The notes below the pieces were generated by a model that worked only from the letters and a program-made list of their open reading frames with translations, was not told the origin of the DNA and ran no database searches. From Myxococcaceae bacterium JPH2 (GTDB lineage Bacteria; Myxococcota; Myxococcia; Myxococcales; Myxococcaceae), in NCBI GenBank assembly GCA_016458225.1, contig JAEMGR010000036.1:1-64000 (forward strand): a stretch of DNA of 64,000 nucleotides, given 5' to 3'. Numbering within the stretch: position 1 is the first letter of the stretch; each line of letters starts with the position of its first letter. Positions 1 through 64,000 of the stretch are shown piece by piece. Position numbers and translations under genes: made by a program.

Positions 1-195
1 GGCGGCGGTGGCGGCGCGGCGGGCGCGGCGGGCGGCGCGGGCGGCTACAGCGGCGGCGGCGCCGGTGGCGCGTCCAGCAACTGCGGCGGCGGCGGTGGCG
101 GAGGCTCGTACAACGCGGGCAGCAGCCAGAGCAACCAGGCCGACCAGGGTACGGGCAACGGCGTGGTGACGATCTCCTATCTCCAGCCCGTCTGA
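1..195 (+). CDS. C-terminal fragment of a glycine-rich protein (ALK/LTK-type Gly-rich domain)
   Basis: Open frame entering from the left edge and ending in TGA at 193-195, so only the last 64 residues are seen. Nearly half the residues are glycine, followed by a short tail with Ser, Asn and Gln and ending in the strand-like segment NGVVTISYLQPV. A poly-Gly block followed by a final valine/isoleucine-rich beta strand is the layout of the ALK/LTK-type glycine-rich domain that many bacterial surface proteins carry. Only one Cys is visible. The fold assignment is inference; the N-terminus and any signal peptide lie outside the window. Confidence 0.65.
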   Translation, partial: GGGGGAAGAAGGAGGYSGGGAGGASSNCGGGGGGGSYNAGSSQSNQADQGTGNGVVTISYLQPV

Positions 196-219
196 TTCAT
201 CAGGCACGGCCTGGGCAGG

Positions 220-241
220 CGCCGCGTGTCACCGCGCGGCG
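220..241. terminator. GC-rich hairpin between two convergent genes
   Basis: Seven-base perfect inverted repeat (CGCCGCG / CGCGGCG) with an 8-base loop, placed between the ends of the glycine-rich gene and the convergent lipoprotein gene. No T-run follows on either strand, so it would be at most a weak or factor-assisted terminator. Confidence 0.3.
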
Positions 242-276
242 TCTGTCCAGGAGGCATCCGCCCCGAATCGTGTCGC

Positions 277-2133
277 TTACTCCGCGGTGAGTTCGAAGCG
301 ATAGGGGCCAAACTGTTCTGCCCCCGTGGTGATGCGCACCCGCCAGAGGCCCGTTTCGTTCGCGGTGAAGCGTCCCGCGGAGTCCTTGCCTAGGGGCTTT
401 CCACTGGGGGATTCGGGCGTCGCCATCGCGATGGAGGTCGAGACTGGCGCAAGTCGATACCTCCTCGATGCCTCAAGCTGAACGGAGAAGACGTCCGTGT
501 CCTGCCAGACCTCAATCACTCCTTCTAGGATGGCAGGAAGAGACGTCACTGGCGTGGCGGTCGTGGCGTCGTTGCCGTGGTCATCGCGCCCTTCCTCTGT
601 CACCTCGAAGGAGTAGTGGGCATTCTGGGCATCCCTGATGCTGAAGAACAGCGGGCCCGTGGCGGTGGCTTCGATGACCAGCTGGTTCTGCAGCACTCGC
701 TGCCACCAGGAGGTCTGCCCTGCCGGCGAGAGTCCTTGGAGGTAGCAGTCATTGCGGCACTTGACGCGATACAGGGTTCCCGCTGTCGCTGGGAACGTGA
801 AGACATCCAGGTCGCGGCCATACAGCCCTTGCGAGTGAAGCCAGCCGGTCACGGTCGCTCCCAGCCGTACCTCCGTCGCCGTCGCGATGTCGTCGCCCGC
901 GTCATCCAAGCCCATGTCTTCAACGATGAGGCTCCACAGGGTGTCTCCCACGGCCGCGTTGCTTGGCGTGACGCGGATGTGGTGGGTGCCGGAGCTGGCG
1001 ACCTCGTAGGTCAAGCCCGCCTCGGCGGTCGCTCCCATTTCTCCATATGTCAGCAGCGCACCTTCGGGACTCAGAAGGCTTCCCGTGACGATGCCTGTGC
1101 CGCCGACGGCACGCATTGAATAGATGTGCCCTGCGAGTGCGCTGAACGCAAAGACATCTGTGTCGTCGTGCGTATCCATCCGGAATGCCATCGGGGTGCC
1201 CACGGTGAGAGGCGTCGCGCCCTCGGCGGAGTTGGCATGATCGTCCGTGGTCTCCAGGAGTCGGCAAGAGAGCGCGTGGCCGGGCGCCAAACCGCTGATG
1301 GACACCAGGAAGACAGCGTTGCTCTTGGCGAGGACGGAAACCTGGGCGGGCCTGCCGATGGAGAGTCCCGTCGAGTCGAACGCGGACTCCGAGGTCCCGC
1401 GCAGGTTGATTGCGCCGTTGGGGTGGTCATTCGTCGTGTCACAGCGAAAGATGTACCCATGTCCCGCGAGCGCGTGAATGGCCAGGACATCCACATCGCC
1501 CCTTTCGAGAGCGCTCACGGAGATGTTGGTTGAGGCCGGTTGGACCTCCGTGGCGGTGTCGTCCGTGTCTCCGTGGTCGTCGACCCCCAGGTCCTCCAAA
1601 CGATAGACATACGCGCCCGTGGGCTGAAGCGTGAATGGCGCCTTGGCTTCCACGAACCAACGGCCTGGGGCGACCTTGAACGTCAATCCGGGCCCTGTGT
1701 ACTGGTTGTCTGCCTTCACTGCGCCCGAGGCGTCCAGGAGGCGGAGCGCGCAGTCTCCCACCGCGGGGCCACCGCACGAGAATCGATAGACATGCCGGGC
1801 CTCGGTGACGACGGAATAGACATCCACGTCGGGACCCTGGCTGGAATCGAAGCCACCAGGATGCGGGCCGTCCGCGGCCAGGGGCGCCGCGGTATCGAGC
1901 GTTCCTCCGACGTCTCCTTTGGGCACGAGTTCGGCCTTCGTGCAGTCCAGCCCCGCGGCCTGTGCGTGCGCGTCGCATTCACACGTCGCCCGGCCTTCGT
2001 CGCTCACGCATTTGCCGACCGTGCATACCATTCCGGCGCAGGCGCCCTCGTCCACGCGACCACAGCCTCCGACCAGCAGGAGGGAGAACAGCGCGAGCCC
2101 CCAGGGCCAGCGGGTCGAGAGCAGAGTTGTCAT
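277..2133 (-). CDS. Lipoprotein with EGF-like head and PPC-like repeats
   Basis: 618 residues from the ATG at 2133; an in-frame start 14 codons upstream would put extra residues before the signal sequence. The N-terminus is a lipoprotein signal with lipobox LVGGC (Cys24). A short Cys-rich EGF-like stretch (about residues 30-65) follows. The rest is a series of about five modules of roughly 110 residues, each opening with a D-D-H/A-G-(N/D) segment and containing a D-(V/T)-D-V-F core followed by G/Y-x-Y-x-(F/V). That is the signature of pre-peptidase C-terminal (PPC) beta-sandwich domains. No protease domain is present, so it is probably a surface binding or scaffold lipoprotein. It is divergent from the beta-barrel gene, with 53 bp between starts. 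Repeat count and role are inference. Confidence 0.75.
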   Translation of the reverse strand: MTTLLSTRWPWGLALFSLLLVGGCGRVDEGACAGMVCTVGKCVSDEGRATCECDAHAQAAGLDCTKAELVPKGDVGGTLDTAAPLAADGPHPGGFDSSQGPDVDVYSVVTEARHVYRFSCGGPAVGDCALRLLDASGAVKADNQYTGPGLTFKVAPGRWFVEAKAPFTLQPTGAYVYRLEDLGVDDHGDTDDTATEVQPASTNISVSALERGDVDVLAIHALAGHGYIFRCDTTNDHPNGAINLRGTSESAFDSTGLSIGRPAQVSVLAKSNAVFLVSISGLAPGHALSCRLLETTDDHANSAEGATPLTVGTPMAFRMDTHDDTDVFAFSALAGHIYSMRAVGGTGIVTGSLLSPEGALLTYGEMGATAEAGLTYEVASSGTHHIRVTPSNAAVGDTLWSLIVEDMGLDDAGDDIATATEVRLGATVTGWLHSQGLYGRDLDVFTFPATAGTLYRVKCRNDCYLQGLSPAGQTSWWQRVLQNQLVIEATATGPLFFSIRDAQNAHYSFEVTEEGRDDHGNDATTATPVTSLPAILEGVIEVWQDTDVFSVQLEASRRYRLAPVSTSIAMATPESPSGKPLGKDSAGRFTANETGLWRVRITTGAEQFGPYRFELTAE

Positions 2134-2186
2134 GGAACGGGAACCTCGGGTTGACGGGACGGGAGGGCCCGTCATAGTCCAGCGCC

Positions 2187-2843
2187 GTGCGACGCAACAC
2201 CTTCGTTCTCCGACTGCTCTGTCTGTGCTTGCTCCTCGTTTGCCGCGCCGCGACCGCCGAGGAAGCCGTGTCCCCCTCGGGCCTCAATGTGGGCATGCGT
2301 CTGTCCTACGCACTCCCGGTAGGGCTCACCGCGGGTGGCCCCGAGGATCCCTATCTGTATGACTTGTACAGCGGGTTGCTCTCGCTCGGGGTCGACAACT
2401 CCTGGCTGTTTGCCTCGGGGCTGGAGGTGGGGCTGACGGGGCACTACGCGTTTGCGCAAATCAAGGGCGTATGTCCTGACTCGCTCGACTGCGGAGGGCG
2501 CAACGTCCAGGTCGGAGCGCTGGCCGCTTGGCACTTCAATCCCACCGGGCGCACGGACCCGTGGGCCGGCGTCGGGCTTGGGTATGAGTGGACGAGCTAT
2601 GTCATCGCCGAGGGGCGCCAGCTCGAGGAGAGCCGTCTGCGTGGGCCCAAGCTGGACTTGCAGGGTGGGTTCGATCGCCACCTCGTGGGCTCACTGTGGG
2701 GCGGCTTGTTCAGCACGCTCACCGTGGGGCGCTACGACACACTTCAGGTGCGGCTTGGCAACGGCTTGGGCACCGAGTCCATCCATGACCGCGCGCTCCA
2801 CTTCTGGTTCTTCATGGGCGCGCGGTTCCGGCTTCGCTCCTGA
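2187..2843 (+). CDS. Outer-membrane beta-barrel-like protein
   Basis: 218 residues from a GTG start. A hydrophobic signal peptide ends near AATA (about residue 24). The mature part alternates hydrophobic and polar residues, has many Gly and aromatic residues, and ends in a strand finishing in ...FRLRS, close to the usual Phe-terminated barrel signature. Two Cys (about residues 92 and 97) could form a loop disulphide. The pattern fits a small 8-10 stranded porin-like or OmpA-like barrel. The specific family is not recognised. It is divergent from the PPC lipoprotein and convergent with sua5. Confidence 0.6.
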   Translation: MRRNTFVLRLLCLCLLLVCRAATAEEAVSPSGLNVGMRLSYALPVGLTAGGPEDPYLYDLYSGLLSLGVDNSWLFASGLEVGLTGHYAFAQIKGVCPDSLDCGGRNVQVGALAAWHFNPTGRTDPWAGVGLGYEWTSYVIAEGRQLEESRLRGPKLDLQGGFDRHLVGSLWGGLFSTLTVGRYDTLQVRLGNGLGTESIHDRALHFWFFMGARFRLRS

Positions 2844-2852
2844 GCAGACGCT

Positions 2853-3830
2853 TCAGTGCGAGGGCGTCGGGTCGCGCGGCGCGGCGGCCCGAGCGAGCCG
2901 GTCTCTCACCGCGAGCCCCAGTCCTTGCGCCTGAGGCAGACACGCGACCAAGACATCGTGGCCCTGCGCATCGGCTTCACGCAGGCGGGCATAGAGCACG
3001 CGCGCCGCATCGCCTGCCTGCTCGGGCACATCGAAGCGCGCGACCTCTGGGGGCAAGACGAGATGCGCGGGGCCCAGGACGCCTACGTTCAAGCCTCGCG
3101 CGCGCAGCTCGCGCACGCGCTCGGCGGCCTCGGACGGCTCCGCGAGCACCACGCCCGCGCGCGGCGCGTAGTGTGAGGCCAACGAGCCCGACACGCGCAC
3201 CGTCGATGACGTTCGCACCGGGACTTCTCGGCCGAGCACCCGCTCCACGTCCTCCGTGGCCAGCCCTCCGGGCCGCAGGATGGCGGGGGCTCCCGTGCTC
3301 AGGTCGACGATGGTGGACTCCACGCCCACCGTGCTCGGGCCTCCATCCAGCACGAGGTCCACGTCGCTCCCCAGGTCCTGGCGAACGTGCTCGGCGGTGG
3401 TGGGGCTCACCTTGCCGAAGCGATTGGCGCTCGGTGCGGCCACTCCACCCCCGAGCCGGCGCAGCACCTCCAGCGCCACGGGATGTCCGGGCACGCGCAG
3501 CGCCACCGTGTCCTGCCCGCCCGTGACGGCATCCGTTGCGCGCGATGTGCGCCGCAGCACCAGCGTCAACGGTCCGGGCCAGAAGGCCTCGGCCAACCGT
3601 CGAGCCTCAGACGGAACCTCGCGAGCCCAGGCGTTGAGGTGCTCCACGCCCGCGAGGTGGACGATGAGGGGATGCGTGGCGGGGCGGCCCTTGATGGCGA
3701 AGACGCGGCGCACGGCCAGCTCGTCCTCGGCGTTGGCCGCCAGGCCGTACACGGTTTCTGTTGGCAGGGCGATGACGCCGCCGCCTCGCAGCAATTCCAC
3801 TGCACGGTCGAGTTGATCCGGATTAAGCAT
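2853..3830 (-). CDS. sua5: L-threonylcarbamoyladenylate synthase (Sua5/YrdC family)
   Basis: 325 residues from the ATG at 3830; the frame stays open upstream but that part overlaps the divergent neighbour and is not homologous. The YrdC domain (about residues 5-195) contains the start-proximal motif GGGVIALPTETVYGL, followed by K-G-R-P-x-x-x-P-L and the S-A-N motif. The C-terminal Sua5 domain is linked by S-G-x-x-x-x-H-Y-A-P. This is the long Sua5 form (about 325-350 aa) rather than the short TsaC form. It makes threonylcarbamoyl-AMP from threonine, bicarbonate and ATP for the universal tRNA t6A37 modification. It is divergent from the epimerase fusion with 31 bp between starts. Confidence 0.93.
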   Translation of the reverse strand: MLNPDQLDRAVELLRGGGVIALPTETVYGLAANAEDELAVRRVFAIKGRPATHPLIVHLAGVEHLNAWAREVPSEARRLAEAFWPGPLTLVLRRTSRATDAVTGGQDTVALRVPGHPVALEVLRRLGGGVAAPSANRFGKVSPTTAEHVRQDLGSDVDLVLDGGPSTVGVESTIVDLSTGAPAILRPGGLATEDVERVLGREVPVRTSSTVRVSGSLASHYAPRAGVVLAEPSEAAERVRELRARGLNVGVLGPAHLVLPPEVARFDVPEQAGDAARVLYARLREADAQGHDVLVACLPQAQGLGLAVRDRLARAAAPRDPTPSH

Positions 3831-3861
3831 TCGCGGTCGCAATCTCGCCTCGGGAGGGCAC

Positions 3862-5280
3862 ATGGGCAAGTCGCACGTCTTCAGAGCGCGCAGCCCCATG
3901 CCAGTTTCGGCGTCCGACCTGTTCCGCTGGCACGCTCGAGAGGGGGCCTTCGAGCGGCTGGTTCCTCCCTGGGACCCGGTCCAGGTCGTGGAGCGCTCCG
4001 GCGAGGGCATCCAGACTGGCGCCCGGCTCGCCATCGCGCTGCATGTGGGCCCTTTTCGCTCCCGCCTCGCCGCCGAGCACACCGCCTACGAAGAGGGCGT
4101 GCTGTTCCAGGACACGCAGCGGGCCGGGCCGTTTCGCCGCTGGGTCCACACGCATCACATGCGACCCGGTCCCTCCTCGGCGTCTTCGGTCCTGGAGGAC
4201 GAGGTGGAGTACGAGCTGCCCCTCGGTGCCCTGGGCAGCACCGTGGCGGGCGCGTCCGTGCGGCATCGCCTGGAGCACACGTTCGCGTATCGCCACGCGG
4301 TCACCTTCGCGGACCTGAAGCGCCATGCCGCGTTCTCGTCGATGGGGCCGCTCACGGTGGCCATCACGGGCGCCTCGGGGCTGGTGGGCTCGGCGCTCGG
4401 GCCCTTCCTCACGACCGGAGGGCACCGGGTGAAGCGGTTGGTGCGCGGTCGGGCGGATGCCGCGCGCGGCGAGGTTGCCTGGGCACCCCAGCGCGGGGAC
4501 ATCGATGCTCGGGCCTTGGAGGGCGTGGACGCCGTGGTGCACCTGGCGGGCGCGAACGTCGCCGGGCACCGATGGACGCCTGAGTACCGGGACCTCATCC
4601 TCAAGAGCCGCACCGAGGGCACGCGCGTCTTGTGCGAGGCGTTGGCGAAGCTGGAGCGCAAGCCGCGCGTGGTGGTGAGCGCCTCGGCCATTGGCTACTT
4701 CGGCGACCGAGGCGACGAGGTGCTCACCGAAGCCTCCGCGCCGGGTGAGGGATTCCTCTCCCAGGTGTGTCGCGAGTGGGAGGCCGCCACCGCGCCCGCC
4801 GAGGCCGCGGGTATTCGCGTGGTGCACGCGCGCCTGGGCGTGGTGCTGGATGCGCGCGAGGGGGCGCTCGCGAAGATGCTCCCCGCCTTCCGCGCGGGCG
4901 GCGGAGGCCCCATGGGTTCGGGGCGCCAGTGGATGAGCTGGGTGTCCCTGGAGGACGTCCTCGGCCTGCTCCACTTCGCGATGATGACGCCGGCCGTGAG
5001 AGGGGCCCTCCACGTCGTGTCGCCGGGCGCGGTGCGGCAGGCGGAGCTGGCCCGGACGCTCGGGCGGGTGGTCCATCGCCCGGCCTTCCTGCCCATGCCC
5101 GCCGCGGTCATTCGGGGTCTCTTCGGGCAGATGGGCGAGGAGGCGCTCCTGGCGGGCGCCCACGCTGTCCCCGAGGCCGCGCTGCGCCACGGGTACGCCT
5201 TCACCTTCCCGGAGCTGGAGAGCGCCCTGCGCTTCACCCTCGGCCAGACGCGCGCGGGACCGGAATACCAGCACGCCTGA
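3862..5280 (+). CDS. SRPBCC domain fused to TIGR01777-family NAD-dependent epimerase
   Basis: 472 residues. Residues 1-150 form a START/SRPBCC-like ligand-binding domain (opening ...RSPMPVSASDLFRWHAREGAFERL...). The remainder is an SDR-type sugar-nucleotide-epimerase-like domain with the dinucleotide motif GASGLVG at 170-176, the R-x-x-G-T-R segment, S-A-S-A-I-G-Y-F-G-D with the catalytic Tyr, and a C-terminal DUF1731 tail. TIGR01777 proteins are about 300 aa; the extra N-terminal domain makes this the longer fused version known in several bacteria. The substrate is unknown; the SRPBCC half suggests a hydrophobic ligand. Confidence 0.85.
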   Translation: MGKSHVFRARSPMPVSASDLFRWHAREGAFERLVPPWDPVQVVERSGEGIQTGARLAIALHVGPFRSRLAAEHTAYEEGVLFQDTQRAGPFRRWVHTHHMRPGPSSASSVLEDEVEYELPLGALGSTVAGASVRHRLEHTFAYRHAVTFADLKRHAAFSSMGPLTVAITGASGLVGSALGPFLTTGGHRVKRLVRGRADAARGEVAWAPQRGDIDARALEGVDAVVHLAGANVAGHRWTPEYRDLILKSRTEGTRVLCEALAKLERKPRVVVSASAIGYFGDRGDEVLTEASAPGEGFLSQVCREWEAATAPAEAAGIRVVHARLGVVLDAREGALAKMLPAFRAGGGGPMGSGRQWMSWVSLEDVLGLLHFAMMTPAVRGALHVVSPGAVRQAELARTLGRVVHRPAFLPMPAAVIRGLFGQMGEEALLAGAHAVPEAALRHGYAFTFPELESALRFTLGQTRAGPEYQHA

Positions 5281-5386
5281 GGGGTTGGGCGGGCCGGCGC
5301 TCGGAAGGGGGGCGGTCCGTCGCTTGACAGTCTTCGCCCGGGGCGCCAGAAAAACGCCGCTTTCCCCATCAGTGCGAGGACTCCTG

Positions 5387-6316
5387 ATGATCCAGGTCGA
5401 AGGGCTGACCAAGTACTACGGTGAGCACGCGGCCATCCGGGACCTGGCCTTCACCATCGGTCAGGGTGAAGTCATTGGTTTCCTGGGGCTGAATGGCGCG
5501 GGCAAGTCGACGACGCTGAAGGTCCTGGGCTGCGTGCTGTTGCCCACGTCGGGCCGGGTGGTCATCGACGGCCATGACGTGGTGGGCAATCCCCACGAGG
5601 TCCGCCAGCGCATGGGCTACCTGCCAGACGTGCCGCCGCTCTACGACGAGATGACGGTGGGCGAGTACCTGTCCTATGTCGCGCAGCTGCGTGGCGTGGC
5701 GTCGCGGGCGACCTCGGCGCGCGTGGCGGAGGCGGAGGAGAAGACGGACCTGCGCGACGTGCACGGCGAACTCATCTCCACGCTGAGCCATGGCTTCCGC
5801 CAGCGCGTGGGCGTGGCGCAGGCGCTGGTGCACAAGCCCGCGCTGCTCATCCTCGACGAGCCGACGAGCGGGTTGGATCCGCGGCAGATTGTGGAGATGC
5901 GCCGAGTCATCCGCGGCCTGCGGGGCGAGCACACGGTGCTGGTGTCCAGCCACATCCTCCCCGAGATTTCCCAGACGTGTGACCGGCTGCTCATCATCCA
6001 CCAGGGCACGCTGGTGGCGCAGGGCACCGAGGACGAGCTGGCCCGGCGAATGGGCGGCGGCGGGAGCATCGAGGTGGAGGTGCGCGGCGACAGGGCGCGC
6101 GCCGTGGCGGTGCTCCAGGAGTTCGGCGCGGTGGAGGTGGAGCGCGCCAGTGAGGACGGGGTGGAGCTGAAGCTGCGGGCATCACCGGACCTGCGTCCGC
6201 GCGTGGCCCAGGCGTTGGTGGGCGCGGGGCTCGAGCTGCTGCGCCTGGACCAGGGCGCCGGCCAACTGGAGTCCATCTTCTTGGGACTGACCCACGGTCA
6301 GGAGGCGCGGGCGTGA
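5387..6316 (+). CDS. ABC transporter ATP-binding protein (GldA-like)
   Basis: 309 residues from the ATG at 5387, preceded by GAGGA. Walker A is GLNGAGKST (about 34-42), the signature is LSHGFRQR, and Walker B with D-loop is LLILDEPTSGLDPRQ. A C-terminal extension of about 80 residues is typical of exporter ATPases of the CcmA/GldA type. It is the first gene of a four-gene unit whose stops and starts overlap (GTGA, ATGA, ATGA), indicating translational coupling. The following permease, GldG-like and DUF4340 proteins are the standard partners of GldA-type ATPases. Cargo is unknown. In Bacteroidota such a set supports gliding; that role here is only suggested by context. Confidence 0.9.
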   Translation: MIQVEGLTKYYGEHAAIRDLAFTIGQGEVIGFLGLNGAGKSTTLKVLGCVLLPTSGRVVIDGHDVVGNPHEVRQRMGYLPDVPPLYDEMTVGEYLSYVAQLRGVASRATSARVAEAEEKTDLRDVHGELISTLSHGFRQRVGVAQALVHKPALLILDEPTSGLDPRQIVEMRRVIRGLRGEHTVLVSSHILPEISQTCDRLLIIHQGTLVAQGTEDELARRMGGGGSIEVEVRGDRARAVAVLQEFGAVEVERASEDGVELKLRASPDLRPRVAQALVGAGLELLRLDQGAGQLESIFLGLTHGQEARA

Positions 6317-7035
6317 AGGCCTGGTTGATTGCGCGTCGCGAACTCGCTGGTTACCTGCGCACCTGGAGTGGCTACATCATCCTCTCGGTCATCCTCGCGT
6401 TGAACGGACTGTTCTTCAACGCGTACGCCTTGAGTGGTGCGAGCAAGCGCTCGGCCGAAGTGCTCTCGGGGTTCTTCTATTACTCCAGCGGCTTCACCGT
6501 CGTGGCCGCGCTCTTCATCTCCATGCGCCTCTTGGCCGAGGAGCGACAGATGGGGACGTTGCCGCTCCTGTACTCGTCACCCGTGAAGGACCGCGACATC
6601 GTGCTGGGCAAGTTCCTCGCGGGGCTGGCCTTCCTGTCGCTGTACATCCTCTGCACCGCGTACATGCCGCTGCTGATTCTGGTGAACGGCAAGGTATCGC
6701 TGGGGCACGTGTCCGCGGGCTACCTGGGCCTGCTGCTCCTGGGCAGCGCCTCGCTGGCGGTGGGGACGTTTGGCTCCGCGCTGTCTCGCAACCAGCTCAT
6801 GGCGGCGATCACCTCCGCGGTGATGTTGGTGGCGCTCATCCTGTGTTGGCTGTTGGCGCGCATCACCGAGCAGCCGCTGTCGGAGGTCTTCAGCGCCTTG
6901 TCGCTCTGGAATCAGCACTTCCCTCCGTTCCAGTCCGGACTCATCCACACGCGTGACGTCGCCTACTACCTCGTCGTCACCTACGTGGCGCTGTTCGCGG
7001 CCACGCGGGTGGTCGAGGCGCGGAGGTGGCGATGA
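6313..7035 (+). CDS. ABC transporter permease (GldF/ABC-2 type)
   Basis: 240 residues, GTG start overlapping the previous TGA by 4 bp. Six hydrophobic segments are visible: one near residues 18-40, then about 55-75, 100-125, 135-155, 160-185 and 215-235. It opens with MKAWLIARRELAGYLRTWSGY, the cytoplasmic ABC-2 permease entry helix, and has the loop E-E-R-(Q)-M-G-T-L-P-L-L-Y-S-S-P, typical of the GldF/NosY class. It forms the membrane channel for the GldA-like ATPase upstream. Confidence 0.88.
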   Translation: MKAWLIARRELAGYLRTWSGYIILSVILALNGLFFNAYALSGASKRSAEVLSGFFYYSSGFTVVAALFISMRLLAEERQMGTLPLLYSSPVKDRDIVLGKFLAGLAFLSLYILCTAYMPLLILVNGKVSLGHVSAGYLGLLLLGSASLAVGTFGSALSRNQLMAAITSAVMLVALILCWLLARITEQPLSEVFSALSLWNQHFPPFQSGLIHTRDVAYYLVVTYVALFAATRVVEARRWR

Positions 7036-8906
7036 GCGCGCGCAAGGCTTCCTCGGGCCTGCCCGTGACGTGGGCCTATGTCGTGGGACTGCTGCTCGTC
7101 TTCGTGGGCGAGCGCATCGTGGGGGCGGGCTCCGCGCGGTGGGGCCTCTCCTGCGTGGGGGCCGCGCTGGCGTTGGGGGCCGGGGCCTGGCGCTTCGCGC
7201 GACTGCGCGCCGCTCAGGGCGAGCGCCGCACCCTCGAGTCGTGGGTGCTGGGCCTCTACGGCGTGGGGCTCCTGGCGCTGGTGCTCTACTTCTTCCAGTC
7301 CGACGTGGGGGCCTCGCTCCTGGGCGAGCCGCTGTCTCGTCGCGCGCCTCGGCTGGCCGTGGTGCTGGCCGCGATCCATCCCGCGCTGAGCGTCTGCGCG
7401 TTGGTGCCGCTGGCGCTGGTGGAGCTGGCGGCCGCGGCGATGGCGCGTGCACCGGTGCCGGAGACGGGCCGCGTGCGCGGTGCGCTGTTCTCCGGGCTGG
7501 GGCTGTCCTTCGTGCTCGTGTTTGCCTTTGCGGCCATGTACGTGGCGACGCAGGCGGATGTCACCTGGGACCTGTCGTACTTCCGCACCGCGCGCCCGGG
7601 CGAGTCCACGCGCAAGCTGATGCGCGGCCTCAACGAGCCTCTCCAGGTGACGATGTTCTTCCCACCCGCCAACGACGTGGGTGAGGCGGTGCGGCAGTAC
7701 TTCCGCGACCTCGCGCCCGAGAGTCCGCAGCTCCAGCTGGAGCGGCTGGACCAGGCGGTGGACCCCGCGAAGGCGAAGGCGCTGGGGGTCTTCAACAACG
7801 GCTCCGTGGTGCTGGCGCGGGGAGAGCGCCGCGAGCTCCTGACGCTGGGGCTGGAGCTGGAGCGCGCGCGTGGACAGCTCCAGAAGTTGGACCAGGAGGT
7901 CCAGCGGCGGCTGCTCGCGGTGGCGCGTCCGCGTCGCGTGGCCTACTTCACGGCGGGCCACGGCGAGCGCGCCGACACGCGCCCGGTGCAGGGCGAGACG
8001 CCGCGCCCCTCCGTGTCGCAGCTCAAGGAAGTGCTGCGCGCGCAGAACGTGGATGTGCGACCGCTGTCGGTGGTGGAGGGGCTGGGCTCCGAGGTGCCTC
8101 GCGACGCCTCGGTGGTGGCGGTGATGGGCGCGGCGAAGGACTTCATGCCCGAGGAGCTGAAGGCCCTGCGCGATTACTGGGAGCGCGGCGGTCGGCTGTG
8201 GCTGGCGTTGGAGCCGGATGGCGCCGACTTCCAGCCGCTGCTGGCGGCGCTGGGGCTCAAGTCCGAGCGCACGCAGTTGGCGAATGATCAGGTGTACTTC
8301 CGCACCGCGCAGCAGGTGAGCGACCGAGGCAACCTGGGCACGGCGAGCTTCTCGTCGCATCCCTCGGTGTCGTCGCTGTCCGCCATGGGCGGGCAGGCGC
8401 CGGTGGCGATGATGGGCGCGGGCGTTCTGGACGTGCTGTCGCCGCTGCCCGCGGGGCTCTCGCTGGACGTGAGCGTGCGCGCGCACGGCGCCACCTTCGC
8501 GGACACCAACGGTGACTTCACGCCAGACCCGGGCGAGGCGCGGCGCCCCTGGCCGCTGGTGGTGGCGGTGGAGAAGCCGGCCTCGGGAACGGTGAAGGAA
8601 GCGGCGCGCGCGGTGGTCATGGCGGACGCGGACGCGCTGGTCGACGGCGTGCTCACCAACCGAGGCAATGCCTATCTCGCGGTGGACACGCTGCGCTGGC
8701 TCACGGGCGAGGAGGCCCTCTCCGGCGCGACGTCCTCCGAGGAAGACCTGCCGCTGCAGCACACGCGGGACCAGGACGTGGCGTGGTTCTACGTGACCGT
8801 CTTCCTGGTGCCCGCCGCGGCGATGGCGGTGGGCTTCGGGGTGACGCGGCGTCGAGGGCGGCGTGCGCCGCGCGCGACCGAGGCCTCGGCGGGAGGTGCG
8901 CGATGA
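7032..8906 (+). CDS. GldG-family ABC-type transport auxiliary protein
   Basis: 624 residues from the ATG at 7032, which has GGAGG 5 bases upstream and overlaps the permease stop as ATGA. It has four N-terminal membrane segments, a large extracytoplasmic domain (from about residue 180) of the 'ABC-type uncharacterised transport system' family (GldG/PF09822 type), and one C-terminal membrane anchor (about 585-605) followed by an Arg-rich tail. The domain shows the family segments VAYFTAGHGE and GGRLWLALEPD. It probably forms the periplasmic part of the exporter with the preceding permease. GldG and GldF are separate here rather than fused. Confidence 0.87.
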   Translation: MSARKASSGLPVTWAYVVGLLLVFVGERIVGAGSARWGLSCVGAALALGAGAWRFARLRAAQGERRTLESWVLGLYGVGLLALVLYFFQSDVGASLLGEPLSRRAPRLAVVLAAIHPALSVCALVPLALVELAAAAMARAPVPETGRVRGALFSGLGLSFVLVFAFAAMYVATQADVTWDLSYFRTARPGESTRKLMRGLNEPLQVTMFFPPANDVGEAVRQYFRDLAPESPQLQLERLDQAVDPAKAKALGVFNNGSVVLARGERRELLTLGLELERARGQLQKLDQEVQRRLLAVARPRRVAYFTAGHGERADTRPVQGETPRPSVSQLKEVLRAQNVDVRPLSVVEGLGSEVPRDASVVAVMGAAKDFMPEELKALRDYWERGGRLWLALEPDGADFQPLLAALGLKSERTQLANDQVYFRTAQQVSDRGNLGTASFSSHPSVSSLSAMGGQAPVAMMGAGVLDVLSPLPAGLSLDVSVRAHGATFADTNGDFTPDPGEARRPWPLVVAVEKPASGTVKEAARAVVMADADALVDGVLTNRGNAYLAVDTLRWLTGEEALSGATSSEEDLPLQHTRDQDVAWFYVTVFLVPAAAMAVGFGVTRRRGRRAPRATEASAGGAR

Positions 8907-9931
8907 AGGCAGCAGGCGTGGCCCTGCAAGGGGCCCTGGCGGTCGCGGCGCTCGTGGCCGCCTTCTTCGTGTGGCAGCGCGAACCCGAGGGCACTCCCGG
9001 CGAGGTGACGGTGCTGGACGTGCCCGCGCGCTCGCTCGACCTCCTCCGCTACGAGGACGAGGCTCGCTTCGTGGAGCTGTATCGGGACGGGACCGACCGG
9101 GACGCGTTCTGGTTGCGGTTGGGCACCAAGCCGCCCAAGCCCATCCCGGGCATCGACGCCGCGGCAGATGGTGGTGTGGCGGCGACTCCGCCCAAGCCCG
9201 CGGAGCCCCTGCTTCCCCCGCGCGAGCTGCGCGCCAACGACGTGGCGGTGAAGCTCTTTGGTCGGTTCGCGCCCCTGCGCGCGCAGCGCTCGCTCGGGGA
9301 CCTGGACGCGAAGAAGCTGGAGGAGGTCGGGCTCACGCACAGCGAGCGCAAGCTGACGCTGACCCTGGGCGGCAAGCCCGAGGTCTTCGCGCTCGCCTCG
9401 CCCGCGGGGGGCTGGGGGACGCCGTACCTGCGCCGTGAGTCGGACGGCCGCGTGTTCCTCCTCGGCCCATCGCTCTTGCCAGACCTGGACGCGGCGGCCA
9501 GTCGGTTGGTGGATCGGCGGCTGCACACCTTCGAGGCGGGCGAGTTCGACCGCGTGGTCGTCACCACGGGCGGGGTGTCGCGCGCATACCGGGCCTCGGG
9601 GATGGCCGGTGGGACGGTGCGGCTGTCGCCGGTGGAGGCGCCGGACACGCCCGATGAGTTCGCGCGCAACTGGCATGACCGCGTGTGGCGCATGGTGCCC
9701 TTGGACTTCCTGGGGCGCGGCGAGTCGCCGACGACGGGCGAGCCCCAGCCTCAGTTCCGCGTGACGTACCAGCGAGGCGAGCGCGTCCTGGGCGAGCTGA
9801 CGGTGGCGCGCACGCCGGATGGCACGTACTACGCGAAGACCGAGCACGCGCCAGGCTGGGCCCGTCTGCAAGCGGGCATCGAGCCCTGGGTGCAAGAGGC
9901 CGCGAAGGTGAGCGCGGCGGGTGTCCACTGA
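8903..9931 (+). CDS. DUF4340 domain protein of the GldAFG-type operon
   Basis: 342 residues, ATG overlapping the previous stop (ATGA). One N-terminal membrane anchor or signal (about 5-25) is followed by a periplasmic DUF4340-like region, with the typical opening E-V-T-V-L-D-V and a later segment V-x-L-F-G-R-F. DUF4340 proteins almost always follow GldG-like genes and are thought to complete the periplasmic domain of the transporter. It is the last gene of the operon, convergent with the GvpF/L gene with 9 bp between them. Confidence 0.85.
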   Translation: MKAAGVALQGALAVAALVAAFFVWQREPEGTPGEVTVLDVPARSLDLLRYEDEARFVELYRDGTDRDAFWLRLGTKPPKPIPGIDAAADGGVAATPPKPAEPLLPPRELRANDVAVKLFGRFAPLRAQRSLGDLDAKKLEEVGLTHSERKLTLTLGGKPEVFALASPAGGWGTPYLRRESDGRVFLLGPSLLPDLDAAASRLVDRRLHTFEAGEFDRVVVTTGGVSRAYRASGMAGGTVRLSPVEAPDTPDEFARNWHDRVWRMVPLDFLGRGESPTTGEPQPQFRVTYQRGERVLGELTVARTPDGTYYAKTEHAPGWARLQAGIEPWVQEAAKVSAAGVH

Positions 9932-9940
9932 GCGCGGACC

Positions 9941-10693
9941 TCAGTCCACGTCGAGCCGTCGCTGCACGAAGCTGTAGGGCGGCCAGGGCCCGGTGAGGCG
10001 GAACGCATAGGCCTCCGTGCGCGTGGCCAGCGCGCGCACGCGGGCCTCGAAGGTCGCCAGCTCCTCTCGGTCCACCAGGAACGATGCGTTGAGGAGCATG
10101 TGTTCGCCGAGCGGCGGATCCTCGCGCAGGGACGCGGCCAGGGGACGCAGGTCCGCAATCACCGTGGCCATGTCTCGCGTGGCGCGTTCGGACACCGCGG
10201 CCTCGAGCCGGGCCGCGTGCGCGCCCTCGGGCTCCGCGGGATGTCGCGCGAGCGCTGGTGCTTCCATCTCCACCTGACGGGCGAGGTGCTCGCGGTGGCA
10301 GCGCACCTTGAGGCCCAGCTCCAGCCGGCCGTGGATCATCTCCAGCGCGCGTGACAGGGGCTCACGCGCCGCGCGCAGCACCTCGCGCACGCGTGAGAGC
10401 GAGGGCAACACCGTGCCGAACGCCACGGGCAAGAGGGTGTGGTCGCGCAGCACGGCCTCGGTGACGCGCTGGTGCACCAGCAAGTGCGTGCGCGTGGGCG
10501 CGATGCGCGGGCCCGGTGACTCGGACACCAACGCGGCCATGCCCGCTTCGTGCACGGTGCGCACGGACGCGGGCGGCGCCCCCAGGCCGATGCGTCCCAG
10601 GTCGAGCGGAGCGCTGGCGCGCAGGATGCCGTAGACGTACTGCGGGCACTCTCCTTGGGCGGCGTCCTCCTCGGTCGCGGGGTCGATTCCCAT
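9941..10693 (-). CDS. GvpF/GvpL-family gas-vesicle-type protein
   Basis: 250 residues from the ATG at 10693. It shows family hallmarks: the opening QYVYGILRA, the central A-P-T-R-x-x-L-L-V-H-Q-R-V-(T)-E-A-V, L-P-V-A-F-G-T-V, the G-R-L-E-L-G-(L)-K-V segment, and the C-terminal L-T-G-P-W-P-P-Y-S-F-V. GvpF/L proteins are minor components needed for gas-vesicle assembly that bind GvpA. No complete gas-vesicle cluster (shell GvpA, GvpN, GvpK) is present in the window. The gene is the last of a unit with a truncated GvpA-like ORF, a histidine kinase and a response regulator, 14 bp after the regulator's stop. Family assignment is firm; function here is open. Confidence 0.9.
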   Translation of the reverse strand: MGIDPATEEDAAQGECPQYVYGILRASAPLDLGRIGLGAPPASVRTVHEAGMAALVSESPGPRIAPTRTHLLVHQRVTEAVLRDHTLLPVAFGTVLPSLSRVREVLRAAREPLSRALEMIHGRLELGLKVRCHREHLARQVEMEAPALARHPAEPEGAHAARLEAAVSERATRDMATVIADLRPLAASLREDPPLGEHMLLNASFLVDREELATFEARVRALATRTEAYAFRLTGPWPPYSFVQRRLDVD

Positions 10694-10707
10694 GAGGCGC
10701 TCGCCAC

Positions 10708-11118
10708 TCAGCCGACTTGCACGCGGGCCCGTGTGGCCAGCACGCGCCGGACCTCGTCCACCAGCGCGTCCGGCAGACAGGGCTTGGTGACGAAGGCATC
10801 GCAGCCCGCGCCGCGCGCTTCGTCGGACTGGCCTGTCATCGCGTGACCGGTGAGCGCCACCACGGGGATGGTCTGCGTGCGCGTGTCCTGCTTCAGCCGC
10901 CGCGTGGCCTCCCACCCGTCGATGATGGGCAGCGACAGGTCCATGAGGATGACGTCCGGCAGCAGCTCGAACGCCTTGTCCAGCGCCTCCTGGCCGTTCT
11001 TCGCCTCGGCCACGCGGAACCCGGAGTACTCGAGGTACTCCGCGTACATCTCGCGCGCGTCCTCGTAGTCGTCGACGACCAGGACGAGGGGTTTGGGGGG
11101 AGCGGTGGGGAGGGTCAT
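10708..11118 (-). CDS. Single-domain response regulator (CheY-like receiver)
   Basis: 136 residues, receiver domain only, with no output domain. The acidic pair is DD in [11 protein letters not shown]. The phospho-acceptor Asp is in VILMDLSLP, the conserved Thr is in ALTGHA and the Lys in VTKPC. The ATG overlaps the kinase TGA by 4 bp, so kinase and regulator are translationally coupled and almost certainly cognate. Lacking a DNA-binding domain, it must act by protein-protein contact or relay; the adjacent GvpF/L protein is a conceivable partner (inference). Confidence 0.93.
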
Positions 11119-13310
11119 GTCCGTCTCGCACGTCGGGGGAAGTGCAGGGTGAAGGTCGAGCCGTGGCCTGGAGCGCTCTGGAGGGTGACGCGCCCTCCCA
11201 GCATGGTGGCCAGGCGCCGACAGATGGAGAGCCCCAGGCCCGTTCCTCCGTAGGCGCGCGTGGGGGAGCTGTCCACCTGCTGGAAGTCCTCGAAGATCTT
11301 CTCCTGATAGGCGGGGTCGATTCCAATCCCCGTGTCCACCACGGCGATGGCGAACGCGTCCACCTGCGCGGTGTATTCGGCCGTGACTTGCACCGAGCCC
11401 TCGTGCGTGAACTTCAGCGCGTTGGACAACAGGTTGAGGACGATCTGCTTCACCTTCTGCCTGTCACTGTGCACGGGCAACAAGCCCGAGCCCAGGTGCG
11501 TGCCCACCGTCAGGTGACTGCGCGCGATGATGGGGTCCATCTCCGCCGTCACTTCCTGCAGCAGCTCGGGGAGGCCGAAGTCCGACAGGTGCAGTGGCAT
11601 GCGCCCCGCTTCGATGCGGGTGATGTCGAGAATCTCGTTGATGACCTCCAGCAGGTGCCGCCCGTTGGAATCGATGCGGGTGAGGTTGCGCTTCTGGGAG
11701 GAGGACAGGTCGCCCGAGACGCCCTGCAGCAGCATGTTGGTGTAGCCGAGGATGGCGTTGAGGGGCGTGCGGAACTCGTGCGACATGTTGGCCAGGAACT
11801 GCGACTTGGCCGCGCTCGCTTGCTCCAACTGGATGGCCTGGCGCCGCAGCTTCTCGTTCTGCTCGGCCAGCTCCGCGGTGGCCACCTGCACGCGCGCCTC
11901 CAACTGCGTGGACACATCCTTCAGGCGCTCCAGCAGGCGCGCCTTCTCCAGCGCCTCGGTGCGGTCCTGAAAGAGGGTGACCACGCCCGTCAGTTCGCCG
12001 CTGTCGCCGAGCACCTTGCTGGCCACGGCCTCCATGGGGAGCGTGGCGCCCGCGGCGGGATCCACCAGGATGAGCTGCCCACGACAGCGCAGCGTGGTGC
12101 CCCCGCCCAGGAGTCCGGAGAGGAACGCGGAGAACTGCGCGTCGTTGGCGCGGACGCGTCGTTGGGCGGCCTCGCCCGCGTCCGGGGGCAGGGCGAAGAG
12201 CTTCTCCGCCGGGTCGTTCATCATCACCGTGCCGCCCGCTGGATCCGTCAGGATGATGGGGTCCGCCACCGAGTCGAGCACGCGGTCCAATCGATGACGC
12301 TCGCTGCGGGCCTCTCGCTCGGTGGCGCGCAGGCGGCGGTAGCTCTCGCCCAGCGCCTGGGTGGCGCGCCCCAGGTCCGTCACGTTGCGCAGCACACTCA
12401 CCATCGCCTCTCGACCATCTGGACCGCGCACGGGCGTGCTGACCAGCTCGAAGTGCAGGTCCGTGCCCTCCACGGGATCCACCAGGGGCACCTCGCGGCG
12501 GCGCACCGCGTCCGCGCCCGCGCCCGCCACCAAGGCCGCGGCGAACACGCGCTGGTTCAGCTGCACCGCGCGGCGACGACCTGGACGTGAATCGGGTGCC
12601 ACCACGAGCAGCATCTCGGCGCGCGCGTTGGCCAGGTGCGGCTGTCCCTCCATGTCCGTGAGCAGGATGGGGTCCGCCACCGAGTCGATGATGCGGCGCA
12701 ACAGCCCATCCGGCTCCCACAGCCGCGCGGGCGGCCCGCCGCCGCCGAGGAGCTGACGCGCGAGCTGCGGCCCCAGGCATGACGCCAACCACGGCACATC
12801 GGGCGGCAGCATCTCCGTGGGGGACGTCACCACGAGCAGCCCCACGGTGTGCCCGCCCGCGCGCGCCAGCAGGGGCACGGTGAAGAAGCCGCCGCCCTGC
12901 GAGGGGGGCAGCAGCGACTGGAGTCCAGGCGCCAGTCCGCGCGTGGCGGCGGGACCCATGGGGACGCTGAGCGCGAACGCGCTGTGCGCCAAGGCGTGGA
13001 CGAGCGCGTCCTGCTGCGCGGGAAGGAGTCCATGAGCGGCCAGGCACAGCGGCCCGCCATCCGGCGAGTCGAGCGACAGGCACGCCACGGGGGACAGGTG
13101 GGCCTGATGGACGAGCCACTCCACCGACGCCTCGGCGCACGCCTGCGCCCCGTCGCACGTCAGCAGCCGCTCGGCGAGCGACAGCCGCGCCGGAGCGTCC
13201 GGAGGCACGACGGATGGCAGCGGGGCAGGGGCGGCCACGGCCTTACGCTCCGGGGACCGGGTCGAGCGGGTGGTGGCCTCGGGCGTCAGGTCCAGACGTG
13301 TGGCGCGCAT
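11115..13310 (-). CDS. Soluble GAF/PAS/PAS histidine kinase
   Basis: 731 residues from ATG 13310, or 707 from GTG 13238 (GGAG 9 bases upstream, just past the stop of the small ORF). Codon third positions stay G/C-rich down from 13310, which favours the longer form. Order: a GAF-like domain (about 45-200), two PAS domains (each opening I-x-D-S-V-A-D-P-I-(L)-L-T-D), a coiled coil, a HisKA box [14 protein letters not shown] with the phospho-His near residue 511 of the longer form, and an HATPase with the N box, DTGIGI and GGTGLGLS. There is no membrane segment, so it senses an intracellular signal. Much longer upstream reading is out of character and overlaps other genes. Confidence 0.9.
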
Positions 13311-13449
13311 CCCCGCCCGGCGCTTCCACGTGGCGCGCGCCCGGGGCGGGCTCCCACGACGCTCCCGGGTCGAGCCGCAGCCCCCGGTCCAGCACGCGAT
13401 CCAGCACGTCAACGAGGCTGGCGCTTCCGGTGGTTCGTTCCACGGCCAT
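13243..13449 (-). CDS. Short GvpA/GvpJ-like ORF, truncated
   Basis: 68 codons, ATG at 13449 with GGAG 9 bases upstream. Residues 1-27 read like the N-terminus of gas-vesicle shell proteins: a MAVE-type start, an S/T-rich stretch, then [17 protein letters not shown], matching the family's (S)-L-x-D-V-L-x-x-V-L-D-(R/K)-G-(L)-V-(I/L)-D helix. The following V-x-V-S-L-V-G beta-hairpin that builds the shell is absent, replaced by a Pro/Gly/His-rich tail. Third-position G/C is about 85 percent before 13310 and lower (about 73 percent) after it, where the kinase frame takes over. It may be a degraded shell gene, a small adaptor, or the N-terminus of the kinase lost by a frameshift. Confidence 0.5.
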
Positions 13450-13661
13450 CCGTGTGCGCTCCTGGGCTCCCGGGGGGCGCGGACCCGGCCCGTCACTCTT
13501 CTAGCGCGAGGGCCACCGCCGCCCCAGAGCGGCCCGTTCGCCTGCCGCGACTTGCGAACACCGTGGGCTCGCCACTGTTGGCTCTCGCACACGCCCGGCG
13601 CGCCGCGCGTGGACGGGATTTCATTGGACCCACGCCGGGCCGAGGGCAGCATGGGGCGCCC

Positions 13662-14336
13662 ATGCCTCGCCTCGCGAAGTCGTCCTCCGTCCCGCTCCTC
13701 CCTGATGCCTGGTCTCCCGCCGCTCGCCGCGCGCTCGTGAAGGCGGATCCCGTGATGGGGGCGCTGATGAAGAAAGTGGGCCCCCTGCGGCTGGAACTCA
13801 GCCCGCTGCACAGCCCCTTCGAGGCGCTGGCGCGCGCCATCGTCTACCAGCAGTTGCATGCCCGAGCCGCGTCCACCATCTTCGGCCGCGTGTGCGAGCG
13901 CGTGGGCCACGGCAAGGCCTTCACGCCGGAGAAGGTGCTGGCCACGCCGGAGACGGCGCTGCGCGAGGCGGGCCTGTCCGCCAACAAGCTGGCCGCGCTG
14001 CTGGACCTGGCGCGCAAGACGCAGGATGGCACCGTGCCGCCCCTGGCCCGCGTGCGGCGCATGTCCGACGCGGACCTGGTGGAGCACTTCACCCAGGTGC
14101 GAGGCATTGGCCCGTGGACGGTGGAGATGCTGCTCATCTTCCGCCTGGGGCGCCCGGACGTGCTGCCGGTGGATGACTACGGCGTGCGCAAGGGCTTCAT
14201 GCTCGCGTACCAGCAGGACGAGATGCCCAAACCCAAGGCCCTGCTGGAGTTCGGCGAGCGCTGGCGTCCGTGGCGCACCGTGGCGAGCTGGTACCTCTGG
14301 CGCGCCACGGAGCTGCCTCCGGACTCCTTCAAGTGA
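13662..14336 (+). CDS. DNA-3-methyladenine glycosylase II-like (AlkA family)
   Basis: 224 residues, the short form without the AlkA N-terminal beta domain. HhH-GPD features are the segment [12 protein letters not shown], the helix-hairpin-helix [11 protein letters not shown] and the catalytic Asp in [11 protein letters not shown]. It excises alkylated bases such as 3-methyladenine in base-excision repair. The start at 13662 is chosen because the long upstream frame runs antisense to the histidine kinase. It is divergent from the Gvp-like operon with 212 bp between starts. A second, larger AlkA protein is encoded at 55.8 kb. Confidence 0.9.
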
Positions 14337-14345
14337 GGCGAGGGC

Positions 14346-15119
14346 TCAGTCGGAGGCCGTCGTCACGCGCACGAAGCGGATGTAGCGCCGGTCCGTGCTG
14401 ACCGCCGCGATGACATAGCCCTGCGCCCAGCCGCCATCCAGCTCGGACACGAAGCCGGAGATGTAGAGGCGGTTGCTGTTGCGGGAGATCTGCGTGATGT
14501 ACGCCACCGCGCCGTCCACGTCGTCCGCGGTGGGCATCTGCTGGAACAGGACCTGTCCGCGCAGCGTGGTGACCAGGTCGGCGAGCGTGATGGGATAGAA
14601 GTCATCCGACTGCTCGTAGGCGCGCGGATACGCCACGGCGAAGTACGCGTCCTTGAGGGTCTCGTTGTTGGCCACGCCCTGCCCGTTGGGGATGTAGCCC
14701 TCCGCGATGCGCGAGGCCCCCGCCAGCGGCCCCGCCGAGCCGTACAGCGTCGCGGTGCTCGTGGTGACGAGCGTCACGCCCTGCGGCGCCACCGGGCCCG
14801 CGTCGTACAGCTCGTAGAAGTCCCCAAGGTACTTGATGGCCGGGCCGTTGATGCCCGTCTTCCACGTGGAGTCCGCCAGCTTCGTGCCCAGGTAGGTGTG
14901 CTCGGCGGCATCCACCACGTGGTCATCGTTCTGGAACGCGCTCAGCGCCGCCGTCATCTCGGCGCGGGTGATGGAGGTGCCGCCCGGGCTGGCCGCGGTG
15001 CGGGCCGTGGCGACCTGCGCCTCGAAGGCCGGCACGGACACGCTCACGCCTGCCAGGGCCACGGGTGAGGCCAGCAGCACCGCGCTGGCGACGAGAGAAC
15101 TCAGAGTCTGGCGCTTCAT
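14346..15119 (-). CDS. Secreted hypothetical protein
   Basis: 257 residues from the ATG at 15119, starting MKRQTLSSLV. A clear Sec signal peptide ends at VALAG (about residue 23). The mature part has no Cys, is rich in Ala, Thr and Tyr, and shows no motif I recognise. A segment with two Asp (QNDDHVVDAAEH) after an R-A-E-M-T-A-A-L stretch is mildly EF-hand-like but incomplete. It is convergent with the AlkA-like gene. Location is likely periplasmic or extracellular. Confidence 0.6.
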   Translation of the reverse strand: MKRQTLSSLVASAVLLASPVALAGVSVSVPAFEAQVATARTAASPGGTSITRAEMTAALSAFQNDDHVVDAAEHTYLGTKLADSTWKTGINGPAIKYLGDFYELYDAGPVAPQGVTLVTTSTATLYGSAGPLAGASRIAEGYIPNGQGVANNETLKDAYFAVAYPRAYEQSDDFYPITLADLVTTLRGQVLFQQMPTADDVDGAVAYITQISRNSNRLYISGFVSELDGGWAQGYVIAAVSTDRRYIRFVRVTTASD

Positions 15120-15209
15120 GTCGGGACCTCGTGCATTCCGAGCCCAGGAGAGCCCGGGAGGGTGGTAATTCACCCCAAGCTCTAGCACGAGATTATTGCG
15201 GGAAATCCG

Positions 15210-16508
15210 TCAAAACTCGGTGCCGGCTCCACTGCTCCTCGGCTGGGGCGTGGGGGCGGGAGTGGGCGCCAGTGGCGCGGAGCGGCGCAGGGGCGCTAGC
15301 AGGGCGAGGAAGCCCACGGAGAGCCCGAGCCCGAGCATGAACACGCTCGCGTAGCCCCAGCCGCCGTGGTGGGCATCCGCGAGCCAGCCTCCGAGGAAGC
15401 CGGCCACGCCCTTGCCGGCGGTCTCCACGCTGGCCAGCAGCGTGTAGTGCGTGGCGCCGATGAGCGGATCCACGCGCGACATCATGAAGGCGAACATCGC
15501 GGTGGTGAGGGCGCCGCCGAAGAACTCCTCGGCCAGGGTGACGGCGATGACGTTCGTGTCGGTGACGCCGGAGTGCGCCAGCAGCCAGCGCCCCGCGAGC
15601 GGCACCAGCCGCAGCGTGCCGGTGATTGCCACCGCCTTGAGCAGGGGCACGCGCGAGGCGAGCAGTCCTCCCGCCACGGAGCCGATGAGCGACGCCCCGA
15701 TGCCCCACGTTCCCACCAGGAGGCCGATCTGCGCGGGCACGTAGCCGGAGTCGACGAGGAAGGACTTGTAGATGACGTCCGACATCGTCTCGCCCAGCTT
15801 GTACGTGAGGACGAACAGCAGCAGCCAGCCGGTGCCGGGCATGCGCAGGGCGTGGACGATTTCACCGCGCACCTCGCGCCAGGTGCGCTTGGCTCCCAAC
15901 GGCACGCCCGTGCTTCGCGGCGGTGGCTCCCGGAAGGCGGCGACCCAGCCGAACACCGCCAGGCACAACCCGGCCATCGCGAGGAAGAGGCCCGACCAGC
16001 CGATGTGCGCGCTCGCCCAGACGAGCAGCCCGCCCCCGGTCATCATCCCCAGCTTGTAGCCCACCACCTGCGCGGCGTTGCCGAGCCCCAGTTCCTCCGG
16101 TTCGAGCGTGTCCACCGCGAAGCCGTCCACCGCGATGTCCTGCGTGGCGGCGAAGAGGTTCATGAGGAAGATGCAGCCAAACAGGAGCGGCAGCGAGCCC
16201 ACGTCCACGGCCAGCGAGGCGCACACGCACGCGCTCGCGAGCAAGGCCTGCATGGGGAGGATCCACGACTTCCTGCGGCCGATGCGCTCCGAGGAGTAGC
16301 GGTCCACCAGGGGCGCCCACAGCGCCTTGGCCATCCACGGAGAGGCGAGGAGGCCGAGAAAGCCAATGGCGGCCAGCGAGGCTCCGCGCGCGCGCAGGTA
16401 CACGGGCAACGCGTTGACCTGGAAGCCGAAGGGCATGCCCTGCACGAAGTACAGCGCGCACAGCAGCCTCAGGCGAGACGAGGGAAGTCGCATGTCGCCC
16501 CGCAGCAT
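15210..16508 (-). CDS. MFS transporter, AmpG-like
   Basis: 432 residues from the ATG at 16508, chosen for the GGGAGAGG just upstream; an ATG at 16493 (427 aa) is also possible. About 12 membrane helices are visible. The opening [21 protein letters not shown] and the loop [13 protein letters not shown] are hallmarks of the AmpG muropeptide permease and acetyl-CoA-transporter branch of the MFS. AmpG imports anhydro-muropeptides for cell-wall recycling; that substrate is inference here. The C-terminus is a Pro/Ser-rich tail. It is divergent from the SIMPL gene. Confidence 0.82.
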
Positions 16509-16603
16509 AGAGCCTCTCCCGCCGTGGGGCGGCATGGCTCCTCCCGCCGCGTGGCGGCCCGGGGCCTATACTCGGCCGTTCCCTCCGTTCACGGAGCAGC
16601 CCC

Positions 16604-17266
16604 ATGGCAGAGTCGGTTCCTGGCGCAGGTCTCATCGTGGTGACGGTCTCCTCCGAGCACGAGTTGGAGGCGGACCACGTGGACGCCATCGTGGATGTGC
16701 GCGCGACCGCGTTCTTCACGGGAGGCGCGGCGCTGACCAATGCGAAGGAGGTGCTCGCGCTGGTGCGCCGGCTGGAGGAGCTGGGCGTCTCCAAGGACGC
16801 GTTCTCGCTGGAGGCGGTGCACGCGGAGATGAACGAGGGGCTGCTCACCCGGTCGTCCTCGGCGGTGTACACGCTGCGCATCCGCCTGGACGTGCTGGAG
16901 CGCGTGGCGGACGTGCTGGCGGCGTTCACCGGCTTGAAGCAGGCCACGCTGCGCGAGCTGCGCTGGGGCTACGCGCGCGAGACGGAGGCGCGCGAGGGGT
17001 GGCTGGAGGAGCTGGCCCGCGCGGCGCTTCGCCAGGCCCGCCGCGTGGCGGATGGCCTGGGCACGCGGCTGGTGGGCACGAGCCGCTTCGCGGAGAAGGT
17101 GACGGTGGTGCAGGCGCCGGTCGCTCACGGCGCCTACGACTCTGGAGCCATCAAGTCCCGGAGCTACGGCGGCGGACGCCCGGACCTGGGCTTCACCGTG
17201 GCGCACCGCAAGCGGATGTCGGTGGAGGCCACGGTGGAGTTCCACACCGTGCCCGCCGCGTCCTGA
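16604..17266 (+). CDS. SIMPL-domain protein (DUF541), cytoplasmic
   Basis: 220 residues, ATG 16604 with GGAG upstream. The SIMPL family features are the opening V-(T)-V-x-A-T-A-like strand (here ATAFFTGGAALTNA) and an A-x-x-x-A-R-x-x-A-(E/D) helix (LARAALRQARRVADGLG). Most SIMPL proteins carry a signal peptide and assemble in the periplasm or outer membrane; none is visible here. Role unknown. It stands alone between divergent ampG and the convergent aminotransferase. Confidence 0.7.
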   Translation: MAESVPGAGLIVVTVSSEHELEADHVDAIVDVRATAFFTGGAALTNAKEVLALVRRLEELGVSKDAFSLEAVHAEMNEGLLTRSSSAVYTLRIRLDVLERVADVLAAFTGLKQATLRELRWGYARETEAREGWLEELARAALRQARRVADGLGTRLVGTSRFAEKVTVVQAPVAHGAYDSGAIKSRSYGGGRPDLGFTVAHRKRMSVEATVEFHTVPAAS

Positions 17267-17289
17267 CGGCGCGGCGGCGCGGACACCGC

Positions 17290-18570
17290 TCAGGGCGTCT
17301 TGGTGGGGTGCTCGGCGTAGTGCATGACCATCTGCTCCAGCCGCGCGAGCGCCTTGTCGAGCGTCTCCTGGGACGGCCCGAAGGACAGGCGCACGTAGTT
17401 GCGGAACCGTGAGGTCCGCATGCGGCGCTTGCCGGGGTTCACGTCGAAGAACTCACCGGGCACGGCGATGATCTTCTTCTCCAGCGCGGCGCGGAAGAAG
17501 CCCATGCCGTCATTGAGCGGCGCGGGCAGGCCAGACACGTTGCCCCACACGTAGAACGTCCCATCCGGGGCGCGGTCCGTGCGGATGCCCAGCCGCTCCA
17601 GGCGCGAGTGGAAGCGGTCGCGCTTCTCGCGGAACACCGTGTGGATGGCGTTCGTCTCGGCCACCACGGCGTCCTCCTGGAGCAGGGGGATGGCCGCGCG
17701 CTGGAGGGGGCGGCTGCCACCGCCGTCGAGGAAGCTGCCCGCGCTCGACACGGCCTCGATGACCTGCCGTGGACCAATCGTCCACGTCATGCGCCAGCCC
17801 GGGTAGCGCCAGTTCTTGGTGAGGCCGTCGAAGATGACCACGGGGTCGCGGTTGACGTCCTCCACGTAGCGCGCGGCGCTCTCCACGGGCAGGTGGCCGG
17901 GGCGGCCCGTCCAGATGTAGTGCGAATAGAACTCGTCGATGAGCAGCGTGCAGTCCTGTTCGCGCGCCACGCCGACCCAGCGGGCCATCTCCTCGCCCTG
18001 CACCAGCTTGCCGGTGGGGTTGCACGGGTTGGAGAAGAGCAGGGCGGACAGGCCGCGTCCCTGCACCTCGCGCCGCAGGTCCTCGTGGGTGAATGCGTAG
18101 CCGCGCTCGCCCTCCAGCAGGATGGGGATGGCGGTGAAGGCCTTGAAGACATCCAGCAGCTCTTCATAGGCCGTGTAGTCGGGGAGGAAGTGGCCCAGGT
18201 TCACCGAGCCCAGGCTCGCCGCGGCGCGGGTCAGGGCCGCGCGGCCACCACCGGACAGGCACACGTTCTCCGCGCTGTACTGGCTGGGCATGCCCCGGCG
18301 GTAGAGCCGGTTGTAGAGCGACGCGATGGCCTCGCGAATCTCCCACAGGCCCGCCACGGGGGCGTACTCCTGGTCCGCCACGTCCACGGTGACGGTGTGG
18401 AGGCGGGGAGGGGCTCCGGGCAGGTCGCCGGTCTCCGGCTGTCCCTGCCCCAGGTTGCACCACTCCGGGTCTCCGGACTTGTAGCCGCGGCGGCTGGCCT
18501 CGGCGGTGACATAGATGACGCCCGTGCGTGGCACGGAGCGGAAGGCATGAAGGGTCCCGTCGTCGCTCAC
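17290..18570 (-). CDS. PLP-dependent aminotransferase, class I/II
   Basis: 426 residues from a GTG start. Fold-type I markers are NPCNPTGKL (substrate and cofactor pocket), L-I-D-E-F-Y-S (Asp binding the PLP pyridine), and the Schiff-base Lys in FDGLTKNWRYPGWRMTW, followed by the Arg region F-R-N-Y-V-R-L-S-F-G. Substrate cannot be read from the sequence; the lineage is that of aspartate and aromatic-type aminotransferases. It is a single gene with no operon partner in range. Confidence 0.88.
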   Translation of the reverse strand: MSDDGTLHAFRSVPRTGVIYVTAEASRRGYKSGDPEWCNLGQGQPETGDLPGAPPRLHTVTVDVADQEYAPVAGLWEIREAIASLYNRLYRRGMPSQYSAENVCLSGGGRAALTRAAASLGSVNLGHFLPDYTAYEELLDVFKAFTAIPILLEGERGYAFTHEDLRREVQGRGLSALLFSNPCNPTGKLVQGEEMARWVGVAREQDCTLLIDEFYSHYIWTGRPGHLPVESAARYVEDVNRDPVVIFDGLTKNWRYPGWRMTWTIGPRQVIEAVSSAGSFLDGGGSRPLQRAAIPLLQEDAVVAETNAIHTVFREKRDRFHSRLERLGIRTDRAPDGTFYVWGNVSGLPAPLNDGMGFFRAALEKKIIAVPGEFFDVNPGKRRMRTSRFRNYVRLSFGPSQETLDKALARLEQMVMHYAEHPTKTP

Positions 18571-18690
18571 GGCCGCGCACGCTAGCGGACTTGGGGCCCG
18601 GGCGCTGTGACTTCCGCTGAGCCCTCCAAGAGAGAAGGGCGGCCCACCAGCCGGCGGGCCACCCCCTCGCTCAGCCTCGGCGCCTGGGAC

Positions 18691-19173
18691 TCAGGTCTCC
18701 AGCGAGGCGCGCAGGAACCAGGCGTGCTTCTCGAACTCGGTGATGATGCCGGTGAACAGGTCCACCGTGTCCGTGTCCAGCTGGCCCTCGGCCAGCTTGC
18801 GGCTCTCGCGCAGGCCCGCGAGGTACACCTCGATGCGCTCGGCCAGGAGCTTCACGTGCTCCAGGTCGCGCGAGGTCTCCTGCGGGTACTCCGCTAGCCG
18901 GCTCGCCTTGGCCACGTGGCGGCTGGTGCCGTAGGCGCGCCCGCCCAGGGTGACGGCGCGCTCCGCGATGGAGTCATTGTGGTTGGCCAGGCTCACCGCG
19001 AACGTCTCGAACAGCGGGTGGAGCGCGGCGAACTGCGGGCCCTTGATGTTCCAGTGGGCGACCTTGATTTGCGAGTGCAGGTCGAGTCCGTCCGCGAGCC
19101 GCTCGTTGAGCGTCTGCGACAGCGCGGTGCGGGCCTGCTCGGGAAGGGGGCTCGGGCTCTTGTAGAGAGACAT
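18691..19173 (-). CDS. dps: Dps ferritin-like DNA-protection protein
   Basis: 160 residues, the usual Dps length, ATG 19173 with an AAGGAAA ribosome site. Ferroxidase residues are at the dimer interface: the His in KVAHWNIKG, the HPLFETF helix, and Asp/Glu in NDSIAERAVTLGG. It forms dodecamers that oxidise and store iron using H2O2 and coat DNA. Lying next to ahpD-ahpC, it completes an oxidative-stress block. Confidence 0.93.
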   Translation of the reverse strand: MSLYKSPSPLPEQARTALSQTLNERLADGLDLHSQIKVAHWNIKGPQFAALHPLFETFAVSLANHNDSIAERAVTLGGRAYGTSRHVAKASRLAEYPQETSRDLEHVKLLAERIEVYLAGLRESRKLAEGQLDTDTVDLFTGIITEFEKHAWFLRASLET

Positions 19174-19299
19174 GGCGGGGTTTCCTTTGGCTTTCGTGAA
19201 TGTGCCCGATTGGATGCACGGGGCCGGAAAAGGAAGCGCCCTTCGGTGCGAACACCGAAGGGCGCCAGGGAACAGCGCACCAGGAGGTGAGGCCTGGCG

Positions 19300-19824
19300 T
19301 TACGACTCCAGACCCACCGCCGCGGCGTGGACCACGGCCGCGATGCGGACCGCGTCATGCACATGGTCTTCGGTCAGGCCGCCATCCAGCACGACCTTCT
19401 CGTGAGCGCGCATGCACATCTCGCAGCCGTTGATGGCGCTGACCGCGAGGCAGACCAGCTCGAAGTCCACCTTGTTCGTCAGCACCTGCGCGAGCCGGTT
19501 CATCCGCAGTCCCGCACGCTTGCTCGAGTAGGACTCCTTCCCGATCATGTGGCGGAACCGGTAGTAGACGTTGTTCATCGCCATCAGCGAGGCCGCGGCG
19601 CGCGCATCCTCGATGACGGGCTCCGGGTTCGTGAGGGCCTTCTTCGCCTCTTCGAGCAGGGCTTCCTTCAGCCGATCATTCCGAGCGGCGAAGGCGCATG
19701 CGACGGCCACGCCCCAGCGCTGCTCGGGCGTCAGGCTGCCCCCCTCCAGTACTGCGGAGAGGTTGAGGCGGGTGTCCTTGTGGGCGTCCGCGAGTTCGCC
19801 GCGGACGACTTCGAGCGAAGCCAT
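19300..19824 (-). CDS. ahpD: Alkyl hydroperoxide reductase AhpD
   Basis: 174 residues, close to mycobacterial AhpD (about 177). The catalytic motif is C-E-M-C with Cys134, Cys137 and the proton-relay His141 (CEMCMRAHE). AhpD is a carboxymuconolactone-decarboxylase-fold disulphide reductase that recycles AhpC using a lipoylated partner and NADH. It starts 6 bp after the ahpC stop, so the two form an operon. No ahpF is nearby, which fits an AhpD-recycled system. Confidence 0.94.
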   Translation of the reverse strand: MASLEVVRGELADAHKDTRLNLSAVLEGGSLTPEQRWGVAVACAFAARNDRLKEALLEEAKKALTNPEPVIEDARAAASLMAMNNVYYRFRHMIGKESYSSKRAGLRMNRLAQVLTNKVDFELVCLAVSAINGCEMCMRAHEKVVLDGGLTEDHVHDAVRIAAVVHAAAVGLES

Positions 19825-19830
19825 GATGGA

Positions 19831-20382
19831 TTACCCCGCCTTCATCTTCTGGGTCAGGGTCTCCTGGCCCTTCTCCCAGTTGCACGGGCACAGCTCGTCC
19901 GTCTGCAGCGCGTCCAGCGTGCGGACGGTCTCCTTGACGTTGCGGCCCACGGACAGGTCATTCACCGTCACGTGACGGATGATGCCCTGGGGGTCCGCGA
20001 TGAACGTGGCGCGCAGGGCCACGCCCTCCTCCTTGTGGAGGATGCCCAGCGCGGCGCTCAGCTCGCGCTTCACGTCCGCCAGCATGGGGAACGGCAGGTT
20101 CTTCAGGTCCGGGTGGTGCGTGCGCCACGCGTGGTGCACGAACTCGCTGTCGGTGCTCAGGCCGAGCACTTGCGCGTCGCGGTCCTGGAAGTCCTTGTTG
20201 TGCTTGCCGAACTCCGCGATCTCCGTCGGGCAGATGAACGTGAAGTCCTTGGGCCACGCGAAGAGCACCGTCCACTTGCCCTTGTACGTGTCGTTCGAGA
20301 TCTCCTTGAACTCCTTGCCCTTCTCCAGGCTCACGGTGGCCTTGACCTTGAACTCGGGAAGCTTGTCGCCAACGGTCAGCAT
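19831..20382 (-). CDS. ahpC: Peroxiredoxin AhpC (mycobacterial type)
   Basis: 183 residues from ATG 20382, with AAGGAG 6 bases upstream. The peroxidatic Cys51 is in FTFICPTE. Two C-terminal cysteines at 165 and 167 (ELCPCNW) match the three-cysteine arrangement of AhpC proteins that are recycled by AhpD rather than AhpF. It reduces organic hydroperoxides and H2O2. A near-consensus sigma-54 promoter lies about 70 bp upstream, facing this gene, and a sigma-54 activator is encoded divergently. Confidence 0.95.
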   Translation of the reverse strand: MLTVGDKLPEFKVKATVSLEKGKEFKEISNDTYKGKWTVLFAWPKDFTFICPTEIAEFGKHNKDFQDRDAQVLGLSTDSEFVHHAWRTHHPDLKNLPFPMLADVKRELSAALGILHKEEGVALRATFIADPQGIIRHVTVNDLSVGRNVKETVRTLDALQTDELCPCNWEKGQETLTQKMKAG

Positions 20383-20448
20383 TACGACTCCTTGAGTGGG
20401 GGCCGGCCAGGAGGGACGGCCCAGCAGGTGTGATTGCGCTTTCTCTAC

Positions 20449-20464
20449 AGCAGGCACCGTGCCA
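20449..20464 (-). promoter_or_regulatory. Sigma-54 (-24/-12) promoter for ahpC-ahpD
   Basis: Read on the minus strand, TGGCACGGTGCCTGCT matches the sigma-54 consensus TGGCACG-N4-TTGC(A/T) at every defined base except one (C for the first T of the -12 box), with exact spacing. Transcription would start about 55 bases upstream of the ahpC ATG. The gene on the other side is a sigma-54 enhancer-binding protein, which supports function. Confidence 0.7.
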
Positions 20465-20596
20465 ACGCCCCTGCTTCAGTGATTCCAGGGACTTGACTCC
20501 AGACCCTAAAAGGTCAGTGCCGCTGGGGCGGTGAATAACGAAATACCGGTGCCTTCCGCCACTGCAATTTCGGTGGCCCGCTATTATCCGAGAGAC

Positions 20597-22195
20597 ATGT
20601 CGGATGAACGGATGGCGGGCCGCGCCGAGGTGGCGAAGGATGCTCGGGAGCTGGTGGAGCTGGCAACCACGGAAGAAGGCGTGGGGGAACTGCTCCGTCG
20701 AGGATTGGACTGGTTGACCCGGGTGGTGCCGTTCGACCTGGCGACGCTCTTCTTGTTGAAGGGCGGCCGGTTGGAGGCGGTGGCGGCGCGTGGGCCGCTG
20801 GCGAACACGCGGGTGCGGCAGCACGTGCTGGAGCTGGCGGACTTCCCGTCGCTGAAGCACGCGTTGGAGTCGCGGCGCGCGCGGGCCTTCACGGAAGAGG
20901 ACCACGCGCATGGAGACGGCGACCCGTTCGATGGGGTGTTGGACCTGCCGGCGGGGCACTCGTGCATGGTGGTGCCGTTGTGCGCGGGTGAGCGCGCCTA
21001 TGGTGTGCTGACGTTGGACCGCGCCGAGTGCGTGGCGTACCCGCAGCCCGTGGTGGACCTGGTGGAGGTGTACGGCCAGATGCTGGCCACCGCCATCCAG
21101 AGCGCCGAGCAGCGCGCCAACTTCGAGCGACTGCACCGCCAGGACCATGAGCACGCGAAGCTGCTCGAGTCGCAGCTCGGTGGGGACTCCGAAGGCATCC
21201 TGGAGACGTCGCTGAACCAGGCCATGCGCGACTTGGCCATGCGCGCGCGGCAGGTGGCGGAGACGGACACGCCGGTGTTGATTCTGGGAGAGACGGGCAC
21301 GGGCAAGGAGCGGCTCGCGCGCGCCATCCACCGTTGGAGTTCGCGAGCGGATCAGCCCTTCGTCACCATCAACTGCGCGGCCATTCCCGCGGGCCTGTTG
21401 GAGAGCGAGCTGTTCGGCCACGTGAAGGGCGCGTTCACCGGAGCGACGCGCGACCGCGCCGGGCGCTTCCAGATGGCGAACGGCGGCACGCTGTTGTTGG
21501 ACGAGGTGGGCGAGCTGCCGGTGGAGCTGCAGGCCAAGCTGTTGCGTGCGCTCCAGGAGAAGGCCTTCGAGCCCGTGGGCAGCGACAAGACGGTGCGCGC
21601 GGACGTGCGCATCCTGGCGGCCACGCATGTGGAGTTGCAGCAGGCCATCGCGAACAAGCGCTTCCGCGAGGACTTGTACTACCGCCTGAGCGTCTTCCCG
21701 TTGCGGCTGCCTCCGCTGCGCGAGCGGCGCGAGGACCTTCCTCAGTTGTGCGCCTTCTTGTTGGAGGAGCAGGCGCGGCGCACGGGGCGCAGGGGCATGC
21801 GGGTGACGCCGGATGGGCTGGAGCGTCTGGCGACCTATGACTGGCCCGGCAACCTGCGCGAGCTGGCGAACGCGCTGGAGCGCGCCACCATCCTCACGAA
21901 GCGGCCCGAGCTGGGGCGCGAGTCGTTCGACCTTCCCTCGCGGGGAAGCGCGCCAGCACCCGCGGAGGTCGCCGCGCCTGCGGCAGGGGAGTCCGCGCCG
22001 AAGGCGGGCTCGGTGGCCACGCTGGCGGCGGTGCAGCGCGAACACATCTTGCGAGTGCTCAGTCTGACGCGCGGGCGCGTGTACGGGCCGGGCGGTGCCG
22101 CGGCGCTGCTCGGGCTGAAGCCGTCCACGCTCCAGAGCCGGATGAAGAAGCTCGGCATCGCGCGACTGGAGCAGTTCGTGGTCGACGAGGCGTGA
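20597..22195 (+). CDS. GAF-type sigma-54 enhancer-binding regulator
   Basis: 532 residues from the ATG at 20597; a GTG at 20531 would add 22 residues. The N-terminal GAF sensor spans about 25-185. The central AAA+ domain has Walker A GETGTGKE, the sigma-54-contacting loop GAFTGA, Walker [10 protein letters not shown], and [13 protein letters not shown] Fis-type helix-turn-helix sits at the C-terminus ([23 protein letters not shown]). It has no receiver domain, so the GAF domain directly senses a ligand. Such regulators activate -24/-12 promoters; the nearest one faces ahpC-ahpD, making this the likely peroxide- or redox-responsive activator (inference). Confidence 0.92.
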
Positions 22196-22201
22196 GGCTC
22201 G

Positions 22202-22804
22202 TCAGTGCCGGTGGGCGCCGTCCTCGCGCAGCTCGCGTCGGTCCTCGCGCATCTCGGCGTGGTTCTGCATCTGCTCGGCGCGCGCGAGCTGGAGCAGGTC
22301 GCCCATCAGGGCGCGCTTGCGCTGGAGGCTGCCCGGATCCGTGCGGCCATAGAGCCCATCCAGCTCCCGGGCGATGGAGCGCGTCTGCTCCAGGGAGGCC
22401 CGCTCGGCTCGCGCGTCGCGCACGTCGTCTCGGCGGTCCCTTCGGTCATCCGCGCGCGCACCCGGGGAACTCCAGCCGTTCCGGTCGTCGCGCAGCTCGC
22501 GGTTGTCGCGGCGCACCTCGCGGACGTCCTTGGCCAGCTCGTGGTGGCTCTCGTCCAGCTCGGAGGCGATGTACGCGCGCAGCTCCGACTCCACGCGGTT
22601 CAGGTCATTGCGGTCGCGACGCCCGCGTGCCGCGTCGTAGCGATTGATCAGCGACTCCAGCTGATGCAGGTCCCGCCGGTCATCCCGCTGCTCCCGGCGG
22701 TCTTCGCGCAGCTCTCGACGGTCCTGTGCTCGCTCGGGCGGCCCGCCCGCTTGCGCCAACACGGGGAGGGAGAGCGTCAACGTTGCCAGCAGCCACTTCG
22801 ACAT
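22202..22804 (-). CDS. Secreted Arg/Asp-rich coiled-coil protein
   Basis: 200 residues with a signal peptide (about 1-19, ending AQAG). The mature protein is built of short R-E-L-R-(E/D)-D-R-R-like repeats, extremely rich in Arg, Asp and Glu and almost free of aromatic residues, so it should be an elongated alpha-helix or coiled coil. Repeats appear both near the N-terminus and at the C-terminus. No family recognised. It converges on the sigma-54 activator with 6 bp between stops. A similar style of periplasmic charged-repeat protein is common in myxobacteria (general knowledge, not checked). Confidence 0.55.
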   Translation of the reverse strand: MSKWLLATLTLSLPVLAQAGGPPERAQDRRELREDRREQRDDRRDLHQLESLINRYDAARGRRDRNDLNRVESELRAYIASELDESHHELAKDVREVRRDNRELRDDRNGWSSPGARADDRRDRRDDVRDARAERASLEQTRSIARELDGLYGRTDPGSLQRKRALMGDLLQLARAEQMQNHAEMREDRRELREDGAHRH

Positions 22805-22910
22805 GGGGGGAGCTCCTGAGGGCAGGTTCTGCCCCGCTCAAACGCCCCCCGAGCCCGAGAATTCAACCCCGCCACGCGGACCGCCGCGGCGGGGTGGGTG
22901 CGGCTGCGAC

Positions 22911-24266
22911 TCAGGCGACGCGAGGCGCCTCGGCGCGCACCGGGTACTGGCCACGCTTGCCGAAGGGCGGGTCGAACAGGTGCGGATCCGACTGGCGCGA
23001 GCGGAACAGGTCGATGATGTAGTTCATCCGCTGGTCCAGGCGGCTCCAGTCCTTGGCGGCGGTGCCGTGCAGGCTGTCCGGCGTGCGGTCGAGCTTGCCC
23101 ATCAGCGCGCGAAGCTCCGGGTTCTCGAGCGAGCGCAGGTTCGACGGGAACAGGTCCTGCTCCATGCCCGCGGGAGGCGGCAGGTCATTGCCGAGCTTCA
23201 ACGCGCCGCCGGGCACCGCCAGCTTCATCATGTGGTCCGTGGCGAAGCGGCGGAACGTGCTCGCCAGCCCGTCCACCACGGGCGACAGCGCCGCGTCCAC
23301 CACGCCGCTCTTGATGGCGGCCTTGGCGGCGAGGTTGGCGGGGAAGGGCAGGGCGTTGGCCGCGCCCTGGATGGACTGCTTGAGCAGGTCCCGGAACGTC
23401 TCCTTCACCGGCGTGTTCAGCGCCTTCTCCACGTAGGGCTGAAGCTGCGTCTGCTCGTGCAGGCCGATTTGATCATTGGCCAGCAGCATCAGCTCGGCCT
23501 TCTTGTTCGGATCCTTCTCGAACATGGCCTCGGCGTAGTGCCCGAAGGCCTGCTTGAGCAGCGGCTTGTCCGCGGGGAAGCTCTCCAGGTACTTCTGCGT
23601 CTTGGCCGCGTCGTAGGCCGTGTCGCCCTGGAAGGTCTCGATGAAGCGCGCGAACTCGGTGCCCACCTCGTGGAACACGAGCTGGTTGCCGTCGGCGATC
23701 GCCTTGCTGACGTCGTCGAGCGCCTTCGAGCCCGCCTTCGCGATGTCCGACAGGCCCGGCAGCGCGGGCAGGCCCACCTTGCGGAGGATGTCGTCCACCT
23801 TGGACAGCGGCCCCATGACGTCGCCCGCGCCGTGGAGCGCGTCCACCAGCATCTTGGGCATGTCCTCCTGGCGGATGCTCACCCCTGCCTGCTTGGACGC
23901 CCACGTGCCGAAGGTGGCCCAGCTCGCGTTCTCCGTGCCGAGCATCTGCCCCATCGCGCTCGACAGGTCCGAGTAGCCCTGGGTGATGGCCATGTTGCGG
24001 GCCACGGGGTCCTTCATCGCGGAGATGGCCTCCACGTCTCGGGCGCTGGGGTAGGACCCGGGCGTGACGCCGGTGCCTCGGGACGCGGGGGCCGTGGCCG
24101 CGAGGGCGACGGGGCCGGCCGAGCGCGGCTTCGACTCGAACCCCGACACGCCGCGCTCATCGCGGACGGGCGTGGCGCGGGCCTTCACGTCGGGACGTGG
24201 GCGCGGGTTCTCGGAAATGGGACGGGGCTGCGGAGCGACGCGGGAGCCAATGCGCGGGGGAGACAT
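22911..24266 (-). CDS. Hypothetical protein, unrecognised
   Basis: 451 residues from the ATG at 24266; the reading frame stays open for about 1.5 kb further upstream but there it is antisense to the amino-acid ABC importer and not coding. Residues 1-75 are Pro/Arg-rich and probably disordered. The rest is mostly alpha-helical with the distinctive segment ENASWATFGTWASKQAGVSI near 110-130. There is no signal peptide or membrane helix. It lies divergent from the importer, 114 bp apart. I do not recognise the family. Confidence 0.6.
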   Translation of the reverse strand: MSPPRIGSRVAPQPRPISENPRPRPDVKARATPVRDERGVSGFESKPRSAGPVALAATAPASRGTGVTPGSYPSARDVEAISAMKDPVARNMAITQGYSDLSSAMGQMLGTENASWATFGTWASKQAGVSIRQEDMPKMLVDALHGAGDVMGPLSKVDDILRKVGLPALPGLSDIAKAGSKALDDVSKAIADGNQLVFHEVGTEFARFIETFQGDTAYDAAKTQKYLESFPADKPLLKQAFGHYAEAMFEKDPNKKAELMLLANDQIGLHEQTQLQPYVEKALNTPVKETFRDLLKQSIQGAANALPFPANLAAKAAIKSGVVDAALSPVVDGLASTFRRFATDHMMKLAVPGGALKLGNDLPPPAGMEQDLFPSNLRSLENPELRALMGKLDRTPDSLHGTAAKDWSRLDQRMNYIIDLFRSRQSDPHLFDPPFGKRGQYPVRAEAPRVA

Positions 24267-24380
24267 GTGGGGATTCTCGGTGGGCGGCCGAACAGAGTTG
24301 CTACCGGTGCGTCCGGGGCAGGACGGGTACGAAAGCGCTTGCTCCAGGGGACGAAGCCGCCGATGTAACACGGGGTCTCC

Positions 24381-25847
24381 ATGCACCCGCGCTTCCTCCG
24401 CTTCCGACCCTCCGTTGCCGGGCTGGCCTTCCTCGGACTCATCTGGGGGCTCGTGCTCGCCCCGGGCTGTGGGCGCAAGGAGGCACCCTCCGCCCCGGGG
24501 GACTTCCGTGGGCGCACGCTGCGCATCGGCACGGACGCCACCTATCCGCCCTTTGAGTCGGTGCACGACGGGGAGCTGGTCGGCTTCGACGTGGAGCTGG
24601 GCAACCTGGTGGGCGAGGAGCTGGGCGCCAAGGTCGAGTGGACGAACACCTCGTTCGACGGTGTCTTCCCCGCGCTGCTCGCCGGCAAGTTCGACCTGGT
24701 GATGTCCGCCGTCACCATCACCCCGGAGCGGCAGGAGCGTCTGGCCTTTTCGGATCCGTATTACACGGCCGGCCAGCGGGTGGCCGCGCGCCAGGATGAC
24801 CTGAGCATCACTGGCATCGAGAGCCTGCGCGGCAAGGTCGCGGGCATCCAGATCAACACCACCGCCGCGCTGGTGCTCCAGAAGCTCCCGGACGTGCAGG
24901 TGCGCCAGTACCCGAGCATCGACCTGGCGCTGCAGGACCTGCTCAACGGCAACCTCGCGGGCGTGGTGGGGGACTCGCCGACGCTGCGCTACTTCATCCA
25001 CCACGGCTTCAAGGGCCTGCGCACCACCGGGGACCTGCTCACCGAGGAGCACTACGGAATCGTGATGCGGCCGGACGACCCGGCCCTGCGCACGGCGGTG
25101 AACGCGGCGCTGAAGCGGCTGCGCGACAATGGTCGGTTCGCCGCGCTGGAGGAGAAGTACTTCGGAGTCGCGGCGCAGCAGGCCAAGCCAGCGCTGACGG
25201 GCGTGCCTTGGGGCAGCGTGGCGCGTCGGCTGGTGCGGGGCATGGCGCTGACGCTGGGGCTCACCGCGCTGGCGCTCCTGGCCGGTCTGCCTTTGGGGCT
25301 GGGCGTGGCGCTGGGGCGGCGCGCGAAGCCGAAGGTGCTGGCGTGGCTGTGCGCGGGCTATGTCGAGGTGCTGCGCGGGACGCCGCTGCTCGTGCAGATC
25401 ATCTTCATCTACTACGCGCTGCCGCAGCTGCTCGGGGTGGACCTGGCGCCGTTCCTGGCGGCGGTGCTGGCGCTGACGCTCAACAGCGCGGCCTATGTGG
25501 CGGAGATCTTCCGCGCGGGCATCGCGTCGGTGGACCCGGGGCAGTCCGAGGCCGCGCGCGCGTTGGGCATGAGCTCCGCGCAGGCCATGCGCTTCGTCAT
25601 CCTCCCGCAGGCGGTGCGCAACGTGCTGCCGCCGCTGACGAACGAGGGCATCGCGCTGCTGAAGGACTCGTCGCTGGTGTCCATCATCGGCATGGCGGAG
25701 CTGACGCGCTCGGGGCAGGAGCTGGCCAGCCAGCTCGCGGCGCCGTTGGCCATCTGGCCGCTGGTGGCGGTGTTCTATCTCCTGGCCACGTTGCCGCTGA
25801 CACGGCTGGCCGCGGCGCTGGAACGGCGCCTCCAAAATCAACGCTGA
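24381..25847 (+). CDS. Fused amino-acid ABC substrate-binding/permease protein
   Basis: 488 residues. A lipoprotein signal ends in LAPGC (Cys30). Residues about 40-265 form a type-2 periplasmic binding protein for polar amino acids ([13 protein letters not shown], then F-D-V-E-L). Residues about 275-485 form a HisM/GlnP-type permease with five or six helices and the EAA loop ([23 protein letters not shown]). Binding protein and permease in one chain are known for some glutamine/glutamate importers. It is followed 8 bp later by its ATPase. Convergent 5-oxoprolinase genes suggest glutamate-type nutrition as a theme (inference). Confidence 0.92.
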
Positions 25848-25855
25848 GGAACGAC

Positions 25856-26590
25856 ATGGCGCTCGTCGAAGTCCGCAACCTGCACAAGCGCTTCGGGGCG
25901 GTGGACGTCCTGCGTGGCGTGGACCTCACCGTTCAACCGGGCGAGGTGGTGGTGTTCGTCGGCCCGTCCGGATGTGGAAAGTCCACGCTGCTTCGGTGCC
26001 TGTGTGGCCTGGAGCTGCCGTCCGAAGGCGAAGTGATGGTGGGTGGAGTGCCCGTGCGAGATGACGCCGCGGCGCTCCAGGCCCTGCATCGCCGAGTGGG
26101 CATGGTGTTCCAGCGCTTCCACCTGTTCCCGCACCTCAGCGCGTTGCAGAACGTGACGCTGGCGCCGCGCAAGGTGCTGGGCATGCCCGATGCGGAGGCC
26201 GAGGTGTTGGGCCGGCGCATGCTGTCGATGGTGCATCTGGGCGATCGCGTGGACGCATACCCGGCGCAGCTCTCGGGTGGGCAGCAGCAGCGGGTGGCCA
26301 TTGCTCGCGCGCTGGCGATGAAGCCGGAGCTGATGCTCTTCGATGAGCCCACGAGCGCGCTGGACCCCGAGCTGGTGGGCGAGGTGCTGGAGGTCATGCG
26401 CGAGCTGGCGCGCGAGGGCATGACCATGTGCGTGGTGACGCACGAGATGGGCTTCGCCGCGGACGTGGCTCACCGCGTGCTCTTCCTCGACGGAGGCCGC
26501 GTGGTGGAGGAAGGCACGCCGCAGCAGGTGCTTCGCGAGCCGAAGCAGCCGCGTACCCGTGAGTTCCTCGCGCGCCTGCTCCAGCGCTGA
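25856..26590 (+). CDS. Amino-acid ABC transporter ATP-binding protein (GlnQ-like)
   Basis: 244 residues from ATG 25856, preceded by GAGGA. Walker [11 protein letters not shown]-loop [10 protein letters not shown], signature [17 protein letters not shown], Walker [20 protein letters not shown], and a switch His in VVTHEMGFA are all intact. The length and E-V-(L)-E-V-M-(R)-x-L-A motif are those of polar amino-acid importers. It is the second gene of the operon with the fused binding/permease protein. Confidence 0.94.
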
Positions 26591-26641
26591 GTTTCGGTCG
26601 CGCTGGGACGTGAGGTCCGCGCGCGCCTGTCCCCGTGCCGC

Positions 26642-27523
26642 TCAGCGCTCGGTGGACAGGCCCAGCTCGGCGGCGCGGTGGGTCCACGCTTCTCGTGCTT
26701 CTTCGACGGACACGGACGCGAAGCGCACGTGGGCGCCGGGGCGGCGCGCGGCGAGCCGTCCCCAGTCCGCGCGGATGACGACGGCGATGAGCGGATAGCC
26801 TCCCGTCGTGGGGTGATCCGGCCCGAGCACGATGGGCTCTCCGGACAACGTCACCTGGATGGCCCCGCGCGCCATGGGCCTCGACGTACCCGTGCCTTCA
26901 TCGCCATGGGGAATGGCGGCACCGCGCAGCCGCATGCCCACCCGGTCACTCAGCGTGGACACGGTGAAGTCCGTGCCCACCAGCAGCGGCAGCGCCGTGG
27001 CGTCGAAGCGCTCCAGGTCCGGCCCCGCGGTGACTCGCACAGGGGCCTGCGCGTCCAGGCTCACCTCGGGGGATTGAGCGTCGGGCGGACCATTGCCGGC
27101 GCCGAGGGGGAGCGCGTCTCCCGGGCGCAGGGCGCGCCCCTGATGCCCGCCCAGGTTCGCGACGAGCAGCGTGCCCCGTCCTCCCAACACCTCGGGCACC
27201 GCGATGCCTCCGTCCACCGCGACGTAGCGCACGGCGAGGGACTCGGGGGCGGGGACGGTGAAGGTCTCGCCATCCGCCACCGTGAACGAGCGCCCGTCCA
27301 CGGAGATGCGGGCCGCGCGGCCGCGCACTCGCAGCGCCAGCCGCCCGTAGGATTCGAGCGCCGCCGCGCCTCGGGGATTGCCCACCGCGCGGTTGGCCGC
27401 CACGAGCAACTCCGGAACCAAGGGCCCTCCGGAGGGGACGCCGTGGTGCATCTGCCCGGGGCGCCCGCCATCCTGCACCGTGACCGGCGCACCCATTCCG
27501 GTGATGTCCAGCCAGCCGTTCAT
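26642..27523 (-). CDS. pxpC: 5-oxoprolinase subunit C (PxpC)
   Basis: 293 residues, ATG 27523 overlapping the upstream TGA by 4 bp. KipA/PxpC family features: Q-D-G-G-R-(P)-G near residue 18, G-x-P-x-G-(G)-x, A-A-L-E-x, the D-R-x-G-x-R-L-x-G motif (DRVGMRLRG), and G-x-x-Q-(V)-x-x-x-G-x-P-I-(V)-L, P-T-T-G-G-Y-P. With PxpA and PxpB it hydrolyses 5-oxoproline to glutamate using ATP. Translationally coupled to the fused PxpAB protein. Confidence 0.92.
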   Translation of the reverse strand: MNGWLDITGMGAPVTVQDGGRPGQMHHGVPSGGPLVPELLVAANRAVGNPRGAAALESYGRLALRVRGRAARISVDGRSFTVADGETFTVPAPESLAVRYVAVDGGIAVPEVLGGRGTLLVANLGGHQGRALRPGDALPLGAGNGPPDAQSPEVSLDAQAPVRVTAGPDLERFDATALPLLVGTDFTVSTLSDRVGMRLRGAAIPHGDEGTGTSRPMARGAIQVTLSGEPIVLGPDHPTTGGYPLIAVVIRADWGRLAARRPGAHVRFASVSVEEAREAWTHRAAELGLSTER

Positions 27524-28809
27524 GCATCCACCTGCTCGAAGCGCACCCGGTCTCCGGGCCGCAGCACCGCGCCCCGCTCCGAGTCGAAGGCCGTGAAGTC
27601 CAGCGCGGTCCCCACCAGGTTCCATCCCCCGGGGGACGTGAAGGGGTAGACGCCCGTGCGCGCTCCCGCGATGCCCACCGAGAGCGCCGGCACTCGCGCG
27701 CGAGGCGAGGCCAGTCGCGGGCACGCGATGCTTGGGTCCACTTCGCCCAGGTAGGCGAACCCTGGCAGGAAGCCCACGCATCGGACGGTGTACTCGCGCG
27801 CCGCGTGCCGTCGCGCCACCTCGTCCACCGTCAACCCGCCGTGCTCCGCCACCTTCGCCAGGTCGGGGCCGTCGTAGCGCACGCGCAGGGTGACGCGCGG
27901 ATGGGGCTGCTCGACCGCGGGCAGCAAGCGCAAGCGCGCGAGGACGAGCCGAGGCTCCTCCGGAGGCGCGTCGGGAGCGAAGTACACGCTGACGTGGTCC
28001 TCGGTGAGGACGCAATCCACCACGTGAGGCAGGGCGCGCAGGGTCTCCTGTGCCCGTCCTCCGTCCAGCCCCTCCGGGAGCGTCAGTCGCAGCGCGCACT
28101 CGCCCAGCGGGTCCTCGCGAATCGCGAGTGCATCCAGTCCCGCACGCACCTCGGTGGCCAGGGTGACCGCGCCCGGCGTGTCGCCGTGAACGCACAGCGT
28201 CTCGACCGCACCGCTCTTCGCCAGCCGCGAGGCGTTCTCCCGCACGCGCGCGAGGTCCGTCAGCACGGCCCCGGGCTGGCCCCTCGGGATGAGCGAGCCG
28301 TCCGGCCGCGTCCCCCGGTCCGCGAAGCCCTCGCGCAGATAGGCGAGGCTCGCCTCGCGCGCCGCGTCCCACAGCGCCCCCTGCGGAGGCCCGATGAGCG
28401 TGAGGTCCGGTCCCAGCGCGCGGATGAGTCCCGCGACGACCGCCCGAGCGATGGCCGGCGTGGCGTGGGCTGCGTGGTAGAGCGCGCCGTGGGGCTTGGC
28501 GAAGGCGACGCGCTGGCCCCGCTCGGAGGCGAGCCTCGCGAGCCGGGTGCATTGCTCCGCCACTTGCTGACCGAGGACGTCAGGGGCGACGTCGAGCGTG
28601 CGCCGCCCGAAGCCTTCGCGATCCTCGAACGATGGGTGCGCACCGACGTGAGTGCCGTGCCGCTCACATTGCGCCAAGGCGTGGCGCATGGAGGCGTCAT
28701 CCCCCGCGTGTCCGCCGCACGCGATGTTGGCCACGTGCGCCAGGGCGTAGAGCCGAGGGTCCTCGTCGGGCAGCTCGCCCAGGTCGATGTTGAGGAGGCA
28801 CCCCATCAT
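27520..28809 (-). CDS. Fused 5-oxoprolinase subunits A and B (PxpA-PxpB)
   Basis: 429 residues from ATG 28809 (or the adjacent ATG 28806). Residues 1 to about 225 are a LamB/YcsF (PxpA) domain: L-N-(I)-D-L-G-E, N-I-A-C-G-G-H-A-G-D, G-A-H-P-S-(F)-x-D, V-K-P-H-G-A-L-Y-like AKPHGALYH, and C-V-H-G-D-T-P-G-A. Residues about 230-429 are a KipI (PxpB) domain: Y-D-G-P-D-L, V-G-F-x-P-G-F-A-Y-(L)-G, and P-G-G-W-(N)-L-(V)-G-x-T. The subunits are normally separate; the fusion is in frame with no stop between. It makes glutamate from 5-oxoproline together with PxpC. Confidence 0.92.
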   Translation of the reverse strand: MMGCLLNIDLGELPDEDPRLYALAHVANIACGGHAGDDASMRHALAQCERHGTHVGAHPSFEDREGFGRRTLDVAPDVLGQQVAEQCTRLARLASERGQRVAFAKPHGALYHAAHATPAIARAVVAGLIRALGPDLTLIGPPQGALWDAAREASLAYLREGFADRGTRPDGSLIPRGQPGAVLTDLARVRENASRLAKSGAVETLCVHGDTPGAVTLATEVRAGLDALAIREDPLGECALRLTLPEGLDGGRAQETLRALPHVVDCVLTEDHVSVYFAPDAPPEEPRLVLARLRLLPAVEQPHPRVTLRVRYDGPDLAKVAEHGGLTVDEVARRHAAREYTVRCVGFLPGFAYLGEVDPSIACPRLASPRARVPALSVGIAGARTGVYPFTSPGGWNLVGTALDFTAFDSERGAVLRPGDRVRFEQVDA

Positions 28810-28825
28810 GGGCGCCACGCTACAC

Positions 28826-28905
28826 AAAAAAATCCAGCACTGGTCCGTGCCCACCCGGTGACCAGGGTCTCTGGTCGCGGCGAAGACACGGAGGCCAGTG
28901 CTGGA
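28826..28905 (-). promoter_or_regulatory. Long hairpin with T-run upstream of pxpAB
   Basis: The arms 28833-28849 and 28887-28905 pair as 11 bp (TCCAGCACTGG) plus 6 bp (TCCGTG), with a two-base bulge. A small inner hairpin is GACCAG/CTGGTC (28860-28876). On the minus strand the outer stem is followed directly by seven T (28826-28832), the form of an intrinsic terminator. It ends only 16 bases before the pxpAB start, leaving no room for a promoter between, so it probably lies in the pxpAB leader and could act as an attenuator. Alternatively it terminates the upstream cytochrome gene. Confidence 0.6.
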
Positions 28906-29085
28906 ACCGCGCCCCCGGAATAAGGGGCCGGCCTGATTCCGGAAGACGCGGGTGCCCCCCCGCCACCATGGAGGGGAAGGCGAACTGAACTACGAGGTGA
29001 TTTGGAGGACTCCCCCCTCGTGCACCACCTCTTCCGGGATACGTGGCGAGGGGCTTTTTCTGGCAATTTCGCCGTGAATCTTTTG

Positions 29086-30510
29086 TCAGCGCGGCGTCGC
29101 CAGGGTCGAGGGGCCACCGGCCTTCACCCACCGAACGAGGGCCAGCGCGGTGCGCTCGTCAATCAGCTCGGCGTAGGTGGGCATGGGCGTGCCCGGCAGG
29201 TACTTCTCCGGGTTGCGCACCCACTTCACCAGCTCCAGGTCCGAGCGGTGGGCCGCGTGCGCGAGCCGGTCGTGGTAGCGCGCCCCGGGCGCATGGCAGC
29301 TCGAGCACCCGTACTGGACGAACAGCTTCGCCGCGTCCACCTTCGCGGGCGTCAGCACGGGCCTCGGCTTGCGCACCACGGGATTCACCTGCCCGCTGGC
29401 CAGCGTGGTCGCGGGAGGGGGCGTCGAGCCGACCGAGGGCGTCGCCGTGGGTGTGGTCGTCGGAGGAGGCGCAGCAGGTGTCGGAAGGGCCTCGGCGACG
29501 GCGGCCTCGGCGGCGGTGTCGAGCTGGGTCTCCGCGCTCTGGTCGCCCGCGCCCGTGTCGGGATTCACCCAGGCCGCGCGGACGCTGGTGGCGGTGAGGC
29601 GGGGGCGCGCGCCGTCCACGTTGTTCTTCTTCGGAGCCAGGGTGCGCAGGTAGTCGTAGAGCGCCCGGGCCTCGGCTTCATCGAGGGCGCGGAAGCGCGG
29701 CATGGGGGAGCGCAGCGCCGAGCCATCCGGCGCGAGCCCGTCGCGCAGCGCGCGGGTGAAGTCCGCGAGCGTCCAGTTCGCGAGGCCTGTGGCATCGAAC
29801 GTGAGGTTGCTGGAGTAGACCTTGCGGCCCTCGGGGTCCACGAAGGCCATGCCGCCCGAGAAGGCGTCGTCGCCTTTCGTCTTGTCGGGGCTGAAGCCGT
29901 CCGTGTGGCACGAGGCGCAGTCGTAGACCTCGTGGGCCATGTAGCGGCCGTACTCCAGCGTGGGCCCCTTGGGGGGCACGGGGATGCCGGAGGCGGGGCG
30001 CTCCGCGGGGGTGTTGCCGGTGATGAAGCGGAAGCCGATGCCGCCCACGAAGCTGAACTCGCACGCGGGCGCGGGCTTTGGATCCGCTCGGAACAGCGGG
30101 TCCTCCGAGCGCAGGAAGCCCAGCACCGCCGCGAGGTCCGCGTCGCCCATGCCGTAGCTGGGCATCACCATGAGGCGCCCGTCGCGACTCACCGCGTAGC
30201 GGATGGCGCGCGCCAGCTCCTCGTCCTTCGCCGCGCCAATGCCGCCCACCGGATCCGCGGTCAGGTTGGCCGAGTGGAAGCGGCCCATGTACGAGGGCAG
30301 CTCGCGCAAGGGCGCGCCCGAGGCGGTGTCTCGGTCTCCGCCGCGATGACAGGCCTCACAGCTCGCGTGGAAGATGTCGGCGCCGCGCACGAGCGCCTGG
30401 GGAGACGTGTCCGCGCGGATGGGCGGGTAGGGCGCGTGGACGGTGCCCGCGCATCCCGAGAGCAGCACGAGGGTCGACAGCACGGCAGCCAGCACGTCGC
30501 GGCGCATCAT
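29086..30510 (-). CDS. Tri-haem c-type cytochrome lipoprotein
   Basis: 474 residues. Lipobox LLSGC (Cys20). Three haem-binding motifs: CEACH (51-55), CASCH (198-202) and CSSCH (402-406). They sit in three cytochrome-c domains; the third is separated by a Pro/Thr/Ala-rich linker (about 335-385). The first two domains resemble membrane-side cytochromes of alcohol-dehydrogenase type, with the segment N-L-T as in 'SNLT/ANLT'. It probably carries electrons at the cell surface or periplasm. Neighbours give no partner oxidoreductase. Confidence 0.88.
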   Translation of the reverse strand: MMRRDVLAAVLSTLVLLSGCAGTVHAPYPPIRADTSPQALVRGADIFHASCEACHRGGDRDTASGAPLRELPSYMGRFHSANLTADPVGGIGAAKDEELARAIRYAVSRDGRLMVMPSYGMGDADLAAVLGFLRSEDPLFRADPKPAPACEFSFVGGIGFRFITGNTPAERPASGIPVPPKGPTLEYGRYMAHEVYDCASCHTDGFSPDKTKGDDAFSGGMAFVDPEGRKVYSSNLTFDATGLANWTLADFTRALRDGLAPDGSALRSPMPRFRALDEAEARALYDYLRTLAPKKNNVDGARPRLTATSVRAAWVNPDTGAGDQSAETQLDTAAEAAVAEALPTPAAPPPTTTPTATPSVGSTPPPATTLASGQVNPVVRKPRPVLTPAKVDAAKLFVQYGCSSCHAPGARYHDRLAHAAHRSDLELVKWVRNPEKYLPGTPMPTYAELIDERTALALVRWVKAGGPSTLATPR

Positions 30511-30601
30511 GGGCTCCTCAACTCGGGGCGCAGGACGGATAGCGCACTTCGGGCCCTTCGTGGAGACCCCCTCCCGCGCGCTCGCGGCTACAGTGCCTCG
30601 G

Positions 30602-31741
30602 ATGACCCGCCCCCTCGAGTCCTACCGCGCCGAGTTCCCTGTCCTACAGGAGCAGCTCTACCTGAATCACGCGGGCGTGGCGCCCACGAGCCTGCGCGCC
30701 GCGAGCGCCGTGCGTGGCTGGATGGAGGACCTGGTGCATACCGGCATCCAGCACGAGCGCGGCTGGGAGGCCCACTGCGAGAAGGTCCGAGGCATGGCCG
30801 CGCGGCTCATCGGTGCCGCGCCGGACGAAGTGGCCTTCGTGCGCAACACCAGCCACGGCCTGGGCCTGGTGGCCGAGGGACTCGACTGGCGTCCCGGTGA
30901 CGAGGTCGTGGTGGCCACCCGCCTGGAGTACCCCTCCAATGTCTATCCCTGGCTCCACCTGCGCGACCGCGGCGTGGTGGTGCGCGACATCGAGACGCCC
31001 GCGGGCGGAGTCACGCCGGAGGCAGTGGCCGCCTCGCTCACCTCGCGCACGCGGTTGGTGGCCGTGTCGTCCGTGCAGTTCGCGACGGGGTACCGCACGG
31101 ACCTCGATGCGCTCGGGGCGGTGTGCGAACGCGCGGGCGCGTTGTTGTGCGTGGACGGCATCCAGAGCGTGGGCTGCGTGCCGGTGGACGTGAAGAAGTC
31201 TCGCGCGCACTTCCTCAGCGCGGACAGCCACAAGTGGATGCTGGGCATCGCGGGCATCGGCATCCTCTACGTGGCGCGCGACGTCCTGCCGCGCGTGCGC
31301 CCGGTGCTGGTGGGCTGGCGCAGCACCACGGACGCGTGGAACTTCAATCGCAGCCACTTCGAGCTGCGCCCGGACGCGCTGAAGTTCGAGGAGGGCAGCG
31401 CGGCCTACACCGGCATCTACGCGCTGGGCGCGGCGCTGGAGCTGTTGCTGGAGGTGGGGGTGGACCGCATCGCCGAGCGCATCGGCCAGCTCGTCTCGCG
31501 GCTGGAGGCGGGCCTTCGCGACCTGGGCTGCGACGTGGGGCCCGCGCCCGAACACCGCGCGGGCATCCTCACCTTCCTGCCGCCCGGCGCGGATCCGCGC
31601 GCGCTCAGCACCTGGTTGTCCGAGCGCAAGGTGGCGCATTCCGTGCGGCGCGGGCGCATCCGCCTGTCGCCGCACTTCTACAACACGCCAGAGGAGATGG
31701 ACCGGGTGGTGAGCTGGGTGCGCGAGTTCGCGCACCCCTGA
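30602..31741 (+). CDS. Class V aminotransferase (isopenicillin-N epimerase-like)
   Basis: 379 residues from ATG 30602. PLP fold-type I class V: L-N-H-A-G-V-A-P-T-S opening, N-T-(S)-H-G-L, D-G-I-Q-S-V-G, and the Schiff-base Lys in S-A-D-S-H-K-W-M-L-G. This branch contains cysteine desulfurase-like and isopenicillin-N epimerase-like enzymes; the last lack the conserved catalytic Cys loop of IscS/SufS, as here, so desulfurase activity is not supported. It stands beside the convergent cysK-cysE genes. The substrate is not evident. Confidence 0.85.
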   Translation: MTRPLESYRAEFPVLQEQLYLNHAGVAPTSLRAASAVRGWMEDLVHTGIQHERGWEAHCEKVRGMAARLIGAAPDEVAFVRNTSHGLGLVAEGLDWRPGDEVVVATRLEYPSNVYPWLHLRDRGVVVRDIETPAGGVTPEAVAASLTSRTRLVAVSSVQFATGYRTDLDALGAVCERAGALLCVDGIQSVGCVPVDVKKSRAHFLSADSHKWMLGIAGIGILYVARDVLPRVRPVLVGWRSTTDAWNFNRSHFELRPDALKFEEGSAAYTGIYALGAALELLLEVGVDRIAERIGQLVSRLEAGLRDLGCDVGPAPEHRAGILTFLPPGADPRALSTWLSERKVAHSVRRGRIRLSPHFYNTPEEMDRVVSWVREFAHP

Positions 31742-31751
31742 GTCCCGAGCG

Positions 31752-32672
<921 letters not shown>

Positions 32673-32712
32673 GGGTCCGTGGCGGGGCTGCGGGTGAGGG
32701 CTGCGCTGCGTT

Positions 32713-33558
32713 TCAAATGTGGTAGTCCAGCTCATCGAGTCCGCTGTCGCCGTTGCGCGGGCGGACCTCGCTGCGTCGGGTGACGATGGAGTTGCGCGGC
32801 ACGCTCTGCGTGAGCCACGCGTTGCCGGCGATGATGCTGCCCTGGCCCACCACCGTCTCGCCGCCGAGGATGGTGGCGTTGGCGTACACCACCACGCCGT
32901 CCTCGATGGTCGGGTGGCGCTTCTTGTTCGCCAGGGCCTTCTCCACCATCAGCGCGCCCAGGGTGACGCCCTGGTAGAGCTTCACGTTGTCGCCAATCAG
33001 CGTCGTCTCGCCGATGACCACGCCCGTGCCGTGGTCGATGACGAAGCGCCGCCCGATGACCGCCCCCGGGTGGATGTCCACGCCCGTGCGCTGATGCGCG
33101 TGCTCGGTGAGCAGCCGCGGCAGCAGCGGGAAGCCCAGGCCGTGGAGCGCGTGCGCCACGCGGTAGATGGCGATGGCGAGGAAGCCCGGATACGTGAGGA
33201 TGACCTCGTCCACGCTGCGCGCGGCGGGGTCCGCGTCGAAGATGGCCTGCGCGTCCTGCTGGAGCCACGCGTACGTGTCCGGCAGTCCCGCCATGAAGCG
33301 CGCCGGGAGCGACGGCTCCGTGCGCGGATAGTGCGGCTCCAGCAGGTCCAACAGCCGGTGCAGGCTGGCTTCCACGGTGGTGACGTCACGCCGAACCGCC
33401 GCGGCGCTGCACTCCAGCCGGTCCGCGAAGTGCGGGAACAACAAGCCCAGCACCTGCCCGACGAACTCCGGCGCCGCCTTGCGCACGTCCGGGGGAAAGC
33501 AGTGGCGCTGCCTCGCATCCAACAGGGCCGCTACCAGTCTTGCGTGAGGGTCTTCCAT
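32713..33558 (-). CDS. cysE: Serine O-acetyltransferase (EpsC/CysE type)
   Basis: 281 residues. An N-terminal helical domain (about 1-130) is followed by a left-handed beta-helix with hexapeptide repeats. Catalytic residues are in D-I-H-P-G-A-V-I-G and [11 protein letters not shown]. Length and N-terminus fit the EpsC-like branch rather than the shorter E. coli CysE. It acetylates serine to O-acetylserine for cysK downstream. Divergent from the Fur-box operon, 133 bp from the palindrome. Confidence 0.94.
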
Positions 33559-33691
33559 GGGGCGTTGCGTCAGACTAGCCGAAGAGGGGGGACCTCTCCC
33601 TAACGCCCGCCCGCGTCATCGCGCATGACGGAACGCGGGGCGCTCACGCCCCCGCCCCTTGACCGCGGCCCAAGGCTTGGGACATCATGAG

Positions 33692-33716
33692 TTTGACTTT
33701 GAGAATCAAAGTCAAA
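33692..33716. promoter_or_regulatory. Fur-type operator (perfect palindrome)
   Basis: A perfect inverted repeat of 11-base arms (TTTGACTTTGA) around a 3-base centre (GAA), in very GC-rich surroundings. Centred 21 bases match the 7-1-7 Fur box TGATAATGATAATCATTATCA at 14 of 21 positions, including the invariant TGA/TCA ends and TGA-N-AATCA core. It lies 24 bp upstream of the ATG of the small Cys/His protein, in the promoter position for that gene. Zur or PerR relatives bind similar sites, so the metal is inference. Confidence 0.65.
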
Positions 33717-33739
33717 ATTTGAGCCCAGGCGAGGACGCG

Positions 33740-33988
33740 ATGTCTGCTCAGGAATGCGGAAAGACAGTGCTGGCGCGGGGGCCATGCGCCGAGGTCACGC
33801 GGTGCGCCTGCGGGCACATCCACCTGGCAGTGGGGCCGGTGACGCTGCGGCTGGACGAGGACATCCTGCGGGCGCTGGGGCTCACGCTGGCCGAGGCGGT
33901 GCGGCGCCTGGCGGGGCCGGCCGAGTCCGAGACGCCAGCGATGGCGGGCGCGCCCCACGGGGTCTCCACGGGCGGGTGGAAGCAGTGA
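33740..33988 (+). CDS. Small Cys/His-rich protein, iron-box regulated
   Basis: 82 residues from ATG 33740, with GAGG upstream. Cys at 6, 16, 22 and 24 and His at 26 and 28 form a C-x5-C-A-C-G-H-I-H cluster, plausible as a metal site. Then V-G-P-V-T-L-R-L-D-E-x-I-L-R-A-L suggests a beta hairpin and helix. No signal peptide. I do not recognise the family. The TGA overlaps the GTG of the haem-oxygenase-like gene by 4 bp, so the two are translated together. The palindrome just upstream implies repression by an iron or zinc sensor. Confidence 0.7.
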   Translation: MSAQECGKTVLARGPCAEVTRCACGHIHLAVGPVTLRLDEDILRALGLTLAEAVRRLAGPAESETPAMAGAPHGVSTGGWKQ

Positions 33989-34746
33989 CGGTCACCGGCG
34001 TCTGGAGGGGCCCGCGTCCGGAGACCTCGGCGCGCGAGCGGCGCCTGTCCGTCGCGTCGCAGGCGACGGGGCTGGCCTTGCGGCTGGAGGAGGAGACGGT
34101 GGAGGCGCGCCTGCGCGTGGAGCGCTCGCTGTTCCTGCAGTCGCTGTTCTGCGAGCCCTGGGAGGGCGGCGTGCTGGGCGAGTACGTCCGCGCGGCCCAC
34201 TACACGGCGTACCTGCGTCAGCTCCATGTCCTCTACGTGACATTCGAGTCCTTGCTGCCCCGGTTGAGGGATGTGCCCCTGGCGCAGGTGTTGTGGCTGC
34301 CGGAGCTGCGGCGCGCGTCCGCGTTGGAGGCGGACCTCGCCTGGTTCTGCGGGGACACGCGCAGCGAGCCGTTCGCGTGCGAGGAGACGCTGCTGCACGT
34401 GGAGCGGATGCGGGAGGTGCTCGGCGAGGCGCCGCACCTGCTGCTGGCCCATGCGTATGCGCGCTGCGTGCTGGACCTCTATCCGGGGCCGCTGAAGGCG
34501 CAGCTGGTGGCGGAGTCCTTCGAGTTGGAGGACGGCCATGGCACGGCGTTCTACAACGCGCTCTCGCTGGGCGAGGTGCCGGCCTTCCGCGCGCGGCTGC
34601 ATGAGCGACTGGAGGCGCTGCGGCTGGGTGAGGACGCGGTGGAGGAGATTGTCCAGGAGGCGCGTCTGGCCTTCCGTCTCCATGCGCGACTGTGCGAGTC
34701 CCTGGCTCGCGGCGGACCCGCCGTGGCGCTTGCCGCGCCGCGATAG
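33985..34746 (+). CDS. Haem-oxygenase-like protein lacking the proximal His
   Basis: 253 residues from GTG 33985 (4-bp overlap with the small protein). Alignment by eye with bacterial haem oxygenases runs L-A-(L)-x-L-(E)-x-x-T-x-x-A-R-x-x-(V)-E-(R)-S-x-F over residues 30-50, where canonical enzymes have A-H; the haem-ligating His is Arg42 here. The distal helix (155-170) keeps A-H-x-Y-x-R-x-x-x-D-L but the flexible G-D-L-S-G-G is replaced by L-D-L-Y-P-G. Length (253 vs about 215) gives an N-terminal extension. It is likely a non-classical member. Function unknown; the iron-type operator is upstream. Confidence 0.75.
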   Translation: MTVTGVWRGPRPETSARERRLSVASQATGLALRLEEETVEARLRVERSLFLQSLFCEPWEGGVLGEYVRAAHYTAYLRQLHVLYVTFESLLPRLRDVPLAQVLWLPELRRASALEADLAWFCGDTRSEPFACEETLLHVERMREVLGEAPHLLLAHAYARCVLDLYPGPLKAQLVAESFELEDGHGTAFYNALSLGEVPAFRARLHERLEALRLGEDAVEEIVQEARLAFRLHARLCESLARGGPAVALAAPR

Positions 34747-34823
34747 TGAATGGCTGACGGGCCGGCGAGCCCCGCGGTCATCGGTCGCTTGTGGAGCACG
34801 CCGCGTCCTGGGGACGATGGGGC

Positions 34824-36437
34824 ATGACCGCTCCCTCCTATGCCCATGGCACGTGCCCGACCCCGCTGCTCGGGGAGACCGTCGGGAGGAACCTCCAGCG
34901 CATGGTGGAGGCGCATGGTGACCGGGAGGCGCTGGTGGTGGTGTCGCAGGGCTACCGCGCGACGTACCGCCAGTTCTGGGACGCGACCACTGAGGCGGCC
35001 ATGGGCCTCTTGGGATTGGGCGTGGGCAAGGGCGACCGGGTGGGGCTGTGGTCTCCCAATCGCTTCGAGTGGGTGGTGTGCCAGTACGCGGCGGCGCGGG
35101 TGGGCGCCATCCTCGTCAACCTCAACCCGGCCTACCGCACGGCGGAGCTGGAGTACGCGCTCAATCAGGCCGGCGTCAGCGTGCTGCTGTTGGCCAAGGG
35201 CTTCCGGCAGACGGACTACCGGACGATGCTGGAGGAGGTGCGGCCCCGTTGCCCGGCGCTGCGCGTGGCGCTGGTGCTGGATGATGACTGGGAGTTGCTC
35301 GCGCGCACCGGGGCGCACGTGAGCGAGCGGACGCTGGCGGACCGCGAGGCCTCGCTCCAGTTCGATGACCCCATCAACATCCAGTACACCTCTGGGACGA
35401 CGGGCTTCCCGAAGGGCGCCACGCTGTCGCACCACAACGTGCTCAACAACGGCTTCTTCGTGGGGGAGTTGCTGGGCTACGGGCCCGAGGAGCGGGTGTG
35501 CATCCCCGTGCCCTTCTACCACTGCTTCGGCATGGTGATGGGCAACCTGGCGTGCACGTCCCATGGGGCGTGCATGGTGATTCCGGGCGAGGGCTTCGAG
35601 CCGCTCGCGGTGTTGCAGGCGGTGCAGGCCGAGCGCTGCACATCGCTCTACGGCGTGCCGACGATGTTCATCGCGGAGTTGGATGAGCCGCGCTTTGGCG
35701 AGTTCGACTTGAGCTCGCTGCGCACGGGCATCATGGCGGGCTCGCCGTGTCCCGTGGAGGTGATGAAGGCGGTGCAGTCGCGGATGCACATGCGCGAGGT
35801 GTCCATCTGCTACGGCATGACCGAGACCTCGCCGGTGTCGACGCAGACGCTGCTGGAGGACACGTTGGAGCGGCGCGTGGCCACGGTGGGGCATGTGCAC
35901 CCGCACATCGAGGTGAAGGTCGTGGATCCGGATTCGAGGGCCGTCGTGCCGCGAGGGCAGCCGGGGGAGCTGTGCACGCGGGGCTACAGCGTGATGCTGG
36001 GGTACTGGGAGAACGCCGAGGCCACGGCGGCGGCGGTGGACGCCGCGGGCTGGATGCACACGGGTGACCTGGCCCTGATGGACGCGGATGGCTACGTGCG
36101 GATCGTCGGTCGCATCAAGGACATGATCATCCGAGGCGGCGAGAACGTGTACCCGCGCGAGGTGGAAGAGTTCCTCCACACGCACCCGGGTGTCAGCGAG
36201 GCGCAGGTCATCGGAGTGCCGAGCGCGAAGTACGGCGAAGAGGTGATGGCCTGGGTGCGTGGGCGCCCGGGCGTGAGCCTCACCGAGGCGTCGCTGCGAG
36301 AGTTCTGCACGGGGCGCATCGCCACGTTCAAGATTCCCCGCTACTGGAAGTTCGTGGAGTCCTTCCCCATGACGGTGACGGGAAAGGTCCAGAAGTTCCG
36401 CATGCGCGAGCTGTCCTCCAGCGAGCTGGGACTCTAG
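34824..36437 (+). CDS. Long- or medium-chain acyl-CoA synthetase (AMP-binding)
   Basis: 537 residues from ATG 34824. ANL-superfamily motifs: P-loop [13 protein letters not shown] at 188-200, A-I-(L)-V-N-(L)-N-P, Y-G-M-T-E-(T)-S-P, T-G-D-L-A, and [13 protein letters not shown]-(V)-Y-P-R-E near the C-terminus with the catalytic Lys in [11 protein letters not shown]. It forms acyl-CoA from fatty acid, CoA and ATP. Chain length is not readable. Downstream of the iron-box operon by 77 bp; may be separate. Confidence 0.92.
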
Positions 36438-36513
36438 CCCGTGGGGCCTGGGGGCCCCGCTGGGCTGAAGTCCTGGCGGAGCGGAGACTCGCCAGGACGC
36501 GAGGGACGTCTGC

Positions 36514-37035
36514 CTATGCGCGAGCCCTTCGTGCGCTGACCTTCTTCGCGGCGGGCTTCTGGGTCGCGGCCTTTTTCGCGGCGGGCTTCTTGGCCGCCGA
36601 CTTCTTCGCGGCGGGCTTCGCCTCAGCGGCTGCTTTCTTGGCGGCGGCCTTCTTCGCGGCCGCGGCCTTTCTGTCCGCCGTGGCTTGCTGGGCCTGGGCC
36701 TTCTTCACCGCGGCCCGCTGCGCCGCGTCCACGGCCTTGCGTGCCCAGGGCAGCAGCTCTCGGGCGTCATCCGCCGCGTCCGAGGGCGGCGTCCAGTAGC
36801 CCAGCGACACGGGATGCTCTCCACCCCCGTAGACGAAGGGTTGACCTCCGGCTCGCTCGAAGGCGTCGCGCGTGAGTTCGTCGACCTTCAGGTAGAGCTG
36901 CCCCTCGGCGATGAGCCCGAACATCCGACCGCCGTAATAGACGCCCCAGCCCCCGAACATGTGCCGCACCTGCACCGCACCCAGTGGCTCGAGCAACTCC
37001 ACCACGTACGTCACGTACCCGTCCTGCCGCGCCAT
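36514..37035 (-). CDS. TfoX/Sxy-like protein with histone-like Lys/Ala tail
   Basis: 173 residues from ATG 37035. Residues 1-105 are a TfoX N-terminal-type domain (R-H-M-F-G-G-W-G-V-Y-Y-x-G-x-M-F-G and Y-L-K-V-D). Residues about 110-173 are a repeat of A-A-A-K-K / P-A-A-K-K, the histone-H1-like tail that often binds DNA. TfoX/Sxy proteins promote competence in gamma-proteobacteria; the role in myxobacteria is not established. The combination suggests a nucleoid-bound TfoX-like protein (inference). Confidence 0.82.
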   Translation of the reverse strand: MARQDGYVTYVVELLEPLGAVQVRHMFGGWGVYYGGRMFGLIAEGQLYLKVDELTRDAFERAGGQPFVYGGGEHPVSLGYWTPPSDAADDARELLPWARKAVDAAQRAAVKKAQAQQATADRKAAAAKKAAAKKAAAEAKPAAKKSAAKKPAAKKAATQKPAAKKVSARRARA

Positions 37036-37061
37036 GAGGATTCCTCTCCTGTGCGCCGAGC

Positions 37062-37970
37062 CTACTTCGCCTTGCCGCGCGTGGCCGGTCGCTTCGCGTG
37101 CTCGACGATGAACGCCTTCAGCGCCCGCGCCGCCGCCGTCAGGTAGCCCTCGCCTCGATGCACCAGCGCCACTTGTCGCTTCGGCGCGCCCTTCGCCACG
37201 GGAATCAGCTCGACGTGGTGCGTGGTGTGACTGCTCGCCGCCAGCTCGGGCACCAGCGATACGCCCAGGCCCCGCTCCACCATGCGCAGCACGGCCTCGG
37301 AGTTGTCCGTCTCCAGCGCCACGTGAGGCGTCACCCCGCGCGCCTCGCACGCGGCTTCCAGTGCTCGCGCGCCCGCCATCCCCGGGATGAGCACCCACGT
37401 CTCTTCCACCACCTCCGCGAGCGCCACCGGCCTCCCGAGTCGCGTCAGCCGATGCCCCTTCGGCACCGCGAGCAGCAGCGACTCCTCCCACAGCTTCTGC
37501 GTCACCAGATCCACCCGCCGCACCGGCAACGTCAGGATGGCCAGGTCCAACGTCCCCCGCGCGACGCTTTCCTCCAACACCGCCGCCCGGTCCTCGCTCA
37601 ATCGAGGCCGCACCTCGGGATGCAGGCGCGAGAACGCCGGAATCAGCTCCGGCAGCAGATAGGCCCCCACCGTGGTCAGCGTCCCCAACGACACTGGACC
37701 GCTCGGCGTGCCCGACAGTCGCTCCAACTCGGTGACGCCCGCGGCCAGCGCATCCAGGGCTCGACGTGCATGGGGCAGGAAGCGCGCCCCCGCATCGGTG
37801 AGCACCGCGCCCGTGGGCGTGCGGACGAGCAGCCGCGTGCTCAGCTCGGCCTCCAATGACTGGAGCTGCCGCGACAGTCCGGACTGCGACAGGCCCAGCG
37901 CCTTGGCGGCGGTGGAGACCCGGCCGTCGCGCGCCACTTGGAGGAAGGCTCGTAGCTGTTCGGAGGTCAT
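37062..37970 (-). CDS. LysR-family transcriptional regulator
   Basis: 302 residues. An N-terminal winged helix-turn-helix (about 1-60, with STAAKALGLSQSGLSRQLQSLE) and a C-terminal type-2 periplasmic-like effector domain, the standard layout. Divergent from a DHA2-type MFS pump; a T-N11-A box lies in the 70-bp space between. It likely controls the pump and its own expression in response to a small molecule. Confidence 0.93.
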   Translation of the reverse strand: MTSEQLRAFLQVARDGRVSTAAKALGLSQSGLSRQLQSLEAELSTRLLVRTPTGAVLTDAGARFLPHARRALDALAAGVTELERLSGTPSGPVSLGTLTTVGAYLLPELIPAFSRLHPEVRPRLSEDRAAVLEESVARGTLDLAILTLPVRRVDLVTQKLWEESLLLAVPKGHRLTRLGRPVALAEVVEETWVLIPGMAGARALEAACEARGVTPHVALETDNSEAVLRMVERGLGVSLVPELAASSHTTHHVELIPVAKGAPKRQVALVHRGEGYLTAAARALKAFIVEHAKRPATRGKAK

Positions 37971-37999
37971 GCGGTTTCCTCAACGAGCCTATGCGAAAG

Positions 38000-38014
38000 A
38001 TGCGGTTTCCGCAT
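38000..38014. promoter_or_regulatory. LysR-type T-N11-A operator
   Basis: ATGCGG-TTT-CCGCAT, a perfect 6-3-6 palindrome with T-N11-A geometry (T at 38001, A at 38013). Related half sites flank it: TATGCG at 37990-37995 and CGCATA at 38025-38030, giving a second, wider dyad around the same centre. Lies between the divergent LysR and MFS genes. Confidence 0.72.
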
Positions 38015-38040
38015 GCCCGCCTTCCGCATACATGGGGGCC

Positions 38041-39417
38041 ATGGATGGAAGCGAGCTGACGTCTCAGTCGGTGTCCGCGATGCGTCCGGGCGCGGCCCGT
38101 CGAGTGGCCACCGGCGCGGTGTTGCTGGCCCTGGTGGTCAGCGCCTTCGAGGGCACGGTGGTGACCAGTGCCATGCCCACCATCACCCGTGAGCTGGGTG
38201 GACCCCAGCTCTACTCGTGGGTCTTCTCCGCCTTCCTCTTCGCCTCCACCGTGGGCGTGCTCGTGTCCGGCAAGCTCGCGGACCGATTGGGGCGCAAGCC
38301 CGTCTTCTTCTTCGGCATGGGCCTGTTCCTCGGAGGCTCGGCGCTGTGCGGCCTGGCCACGTCGATGCCCGCGCTCATCGCGTTCCGCGTCATGCAGGGA
38401 CTGGGCGCCGGCGCGCTGCAGCCCACCACGCTCACCATCAGCGCCGACCTCTACACGCTGCGCGAGCGCGCGGCCATCCAAGGCCTGTTCACCGGCGCGT
38501 GGGGCGGGGCCAATGCGCTGGGCCCGCTCATCGGCGGCTGGCTGGTGATGCACGCCTCGTGGCGCTGGGTGTTCCTGGTCAACCTGCCCGTGGGCCTGCT
38601 CGCCGCGACGCTGCTGCACCTGTCCTACCGGGATCCGCCTCGCCGCGTGGGCGAGCCGCTGGACCGCTGGGGGCCGTTGCTCGCGGGCGCTTCCGCCGCG
38701 CTGTTGCTGTTCGCCTTGGAGCCCGGTGGGATGGGGACGCGGTTGTTCTGCGCGCTCGGGGCCGTGCTGGTGGGCGTGACGTTCGCGCGTCAGCAGCGCG
38801 CGGTCTCCATGCCCCTGCTGCCGCGCGAGCTGGCCACGGACCGCACCGTGCTGAGTGGCGTCGCGGGCGGACTGTTCGCGGGCGCGCTCTTGTACACGAT
38901 GTCGGCGTGGGTGCCGCTGTGGATGACGGAGCAGGGAGGCCACACGCCGCTCGGCGCGGGGCTCGCGCTCGTGCCCATGCTGGTGGGGTGGTCCGTGGGC
39001 TCCACCTTCGGCGTGAAGGTCCTGGTGCGGGGCGGCATGCGCGCCAGCGTGGGCCTCAGCTTCGTCGTCGCGGCCTTGGGCGCGGGCCTGCTGTCGCTTG
39101 CCGCCGCGCGAGGCTGGGGCGTGGTGGCCACCTTCGCGTGCCTCACCATCGTGGGCCTGGGGCTTGGGCCCGCGGCGAGCACGTCGCTCTTGGGGCCTCA
39201 GTCGCGAGCGCCCTGGCATCACCGGGGCATCATCACGAGCACGCTCTACGCCATGCGACTGCTGGGCGGGTCGCTGGCCGTGGCGGCCATGTCGCTGGCC
39301 CGGGGACACTTCGCGCTGCAGTTCGCGATCGCCTCGGGCCTCACCGCCACCGCCGCGCTGGGGCTCGCCCTGGCCGCTCCGGGACGCGCGGGCAACGTGG
39401 CCCCCGCGTCCTCCTGA
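38041..39417 (+). CDS. DHA2-type MFS drug exporter
   Basis: 458 residues from ATG 38041 (ATG 38032 is also in frame). About 12-14 membrane helices are visible. Family motifs: E-G-T-V-V-T-S-A-M-P-T-I-T-R-E-L-G in the first helix and G-K-L-A-D-R-L-G-R-K-P in loop 2-3. It belongs to the EmrB/QacA proton-antiport drug-efflux branch (DHA2). Paired with a divergent LysR regulator. Confidence 0.9.
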   Translation: MDGSELTSQSVSAMRPGAARRVATGAVLLALVVSAFEGTVVTSAMPTITRELGGPQLYSWVFSAFLFASTVGVLVSGKLADRLGRKPVFFFGMGLFLGGSALCGLATSMPALIAFRVMQGLGAGALQPTTLTISADLYTLRERAAIQGLFTGAWGGANALGPLIGGWLVMHASWRWVFLVNLPVGLLAATLLHLSYRDPPRRVGEPLDRWGPLLAGASAALLLFALEPGGMGTRLFCALGAVLVGVTFARQQRAVSMPLLPRELATDRTVLSGVAGGLFAGALLYTMSAWVPLWMTEQGGHTPLGAGLALVPMLVGWSVGSTFGVKVLVRGGMRASVGLSFVVAALGAGLLSLAAARGWGVVATFACLTIVGLGLGPAASTSLLGPQSRAPWHHRGIITSTLYAMRLLGGSLAVAAMSLARGHFALQFAIASGLTATAALGLALAAPGRAGNVAPASS

Positions 39418-39432
39418 GCGGCCGGGCGCGGA

Positions 39433-41091
39433 CTACTCCACCTTCTTGGGCGCGCTCGTCGCGTTCACCACGCGGTGGATGGGGTAGAACTCGTTCGTTC
39501 CGAGCAGCGCGTCCACGAACTGCCACCGGCAGAAGCCGTCATCCGAGTGCGGCTCCAGCAGGTACACCGCCAACGTGCCACCGCGCTGCGCGGTGGGGAC
39601 GTACAGCGTGCCGGCGGGGAACTCCTGGGTGAGGCGCTCCGGGGTCACCGTCAGCACCGTCTCGAAGCGCACGGGCTTGGGCTTCTGGCTCTGCGGCAGC
39701 TCGGCCTCGCCGGGCGGCGGCATGTTGGCGGCCACGTCCGGGCTGAAGGTCTCCTCGCGGCGCGTGACGCGGTAGCTGTCCACCATGAAGGACTTCGCGG
39801 CGGACAGTCGCTCGAAGCGGATGCCATGGCCTTCCAGGCGCGAGGCGAGTTCGGCCGGGACGAGGTACGCCTCCGGCGTGCTCACCGCGTGCGTCGGAAC
39901 GAACGTGCGGTAGTGCGGCATCGTGTACTCGCGCTTCCGCTTCCCCGGGAAGCGCCGCGCCGAGATGCTCGCCTCATCGAAGGACTGGATGCGCGCGGTG
40001 TCGCCGGCCTTCGCATAGGCGGGGTAGTCGAACGTCAGCGCGCCCTCCGCGTCTCGCGTCGCGACGCCGTAGTTGATGCCGACGAACTCGCTCACGTCGG
40101 GCGTGGTGCCTCGGTCGATGATGCGCTGCTCCTCGGCGGCGGTGGCGGCGCGGTACGTCTTGGCGTGCTTGGCGGCGTCGCGGATCAGCTCCAGCAACCA
40201 CGCGCGCATCACCGCGCAGCGGCGCGGGAAGTCGATGTAGCTGTAGGTCTCCAGCAGCACGTCGAGCCGACCCAGGAGTCCGCGGTAGTGGCTGCCGAAG
40301 CGCGGGAGGGCAGGGTAGGTGTGCCAGCCGGAGCGCGGGTCGCCCTCCTGCTTGTAGTTGCCGTACCAGAAGCTGTCGAAGCCGTGGCGCGTCTTCACCG
40401 CCTTGGCCACGCGCTCCAGGAGCACGCGGTTGAGCGCGCGCAGCTCGCTGAACAGCGGCTCGTTCGAGTGCGACGTGTCGTACGTCAGGTCGAAGCCGTG
40501 GATGCTGCCGTCGGTGGTGTGGCAGTCGATGAACAGGTCCGGGTACCACGCCTGGTAGAACGCCGCGAGCGCGCGCGTCTCGGGCGCCTCCTGCTTCATG
40601 CTGTCGCGGTTGAGGTTCCAGCCCTCGCCCGTGTAGCGCGTGCCCACGCCCCCTTCGGGGTTCACCTGCCCCTCCAGGTTCTTCAGGTCGAGCTTGCGGT
40701 TGTTGGGGCTGATGCGGTCGTTGCCGTCCGGGTTGAAGTTCGGAATCAGCACGAGGCAGAGCGAGTCGAGCAGCTTCTTGCCCAGCGAGGTCAGCGTCAG
40801 GTCGCGCGCGAGCCCGAGCACCGCCTCCTTGCCCTCCACCTCGCCCGCGTGGATGTTGGCCTCCACCATCACGACCATCTTCTTCTGCTTGCGCGCCTGC
40901 TCGGGCGTGAAGCAGCCCCGGTCGCTCAGGATGAGCGCCACCAGGGGCTGGCCTTCGCCGCTCAGGCCAAAGTCCACGCGGCGCGCGAGCTTCGTCTGGA
41001 GGCAGAGCCCGTCGACGAAGGCGAGCACATCGGCGTGGCGGGAGGTTTCCTTGTACTTCGAAGCTTCAGCGCGGGTTCGCAGCTGGGTCAT
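39433..41091 (-). CDS. M14-family zinc carboxypeptidase
   Basis: 552 residues. Zinc ligands: His81 and Glu84 in N-I-H-A-G-E-V-E-G-K-E, and His191 in D-C-H-T-T-D-G-S. The substrate Arg/Asn region is L-I-P-N-F-N-P-D-G-N-D-R, and the likely catalytic Glu is in L-L-E-T-Y-S-Y near 279. There is no signal peptide, so it may be cytoplasmic or leave by another route. The C-terminal third is a beta-rich extension of unknown role. Convergent with the MFS pump. Confidence 0.86.
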   Translation of the reverse strand: MTQLRTRAEASKYKETSRHADVLAFVDGLCLQTKLARRVDFGLSGEGQPLVALILSDRGCFTPEQARKQKKMVVMVEANIHAGEVEGKEAVLGLARDLTLTSLGKKLLDSLCLVLIPNFNPDGNDRISPNNRKLDLKNLEGQVNPEGGVGTRYTGEGWNLNRDSMKQEAPETRALAAFYQAWYPDLFIDCHTTDGSIHGFDLTYDTSHSNEPLFSELRALNRVLLERVAKAVKTRHGFDSFWYGNYKQEGDPRSGWHTYPALPRFGSHYRGLLGRLDVLLETYSYIDFPRRCAVMRAWLLELIRDAAKHAKTYRAATAAEEQRIIDRGTTPDVSEFVGINYGVATRDAEGALTFDYPAYAKAGDTARIQSFDEASISARRFPGKRKREYTMPHYRTFVPTHAVSTPEAYLVPAELASRLEGHGIRFERLSAAKSFMVDSYRVTRREETFSPDVAANMPPPGEAELPQSQKPKPVRFETVLTVTPERLTQEFPAGTLYVPTAQRGGTLAVYLLEPHSDDGFCRWQFVDALLGTNEFYPIHRVVNATSAPKKVE

Positions 41092-41203
41092 GGGCGCGCA
41101 TCCGAGCGCTCCCCTCCCGCGCCGTCAATCTCCTTCGCGCGCGGCGAGGTGCGGCGTCGAGTGGGGGAGCGCCTCGCGCCGCGGCGGGCCAACGCACTGC
41201 GCG

Positions 41204-41728
41204 TCAGGGAGTTGGAACCCCTACGACCGTGACGCTCGCCAGGACGGAGCCGCCGGTCTTCTGCGTGCGGATGCTGAAGACGTAGGAGCTGCCCGCTTGA
41301 ATCCAGGGAGCGTTCTCACACGCGCGGCCCGAGTCGCTCTCCTTGGTGAAGAGCTGCTCGGGCGCGCCATGGGCGCTGACCTTGATCCACACCGGAGAGT
41401 GAAGCCCCGAGGTGTTCCAGCAGATGCGCGACGTGCCCAACTTCCCAGGTTGCACGGGGACGGATGAAGGCGTCGCGGTGAGGGTCGCGCCCTGTGGGAT
41501 GGGGACGCAGGACACCGCATTCGGGCAGGTCCCCGGACAGGCCGTGCCGCACGCGAACCCCACGGAAGTGTATCCAGGCGGACAGAACGGGCCGCAGGTG
41601 ATGAGCGCCTGCTCGACGGTCCCCGTCTGCATGGAGGGCTCGGCCGCATCCTCTCCCGCGCAGGCAGCGAGCAGTCCCCCCGCAACGAGCCACCCCACTC
41701 GACTGCGTTTCAAGACATGAAGGTTCAT
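41204..41728 (-). CDS. Small Cys-rich lipoprotein
   Basis: 174 residues from ATG 41728; the lipobox is LLAAC (Cys22), so the 41 upstream codons are non-coding. The mature part has a Cys-rich N-terminal segment (six Cys between about 45 and 75: CGPFCPPG..CGTACPGTCP) then a beta-rich domain of about 90 residues with a W-N-T-S-G motif. No family recognised. Likely surface-exposed; 112 bp downstream of the M14 gene start, same strand. Confidence 0.65.
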   Translation of the reverse strand: MNLHVLKRSRVGWLVAGGLLAACAGEDAAEPSMQTGTVEQALITCGPFCPPGYTSVGFACGTACPGTCPNAVSCVPIPQGATLTATPSSVPVQPGKLGTSRICWNTSGLHSPVWIKVSAHGAPEQLFTKESDSGRACENAPWIQAGSSYVFSIRTQKTGGSVLASVTVVGVPTP

Positions 41729-41858
41729 CCGCGGCGAGGTATCAGCGCGTCCTCGCGGAGAGGGCCCACGGGTGGGACGTCCATCCGCTCGCGGACACGC
41801 GGCGTGGCCCGTGTTCGCGGGCGTCCAGTCGGGACGTCGCGTGGGCCACACGCTGAGC

Positions 41859-41910
41859 CTCGCGCCAATCCTCGCGTTACTCCTCGCGCTACTCCTCGCG
41901 CTACTCCTCG
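41859..41910. repeat. Four tandem 12-base repeats across a stop codon
   Basis: Units CTCGCGCCAATC, CTCGCGTTACTC, CTCGCGCTACTC, CTCGCGCTACTC, then CTCG. On the minus strand the last two copies read GAGTAGCGCGAG and supply the TAG that ends the neighbouring gene; each further copy repeats the in-frame stop. It looks like slippage expansion at the gene end. Confidence 0.85.
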
Positions 41911-42203
41911 ATGGGGGGCTGGAGCGCGCCGTACCGTTCGATCCCCTCGCCCAGCGCCGCGCACACGGCGCTCACCACCGCCGCGTCCGTCATGCGCTTG
42001 ACGAGCAGCAGACCCGACATGACGAACGCGGGCGCGTCCTCGAGCCGGCGCGCGAGCGCCTCCAGCGTGTGCAACGTGACGATGAAGCGGCGGCCATCGC
42101 GCAGGCGCACCTGCACGTCGGTGCTGCCATCGCGCGGCAGTCCGCGGTCGTCCGCGACCAGCAAGGTGGCGATCCGCTCGTCCTGGGTGTCGATGGCGCG
42201 CAT
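41901..42203 (-). CDS. Small conserved-looking hypothetical protein
   Basis: 100 residues from ATG 42203, with GAAGG upstream; a TTG 12 codons earlier is also open. Two short beta strands (VQVRLRDGRRFIVTLHTLE) then helices. No signal or membrane helix. The stop lies in a 12-base tandem repeat. Family not recognised. It sits alone between the Cys-rich lipoprotein and the long spacer before the secreted nuclease. Confidence 0.5.
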   Translation of the reverse strand: MRAIDTQDERIATLLVADDRGLPRDGSTDVQVRLRDGRRFIVTLHTLEALARRLEDAPAFVMSGLLLVKRMTDAAVVSAVCAALGEGIERYGALQPPIEE

Positions 42204-42641
42204 GCCTTCGACGATGAGCACCCGAGCCGGGCTCCACAACAGCGCATCGCTGCTTCAGGGCGCTCAGATGGAAGATGCCGCGAGGCTCGGGACGAGGGCT
42301 CGGATGCTCTCTTGGGATGCGACAGGGAGACGCGCCGCGAGCCAGCCCCGAAGCGCACGCCTCCCGTGTCGAGCGGCGACGGGGGCTGCGTCGCCTGAGA
42401 ACACCGGGAACAGGGGCGGCGATACCTGTTCGTGGCGCTGTCCACCGCCGCCGCGACGGCGAAACAATATTTCAGACAATATCGTTCACACAATCTCTTC
42501 TCGGTTCGCGCGATAAACATGATGGTCATTGTGTACGCGTTCGCGCGTGCATCAGGCCGCCGTGGTTCTCGAGAAACCTCCACGCTCCCGAGCGGAGCAG
42601 GACCGGACATCGTGCTGACTGAGACTGTGGTTTCAAGACGG
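42204..42641. other. 438-bp intergenic region with AT-rich island
   Basis: No gene was supported here. The left 250 bp are GC-rich like the genome. The stretch at about 42455-42545 is markedly AT-rich for this window and holds direct repeats ACAATAT at 42464-42470 and 42476-42482, ACAAT at 42490-42494, and an inverted ATTGTGT at 42528-42534. It is the likely promoter region for the exported nuclease gene that starts at 42642. Confidence 0.6.
42464..42534. promoter_or_regulatory. ACAAT repeat cluster upstream of the exported nuclease
   Basis: Two direct copies of ACAATAT 12 bases apart, a third ACAAT 14 bases further on, and an opposite-facing ATTGTGT. Helical-repeat-like spacing in an AT-rich island suggests binding sites for an unknown regulator; this is inference from pattern only. 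Confidence 0.4.
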
Positions 42642-44324
42642 ATGAAGAATCCTTGGCGTTGGGTGGGTGCGCTGTCGTTGTTGCTGGCCGCCGCGTGCGG
42701 TGGGAGCACCGCGCCGGAGGTCACGGCGTCGGAGCCGCTGGCCACGGCCGAGGCGCCGCTGACGAGCGTGCGCATGCGCCTGATGGCGGCGAACATCTCC
42801 AGTGGGACCGGGCAGAACTACGACCCAGGTCACGGCATCCGCATCTTCCAGGGGACGAAGCCGGACGTGGTGATGATCCAGGAGTTCAACTACCTGTCGA
42901 ACTCGGCGGCGGACCTGCGCACGTTCGTGGACACGGCGTTCGGCACGGGCTTCTCGTACTACCGCGAGGGTGGGGCGCAGATCCCCAACGGCATCATCAG
43001 CCGCTGGCCCATCATCGCCTCGGGTGAGTGGGACGACACCAGCGTGACCAACCGCGACTTCGCGTGGGCGCGCATCGACGTGCCGGGTCCCAAGGACCTG
43101 TGGGTGGTGAGCGTGCACCTGCTGACCACCAGCTCCAGCGTGCGCAACACGGAGGCCACCAACCTGCTCAGCTTCATCCAGGCGAACGTCCCCGCGAGCG
43201 ACTACCTCGTCATCGGCGGTGACTTCAACACCGGCAGCCGCACCGAGGGGTGTCTGAACACGCTGTCCGCCGTGGTGAACACCGCGTCGCCGTATCCGGC
43301 GGATCGCAACGGCAACGGCAACACCAACGCCGGACGCAACAGCCCGTATGACCACGTGCTGGTGGACAGCGACCTGCGCGCGTATCAGACGTCGGTGGTC
43401 ATCGGCGGCAGCTCGTTCGCCAGCGGCCTGGTGGCGGACACGCGCGTGTACTCGCCCATCGCGGAGATTGCTCCCGCGCTGGCGGCCGACAGTGGCGCCA
43501 ACGGCATGCAGCACATGGGTGTCATCAAGGACTTCCTCATCCCCGGGGACGCGGCGCCCGTGGGGAGCGTGACGGTGGGCTCGCCCAACGGCGGCGAGAG
43601 CTACGCGGCGGGGAGCGCGCAGACCATCACCTGGACCTCCTCCAGCGTGACGAACGTGAAGGTGGAGTACACGCTGGATGGCTCCACGTGGACCACGCTG
43701 GCGGCGAGCACGCCGGCCTCGGCGGGCAGCTACACGTGGACGGTCCCCTCCACCGCGAGCACCACCGCGCTGGTGCGCGTGAGCGATGCCTCGGACGCCA
43801 CGGTGACGGACTCGAGCAACGCGGCCTTCACCATCACCACGTCCACCGGGGGCACCGGCACGGTGTTCATCAACGAGGTGCTGCTCAACGAGGCGGGCTC
43901 GGACGTCAGCGGCGAGTTCGTGGAGTTGGTCAACACGAGCTCGGCGGCGGTGGACCTGAGCGGCTGGACCGTGTCCGACGCGAGCAGCGTGCGGCACACG
44001 TTCGCGAGCGGCACGTCGCTGGCGGCCGGCAAGGCCGTGGTCGTGTTCGGCGCCGCGTCCGGCATCCCCGCTGGCACGGTGGGCGCGGTGGCCGCGTCCT
44101 CGGGGACGCTGGGCTTGTCGAACAGCGGTGACACCGTGACGGTGAAGAACGCGTCCGGCACGGTCGTGGACACGGCCACGTTCGCCTCGTCGCTCACCGG
44201 TACGGATGGCGTGTCCGCCAACCGCAGCCCGGACGTGAGCGCCACCGGCACGTTCGTGCTGCACACGAGCGTGTCCAGCCTGTCGTCCTCGCCCGGTCTG
44301 CGCGCGAGCGGCGCGGCCTTCTAG
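42642..44324 (+). CDS. Exported endonuclease/exonuclease/phosphatase lipoprotein with lamin-tail domain
   Basis: 560 residues from ATG 42642. Lipobox LLAAAC (Cys19). Residues about 50-275 form an endonuclease/exonuclease/phosphatase domain: the Q-E metal pair in VVMIQEFNY, V-V-S-V-H-L-L, G-G-D-F-N-T, and S-P-Y-D-H-V-L. A short beta-sandwich follows (about 310-395, with S-P-N-G-G-E-S-Y), then a C-terminal lamin-tail domain (VFINEVLLNEAG, E-F-V-E-L-V-N, D-L-S-G-W). A surface nuclease or phosphodiesterase is likely; substrate unknown. AT-rich promoter region upstream. Confidence 0.88.
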   Translation: MKNPWRWVGALSLLLAAACGGSTAPEVTASEPLATAEAPLTSVRMRLMAANISSGTGQNYDPGHGIRIFQGTKPDVVMIQEFNYLSNSAADLRTFVDTAFGTGFSYYREGGAQIPNGIISRWPIIASGEWDDTSVTNRDFAWARIDVPGPKDLWVVSVHLLTTSSSVRNTEATNLLSFIQANVPASDYLVIGGDFNTGSRTEGCLNTLSAVVNTASPYPADRNGNGNTNAGRNSPYDHVLVDSDLRAYQTSVVIGGSSFASGLVADTRVYSPIAEIAPALAADSGANGMQHMGVIKDFLIPGDAAPVGSVTVGSPNGGESYAAGSAQTITWTSSSVTNVKVEYTLDGSTWTTLAASTPASAGSYTWTVPSTASTTALVRVSDASDATVTDSSNAAFTITTSTGGTGTVFINEVLLNEAGSDVSGEFVELVNTSSAAVDLSGWTVSDASSVRHTFASGTSLAAGKAVVVFGAASGIPAGTVGAVAASSGTLGLSNSGDTVTVKNASGTVVDTATFASSLTGTDGVSANRSPDVSATGTFVLHTSVSSLSSSPGLRASGAAF

Positions 44325-44397
44325 GGTTCGCGCTGACTTGGGCCGGTGGGAGCGTGGATGGCTCCCGCCGGCCGCTGCGACAGGCGATACTGTCGCC

Positions 44398-45456
44398 ATG
44401 CCGCGACACCTCTGGCTGTCCTTGTGGATGTTCGTGCTGGGCGTTCAGTCCCATGCCGTGGCGGCGACGCCCGTCGGCGCGGATGCGGCCTTGCTCACGT
44501 GGGCCCGCGCGCCCGCGAAGACCTCGCGTCGCGCGGTGGCGCTGCCTCAGAACTTCGACCTGCTGGCGCGTTGTTTCCGCAGCCGCGAGGAATTGGGCCC
44601 CGAGCGCTTCAGTGCGCTCGTGCGCCAGCTCTTGGAAGACCAGGAGCGCTCGGACCTGTCCGCCGAGTCCAAGCGCCGAGGGGTGTTCCTCCTGGGCAGG
44701 CTCCAGGACAGCGCCGCGCTTCCCCTGCTCACCCAGCGCGCCAAGGAGCCCAGCTCCATGGAGCTGCGCAATGAAGCCGTGGAGTCACTCGCCTATTTTG
44801 GTTCTCTCTCCAAGCGCGACACCTTCCTCGACGCGCTGCCTGACTTGCACCTGCGCTCGGACCTCCGCGCCCAGACACGCGAGGTGGTCTTTCGTCCCGC
44901 TCCGGATCCACGCGCCACCGAGGCGCTGCTCGCCGTGCTCGGTTCCGGTACGGAGCCCATCGGCTGTCGCCCGGGAGACGAGGACCCGGATCCGCGCTGT
45001 GCCGCCTTGCGGGCGCTGACATTCCATCCCGGGCCCGCGCTGGAGCCCTTCGGCCTGGAGGCGAAGACGTTGCACGGCCGGCCTCGCATGATGCTCCTCG
45101 CGGCGGCGGGTACGCCCAAGGCCATCGAGGCCATCCGCGAGTACCTTCAGGCGGAGCTGCAGGGCGCGCGGCGATTCGCGGTGGAGTCACTCGCCACGTT
45201 GGCTCGCCCCGAGGCGGCGCGCGCGCTGCTCGAGGCGCTCGATGACTCGGATGGCGAGGTGCGGCGGCTCGCGGCGCACGCGCTGTTCCTCATGGCGGGC
45301 CTGGACGTGCCGTTGGAGCGGATCGTCCTGGAGGATGCCGCGCTCATGCGAGCGGGCTTCCTGGAGCGTTGGGGCCCTCACTTGGAGCGCTTCGACGCCT
45401 CGCGGGCGCTCCCTTCGGAGGCCACGCCCGTGCCTGGCGTCTACGGCGCGCGTTGA
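44398..45456 (+). CDS. Secreted HEAT-repeat protein
   Basis: 352 residues from ATG 44398. Signal peptide about 1-22 (ending AVAA). Several HEAT-like helical pairs, clearest around 115-150 and 240-310 (for example ARRFAVESLATLARPEAARALLEAL and VRRLAAHALFLMAG). Two Cys in CRPGDEDPDPRC. A protein-binding scaffold in the periplasm or outside is likely. Ends 16 bp inside the convergent TPR-like gene. Confidence 0.65.
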   Translation: MPRHLWLSLWMFVLGVQSHAVAATPVGADAALLTWARAPAKTSRRAVALPQNFDLLARCFRSREELGPERFSALVRQLLEDQERSDLSAESKRRGVFLLGRLQDSAALPLLTQRAKEPSSMELRNEAVESLAYFGSLSKRDTFLDALPDLHLRSDLRAQTREVVFRPAPDPRATEALLAVLGSGTEPIGCRPGDEDPDPRCAALRALTFHPGPALEPFGLEAKTLHGRPRMMLLAAAGTPKAIEAIREYLQAELQGARRFAVESLATLARPEAARALLEALDDSDGEVRRLAAHALFLMAGLDVPLERIVLEDAALMRAGFLERWGPHLERFDASRALPSEATPVPGVYGAR

Positions 45457-46331
45457 GCCCGCGGCGCCAGACGGTCGCAGCGATTGCTGAACCGGCCGAA
45501 CGTGGCGCACACGGCGGACTCGGGCTCCTGCGCGCGATGCGCCGCTTCGAGGGCGCGCGCGAAGTGCTCGCGAGCCTTGAGCTGGGCGGTGGAGTCCGGT
45601 GCCACCGGCGGCGGGGGTTCTCCGTCGTCCCAGTCCGCGTGGTGCTCGGCCTCCAGCGTCCAGAGCAGCGCGAGGTTGGCGTGCACTTGTCGCTCCGCGC
45701 TCGCGTCGTGGAGGGCCTCGGCGGCGGCCAGGGCCTGCAGGTAGGCGCGGTGGCCCTCCTCGGTCATCCGCAGGTTGAAGTACGTGGCGCCGAGGTTGTT
45801 GGCGCTGACCCTGAGGCCCGGCAGGTCGCCCGCGGCGCGTCGGCGCTCCATGGCCAGCGTGAACCAGCTGATGGCCCCGGTCTCCAGGTTGCCGCAGCGG
45901 CGGCTCCACAAGCCGAGGTCATTCGCCGCGAGTCCGGCCATGGCGAGGTCTCCGCGCGCTTCGTAGAGCACCAGCGCGCGCTGATAGAAGCGGCCCGCCT
46001 CCTCGCAGCGCTGCAGGTCCAGCAGGAGGTCTCCCTGACGTTGCAGGGCCCTCGCCGCGGTGGACACGTCTCCGGCCTCGCTGGCGTGAACGAAGACACG
46101 CTCCAGGACGCGCAGGCCTGGGTCGTGTTGTCCACGCGCGCGGAGCTGGAGCGCGGCTTCGAGCGTGGCGGGAGGAAGGGTGCTCGGAGGTGGGGGGCTC
46201 GGAGTCGCGGTAGGGGCGGCGGGCTGCGCGACGGGCGGCTCGGTGGGAGCTGGAGCAAGGTTCCTCGCGCAGCTCGCGGACGTGCCGAGCGCGAGCAACA
46301 CGAGCCACAAAGAAGGGCGCCACGTTGGCAT
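45441..46331 (-). CDS. TPR-like lipoprotein-type protein
   Basis: 296 residues from ATG 46331. An N-terminal signal ends near Cys21 (SASCARN, lipobox-like but imperfect). A Pro/Thr-rich linker (about 25-55) precedes TPR-like helical repeats (about 60-260), e.g. ALQRQGDLLLDLQRCEEAGRFYQRAL and NNLGATYFNLRMTEEGHRAYLQAL with A/G/Y at repeat positions. A scaffold or interaction protein. Its last 16 bp overlap the end of the HEAT gene. Confidence 0.7.
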   Translation of the reverse strand: MPTWRPSLWLVLLALGTSASCARNLAPAPTEPPVAQPAAPTATPSPPPPSTLPPATLEAALQLRARGQHDPGLRVLERVFVHASEAGDVSTAARALQRQGDLLLDLQRCEEAGRFYQRALVLYEARGDLAMAGLAANDLGLWSRRCGNLETGAISWFTLAMERRRAAGDLPGLRVSANNLGATYFNLRMTEEGHRAYLQALAAAEALHDASAERQVHANLALLWTLEAEHHADWDDGEPPPPVAPDSTAQLKAREHFARALEAAHRAQEPESAVCATFGRFSNRCDRLAPRAQRAP

Positions 46332-46622
46332 GGCGACGATTCTGGGGGGACCTGGGCTCCGCGCACAACTCGACGCGCGCCGGGAGCATGACCCCGCGGG
46401 GAGGTCCGCCTGTCGATGGTGGATGCTTGCGCGCGGGGCGATGTTCGCGGCGCGGCATTCGTCGCCCTGGGCGCCGCGCTGAGTGTCGGGCCTTCCACGG
46501 CGAGGTCCGCCTGACCCGTGGCGCGCTGAGGAATTGGGAAAGACTTCTGCGTGCAGGACATCCCAACCGGGACGGCCCGTGCCCGGAATCCCTCTCATTC
46601 CTCGGGCGAAAGCGAGTTCACC

Positions 46623-47921
46623 ATGAGCAGGCATCGACGCATGGCTTCGGGGCGCGTCCTGGCGCCGTTGCTGGCGGGGGCCTTGGGTGTCGCGTGCGGA
46701 GAGCTGCCCGTGAGCGAGGCGGCCTTGGCGACCCGTCCCGCTCCGCTCGTCCGTGCTTCCCAGGGCGTGAAGCTGGGGGGAGACCTGTACGCGGACGCCG
46801 TGGCACCTGGAACCACGGCCACGGTGCTCAACGCGAACAACGCGGTGGGCGCGCCGGATGGCGAGGCGGCCACGGTGCTCGGGCTGCTCAATGCGTCGCT
46901 CGTGCTGGACCTGGGCGCGGGCGAGGAGGGGACGGGAAACCTGAAGGTGTATTACCAGGGCGTCGAGCTGTCGGTGGCGACGCAGGTGGACTTCCTCCGC
47001 GCGGATGGCACCGTGCTGACCACCGGGACGTTGCGCCTGGTGAACGTGAGCGTGGGGACGCACGTCGCGATGGTGCCGTTCCGAGGCGGCAGCGCGTCCT
47101 ACCGTTACGTTCGCCTGCGCGGGTCGGTCATCGAGTTGTTCATGGTGGATGCCATCGAGGCGGCGGGCCGGGTCGTCTGTGGCGACGGCCAGACGAATGG
47201 CGTCGAGACGTGCGACGACGGCAACCTCCAGTCCAGGGATGGCTGCAACAGCATCTGCCAGGTGGAGCATGGCTATACCTGCCATGGGCAACCCAGCGTC
47301 TGCACGGACGTGGATGAGTGCTACCTGGGCACGGCCCAGTGCGCGCCGGGCGAGCTGTGTGTGAACACGCCGGGCGGTTACACGTGCCAGCCGGATTGTC
47401 TGGCGCCGCGCACCGTCTGCGGTAGCGCTTGTGTGGACACCCAGACCGACGTGCTCCACTGCGGCGCGTGTGGACATGCCTGTGCGTATGGTGGGACGTG
47501 CGAACTCGGGGTCTGCGTGGGCGGCGGCGCGCTCCAGTTCACCGCGACCTGGAATCGCGACGGGGACGCGGACCTCCTGGTGCGCACGCCCACGGGCAAG
47601 CTCATCTCGTTCTGGAACCCGGGCCCCAGCGACGCCACGGACCGCGGCATCCTGGACGTGGATGCGCGCAAGGGGCTGGGGCCCGAGAACATCTACTGGC
47701 CGCTGGGGACGACTCCGCCGCCGGGCACCTATGACATCTGTCTGTCATTGACGACCTTCACGCCGGACGTGGACGTCAGCACCCCGGTGGATGCGCACGT
47801 GGTGGTGCGCCGGCCGGGGCAACTGGAGCGGGTGTTCGATACGCCGAGGATCCAACCCTCGCTGAACTTCGAGTGCGCCCCCACGGAGGCCAACTACGTG
47901 GGGTCCATCACCTATCCGTGA
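46623..47921 (+). CDS. Cys-rich lipoprotein with DUF4215, EGF and YfaP-like domains
   Basis: 432 residues from ATG 46623. Lipobox LGVAC (Cys25). Residues about 40-175 are a beta-rich domain of unknown type. Then a DUF4215-type myxobacterial Cys-rich repeat (CGDGQTNGVETCDDGN...DGCNSICQVEHGYTC), a calcium-binding EGF-like stretch starting DVDEC, a Cys-rich segment with HCGACGHAC, and a YfaP/DUF2135-like C-terminal domain (ATWNRDGDADLLVRTP...). Such proteins are typical surface-adhesion or matrix proteins of myxobacteria. All parts are in one frame. Confidence 0.85.
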   Translation: MSRHRRMASGRVLAPLLAGALGVACGELPVSEAALATRPAPLVRASQGVKLGGDLYADAVAPGTTATVLNANNAVGAPDGEAATVLGLLNASLVLDLGAGEEGTGNLKVYYQGVELSVATQVDFLRADGTVLTTGTLRLVNVSVGTHVAMVPFRGGSASYRYVRLRGSVIELFMVDAIEAAGRVVCGDGQTNGVETCDDGNLQSRDGCNSICQVEHGYTCHGQPSVCTDVDECYLGTAQCAPGELCVNTPGGYTCQPDCLAPRTVCGSACVDTQTDVLHCGACGHACAYGGTCELGVCVGGGALQFTATWNRDGDADLLVRTPTGKLISFWNPGPSDATDRGILDVDARKGLGPENIYWPLGTTPPPGTYDICLSLTTFTPDVDVSTPVDAHVVVRRPGQLERVFDTPRIQPSLNFECAPTEANYVGSITYP

Positions 47922-47945
47922 GGCGCCTCGGGTCTCGTGGCTCGC

Positions 47946-49601
47946 TCAGTGGCGCGCGCGTCCGGGTGACACGCGCAGGCGAGTGGGCAGGTGCGGATCG
48001 AACTCGTTGTAGGCGGGGGCCTCCGGCTCGTCGGGGACGCGCAGGACCTGCAGCGTGGAGACTCCCGCCCAGCGCCGCACGACCTGCGTGGCGGTCGCGT
48101 TGTCGGAGACGCTCAGGGAGCGGATCAAGCTCCCGTGATTGGCCCCCGGGGCTTGAAACAGGAACGAGTCCTTGGCCTGGCCCAGCGGATACGCGGCCGC
48201 CGTCCACGGGTCCAGCTCGCCATAGATGAACATCAGCCGCTCGCCCTGCGTTGTCACCCAGGTCCGGATGTCTTGCATGGACTCGGGGCGGAAGGGCAAG
48301 GGGACGCCGGGGGGCGCATACTGCGGTCCGGTGTCTGTGTCTGGGAAGTGGACGAGCGCGCCCAGGTGGTCGTCATAGGGCTTGGGCCAGCCCAGCTCGA
48401 CGGCGGCCTGATAGTAATACGCCTGATACGCGACGACGCCGCTGTTGCCCTCGTCCATGAACGTCTCCAGCGGCGAGTAATCCTGGAGGACCGTCATCAG
48501 CTCCGCGTCGGTCGCGCTGTCGCCGAGGAACGCGGAGCAGTCGCTGGGGGCGTAGTACTGCCAGAAGGCGAAGTAGGACTCGATGACGCAGTGCTCGAAG
48601 GCCTTCTCGATGCCGAGCCTCGTGAACGTCTTGCCCTGTGACGTGGCGTAGTTCTGGAACAACGTGAGCATCCGCTCGCGGCGTCCCAGCACGACACGCT
48701 GGAAGGTGTGCATGCGCTCGCGGCACTCCGCTTGGGCGTCTCCACCCACGGCCGCCTGGAACGCGGGGAAGCGCTCGTCGTCCGCGCGGGCCAGCGGCGC
48801 CACGTAGGCCACGGTGCCGTCCACGTCGTTTGGATAGAAGCGGCGGTGGAAGACCGCGGTCTCGCCACCCTTGCTCGCGCCCGTGGAGATCCACTTGCCC
48901 GTGTAGACGGCCTTCAGTGCCTGGATGACGCGGTGGTAGTCCGCCGCGGACTGGCGGATGGTGAGCAGGCTCCAGTCCGTGGGCTTGGGGATGCTGGGTG
49001 GGAAGTAGCGGTGCTCGATGGAGAGCTGGTTGCCGCTGAGCAGGGCCGTCAACTCTCGGCGGCCCGCGGTGGGGCCCACGAAGTACCCGGAGTTGTAGAA
49101 GACCATGGGGGCGACATCCAGCTTGTGGAGCAGCGTCAGGCGCTGGGTGAATCGCTGGCAGCCAGGGCGGTTGTGGTCCGCGGGCTGGTCGTACTCCAGC
49201 GTGAAGAAGCGATAGCCGGAGGGGACTGGGACGCGGTCGGGGTTCTCGCGCACGGTGAGGCCGGGGATGGCGGTGAGCCGCGTGAGGATGTCCACCGTCG
49301 TGTCCCGGACGACGGGAGGCGGAGGCAGTGGCTCGTCCGGAACTGCGGCGCAGTCTTCCGTGGGGCCGGCATCCGAGGGACCGGCGTCAGACCTGTCAGG
49401 GCCCGCATCCGTGGGGCCGGCGTCTGTCCATTCGGGGCCCGCGTCGCGCTGTTCCGGGCCTGCATCCTTGGGGCCCGCGTCGGCGCTGGGACCGGGGCCT
49501 TGCGGCTCTCCAGGCTCGTCTCCGCAGGCGGGTTGAAGGGCGAGCGCGAGGAGCGGGACGAACAACAACGCGAGTCGTGCGCGACGCGGAGGTGGATGCA
49601 T
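47946..49601 (-). CDS. Secreted S37-family (PS-10-type) aminopeptidase lipoprotein
   Basis: 551 residues from ATG 49601. Lipobox LQPAC (Cys26). Residues about 40-80 hold seven D-A-G-P repeats, a flexible linker. The remaining 460 residues are an alpha/beta-hydrolase of the PS-10/S37 tripeptidyl-aminopeptidase type: nucleophile Ser243 in T-G-A-S-K-G-G-E-T, F-Y-P-N-D-V-D-G-T-V-A-Y-V-A-P, and the Asp/His near G-E-L-D-P-W-T and G-A-N-H-G-S. It probably digests peptides outside the cell, in line with a predatory lifestyle. Confidence 0.87.
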   Translation of the reverse strand: MHPPPRRARLALLFVPLLALALQPACGDEPGEPQGPGPSADAGPKDAGPEQRDAGPEWTDAGPTDAGPDRSDAGPSDAGPTEDCAAVPDEPLPPPPVVRDTTVDILTRLTAIPGLTVRENPDRVPVPSGYRFFTLEYDQPADHNRPGCQRFTQRLTLLHKLDVAPMVFYNSGYFVGPTAGRRELTALLSGNQLSIEHRYFPPSIPKPTDWSLLTIRQSAADYHRVIQALKAVYTGKWISTGASKGGETAVFHRRFYPNDVDGTVAYVAPLARADDERFPAFQAAVGGDAQAECRERMHTFQRVVLGRRERMLTLFQNYATSQGKTFTRLGIEKAFEHCVIESYFAFWQYYAPSDCSAFLGDSATDAELMTVLQDYSPLETFMDEGNSGVVAYQAYYYQAAVELGWPKPYDDHLGALVHFPDTDTGPQYAPPGVPLPFRPESMQDIRTWVTTQGERLMFIYGELDPWTAAAYPLGQAKDSFLFQAPGANHGSLIRSLSVSDNATATQVVRRWAGVSTLQVLRVPDEPEAPAYNEFDPHLPTRLRVSPGRARH

Positions 49602-49840
49602 GGGAGCCTTTCCGAGCGTGGGGGGAAGCACGCGGTCGCGAATGCTAGTGCATCGTCGTTGTCGGATGGGATGACGCGTGACGTGGCTTCCCTCGGGCCC
49701 GGTGCGGAGAACCTGGCGACACGTGCGCGCCGCGGTGCCCCGGGCGAGATGTCTGTCCATGGTCCTCGAGGCACGAGGGCGCTTGAGTCGGCCCGAGGAG
49801 CGCGCTAGCCACGCACCCGACCTCTCATTTCCGGAGCCGC

Positions 49841-51922
49841 ATGATGACGCCCCTGTTCCTGGCCGCCCTGCTCGCCGCCGCGCCCCCCGCCCCGAGCGCG
49901 GCGCCCGCCTCGTCGAGTGACTTCCTCAAGCAGCGGCTGGGAACCACCGCCGTCGCGCAGGTCTTCGCGCCCGGCGTCCCGGCGCTGTCTGCCGCCGACA
50001 AGCGCGTGGCGTGGTCCCTCACGCTGGCGGCGCACGCGGGCGAGGACATCGCCTATGCGCAGCTCGGGTGGAAGCTGGTCCCCGCCAAGCGCCTGTTGGA
50101 GAGCGTGTATCTGTTTGGCCGCGAGGGACAGGGCGCCGCGTTCGACACCCAGCTCGGCAACTACCTGGTCCGCTTCTATGGCCACACCGGCAATCATGAT
50201 CAGGTGACCGGGCAGAAGTTCGTCCCCGAGTTCACGCCCGAGCAACTCGAGGCCGCCGCCGTGCGCGCGCTGAAGGCGGGAGCGCCCCTGGGCGTGAAGG
50301 ACGAGGCGGGCCTGAAGGCGTGGCTCACCGAGCTGCGTCCCACCCTCTTCGATGCGAGCTTCGAGCCGCAGCTCACCTCCAAGGCTCCGCCACCCGGGCA
50401 GGACCTGCTCACCGCGTCGGCCAACACGGCCTACGGCCCCGGCGTCACGATGAAGGACCTGGAGGGCTTCAACGAGAAGTACCCGCTCGACTCGCGCGTG
50501 GTGAAGCAGGACGGGAAGCTCGTCGAGCAGGTGTTCCGCGCGGGCACTCCGGACGGCAAGGTGGCGCCCGGCTTGTTCGCGGGCGAGCTGGCGCGCGTCA
50601 ACGGGCACCTGGGGGAGGCGATGCGCTCGGCGGCTCCGGCGCAGCGCGCGGCGCTGGGCAAGCTGGTGCGCTTCTTCCAGACCGGCGACCTGAAGGACTG
50701 GGACGCGTACAACATCGCGTGGCTGAAGGTGGATCCGCAGGTGGACGCCAACCTCGGCTTCATCGAGACGTATGTGGATCCTCGCGGGCACAAGGGCCAG
50801 TGGGAGGCGCTCGTCAATTACCGCGATGCGAAGGAGAACCGCATCATGGAGTTGATGGGACGGCGCGCGCAGTACTTCGAGGACCGGCTGCCCTGGCCCC
50901 AGAAGTACAAGCGCAAGAAGGTGGCGCCGCCGGTGGCCAAGGCCATCAACCTCATCACCACGTACCCGCAGCCGCCCGCGGGCATCAACCTGCCCAATGA
51001 GCAGCACATCCGGGAGCGCTACGGCAGCAAGAGCGTCATGGTGACCAACGTCATGGAGGCCGCGTCCGCGCTGGTGCGCCTGCCCATGGCCATGGAGCTG
51101 TCTCCCACCGAGGAGGAGCGCGCCCAGGCCGCGCGCTTCTCCGTCACCGCGCGCAAGTGGCTGGTGGCGTTCCACGAGGTGCTGGGCCATGCCTCCGGGC
51201 AGGTGGACCCCAAGCTCAAGGGACAGCCGCCCTCCGCGTTCCTGCGCGAGTACGACAACACGCTGGAGGAGGCGCGGGCGGACCTGGTCGCGCTGTGGCA
51301 CGCCTACGACCCGGCGCTCGCGGAGCTGTCACCCGACCACGAGGCCATCGCGCGGCAGATGTACCGGGACTTCCTGGCGGAGGGCCTCACCAACCTGCGC
51401 AGCGTGGAGACGGGGGACAGCTTCGAGGAGGACCATCAGCGCGGACACCAGATGACCGTGACGTACCTGCGCGAGAAGGGCGCGGTGGCGCAGAAGGTCG
51501 TGGATGGCCGCACCTACTGGACGGTGACCGACTACGCCCGCATGCGCGAGGCGGTGGGCGAGCTGCTCTCCAAGCTCATGGTCATCAAGGCCACCGGGGA
51601 CTACGAGGGCATCCGCGCGCTCGTGCAGGAGAAGGGCATCCACTTCGAGCCGGCGCTGCGCGACGAAATCACCGCGCGCGTGAAGCGGCTGGACGTGCCC
51701 ACGATGCTGCTCATCTCCTCGCCGCGCCTGGTGCCCGTGCTGGACGCGAAGGGGCAGGTGGTGGACGTGAAGGTGGATGAGTCCCAGGACTTCATCGCGC
51801 AGCACCTGGAGCGCAGCCTGCTGGGCCGGTTGCCTGTCGCCGAGGCCACGCGGGTCGCGGCGCGCGTGGCGGCCTCGCCCGAGGCGCTGCGCGAGGCGTA
51901 CCGCGCGCTACCCTCGCCCTGA
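49841..51922 (+). CDS. Dipeptidyl-peptidase III-like metalloprotease (M49)
   Basis: 693 residues from ATG 49841, with GGAG 6 bases upstream. A signal peptide of about 20 residues. The zinc motif is HEVLGH (445-450), with the M49-specific spacer residue, and the third ligand Glu in LEEARAD (about 476-477). M49 peptidases release dipeptides from the N-terminus of oligopeptides. Other M49 members are cytosolic; the signal peptide makes this an exported version. The C-terminus overlaps the convergent permease gene by 15 bp. Confidence 0.88.
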   Translation: MMTPLFLAALLAAAPPAPSAAPASSSDFLKQRLGTTAVAQVFAPGVPALSAADKRVAWSLTLAAHAGEDIAYAQLGWKLVPAKRLLESVYLFGREGQGAAFDTQLGNYLVRFYGHTGNHDQVTGQKFVPEFTPEQLEAAAVRALKAGAPLGVKDEAGLKAWLTELRPTLFDASFEPQLTSKAPPPGQDLLTASANTAYGPGVTMKDLEGFNEKYPLDSRVVKQDGKLVEQVFRAGTPDGKVAPGLFAGELARVNGHLGEAMRSAAPAQRAALGKLVRFFQTGDLKDWDAYNIAWLKVDPQVDANLGFIETYVDPRGHKGQWEALVNYRDAKENRIMELMGRRAQYFEDRLPWPQKYKRKKVAPPVAKAINLITTYPQPPAGINLPNEQHIRERYGSKSVMVTNVMEAASALVRLPMAMELSPTEEERAQAARFSVTARKWLVAFHEVLGHASGQVDPKLKGQPPSAFLREYDNTLEEARADLVALWHAYDPALAELSPDHEAIARQMYRDFLAEGLTNLRSVETGDSFEEDHQRGHQMTVTYLREKGAVAQKVVDGRTYWTVTDYARMREAVGELLSKLMVIKATGDYEGIRALVQEKGIHFEPALRDEITARVKRLDVPTMLLISSPRLVPVLDAKGQVVDVKVDESQDFIAQHLERSLLGRLPVAEATRVAARVAASPEALREAYRALPSP

Positions 51923-52993
51923 CGCGCTGGGCGGAGGTGGGGAGGACTGAGCCGGGGCCCGCTCGTCGCGCTGGGAGATTCTCACCAGCGTGAGGAAGAA
52001 CGCCACGATGAGCGGGCCCAGCAGCAGCCCGACCGCGCCGAACGCCGCGAGTCCTCCCAGCAGGGCGAAGAAGACGATGGCCCCGTGCTGGTTCATCCCC
52101 TTGCGAGCCAGCAGCGGCTTGACGATGTTGTCCACCACGCCCACCACCGCGACGCCCCAGATGGTCAGGAAGAGGGCCGTCCAGGCGTGGCCGCTCAGGA
52201 GCATCAGCAGGGCGGCGGCGAGCACCACCACCGCCGCGCCCACCGCCGGGATGAGGGCGAAGAAGAACGTCAGCCCCGCGAAGAACAGCGGGGCCGGGAC
52301 GCCGCCGATGAGGTAGCCCACCAGCGCCGCTCCCGCCTGCACGCCCGCGGTGGCCACCGACGACACCAGCACCGACACCGAGGTGGCGCGGAACTCGCGC
52401 AGCAGCTCCTGCGTCTGTCCGGGCCGCAGCGGCGAGACGCTCTCCAGCCACCGCACCAGCCGGTCCCCGTCCGTCAGGAAGAAGAAGAAGGCGATGAGCA
52501 TCATCGCGGTCTGCAGCGCGATGGAGCCCGTGGCCGCCACGGCCCCCGTCACCGCCTTGGCCGCCGCCGCGCCCTGCTGCTGCAAGGTGCGGTTGAGGCT
52601 CTCCTGCTCCACCGGCAGCTGCTCCAGCATCTTCTCCAGGGGCACGCGCAGGATGTCCGGCAGCTTGTCGACGAGTCCTTGCAGCCCCTCGTGCTGGATG
52701 GTCTGCCCGATGAAGCGCACGCCCTCGGAGATTTCCGTGATGAGGAAGGCGGTGAGCCCGCCCAGCGGAATCAAGAGCGCGAGCACGAAGGCGGCGCAGA
52801 TGAGCCCCGCGGACACGTGGTCATGTCCGCGCAGCTTGCGGGTCAGCCATCGGTGCAGCCCCGAGAACGTGCCAGCCAGCACCGCCGCCAGGAAGAACGC
52901 CTCGGCGAACGGGCGGATGACCAGGCACAGCAGGAACAGGGACAGCAGGATGAGGCCGGTGAAGACGCGTTGGGCGACCCGGTCGGATGCCAT
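51908..52993 (-). CDS. AI-2E/PerM-family membrane permease
   Basis: 361 residues, PF01594 family. About eight membrane segments, two N-terminal, one near 65-90, a long soluble segment (95-155), then five further helices. Typical features: L-F-L-T-I-W-G, V-D-N-(I)-(V)-K-P-L-(L). Members have been linked to autoinducer-2 export and sodium/proton or other efflux; substrate here is unknown. A short Pro/Ser-rich C-terminus ends the protein. Confidence 0.86.
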   Translation of the reverse strand: MASDRVAQRVFTGLILLSLFLLCLVIRPFAEAFFLAAVLAGTFSGLHRWLTRKLRGHDHVSAGLICAAFVLALLIPLGGLTAFLITEISEGVRFIGQTIQHEGLQGLVDKLPDILRVPLEKMLEQLPVEQESLNRTLQQQGAAAAKAVTGAVAATGSIALQTAMMLIAFFFFLTDGDRLVRWLESVSPLRPGQTQELLREFRATSVSVLVSSVATAGVQAGAALVGYLIGGVPAPLFFAGLTFFFALIPAVGAAVVVLAAALLMLLSGHAWTALFLTIWGVAVVGVVDNIVKPLLARKGMNQHGAIVFFALLGGLAAFGAVGLLLGPLIVAFFLTLVRISQRDERAPAQSSPPPPSASGRG

Positions 52994-53098
52994 GACCCCT
53001 GGAAGCTAGGCAGCCCGTCGAGGGATACCCAGGGGCGTCCGGTGGGTCGCTTGCTCGCCGGGCTTGGGGACGGGCGCGAGGCGGTTAGAGTGCGCGCC

Positions 53099-53512
53099 AT
53101 GCCGCCTCTCGACTCGCCCGCGTTCACCCAGTGGTTGCCTCAGGTGCTGTGCGCCGCCTTCCTCGCCATCCTGTTCCTCCAGTCGGGGGTGGACAAGGTG
53201 GTGGACTGGAAGGGCAACCTGGGCTGGCTCACCGGCCACTTCTCCAAGTCCCCCCTGCGCGGCGTGGTGGCGCCGATGCTGGCCGTCCTCACGCTGATGG
53301 AGCTGGCGTCCGGCGCGGTGAGCGCGGCGGGCGTGGTGGCGCTCGTCGTCTCCGGGGCCGCGCGGCTCGCGTGGATGGGCGCGGCGCTGTCGGCGGGCTC
53401 GCTGGTGTGCCTCTTCTTCGGCCAGCGCATGGCCAAGGAGTACGGGGGCGCGGCGGCGCTGGTGCCGTACTTCCTGCTCGCCATCGCGACGCTCGTCCTC
53501 ACGCGCGGCTGA
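53099..53512 (+). CDS. DoxX-family membrane protein
   Basis: 137 residues, ATG 53099. Four membrane helices with the DoxX-type segment F-L-Q-S-G-V-D-K-V near the end of helix 1. DoxX proteins take part in redox and quinone-related membrane functions in some bacteria. It is divergent from the AI-2E gene and convergent with the ThrE-like exporter. Family assignment moderate. Confidence 0.75.
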
Positions 53513-53521
53513 GGCTCCGCG

Positions 53522-54808
53522 TCAGAGCACCTTGCGGGGCGGCAGGACCGCGTTGGCGGCCAGCAGCCCCGACGCGAGCGCCACGGCCACCATCAGCATG
53601 GAGAAGGCGGTGTCCACGCCGGCCACCACGTCTCGCTCCATCAGCGACGCGAGGCTGCGGAAGCCCACGCTTCCGGGCACCAGCAGCATGAGGCCCGGCA
53701 GCACCGTGGTCATCGACGGGCGGTTGCGCAGCTTCGCCAGCGCGTTGCTGCCAATGCCCAACAGCAGCGCGCCCACGAAGGCTCCAAGCTGAGGCCCGAG
53801 GAACAGCGCGCCCAGGCGAGAGCCCGCGAACGCGCACGTGCCGCCCAGCGCAATCCATCCCCAATCACGAGGGTGGGCGCGGAAGAGCACTGCGATCGCG
53901 AAGCCCGCGACGAGCAGCGACACCACGGCCGTCCAGGGGGGCAGCGCCGCGGGCGTCATGCCCACCGGAGCGGGCGGGAGCATCACCGCCACCTTGCCGC
54001 CGAGCGCCACGCCGAACCCGAGCTGGAGGAAGACGAGCGCCGCGCCCGTGAGGCGCGAGGTTCCCGAGATGAGGTTGCGCGTGGCCACCTCGTTGATGGC
54101 CACGGTGAGCGCCAGGCCCGGCAACAGCACGATGAGCCCCGCCAGCGTGGCCACCTCCACGGACAGGGGCCCGAGGAAGCGCGCGGCGACGGCGGCGGTG
54201 GCCGAGGAGATGATGGCCGCGGCGAACTCGAGCACGCGCGCGGTGGAGGGCTGCTTCACCGTGGCGAGGTCCAGCGCGCCGATGGCGAAGCTGCTGAGCG
54301 CCGCCACCAGCATCTCCCGCAGACCTCCGCCGAAGAGCCGGCCCGCGGCGGCGCCCGCCAGCGTCCAGCACAGGATTTGAAGCAGCGGGCCGTAGCGCGG
54401 CGGGCGCGCGAGGATGGCCTCCACGCGCATCGCGCCTTCGCTGGGGGACATGCGCCCGTGGATGACGTCATCCGTGAGCACGTCCAGCAGCGTCAGGCGC
54501 TCCAGGTCCGTGTCCCCGGGCTCGGTGCGGATGAGGCAGGTGCGCAGCGCCTCGGGCGGACCGAAGGAGGCGAAGATGGCGGTGGGCGTGGAGAAGAAGC
54601 GGGTATCCAACCCCAGGCGCTCACACACCCGCTGCATCAGCCCCTCCAGGCGATGGGCGGGCGTGCCATACCGGTGGAGCGCCTGTCCCAGCCGCAGGAT
54701 GAACGTCACCGCGGGGGCAGGGGGTGGGAGCGAGGACGTGGAGGCGAGGATTTCCGACGGAACCACGGGCGTACCTTCGAGCGCGGAGGACACGGTCGCG
54801 GCGCACAT
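53522..54808 (-). CDS. Threonine/serine exporter (ThrE family)
   Basis: 428 residues from ATG 54808. Residues about 30-155 form the cytoplasmic N-terminal domain of ThrE proteins (LGQALHRYGTPAHRLEGLMQRVCERLGLD is its usual opening). The rest holds ten hydrophobic segments in two sets, as in the full-length ThrE form with both DUF1212 and DUF3815-like halves. Exports threonine, serine or related small solutes by proton motive force. Start chosen for the first Met after the divergent gene region. Confidence 0.9.
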   Translation of the reverse strand: MCAATVSSALEGTPVVPSEILASTSSLPPPAPAVTFILRLGQALHRYGTPAHRLEGLMQRVCERLGLDTRFFSTPTAIFASFGPPEALRTCLIRTEPGDTDLERLTLLDVLTDDVIHGRMSPSEGAMRVEAILARPPRYGPLLQILCWTLAGAAAGRLFGGGLREMLVAALSSFAIGALDLATVKQPSTARVLEFAAAIISSATAAVAARFLGPLSVEVATLAGLIVLLPGLALTVAINEVATRNLISGTSRLTGAALVFLQLGFGVALGGKVAVMLPPAPVGMTPAALPPWTAVVSLLVAGFAIAVLFRAHPRDWGWIALGGTCAFAGSRLGALFLGPQLGAFVGALLLGIGSNALAKLRNRPSMTTVLPGLMLLVPGSVGFRSLASLMERDVVAGVDTAFSMLMVAVALASGLLAANAVLPPRKVL

Positions 54809-54955
54809 GGCAGAGCACCGAGAGGGAGTCAAACCACGGGCGCGTGACGCCCCTTCCCTTGGGGGCGTCCGAGTGCGAGGTAGGCACGGGATGCGCGGCC
54901 TTTCAGGTGTTTGCCGGGTCGCCCGCCGCAGGTGGGTGCCCGGGAGGGAGCTGAC

Positions 54956-55756
54956 GTGACACGCAAACAGCGGACGCCTCGATGGTTGGAGGCCGCGCGC
55001 CTGCGGGGCGCCGGGACGCCGGAGGGCGAGCGAGCGGACTGGCTGTCGCGGGCCCTGGGCCGAGCGGGGGTGATGCCCCGGGCCGAGGCGGAGCGCGCCA
55101 TCCTCGAGGGGCGCGTGGAGCTGGACGGGCACGTCACGCGCGAGCCCTTTGCTCCGGTGGGGCCCGCCTCGCGCGTGCGGGTGGATGGCGAGCCGCGGAG
55201 CCTGGAGGCTCCTACCCGGGCGGTCATGCTGCACAAGCCCGCGGGGCTGGTGGTGCACGGCTCGGACCCGGAGGGCGTGGGCACGGTGTTCGAGCACCTG
55301 ACGGCCCGGCTGTCTCCCGCGCTGCGCGGGTACGAGTGGCTCGCGGTGGGGCGCCTGGACCGGGACACCACGGGCCTCTTGCTGTTCACCAACGACGAGC
55401 GGCTGGTGCGCCACGCCACCGCGCCGCAGGCGCACCTGCCCAAGCGCTACGTGGCGCGCGTGGCGGGACGGCCCGGAGACGCGGCCCTCGTGCGGCTGCG
55501 CGAGGGCGTGGTGCTGGATGACGGACTCACCCGACCCGCCGAGGCGCGGCTGCGCGAGGCGGACGTGGTGGAGCTGGTGCTCACCGAGGGTCGTCATCAC
55601 CAGGTGAAGCGGATGCTCTCGGCGGTGGGACATCCCGTGCTCGCGCTGCATCGCGAGGCCGTGGGCGAGGTGGGGCTCGACGTGGCGGAGGGCGCGTGGC
55701 GAGCGCTTCGCGAGGAAGAGGTTGCCCAGGGACTTCGGTTCGCAGGGGCTTCCTGA
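54956..55756 (+). CDS. RsuA/RluB-type pseudouridine synthase
   Basis: 266 residues from GTG 54956 with GGAG 7 bases upstream. An S4 RNA-binding domain (about 28-70), then the pseudouridine synthase domain with catalytic Asp135 in V-G-R-L-D-(R)-D-T-T-G-L-L-L-F-T-N-D and the C-terminal G-R-H-H-Q-V-K-R-M. It modifies ribosomal RNA uridines; target (16S or 23S) cannot be read. Confidence 0.92.
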   Translation: MTRKQRTPRWLEAARLRGAGTPEGERADWLSRALGRAGVMPRAEAERAILEGRVELDGHVTREPFAPVGPASRVRVDGEPRSLEAPTRAVMLHKPAGLVVHGSDPEGVGTVFEHLTARLSPALRGYEWLAVGRLDRDTTGLLLFTNDERLVRHATAPQAHLPKRYVARVAGRPGDAALVRLREGVVLDDGLTRPAEARLREADVVELVLTEGRHHQVKRMLSAVGHPVLALHREAVGEVGLDVAEGAWRALREEEVAQGLRFAGAS

Positions 55757-55823
55757 GCGCTGTTGCTGCCAGGTCCGAAAGTGACCAGACAGGACGCGTG
55801 AGGCGGGTTACGAGAGCGGCGTG

Positions 55824-57284
55824 ATGCAGACGTTGGATCCACGAACCTGTTACCAGTCCTTGTGCGCACGCGCGCGCCGCTTCGATGGACTCTTCTTCGT
55901 CGGCGTGTCGACGACCGGGGTCTATTGCCGCCCCATCTGTCCGGCGCGCACGCCGCGGATGGACCGGTGCTCCTTCTATCGGACGGCCGCCGAAGCGGAG
56001 CTGGCGGGCTACCGAGCCTGTCTGCGCTGTCGGCCGGAGCTGGCGCCAGGGCAGGCGCCCGTCGACTCCGTTCCTCGGCTCGTCGCCGCGGCGGTGGCTC
56101 GCATTGACGAGGGCGTGCTCAACACGTCCTCCGTGGAGGCGCTCGCCGAGGAGCTGGGCGTGACGGCGCGCCATCTTCGCCGCGCGCTGGAGGCCGAGCT
56201 GGGAATTTCTCCGGTGGACCTCGCGCAGTCGCGACGGCTGGCCCTGGCCAAGCAACTGCTGCACGACACGTCGCTGCCGCTCACGGAGGTCGCGTTCGCC
56301 AGCGGCTTCCAGAGCGTGCGGCGCTTCAACGCGTTGTTCCGCGGTCGCTTCGGTCGGCCGCCGTCGGCGCTGCGGCGCGCGGGGGGAAAAGGGACGCCGT
56401 CGCGTTCGCTGGTCTTGCGGTTGGACTACCGCCCTCCGCTCGACTGGGAGGCGCTCCTGTCCTTCTTGCGAGCCCGCGCCATCCCCGGCGTGGAGCACGT
56501 GAGCGAAGGCGAGTACCGACGCACCGTGCGATGGGGTGACACGAGCGGCTGGGTCGTCGTGCGCCACGCGAAGGCGCGGCCCGCGCTCATCGCCGAGGTC
56601 TCGCTGTCGCTGTCGTCGGTGCTGATGGGCGTGGCCTCGCGGCTGCGGGCCCTCTTCGACCTGGATGCGCAGCCCGCGCTCGTCCATGAGGCGCTGAAGC
56701 GCGACGCGGTCTTCGAGGGAACGCTCCGCGCGCACCCCGGGCTGCGCGTGCCCGGCGCGTTCGATGCCTTCGAGCTGACGATGCGCGCGGTCCTGGGCCA
56801 GCAGGTCTCCGTCCAGGCCGCGACCACGCTGAGCGGTCGGCTCGCCGCGCGATGGGGCACACCGCTGGAAGACGCTCCGGGCCCGGAGCTGTCGCGCTTG
56901 TTTCCGACCGCGGAGGAGGTCGCGGCGCGCACCCTGGATGAAGTGGCGGCGCTGGGGATGCCCGCGTCGCGCGCGAACAGCGTGCTCGGGGTGGCGCGGG
57001 CCCTGGTGCAAGGCACGGTGCGGTTGGAGCGCGACACGGACGCCGCGGAGGCTATCGCGGCGCTGGATGCGCTGCCGGGAATCGGGCCGTGGACGGCGCA
57101 CTATGTCGCCATGCGCGCGCTGCGCTGGCCGGATGCGTTCCCGGAGGGAGACCTGGCGCTGCGCAAGGCGCTCGGCGGCGTGACGACGAAGGAACTCTCC
57201 CAGCGCGCCGAGTCCTGGCGCCCGTGGCGCGCCTACGCGGCGATGCATCTGTGGGCCCGTCTTTCTCTTGGAGCCGGCGGATGA
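55824..57284 (+). CDS. Ada-type regulator fused to AlkA glycosylase
   Basis: 486 residues from ATG 55824. Residues about 5-75 are the Ada Zn domain with Cys35, Cys39, Cys66, Cys69 (GVYCRPIC and C-L-R-C); Cys35 corresponds to the methyl-phosphotriester acceptor. Residues about 85-185 are an AraC-type HTH (LAEELGVTARHLRRALEAELG). Residues about 195-486 are a full AlkA glycosylase, with HhH P-G-I-G-P-W-T and catalytic Asp in F-P-E-G-D-L-A-L-R-K. The methyltransferase domain of classical Ada is missing but encoded by the next gene (ATGA overlap). Likely senses methylation damage and activates this operon. Confidence 0.93.
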   Translation: MQTLDPRTCYQSLCARARRFDGLFFVGVSTTGVYCRPICPARTPRMDRCSFYRTAAEAELAGYRACLRCRPELAPGQAPVDSVPRLVAAAVARIDEGVLNTSSVEALAEELGVTARHLRRALEAELGISPVDLAQSRRLALAKQLLHDTSLPLTEVAFASGFQSVRRFNALFRGRFGRPPSALRRAGGKGTPSRSLVLRLDYRPPLDWEALLSFLRARAIPGVEHVSEGEYRRTVRWGDTSGWVVVRHAKARPALIAEVSLSLSSVLMGVASRLRALFDLDAQPALVHEALKRDAVFEGTLRAHPGLRVPGAFDAFELTMRAVLGQQVSVQAATTLSGRLAARWGTPLEDAPGPELSRLFPTAEEVAARTLDEVAALGMPASRANSVLGVARALVQGTVRLERDTDAAEAIAALDALPGIGPWTAHYVAMRALRWPDAFPEGDLALRKALGGVTTKELSQRAESWRPWRAYAAMHLWARLSLGAGG

Positions 57285-57760
57285 CTCGACTCTTCAGTTC
57301 CACCCTGGCCAGCCCCGTGGGGCCTCTGCGCCTGTTCGCCAGTGAGCGCGGACTGTGCGCCATCTACTTTCCGAACCACCGGCGCGCGCGGGACCTCGAC
57401 GCCCACGCCGATGACGCGCAGCCCGTGCTGCGCGAAACGCGGCGCCAGCTTCAGGAGTACTTCGCGCGTGAGCGCACGGCCTTCCAGCTCGCGCTCGACC
57501 CGGAGGGGACGCCCTTTCAGCAATCGGTGTGGCGCGCGCTCCAGGAGATTCCGCCGGGCACCACGTGGACCTACGCGATGCTGGCTCGGCATGTGGGGCG
57601 CGAGGGGGCGGCCCGAGCCGTGGGGTCCGCCAACGCGCGCAACCCCGTGTCCATCGTCGTGCCGTGCCACCGCGTGGTGGGCGCGAGCGGCAAGCTGACC
57701 GGGTACGCGGGTGGGCTTGCCACGAAGCAGTGGTTGCTGGAGCACGAGCGCGGGGACTGA
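57281..57760 (+). CDS. O6-methylguanine-DNA methyltransferase (Ogt)
   Basis: 159 residues, ATG overlapping the Ada-AlkA stop by 4 bp. The methyl-accepting Cys129 is in I-V-V-P-C-H-R-V. Further features are G-T-x-F-Q-x-x-V-W-x-x-L and the helix-turn-helix G-x-x-x-A-x-R-A-V-G-x-A. It repairs O6-alkylguanine in a single-turnover reaction. The coupling with Ada-AlkA reconstitutes the two halves of E. coli Ada in trans. Confidence 0.95.
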   Translation: MTRLFSSTLASPVGPLRLFASERGLCAIYFPNHRRARDLDAHADDAQPVLRETRRQLQEYFARERTAFQLALDPEGTPFQQSVWRALQEIPPGTTWTYAMLARHVGREGAARAVGSANARNPVSIVVPCHRVVGASGKLTGYAGGLATKQWLLEHERGD

Positions 57761-57836
57761 CGGCCCGCTGTCCGGGGCGTGGAGTGTGCTTGGATTCGCG
57801 CGGGCGCTGGCGACCGTCCGCGCGGAGGAGTGGCAC

Positions 57837-59006
57837 ATGGCCCTGTGGGGCTCCGGTTCATTGTTGCGCGTGCGGGATGGCCACGAGGCGCGGGTCTCGT
57901 ATGCCGAGCTGTTCTTCGACCTCGTCTACGTCTTCGCCGTCACGCAGCTGTCGCACCAGTTGCTGGAGCACCTCACGGTGCTCGGCGCGTTCCAGACGCT
58001 GGTGCTGTGGTTCGCGGTGTGGCTGGCGTGGCAATACACCTGCTGGGTGACCAACTGGTTCAACCCGGAGGCCATGCCCATCCGCCTGCTGCTGCTCGGG
58101 ATGATGCTGGCGAGCCTCGTCATGTCCGCGGCGATTCCCGAGGCGTTCGGCTCACGAGGTTGGGTCTTCGCGGGCTGCTTCGCGGCGATGGAGGTCGGGC
58201 GGACCCTCTTCATCGTGCTCCAGCTGGGGCCCCGTCACGCGCTCGCACCCAACTTCCACCGCATGCTCGCGTGGTTGAGCGCGGCAAGCGCGCTGTGGAT
58301 CCTCGGCGGTCTGCGAGAAGGCGCCGAGCGACTGGCGTTCTGGGTCGCGGCGGTGGCCACCCAGTACATCGCGCCCATGGTGGGCTTCTGGACGCCGGGC
58401 CTGGGCCGCTCGCGGACGTCCGAATGGACCATCGAGGGCGGACACCTGGCCGAGCGCTGTCAGCTCTTCGTCATCGTCGCGCTGGGGGAGTCCATCCTGG
58501 AGACGGGCGTCACGCTCAGCGCGCGAGAGCACTGGGACACGCCCATCCTGCTGGCGACCATCGTGGCCTTCCTGGGCAGCGTAGCCATGTGGTGGGTGTA
58601 CTTCGATACGAGCAGCAAGGACGGCAGCGAGGCCATCATCCACTCGAAGGACCCGGGCCGCATCGGGGCGTACTTCCACTACGTGCACGTCACCATCGTC
58701 GCGGGCGTCATCGTCTCCGCGGTGGGCAACGAGCGCGCGATTGGCCACCCGGATGCGCGCACCGACACCGTGTCCGCCGCGGTGTTGATCGCGGGTCCCG
58801 CCATCTACCTGCTGGGGAACGCGGTCTACAAGCGGGTGGTGTACGGCCGCTTCCCAGCCTCGCACTTCATGGGGCTGGGGGCGCTCGCGGTCCTGACGCC
58901 GCTGTCCTTCCTCACCAACCTGCTCACGGTCAACGGCTGGACGTCGCTGGTGATGGTCGCGGTGGCCGTGTGGGACGGCTGCGCGCGACGGCGCGTGGCT
59001 CACTGA
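57837..59006 (+). CDS. Low-temperature-requirement A (LtrA) family membrane protein
   Basis: 389 residues from ATG 57837, preceded by a strong GGAGGAG. About ten membrane helices. The typical opening is V-S-Y-A-E-L-F-F-D-L-V-Y-V-F-A-V-(T)-Q-L-S-H. Length (389) is standard for the LtrA family. Described first for growth of Listeria at low temperature; the molecular role is unknown. The last bases overlap the convergent cupin gene by 7 bp. Confidence 0.85.
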   Translation: MALWGSGSLLRVRDGHEARVSYAELFFDLVYVFAVTQLSHQLLEHLTVLGAFQTLVLWFAVWLAWQYTCWVTNWFNPEAMPIRLLLLGMMLASLVMSAAIPEAFGSRGWVFAGCFAAMEVGRTLFIVLQLGPRHALAPNFHRMLAWLSAASALWILGGLREGAERLAFWVAAVATQYIAPMVGFWTPGLGRSRTSEWTIEGGHLAERCQLFVIVALGESILETGVTLSAREHWDTPILLATIVAFLGSVAMWWVYFDTSSKDGSEAIIHSKDPGRIGAYFHYVHVTIVAGVIVSAVGNERAIGHPDARTDTVSAAVLIAGPAIYLLGNAVYKRVVYGRFPASHFMGLGALAVLTPLSFLTNLLTVNGWTSLVMVAVAVWDGCARRRVAH

Positions 59007-59398
59007 AGGGACGGGCGTGCCTCCTCTTCTTTGCCGGCGCGTGCGCGGGCGTAGTCCTCGGCTCCGGTGAAGTCCACCGCGTGGCAGGGCTCGTCGCCCA
59101 CCACCCAGCCGTCGTGGCCGGGTGGAATGAAGGCCACGTCACCCGGGCCGAGCTCGAACTCCTGGCCGTCGCGCATCTTGACGTGGATCCTCCCGGAGAG
59201 GATGCACGTGGTGTGGACGACCTCGCAGAACTCGGTTCCGGCCAAGGGCTTCACGTCCTTGGACCAGCGCCAGCCGGGCTCGAAGACGGCGCGGCCCACG
59301 GTGAGTTCTCCCAACTTCAAGACGTCGGATCCGCCATGCGCCACGAACGGGCGGTGCTCGTCCGAGTCGCTGGCTCTCTTGATGATCGCGCGTGCCAT
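59000..59398 (-). CDS. Small cupin-domain protein
   Basis: 132 residues from ATG 59398. A cupin beta-barrel with G-W-R-W-S-K-(D) first motif and E-F-C-E-V-V-H-T-T, then P-P-G-H-D-G-W-V-V-G-D-E-P-C second motif. The metal His/Glu set is only partly present. Function unknown; related single-cupin proteins bind small ligands or regulate. Convergent with LtrA. Confidence 0.75.
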   Translation of the reverse strand: MARAIIKRASDSDEHRPFVAHGGSDVLKLGELTVGRAVFEPGWRWSKDVKPLAGTEFCEVVHTTCILSGRIHVKMRDGQEFELGPGDVAFIPPGHDGWVVGDEPCHAVDFTGAEDYARARAGKEEEARPSLQ

Positions 59399-59483
59399 GA
59401 TGCTCCCCCTCGGGAATGGAGGCCGCGCTCGCGCGACCTCGAGTCCAAGGGAAACATGAGGATGCTCGCCGTGGCCTGCCAGC

Positions 59484-60314
59484 TCAGGGCGCGCGCGCGG
59501 CGGTGAGCTGGCGCAGGCCCCAGCGATACGGCAGGACACCGTCGGAGCGGAGGAGCGGCGCGACGGCGGCGAGGAACGTCGTGCGCAGCGCGGCGCGGTT
59601 CTCCTGGGACATCCGGTCGACGTCGTAGGTGGTCGCCAGCGATTCCCACACGCGCTCCGGTGGCCCGTCGCCGATGACCTCCAGCTCCTCGTCGGACCGG
59701 ACGCTGAACCCCGCTCCGAAGAGTCCTCGCAGCCCCTCGCCCGAGCGCACGCGCGCGTCTCCCAGGGGCAGGGAGGGGACCGCGTGGGAGGACCGGACCG
59801 CCTGGATGAAGGTGGCCACCGCCTCGGTCGGAGGACGTGTGCCCGGGACGACGACGGAGACCTGGCCGCCGGGCTTGAGCACGCGGCGCACCTCCGTGAG
59901 GACCGTCTCCACGTCGTCCATGAGCATGAGCGCCAGGTGGCTGAGCACACGGTCGATGCTCGCGTCCGCGAAGGGCAGGGTCTGGGCTCTGCCCTGCAGG
60001 AGCGTGGCCGCGTCGCCGAGCCGCGCGCGGGCCCCCGTCAGCTCATGCGCGCTGAGGTCCAGCCCGAAGAGCGTGAGCCCGGGCGTCCGCTGCTGAGCGA
60101 GCAGGGCGAGCAGCGTGCCATCGCCGCATCCCAGGTCCAGCACCGTGCGGGGCCGACCGTCGTCCGGCACCTCCGTCGCGAGGCAGGCATACGAGGAGGG
60201 CAGGGTGTCCGCGCCGCGTCGCGCGGGGAGGCCCGCGAACGCGCGGGTCGTGGCTCCCGCGTGACGGCGGTGGTAGTCGAGGAGGTACGTCTCCGCGGGG
60301 GAGGGAGCGGGCAT
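59484..60314 (-). CDS. Class I SAM-dependent methyltransferase
   Basis: 276 residues from ATG 60314; the long upstream open frame is antisense to other genes. Methyltransferase-11-like fold with motif I V-L-D-L-G-C-G-D-G-T, a motif near L-P-F-A-D-A-S-I-D, and S-H-L-A-L-M-L-M-D-D. The N-terminus has Y-H-R-R-H-A-G-A-T-T-R-A-F. Substrate unknown. It runs in the same direction as, and directly after, the glutaminase gene (8 bp between). Confidence 0.87.
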   Translation of the reverse strand: MPAPSPAETYLLDYHRRHAGATTRAFAGLPARRGADTLPSSYACLATEVPDDGRPRTVLDLGCGDGTLLALLAQQRTPGLTLFGLDLSAHELTGARARLGDAATLLQGRAQTLPFADASIDRVLSHLALMLMDDVETVLTEVRRVLKPGGQVSVVVPGTRPPTEAVATFIQAVRSSHAVPSLPLGDARVRSGEGLRGLFGAGFSVRSDEELEVIGDGPPERVWESLATTYDVDRMSQENRAALRTTFLAAVAPLLRSDGVLPYRWGLRQLTAARAP

Positions 60315-60322
60315 GGGCGGGG

Positions 60323-61234
60323 TCAGAAGATGGAGAGGCCGGTTCGGGTGGTGAAGCGATCCAACGCCTCGACGCCGGCCACCGAGTTGCCGCGCGCGTC
60401 GAGCGCGGGACTCCAGACGCACAGGCCGCAGCGGTTGGGGATGATGGCGATGATGCCGCCGCCGACGCCGCTCTTTCCAGGCAGGCCCACGCGGTACGCG
60501 AACTCGCCGGCCGCGTCGTAGGTGCCGCAGGTGAGCATCACCGCGTTGACCTGCTTGGCCTGGCTGCGGGTGAGGAGCCGCTCTCCGCCCGCGCGCTGGC
60601 CATGGCGCGCGAGGAAGCCACAGGCGCGCGCGAGGTCCGCGCAGCTCATGCGCAGCGAGCACTGCCAGAAGTAGTGCTCCAGCACCTCGGGGACGGGGCG
60701 CTCGATGTTGCTGTAGCTGGCCATGAAGTGGGCCAGCGCCGCGTTGCGATGGCCGTGCTCGGCCTCCGACGCGGCGACGACCGGGTCGAAGTCCACGTCG
60801 GGGTTGCCGCTCTCCGCGCGCAGGAAGTCGCGCAGCGTGCCCCGCGCGTCGCCCGTGAGGCCGAGCAGCCGGTCGGTGATGACGAGCGCCCCCGCATTGA
60901 TGAAGGGGTTGCGGGGGATGCCCTGCTCGTACTCGAGCTGGACCAGGGAGTTGAACGGGTTGCCCGAGGGCTCCTTGCCCACGCGCCGCCACAGCGCATC
61001 GCCGTCCTGGGCCAGCGTCAGCGCCAGGGTGAAGACCTTGGAGATGCTCTGGATGGAGAAGGGCACGCGCCAGTCCCCCACGCCGTACAGCGCGCCGTCC
61101 ACGGTGGCCAGCGCCATGCCGAAGTGGTTCGGATCCACCGCGGCCAGCGCGGGGATGTAGCGCGCCACGCGACCCTGCCCGAGCACGGGCCGGGTCGCCT
61201 CCATCACCTCGTCGAGTATCGCCTGGTAGTCCAT
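60323..61234 (-). CDS. glsA: Glutaminase (GlsA type)
   Basis: 303 residues, close to the usual 305-310. Serine-beta-lactamase-like fold with the S-x-x-K motif Ser63-Ile-Ser-Lys66 and the N-P-F-I-N-A-G-A-L loop. It hydrolyses glutamine to glutamate and ammonia. Upstream neighbour is the MMPL transporter, downstream the methyltransferase, 8 bp away; a two-gene unit is likely. Confidence 0.94.
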   Translation of the reverse strand: MDYQAILDEVMEATRPVLGQGRVARYIPALAAVDPNHFGMALATVDGALYGVGDWRVPFSIQSISKVFTLALTLAQDGDALWRRVGKEPSGNPFNSLVQLEYEQGIPRNPFINAGALVITDRLLGLTGDARGTLRDFLRAESGNPDVDFDPVVAASEAEHGHRNAALAHFMASYSNIERPVPEVLEHYFWQCSLRMSCADLARACGFLARHGQRAGGERLLTRSQAKQVNAVMLTCGTYDAAGEFAYRVGLPGKSGVGGGIIAIIPNRCGLCVWSPALDARGNSVAGVEALDRFTTRTGLSIF

Positions 61235-61464
61235 GGACGTCCGGTCCGCCGCGCGGCGGTGGGGCGGGCATGCTCCGCCGCGCCGGGGAGCCGGTCAATT
61301 CCCGCGCGGCGGGCCTCGCGGGGCGGACTAGCGAACACCCCGCCTGCACGGGATGTCTCGCAGTGAGCGGGGCGCGTGTGTGCGCACGGCGTCCTTTCGC
61401 CATGGGGCTATAGCGCGAGGAGCCCTCGCCTCGGCGCTCTCGCCGCGGACGCGGGGGCATCACC

Positions 61465-63927
61465 ATGGTGGATTGGATCGACAGGCTCTCGCGGAGGCTG
61501 GTCACGGCGCTCCTCGAGCGTCGCCGGCAGGTCCTCCTGGTGGCGACGGTGCTCACGCTGGTGGGCACGGCCCTGTCCATCCAGCTCTATGGCGACTTGC
61601 GCAGCGAGGTGGAGGAGCTGCTCCCCTCGGATGCGCCGAGCGTGGTGGCGGCCCGCGTCCTCACGCCTCGCCTGTATGACGTGAACCACCTGTCGGTCGT
61701 GCTGGAGGGGAATGATCCGCAGGCGCTGCGGCGCTTCGCGGATGCGCTCGCGGAGCGACTGCGCACGCTGCCGCCCACGCTGGTCCGGTCGGTGGAGTAC
61801 CGGGTGGACGCGGAGCGCGCCTTCTTCCAGCGGTTCGGCCTGTTCTACCTGCCGGTGGAGGACCTGCGCACGCTCGTCGCGCGCGTGCGGGCGCGCATGC
61901 AGTGGGAGCGCATGCACCTCAACCCGTTCATGGTGGATTTGATCGACGCGGACGCCAAGCCTCCCTCGCTCGACTTCCGTGACCTGTTGGGCCACTCGGG
62001 CGCGGGGCTCGCTTCCGTGGACCGCTTCCGCTCCGGCTATTACCAGTCACAGGACGGCAAGCGGCTGGTGCTGCTGGTGCGACCGCCTCAAGTCACCACC
62101 GGCTATGCGTTCAACCACACGATGCTGGAGGAGGTGCGGCGGCAGGTGCAGGCGCTGCATCCCGAGCACTTCGACCCTTCGATGCGCGTGGGCTACGACG
62201 GCGAGGTCGCGACCATGATGGAGGAGCAGGCCGCGCTCCAGTCGGACCTGCTGACGTCGGGCGTGGTGGTGCTCGCGGGCGTCACGGGCGTGCTGTGGCT
62301 CTACTTCCGTCGCTGGCGGGCGCTCGCGGCCATCATCGGCTCGCTCATGGTGGGGTGCTCCGTCACCTTCGGGTTGGCGGACGTGCTCATTGGCCACCTC
62401 AACGCGAACACCGCGTTCCTGGGCTCCATCGTGGTGGGCAACGGCATCAACGCCGCCATCATCTACCTGGGCCGCTACCTGGAAGAACGGCACGCGGCGG
62501 TGCCCGTCCCCGAGGCCATTCGCATCGCCTGGGCGGGCACGGTGGCGCCCACCTTCGTGGCCTCCTTCGCGGCGGGGCTGGCGTACCTGTCGCTGGCGGT
62601 GACGCGCTTTCGCGGCTTCAACCAGTTCGGCGTCATGGGCGGCATGGGCATGGCGCTGTGCTGGTTGTCCGCCTACCTGGTCCTCCCTCCGCTGTTGTAC
62701 GTGCTCGAGTCGCCGCGGCCCATGGAGCTTGCCCACGTGGTGGGGGCTCGGCCGCTCACGTCCCGGCTCGCGCGCTGGGTGGTGTCCCGGCGCGGGCTCA
62801 TCCAGGTCGTGTCGCTGGTGCTGCTCGCCACGAGCGTGGCGGCCGTCACGTCCTATCAAGGCCCGCTGGTGGAGGCGGACTTCAACAAGCTGCGCGCGCG
62901 CGACAGCCAGAAGCACGGCTCCATCTACTGGGGCCATCGCGTGGACGAGGTGTTCCAGTCGTACCTCACGCCGGTGGTCATCGTGGGCGACAGCGCGGAG
63001 GATCTCCAGCGCGTGGTCGACCTGCTCAACGCACGCCAGCGCGCGCTGGGAGACCAGGCGATCCTCGGCGAGGTGCGGACCGCGCGCACGCTGGTGCCCA
63101 TGGACGCCGAAGCCAAGCTCCCGCTGATGCATGAGTTGCGCGCGTTGTTGCCGGACTCGCGGCTGTCCATGCTGCCTCCGGCGCTCCGACACGAGGCTCG
63201 GATGTACCGCCCTCCCGCGAATGCGCGCCCCCCGCGATGGGACGAGGTGCCGCTCACCCTCCGTGAGCCGCTCACCGAGCGCGACGGCACCGTGGGGCGC
63301 GTCGCGTTCGCCTACCCCAAGCGGGTGGGCTCCATCGACGCGCGCTACGGCTTGCAGCTCACCGACACCATCCGCGCCGCCATCCACGATGCCGGGGGCC
63401 GGGCGTTGTCCATGGGAAGGCCCCTGCTCATCGCGGACATCACCCATGCCATCCTGCGAGATGGCCCGCGCGCCACGCTGCTGGCGCTGGCCGCGGTGTC
63501 CGCGCTGGTGTTCGGGGTGACGCGCCACGCGCGGTTGGCGCTGACGGTGCTGGCCGGCCTGCTCCTGGGCGTGGCGTGGTTGGTGGGGTTGGCCGCGCTG
63601 CTGCGGCTGCGGCTCAACTTCCTCAACTTCGTGGTGCTGCCCATCACCTTTGGCATCGGGGTGGACTACGCGGCCAACCTCATCCTGCGCTACCGCGAGG
63701 AGGGACCCGGCTCGCTGTCGCGGGTCATCGAGGGGACGGGCGGAGCGGTGGCGCTGTGCTCGTCCACCACCATCATCGGCTACGCGTCCCTCCTGATGTC
63801 GCGCAACCAGGCGCTCGCGAACTTCGGCCTGCTGGCGGCGATGGGCGAGGTGGCGTGCCTGTCCGCGGCGCTGCTGGCGCTGCCCGCGCTCCTCCTGCCC
63901 AAGCAGGCGTCGACCCCGGAGCCGTAG
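61465..63927 (+). CDS. MMPL/RND-family transporter
   Basis: 820 residues from ATG 61465. Two equal halves, each one helix, a periplasmic loop and about five helices, as in MMPL-type RND proteins. The first loop has E-E-L-L-P-S-D, and both halves contain a G-x-G-(I/V)-x-x-A family motif (VVGNGINAAIIYLGRYLEER and FGIGVDYAANLILRYREEG). Related to hopanoid or lipid transporters of the HpnN type; the substrate is inferred only. Transcribed divergently from glsA. Confidence 0.86.
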   Translation: MVDWIDRLSRRLVTALLERRRQVLLVATVLTLVGTALSIQLYGDLRSEVEELLPSDAPSVVAARVLTPRLYDVNHLSVVLEGNDPQALRRFADALAERLRTLPPTLVRSVEYRVDAERAFFQRFGLFYLPVEDLRTLVARVRARMQWERMHLNPFMVDLIDADAKPPSLDFRDLLGHSGAGLASVDRFRSGYYQSQDGKRLVLLVRPPQVTTGYAFNHTMLEEVRRQVQALHPEHFDPSMRVGYDGEVATMMEEQAALQSDLLTSGVVVLAGVTGVLWLYFRRWRALAAIIGSLMVGCSVTFGLADVLIGHLNANTAFLGSIVVGNGINAAIIYLGRYLEERHAAVPVPEAIRIAWAGTVAPTFVASFAAGLAYLSLAVTRFRGFNQFGVMGGMGMALCWLSAYLVLPPLLYVLESPRPMELAHVVGARPLTSRLARWVVSRRGLIQVVSLVLLATSVAAVTSYQGPLVEADFNKLRARDSQKHGSIYWGHRVDEVFQSYLTPVVIVGDSAEDLQRVVDLLNARQRALGDQAILGEVRTARTLVPMDAEAKLPLMHELRALLPDSRLSMLPPALRHEARMYRPPANARPPRWDEVPLTLREPLTERDGTVGRVAFAYPKRVGSIDARYGLQLTDTIRAAIHDAGGRALSMGRPLLIADITHAILRDGPRATLLALAAVSALVFGVTRHARLALTVLAGLLLGVAWLVGLAALLRLRLNFLNFVVLPITFGIGVDYAANLILRYREEGPGSLSRVIEGTGGAVALCSSTTIIGYASLLMSRNQALANFGLLAAMGEVACLSAALLALPALLLPKQASTPEP

Positions 63928-64000
63928 GGCGGGAACCGTCGCACGACGAACGGCGCGTGGGACCGCGGGGCAGTGGTGTGGCGCTGCCTGCCAGCCCAGG

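Follow-up and report, generated by a model that had tools for sequence, protein, structure and literature searches.

Directly upstream of the fused 5-oxoprolinase gene pxpA-pxpB (pxpAB), the minus strand carries a long, stable hairpin that is followed at once by seven T. The best explanation for this locus, to which we give a probability of roughly 0.6, is that it combines a terminator, a separate leaderless start for pxpAB, and an upstream RNA unit. The hairpin and T tract would act as a factor-independent terminator that stops polymerase arriving from upstream. The transcripts stopped would be those of a structured RNA started at the block at 29070–29038, plus read-through from a cytochrome gene (see below). 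The terminator would close a short RNA of ∼200 nt and would insulate pxpAB, which would be started separately 16 bases further on, from the sequence TAGCGT, with the A of the ATG as the first base of its mRNA.

The window, meaning the whole 64,000-nucleotide stretch of DNA that was analyzed, comes from a genome of Myxococcaceae type. Its sister, Citreicoccus inhibens M34, shares 93% protein identity with it in pxpAB. Along the minus strand, a c-type cytochrome-like gene comes first, then fused pxpA-pxpB after an intergenic stretch of 276 bases, and finally pxpC. At 30443–31741 is what we take, by eye, to be an aminotransferase-like gene. A glutamine/amino-acid type ABC transporter on the plus strand (24381–26590; a fused binding protein-permease, then the ATPase) converges on pxpC and may serve the same pathway. 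Relatives are referred to below by group: g1 comprises the two Citreicoccus genomes (G000 and G014), g5 is Corallococcus-like, and g19 is Myxococcus-like. The features of the locus are:

26642–27535, minus strand: pxpC, the next gene (family-model match below the curated cut-off)
27520–28809, minus strand: fused pxpA-pxpB, 5-oxoprolinase subunits (NCBIfam PxpA and PxpB matches, below curated cut-offs)
28809–28807, minus strand: ATG of pxpA
28817–28822, minus strand: TAGCGT, 7 nt from the ATG, proposed as the −10 box of a leaderless pxpAB promoter (from ortholog conservation)
28826–28832, minus strand: run of seven T (U tract) directly after the stem (from the sequence)
28833–28905, minus strand: terminator-type hairpin with a 20-bp outer stem, a 2-nt bulge, and an inner hairpin (from folding)
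28907–28950, minus strand: probable diverged hairpin B (from a weak covariance-model alignment)
28939–29037, minus strand: body of the RNA candidate (from folding)
29038–29070, minus strand: promoter-like block GAAATTGCCAGAAAAA-N11-CGTATC, proposed P1 (variable in its middle part; no gaps in any of 26 aligned rows)
29086–30510, minus strand: upstream c-type cytochrome-like gene (weak cytochrome c matches only; orthologs in relatives)

Hairpin and T tract before pxpAB

Bases 28905–28833 form a single 73-base fold made up of 11 bp, a 2-nt bulge, 9 bp, and an inner hairpin. The first-pass annotation had described 17 bp of pairing with a 2-base bulge and an inner hairpin; the hairpin, bulge, and inner hairpin are as described, but the outer pairs number 20. 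It was right that seven T follow on the minus strand (28832–28826) and that 16 bases separate the end of the T tract at 28826 from the pxpAB start at 28809. The energy of the fold is −50.7 kcal/mol versus −27.5 (SD 3.9) for shuffled sequences (z −6), and none of 200 shuffles was as good. Both marks of an intrinsic terminator are present, a stable GC-rich hairpin and a U tract directly after the stem, which bears out the earlier description of the hairpin as terminator-like. It starts 180 nt behind the stop codon of the cytochrome gene, on the same strand, and only a few bases separate its beginning from hairpin B of the RNA candidate. Judged by sequence and fold, the hairpin and T tract look like a factor-independent terminator for RNA from upstream.

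Runs of at least five T number 22 on the two strands of the Citreicoccus DNA surveyed (464 kb, made up of 144 kb from G000 and 320 kb from G014). The run at 28826–28832 has the strongest hairpin of these (−49.9 in this survey, the next best being −31.3) and is the sole run of seven. The survey labels this hairpin as inside a gene, an artifact of a crude gene caller that chose the longest pxpA start. Runs of at least six T are nearly absent from the Citreicoccus, G069, and G028 samples (two, two, and four, respectively, on both strands of 464, 400, and 400 kb), so that these genomes must have few classic terminators. A simple terminator scan reports only the top five pairs of the hairpin, and overall the scan was not above chance (two found vs. 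1.2 expected).

The first-pass annotation had made its reading depend on conservation of the structure in related genomes. A search of 96 family genomes with the 88-base hairpin element found it in only two, G000 and G014, both Citreicoccus, so that by sequence the hairpin lacks such conservation; the search is sequence-based and would miss an unrelated hairpin at the same place. A third, weak match, in G058 (E 4.5e-4), has no hairpin-plus-T layout, is coding DNA by eye, and was taken as chance. The two Citreicoccus copies are identical in the outer stem and T tract and differ at three positions (the bulge, a base unpaired in the window fold, and one that breaks an inner pair). No hairpin covariation comes from three differences between two closely related genomes, which is too little change for a test. 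A run of seven T within 200 bases before pxpA occurs only in the two Citreicoccus among 56 orthologs. Four of the other 54, all more distant orthologs (L055, L056, L057, and L060; three from g6 and one from g8), have a run of five within that distance.

A repeat or mobile element was considered and rejected, as the matches to the hairpin in its own genome are its own place and its own complement only. As a separate observation, both Citreicoccus genomes hold an imperfect palindrome of ∼75 bases that begins GAACGACCGTTCAGATGTC and is followed by five T (L062 at ∼4374, minus strand; L072 at ∼17613, plus strand), and this looks like a small dispersed element.

Probable leaderless start of pxpAB

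It had been argued earlier that a promoter cannot fit between the hairpin and the start of pxpAB. That argument is not supported, because a −10 box 6–9 nt before the ATG is all that leaderless initiation requires, and such a box, TAGCGT, is present there and conserved. Overall, 57 family genomes match pxpAB, of which 56 were used, with one locus each (52 with fused pxpAB and four with the PxpA part only). G051, with two pieces of weak pxp similarity (42%–49%), was left out; L033 and L004 are one and the same genome, and neither L034 nor L035 was used. TANNNT lies 6–9 nt before the pxpA start in 47 of the 56 orthologs (2/2 in g1, 16/16 in g5, and 26/26 in g19, thus 44/44 in these three groups, with 3/6 in g3 and 0/6 in g6–g8). 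The background, from the same window shifted further upstream, is 10 of 2240 offsets. All 47 read TANNGTG, and the nine orthologs without the box all belong to g3 and g6–g8. Shine-Dalgarno-like words before pxpA occur in none of the 44 orthologs of g1, g5, and g19. The −10 box is retained with four different upstream contexts: the hairpin (g1), the plain RNA, an inserted gene (G056 and G067), and another gene (g5), which ends 26–27 bp before the pxpA ATG in 16 of 16 cases.

The same signal is seen at other genes in samples of three genera. TANNNT 6–10 nt before ATG was counted 28 times versus 5.8 expected in Citreicoccus (628 starts of roughly called genes; the sample draws on two related genomes, counts some genes twice, and includes pxpA itself), 20 versus 4.7 in G069 (618 starts), and 16 versus 4.1 in G028 (664 starts). 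Before GTG, there is little or no peak (8 vs. 5.6, 6 vs. 3.6, and 6 vs. 4.1, respectively). TANNNT ∼12 bp before the start has been described as a mark of leaderless genes in eight of 33 delta-proteobacterial genomes, with Myxococcus not named in the text of that paper (PMC3160421). Most likely, given the conservation of the box and its spacing, pxpAB starts leaderless from its own promoter, with the A of the ATG at 28809 as the predicted transcription start.

Further upstream, the picture differs among groups. A GCTGC motif in the −35 region, 15–26 bases before the −10 box, is found in 26 of 26 g19 and three of three g3 orthologs and is absent from g1 (0/2) and g5. The CTC before the −10 box is also absent in g1 (0/2). 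Because both motifs are missing in g1, where the hairpin occupies their place, the pxpAB promoter may be weak in Citreicoccus. A promoter scan found none for pxpAB, and no −35 box of sigma-70 type is recognizable at 16–18 bp.

Structured RNA upstream and rival readings

In the aligned intergenic regions, an upstream block and a structured RNA are conserved although the hairpin is not. The promoter-like block has the consensus GAAATNRCC-N-RNNAAA, eleven variable bases, CGTAT, and is ungapped in 26 of 26 rows. Behind it comes the RNA, for which 24 Myxococcus-like sequences give a 29-pair three-way junction. Pairing extends to 98.6% of cells versus 94.5% in shuffles, 33 cells are changed on both sides versus 8.3 in shuffles (0 of 500 reach 33), and six pairs have changes on both sides versus 3.2 (1 of 500 reach this); the rows are related, and these shuffle counts should not be read as a probability. 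On one of five measures, further pair types, the alignment does not exceed the shuffles (22 vs. 20.7; 119 of 500). Slid versions of the structure are 32%–54% paired. Stem A holds most of the change, whereas stem B is nearly invariant, as is its loop (nine of 12 loop columns).

Of the 27 g19 genomes, 26 have a single copy each according to a covariance model of this RNA, with E-values of 2e-24 or better. Outside g19, the model matches only five genomes (G017, G019, G027, G082, and G085), at E 0.005–0.09. The two inspected, G027 and G019, were rejected because the matched regions, 95% alike over 3 kb, are coding DNA by eye. Three of 59 genomes drawn from the order match the model, and all three are g19. 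One genome, G074, has the cytochrome gene without pxpAB or the RNA, but with its contig breaking off right behind the cytochrome gene it is uninformative. In three g19 genomes (G054, G070, and G079), no close cytochrome gene was found, and the gene before the RNA, aminotransferase-like by eye, is divergent; the RNA there would thus need its own promoter. These three of 26 genomes also rule out the idea that the RNA is a 3′ UTR of the cytochrome gene. Five relatives searched against Rfam yielded nothing at E up to 1, and among the papers listed in the literature searched, with many subscription papers outside its reach, none describes an RNA before pxpAB in myxobacteria. The conserved RNA of Myxococcus-like genomes is possibly new, acting perhaps as a small RNA, perhaps as a distal pxpAB leader.

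Wherever pxpAB is present in g19 (26 genomes), the RNA lies in cis before it. In 24 of these genomes the two are immediate neighbors, and in the other two (G056 and G067; L090 and L093) they are separated by an extra gene presumably encoding, from its look, an SMI1/KNR4-type protein. This arrangement would suit the hairpin being an attenuator, that is, were pxpAB transcribed from the upstream block through the RNA, with the hairpin as an RNA-controlled terminator (e.g., in a sensor of 5-oxoproline or glutamate). The persistence of the RNA where the cytochrome gene is absent also favors such control, as do two further details: the outer helix and hairpin B of the window exclude each other in a switch-like way, and g1 has lost the −35 motif that belongs to the proximal promoter. 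However, hairpin-like sequence is found at this place in none of the 26 RNA-bearing g19 genomes, meaning that the expression platform is not conserved with the aptamer, and the 23 g19 loci measured all lack runs of at least five T between the cytochrome gene and pxpAB. Nor was there an antiterminator: pairing of the terminator 5′ arm with the leader has an energy of −21.1 versus −20.8 for single-base shuffles, 41% of which are as good. Further points against it are that the ATG keeps its −10 box among relatives, that the RNA belongs to no Rfam class, and that Corallococcus-like pxpAB, behind a gene that ends so close to it, leaves no room for the RNA. We consider attenuation unlikely, while granting it some weight because the −35 motif has been lost in Citreicoccus. 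The “structured leader” of the first-pass annotation stands in that a conserved structured RNA lies upstream in relatives; this RNA is not the hairpin, and it may or may not serve as a leader of pxpAB.

The window may hold a diverged copy of the conserved RNA, the least secure element of the reading favored here, in which this copy would be made from the upstream block as its promoter and would stop at the hairpin. The block pattern, drawn from the alignment described above, fits 29070–29038 with no mismatches and fits once elsewhere in the window's own genome, with three. The outer helix of the RNA candidate pairs CCGGAAGA (29037–29030) with TCTTCCGG (28946–28939), and the fold of 28937–29037 has an energy of −49.9 (z −2.6; three of 200 shuffles as good). 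Run with filters off on 301 bases, model R1, which holds no Citreicoccus row, aligns weakly to 28994–28897 (12.0 bits, E 0.0017) and, again weakly, to the same place in C. inhibens (12.4 bits). Model R2 includes hairpin B of the window, and its match is by construction. With default settings over five sources, the model gave nothing at the expected place in the window; it scored 14.6 bits at an unrelated chance place (16491) and 12.5 bits (E 0.32) at the expected place in C. inhibens. At genome scale, there was no match in G000 or G014 at E 0.1.

In the R1 alignment, hairpin B falls on the second inverted repeat noted earlier. An alignment of 21 of the 24 available RNA rows with the two Citreicoccus rows shows the loop word CCGGCCCC kept, with T, at 28931–28923. 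The further repeat CCGGAAT/ATTCCGG that had been reported is at 28942–28936 and 28921–28915. The outer helix CCGGAAGA/TCTTCCGG and hairpin B are mutually exclusive in the window, and by this folding model they form a possible switch. Rfam gave only two matches at E up to 5 across 28400–29400 (best E 3.4), both far below gathering scores; together with the five relatives, this agrees with the earlier statement that no known riboswitch class is recognizable. The opposite, plus strand has a weaker hairpin (29014–29053; −18 kcal/mol) with CTTTTT after it, which overlaps the start of the RNA candidate.

The RNA body is strongly diverged in g1 and is weakly scored by the model, as would be expected if the RNA of the Citreicoccus lineage were a decayed relic and the hairpin, 180 nt behind the cytochrome stop codon and on the same strand, were a plain terminator of that gene only. 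We regard this as improbable, given that g1 keeps both the promoter-like block and the CCGGCCCC loop. It is very improbable that the hairpin, although an extended, imperfect palindrome with a match to its own complement, is a DNA-level or RNA-stability element (a protein site, or a 3′ stabilizer without terminator activity), as the T tract flanks just one side, precisely where a terminator would have it, and there is no second copy in the genome.

A broader proposal can be offered tentatively, with well under even odds. Myxococcus and Citreicoccus may share an undescribed RNA with its own promoter and the invariant C-rich loop CCGGCCCC, fixed beside the 5-oxoprolinase genes, that would sense a product of the pathway or act on the pathway as a small RNA. 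In Citreicoccus, it would have been severed from leaderless pxpAB by a new terminator.

Comparison with known systems

5-Oxoproline arises in every cell. The conserved RNA beside pxpAB is a concrete, testable object in a well-studied group, and the locus cautions against calling pre-gene hairpins attenuators where leaderless starts are common.

The hairpin resembles Rho-independent (intrinsic) terminators in its stable GC-rich stem, the U tract that follows at once, and its place downstream from a gene on the same strand. Unlike typical intrinsic terminators, it is very long (a 20-bp outer stem plus an inner hairpin), and it sits 16 bases before the start of the next gene, overlapping the place of that gene's −35 region. 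T tracts such as this one are very rare in this DNA. In turn, pxpAB resembles the leaderless (TA-led) genes described by Zheng et al. 2011 (PMC3160421) in having TANNNT at about the distance reported there, no Shine-Dalgarno sequence, and an ATG start. It differs from those genes in that the −35 region has been replaced by a terminator-type hairpin in the Citreicoccus lineage.

Control of a 5-oxoprolinase gene has a counterpart in PxpR, which acts on pxpTABC in Corynebacterium glutamicum (PMC13274462). PxpR is a GntR repressor with a DNA operator, unlike the RNA beside pxpAB, and no RNA element is named in the accessible part of that paper, in which the leaderless gene is pxpR itself. The authors of that 2026 study state that, to their knowledge, bacterial regulation of 5-oxoproline metabolism had previously been unstudied (PMC13274462). 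The small RNA Pxr of Myxococcus is, like the RNA considered here, an intergenic structured RNA of myxobacteria (PMC5568312). Identity with Pxr was rejected on the basis of its description in the accessible text: Pxr has nla19 on one side and an NADH dehydrogenase gene on the other, with a sigma-54 promoter described (PMC5568312), whereas the RNA on the pxpAB side has different neighbors and another promoter-like block.
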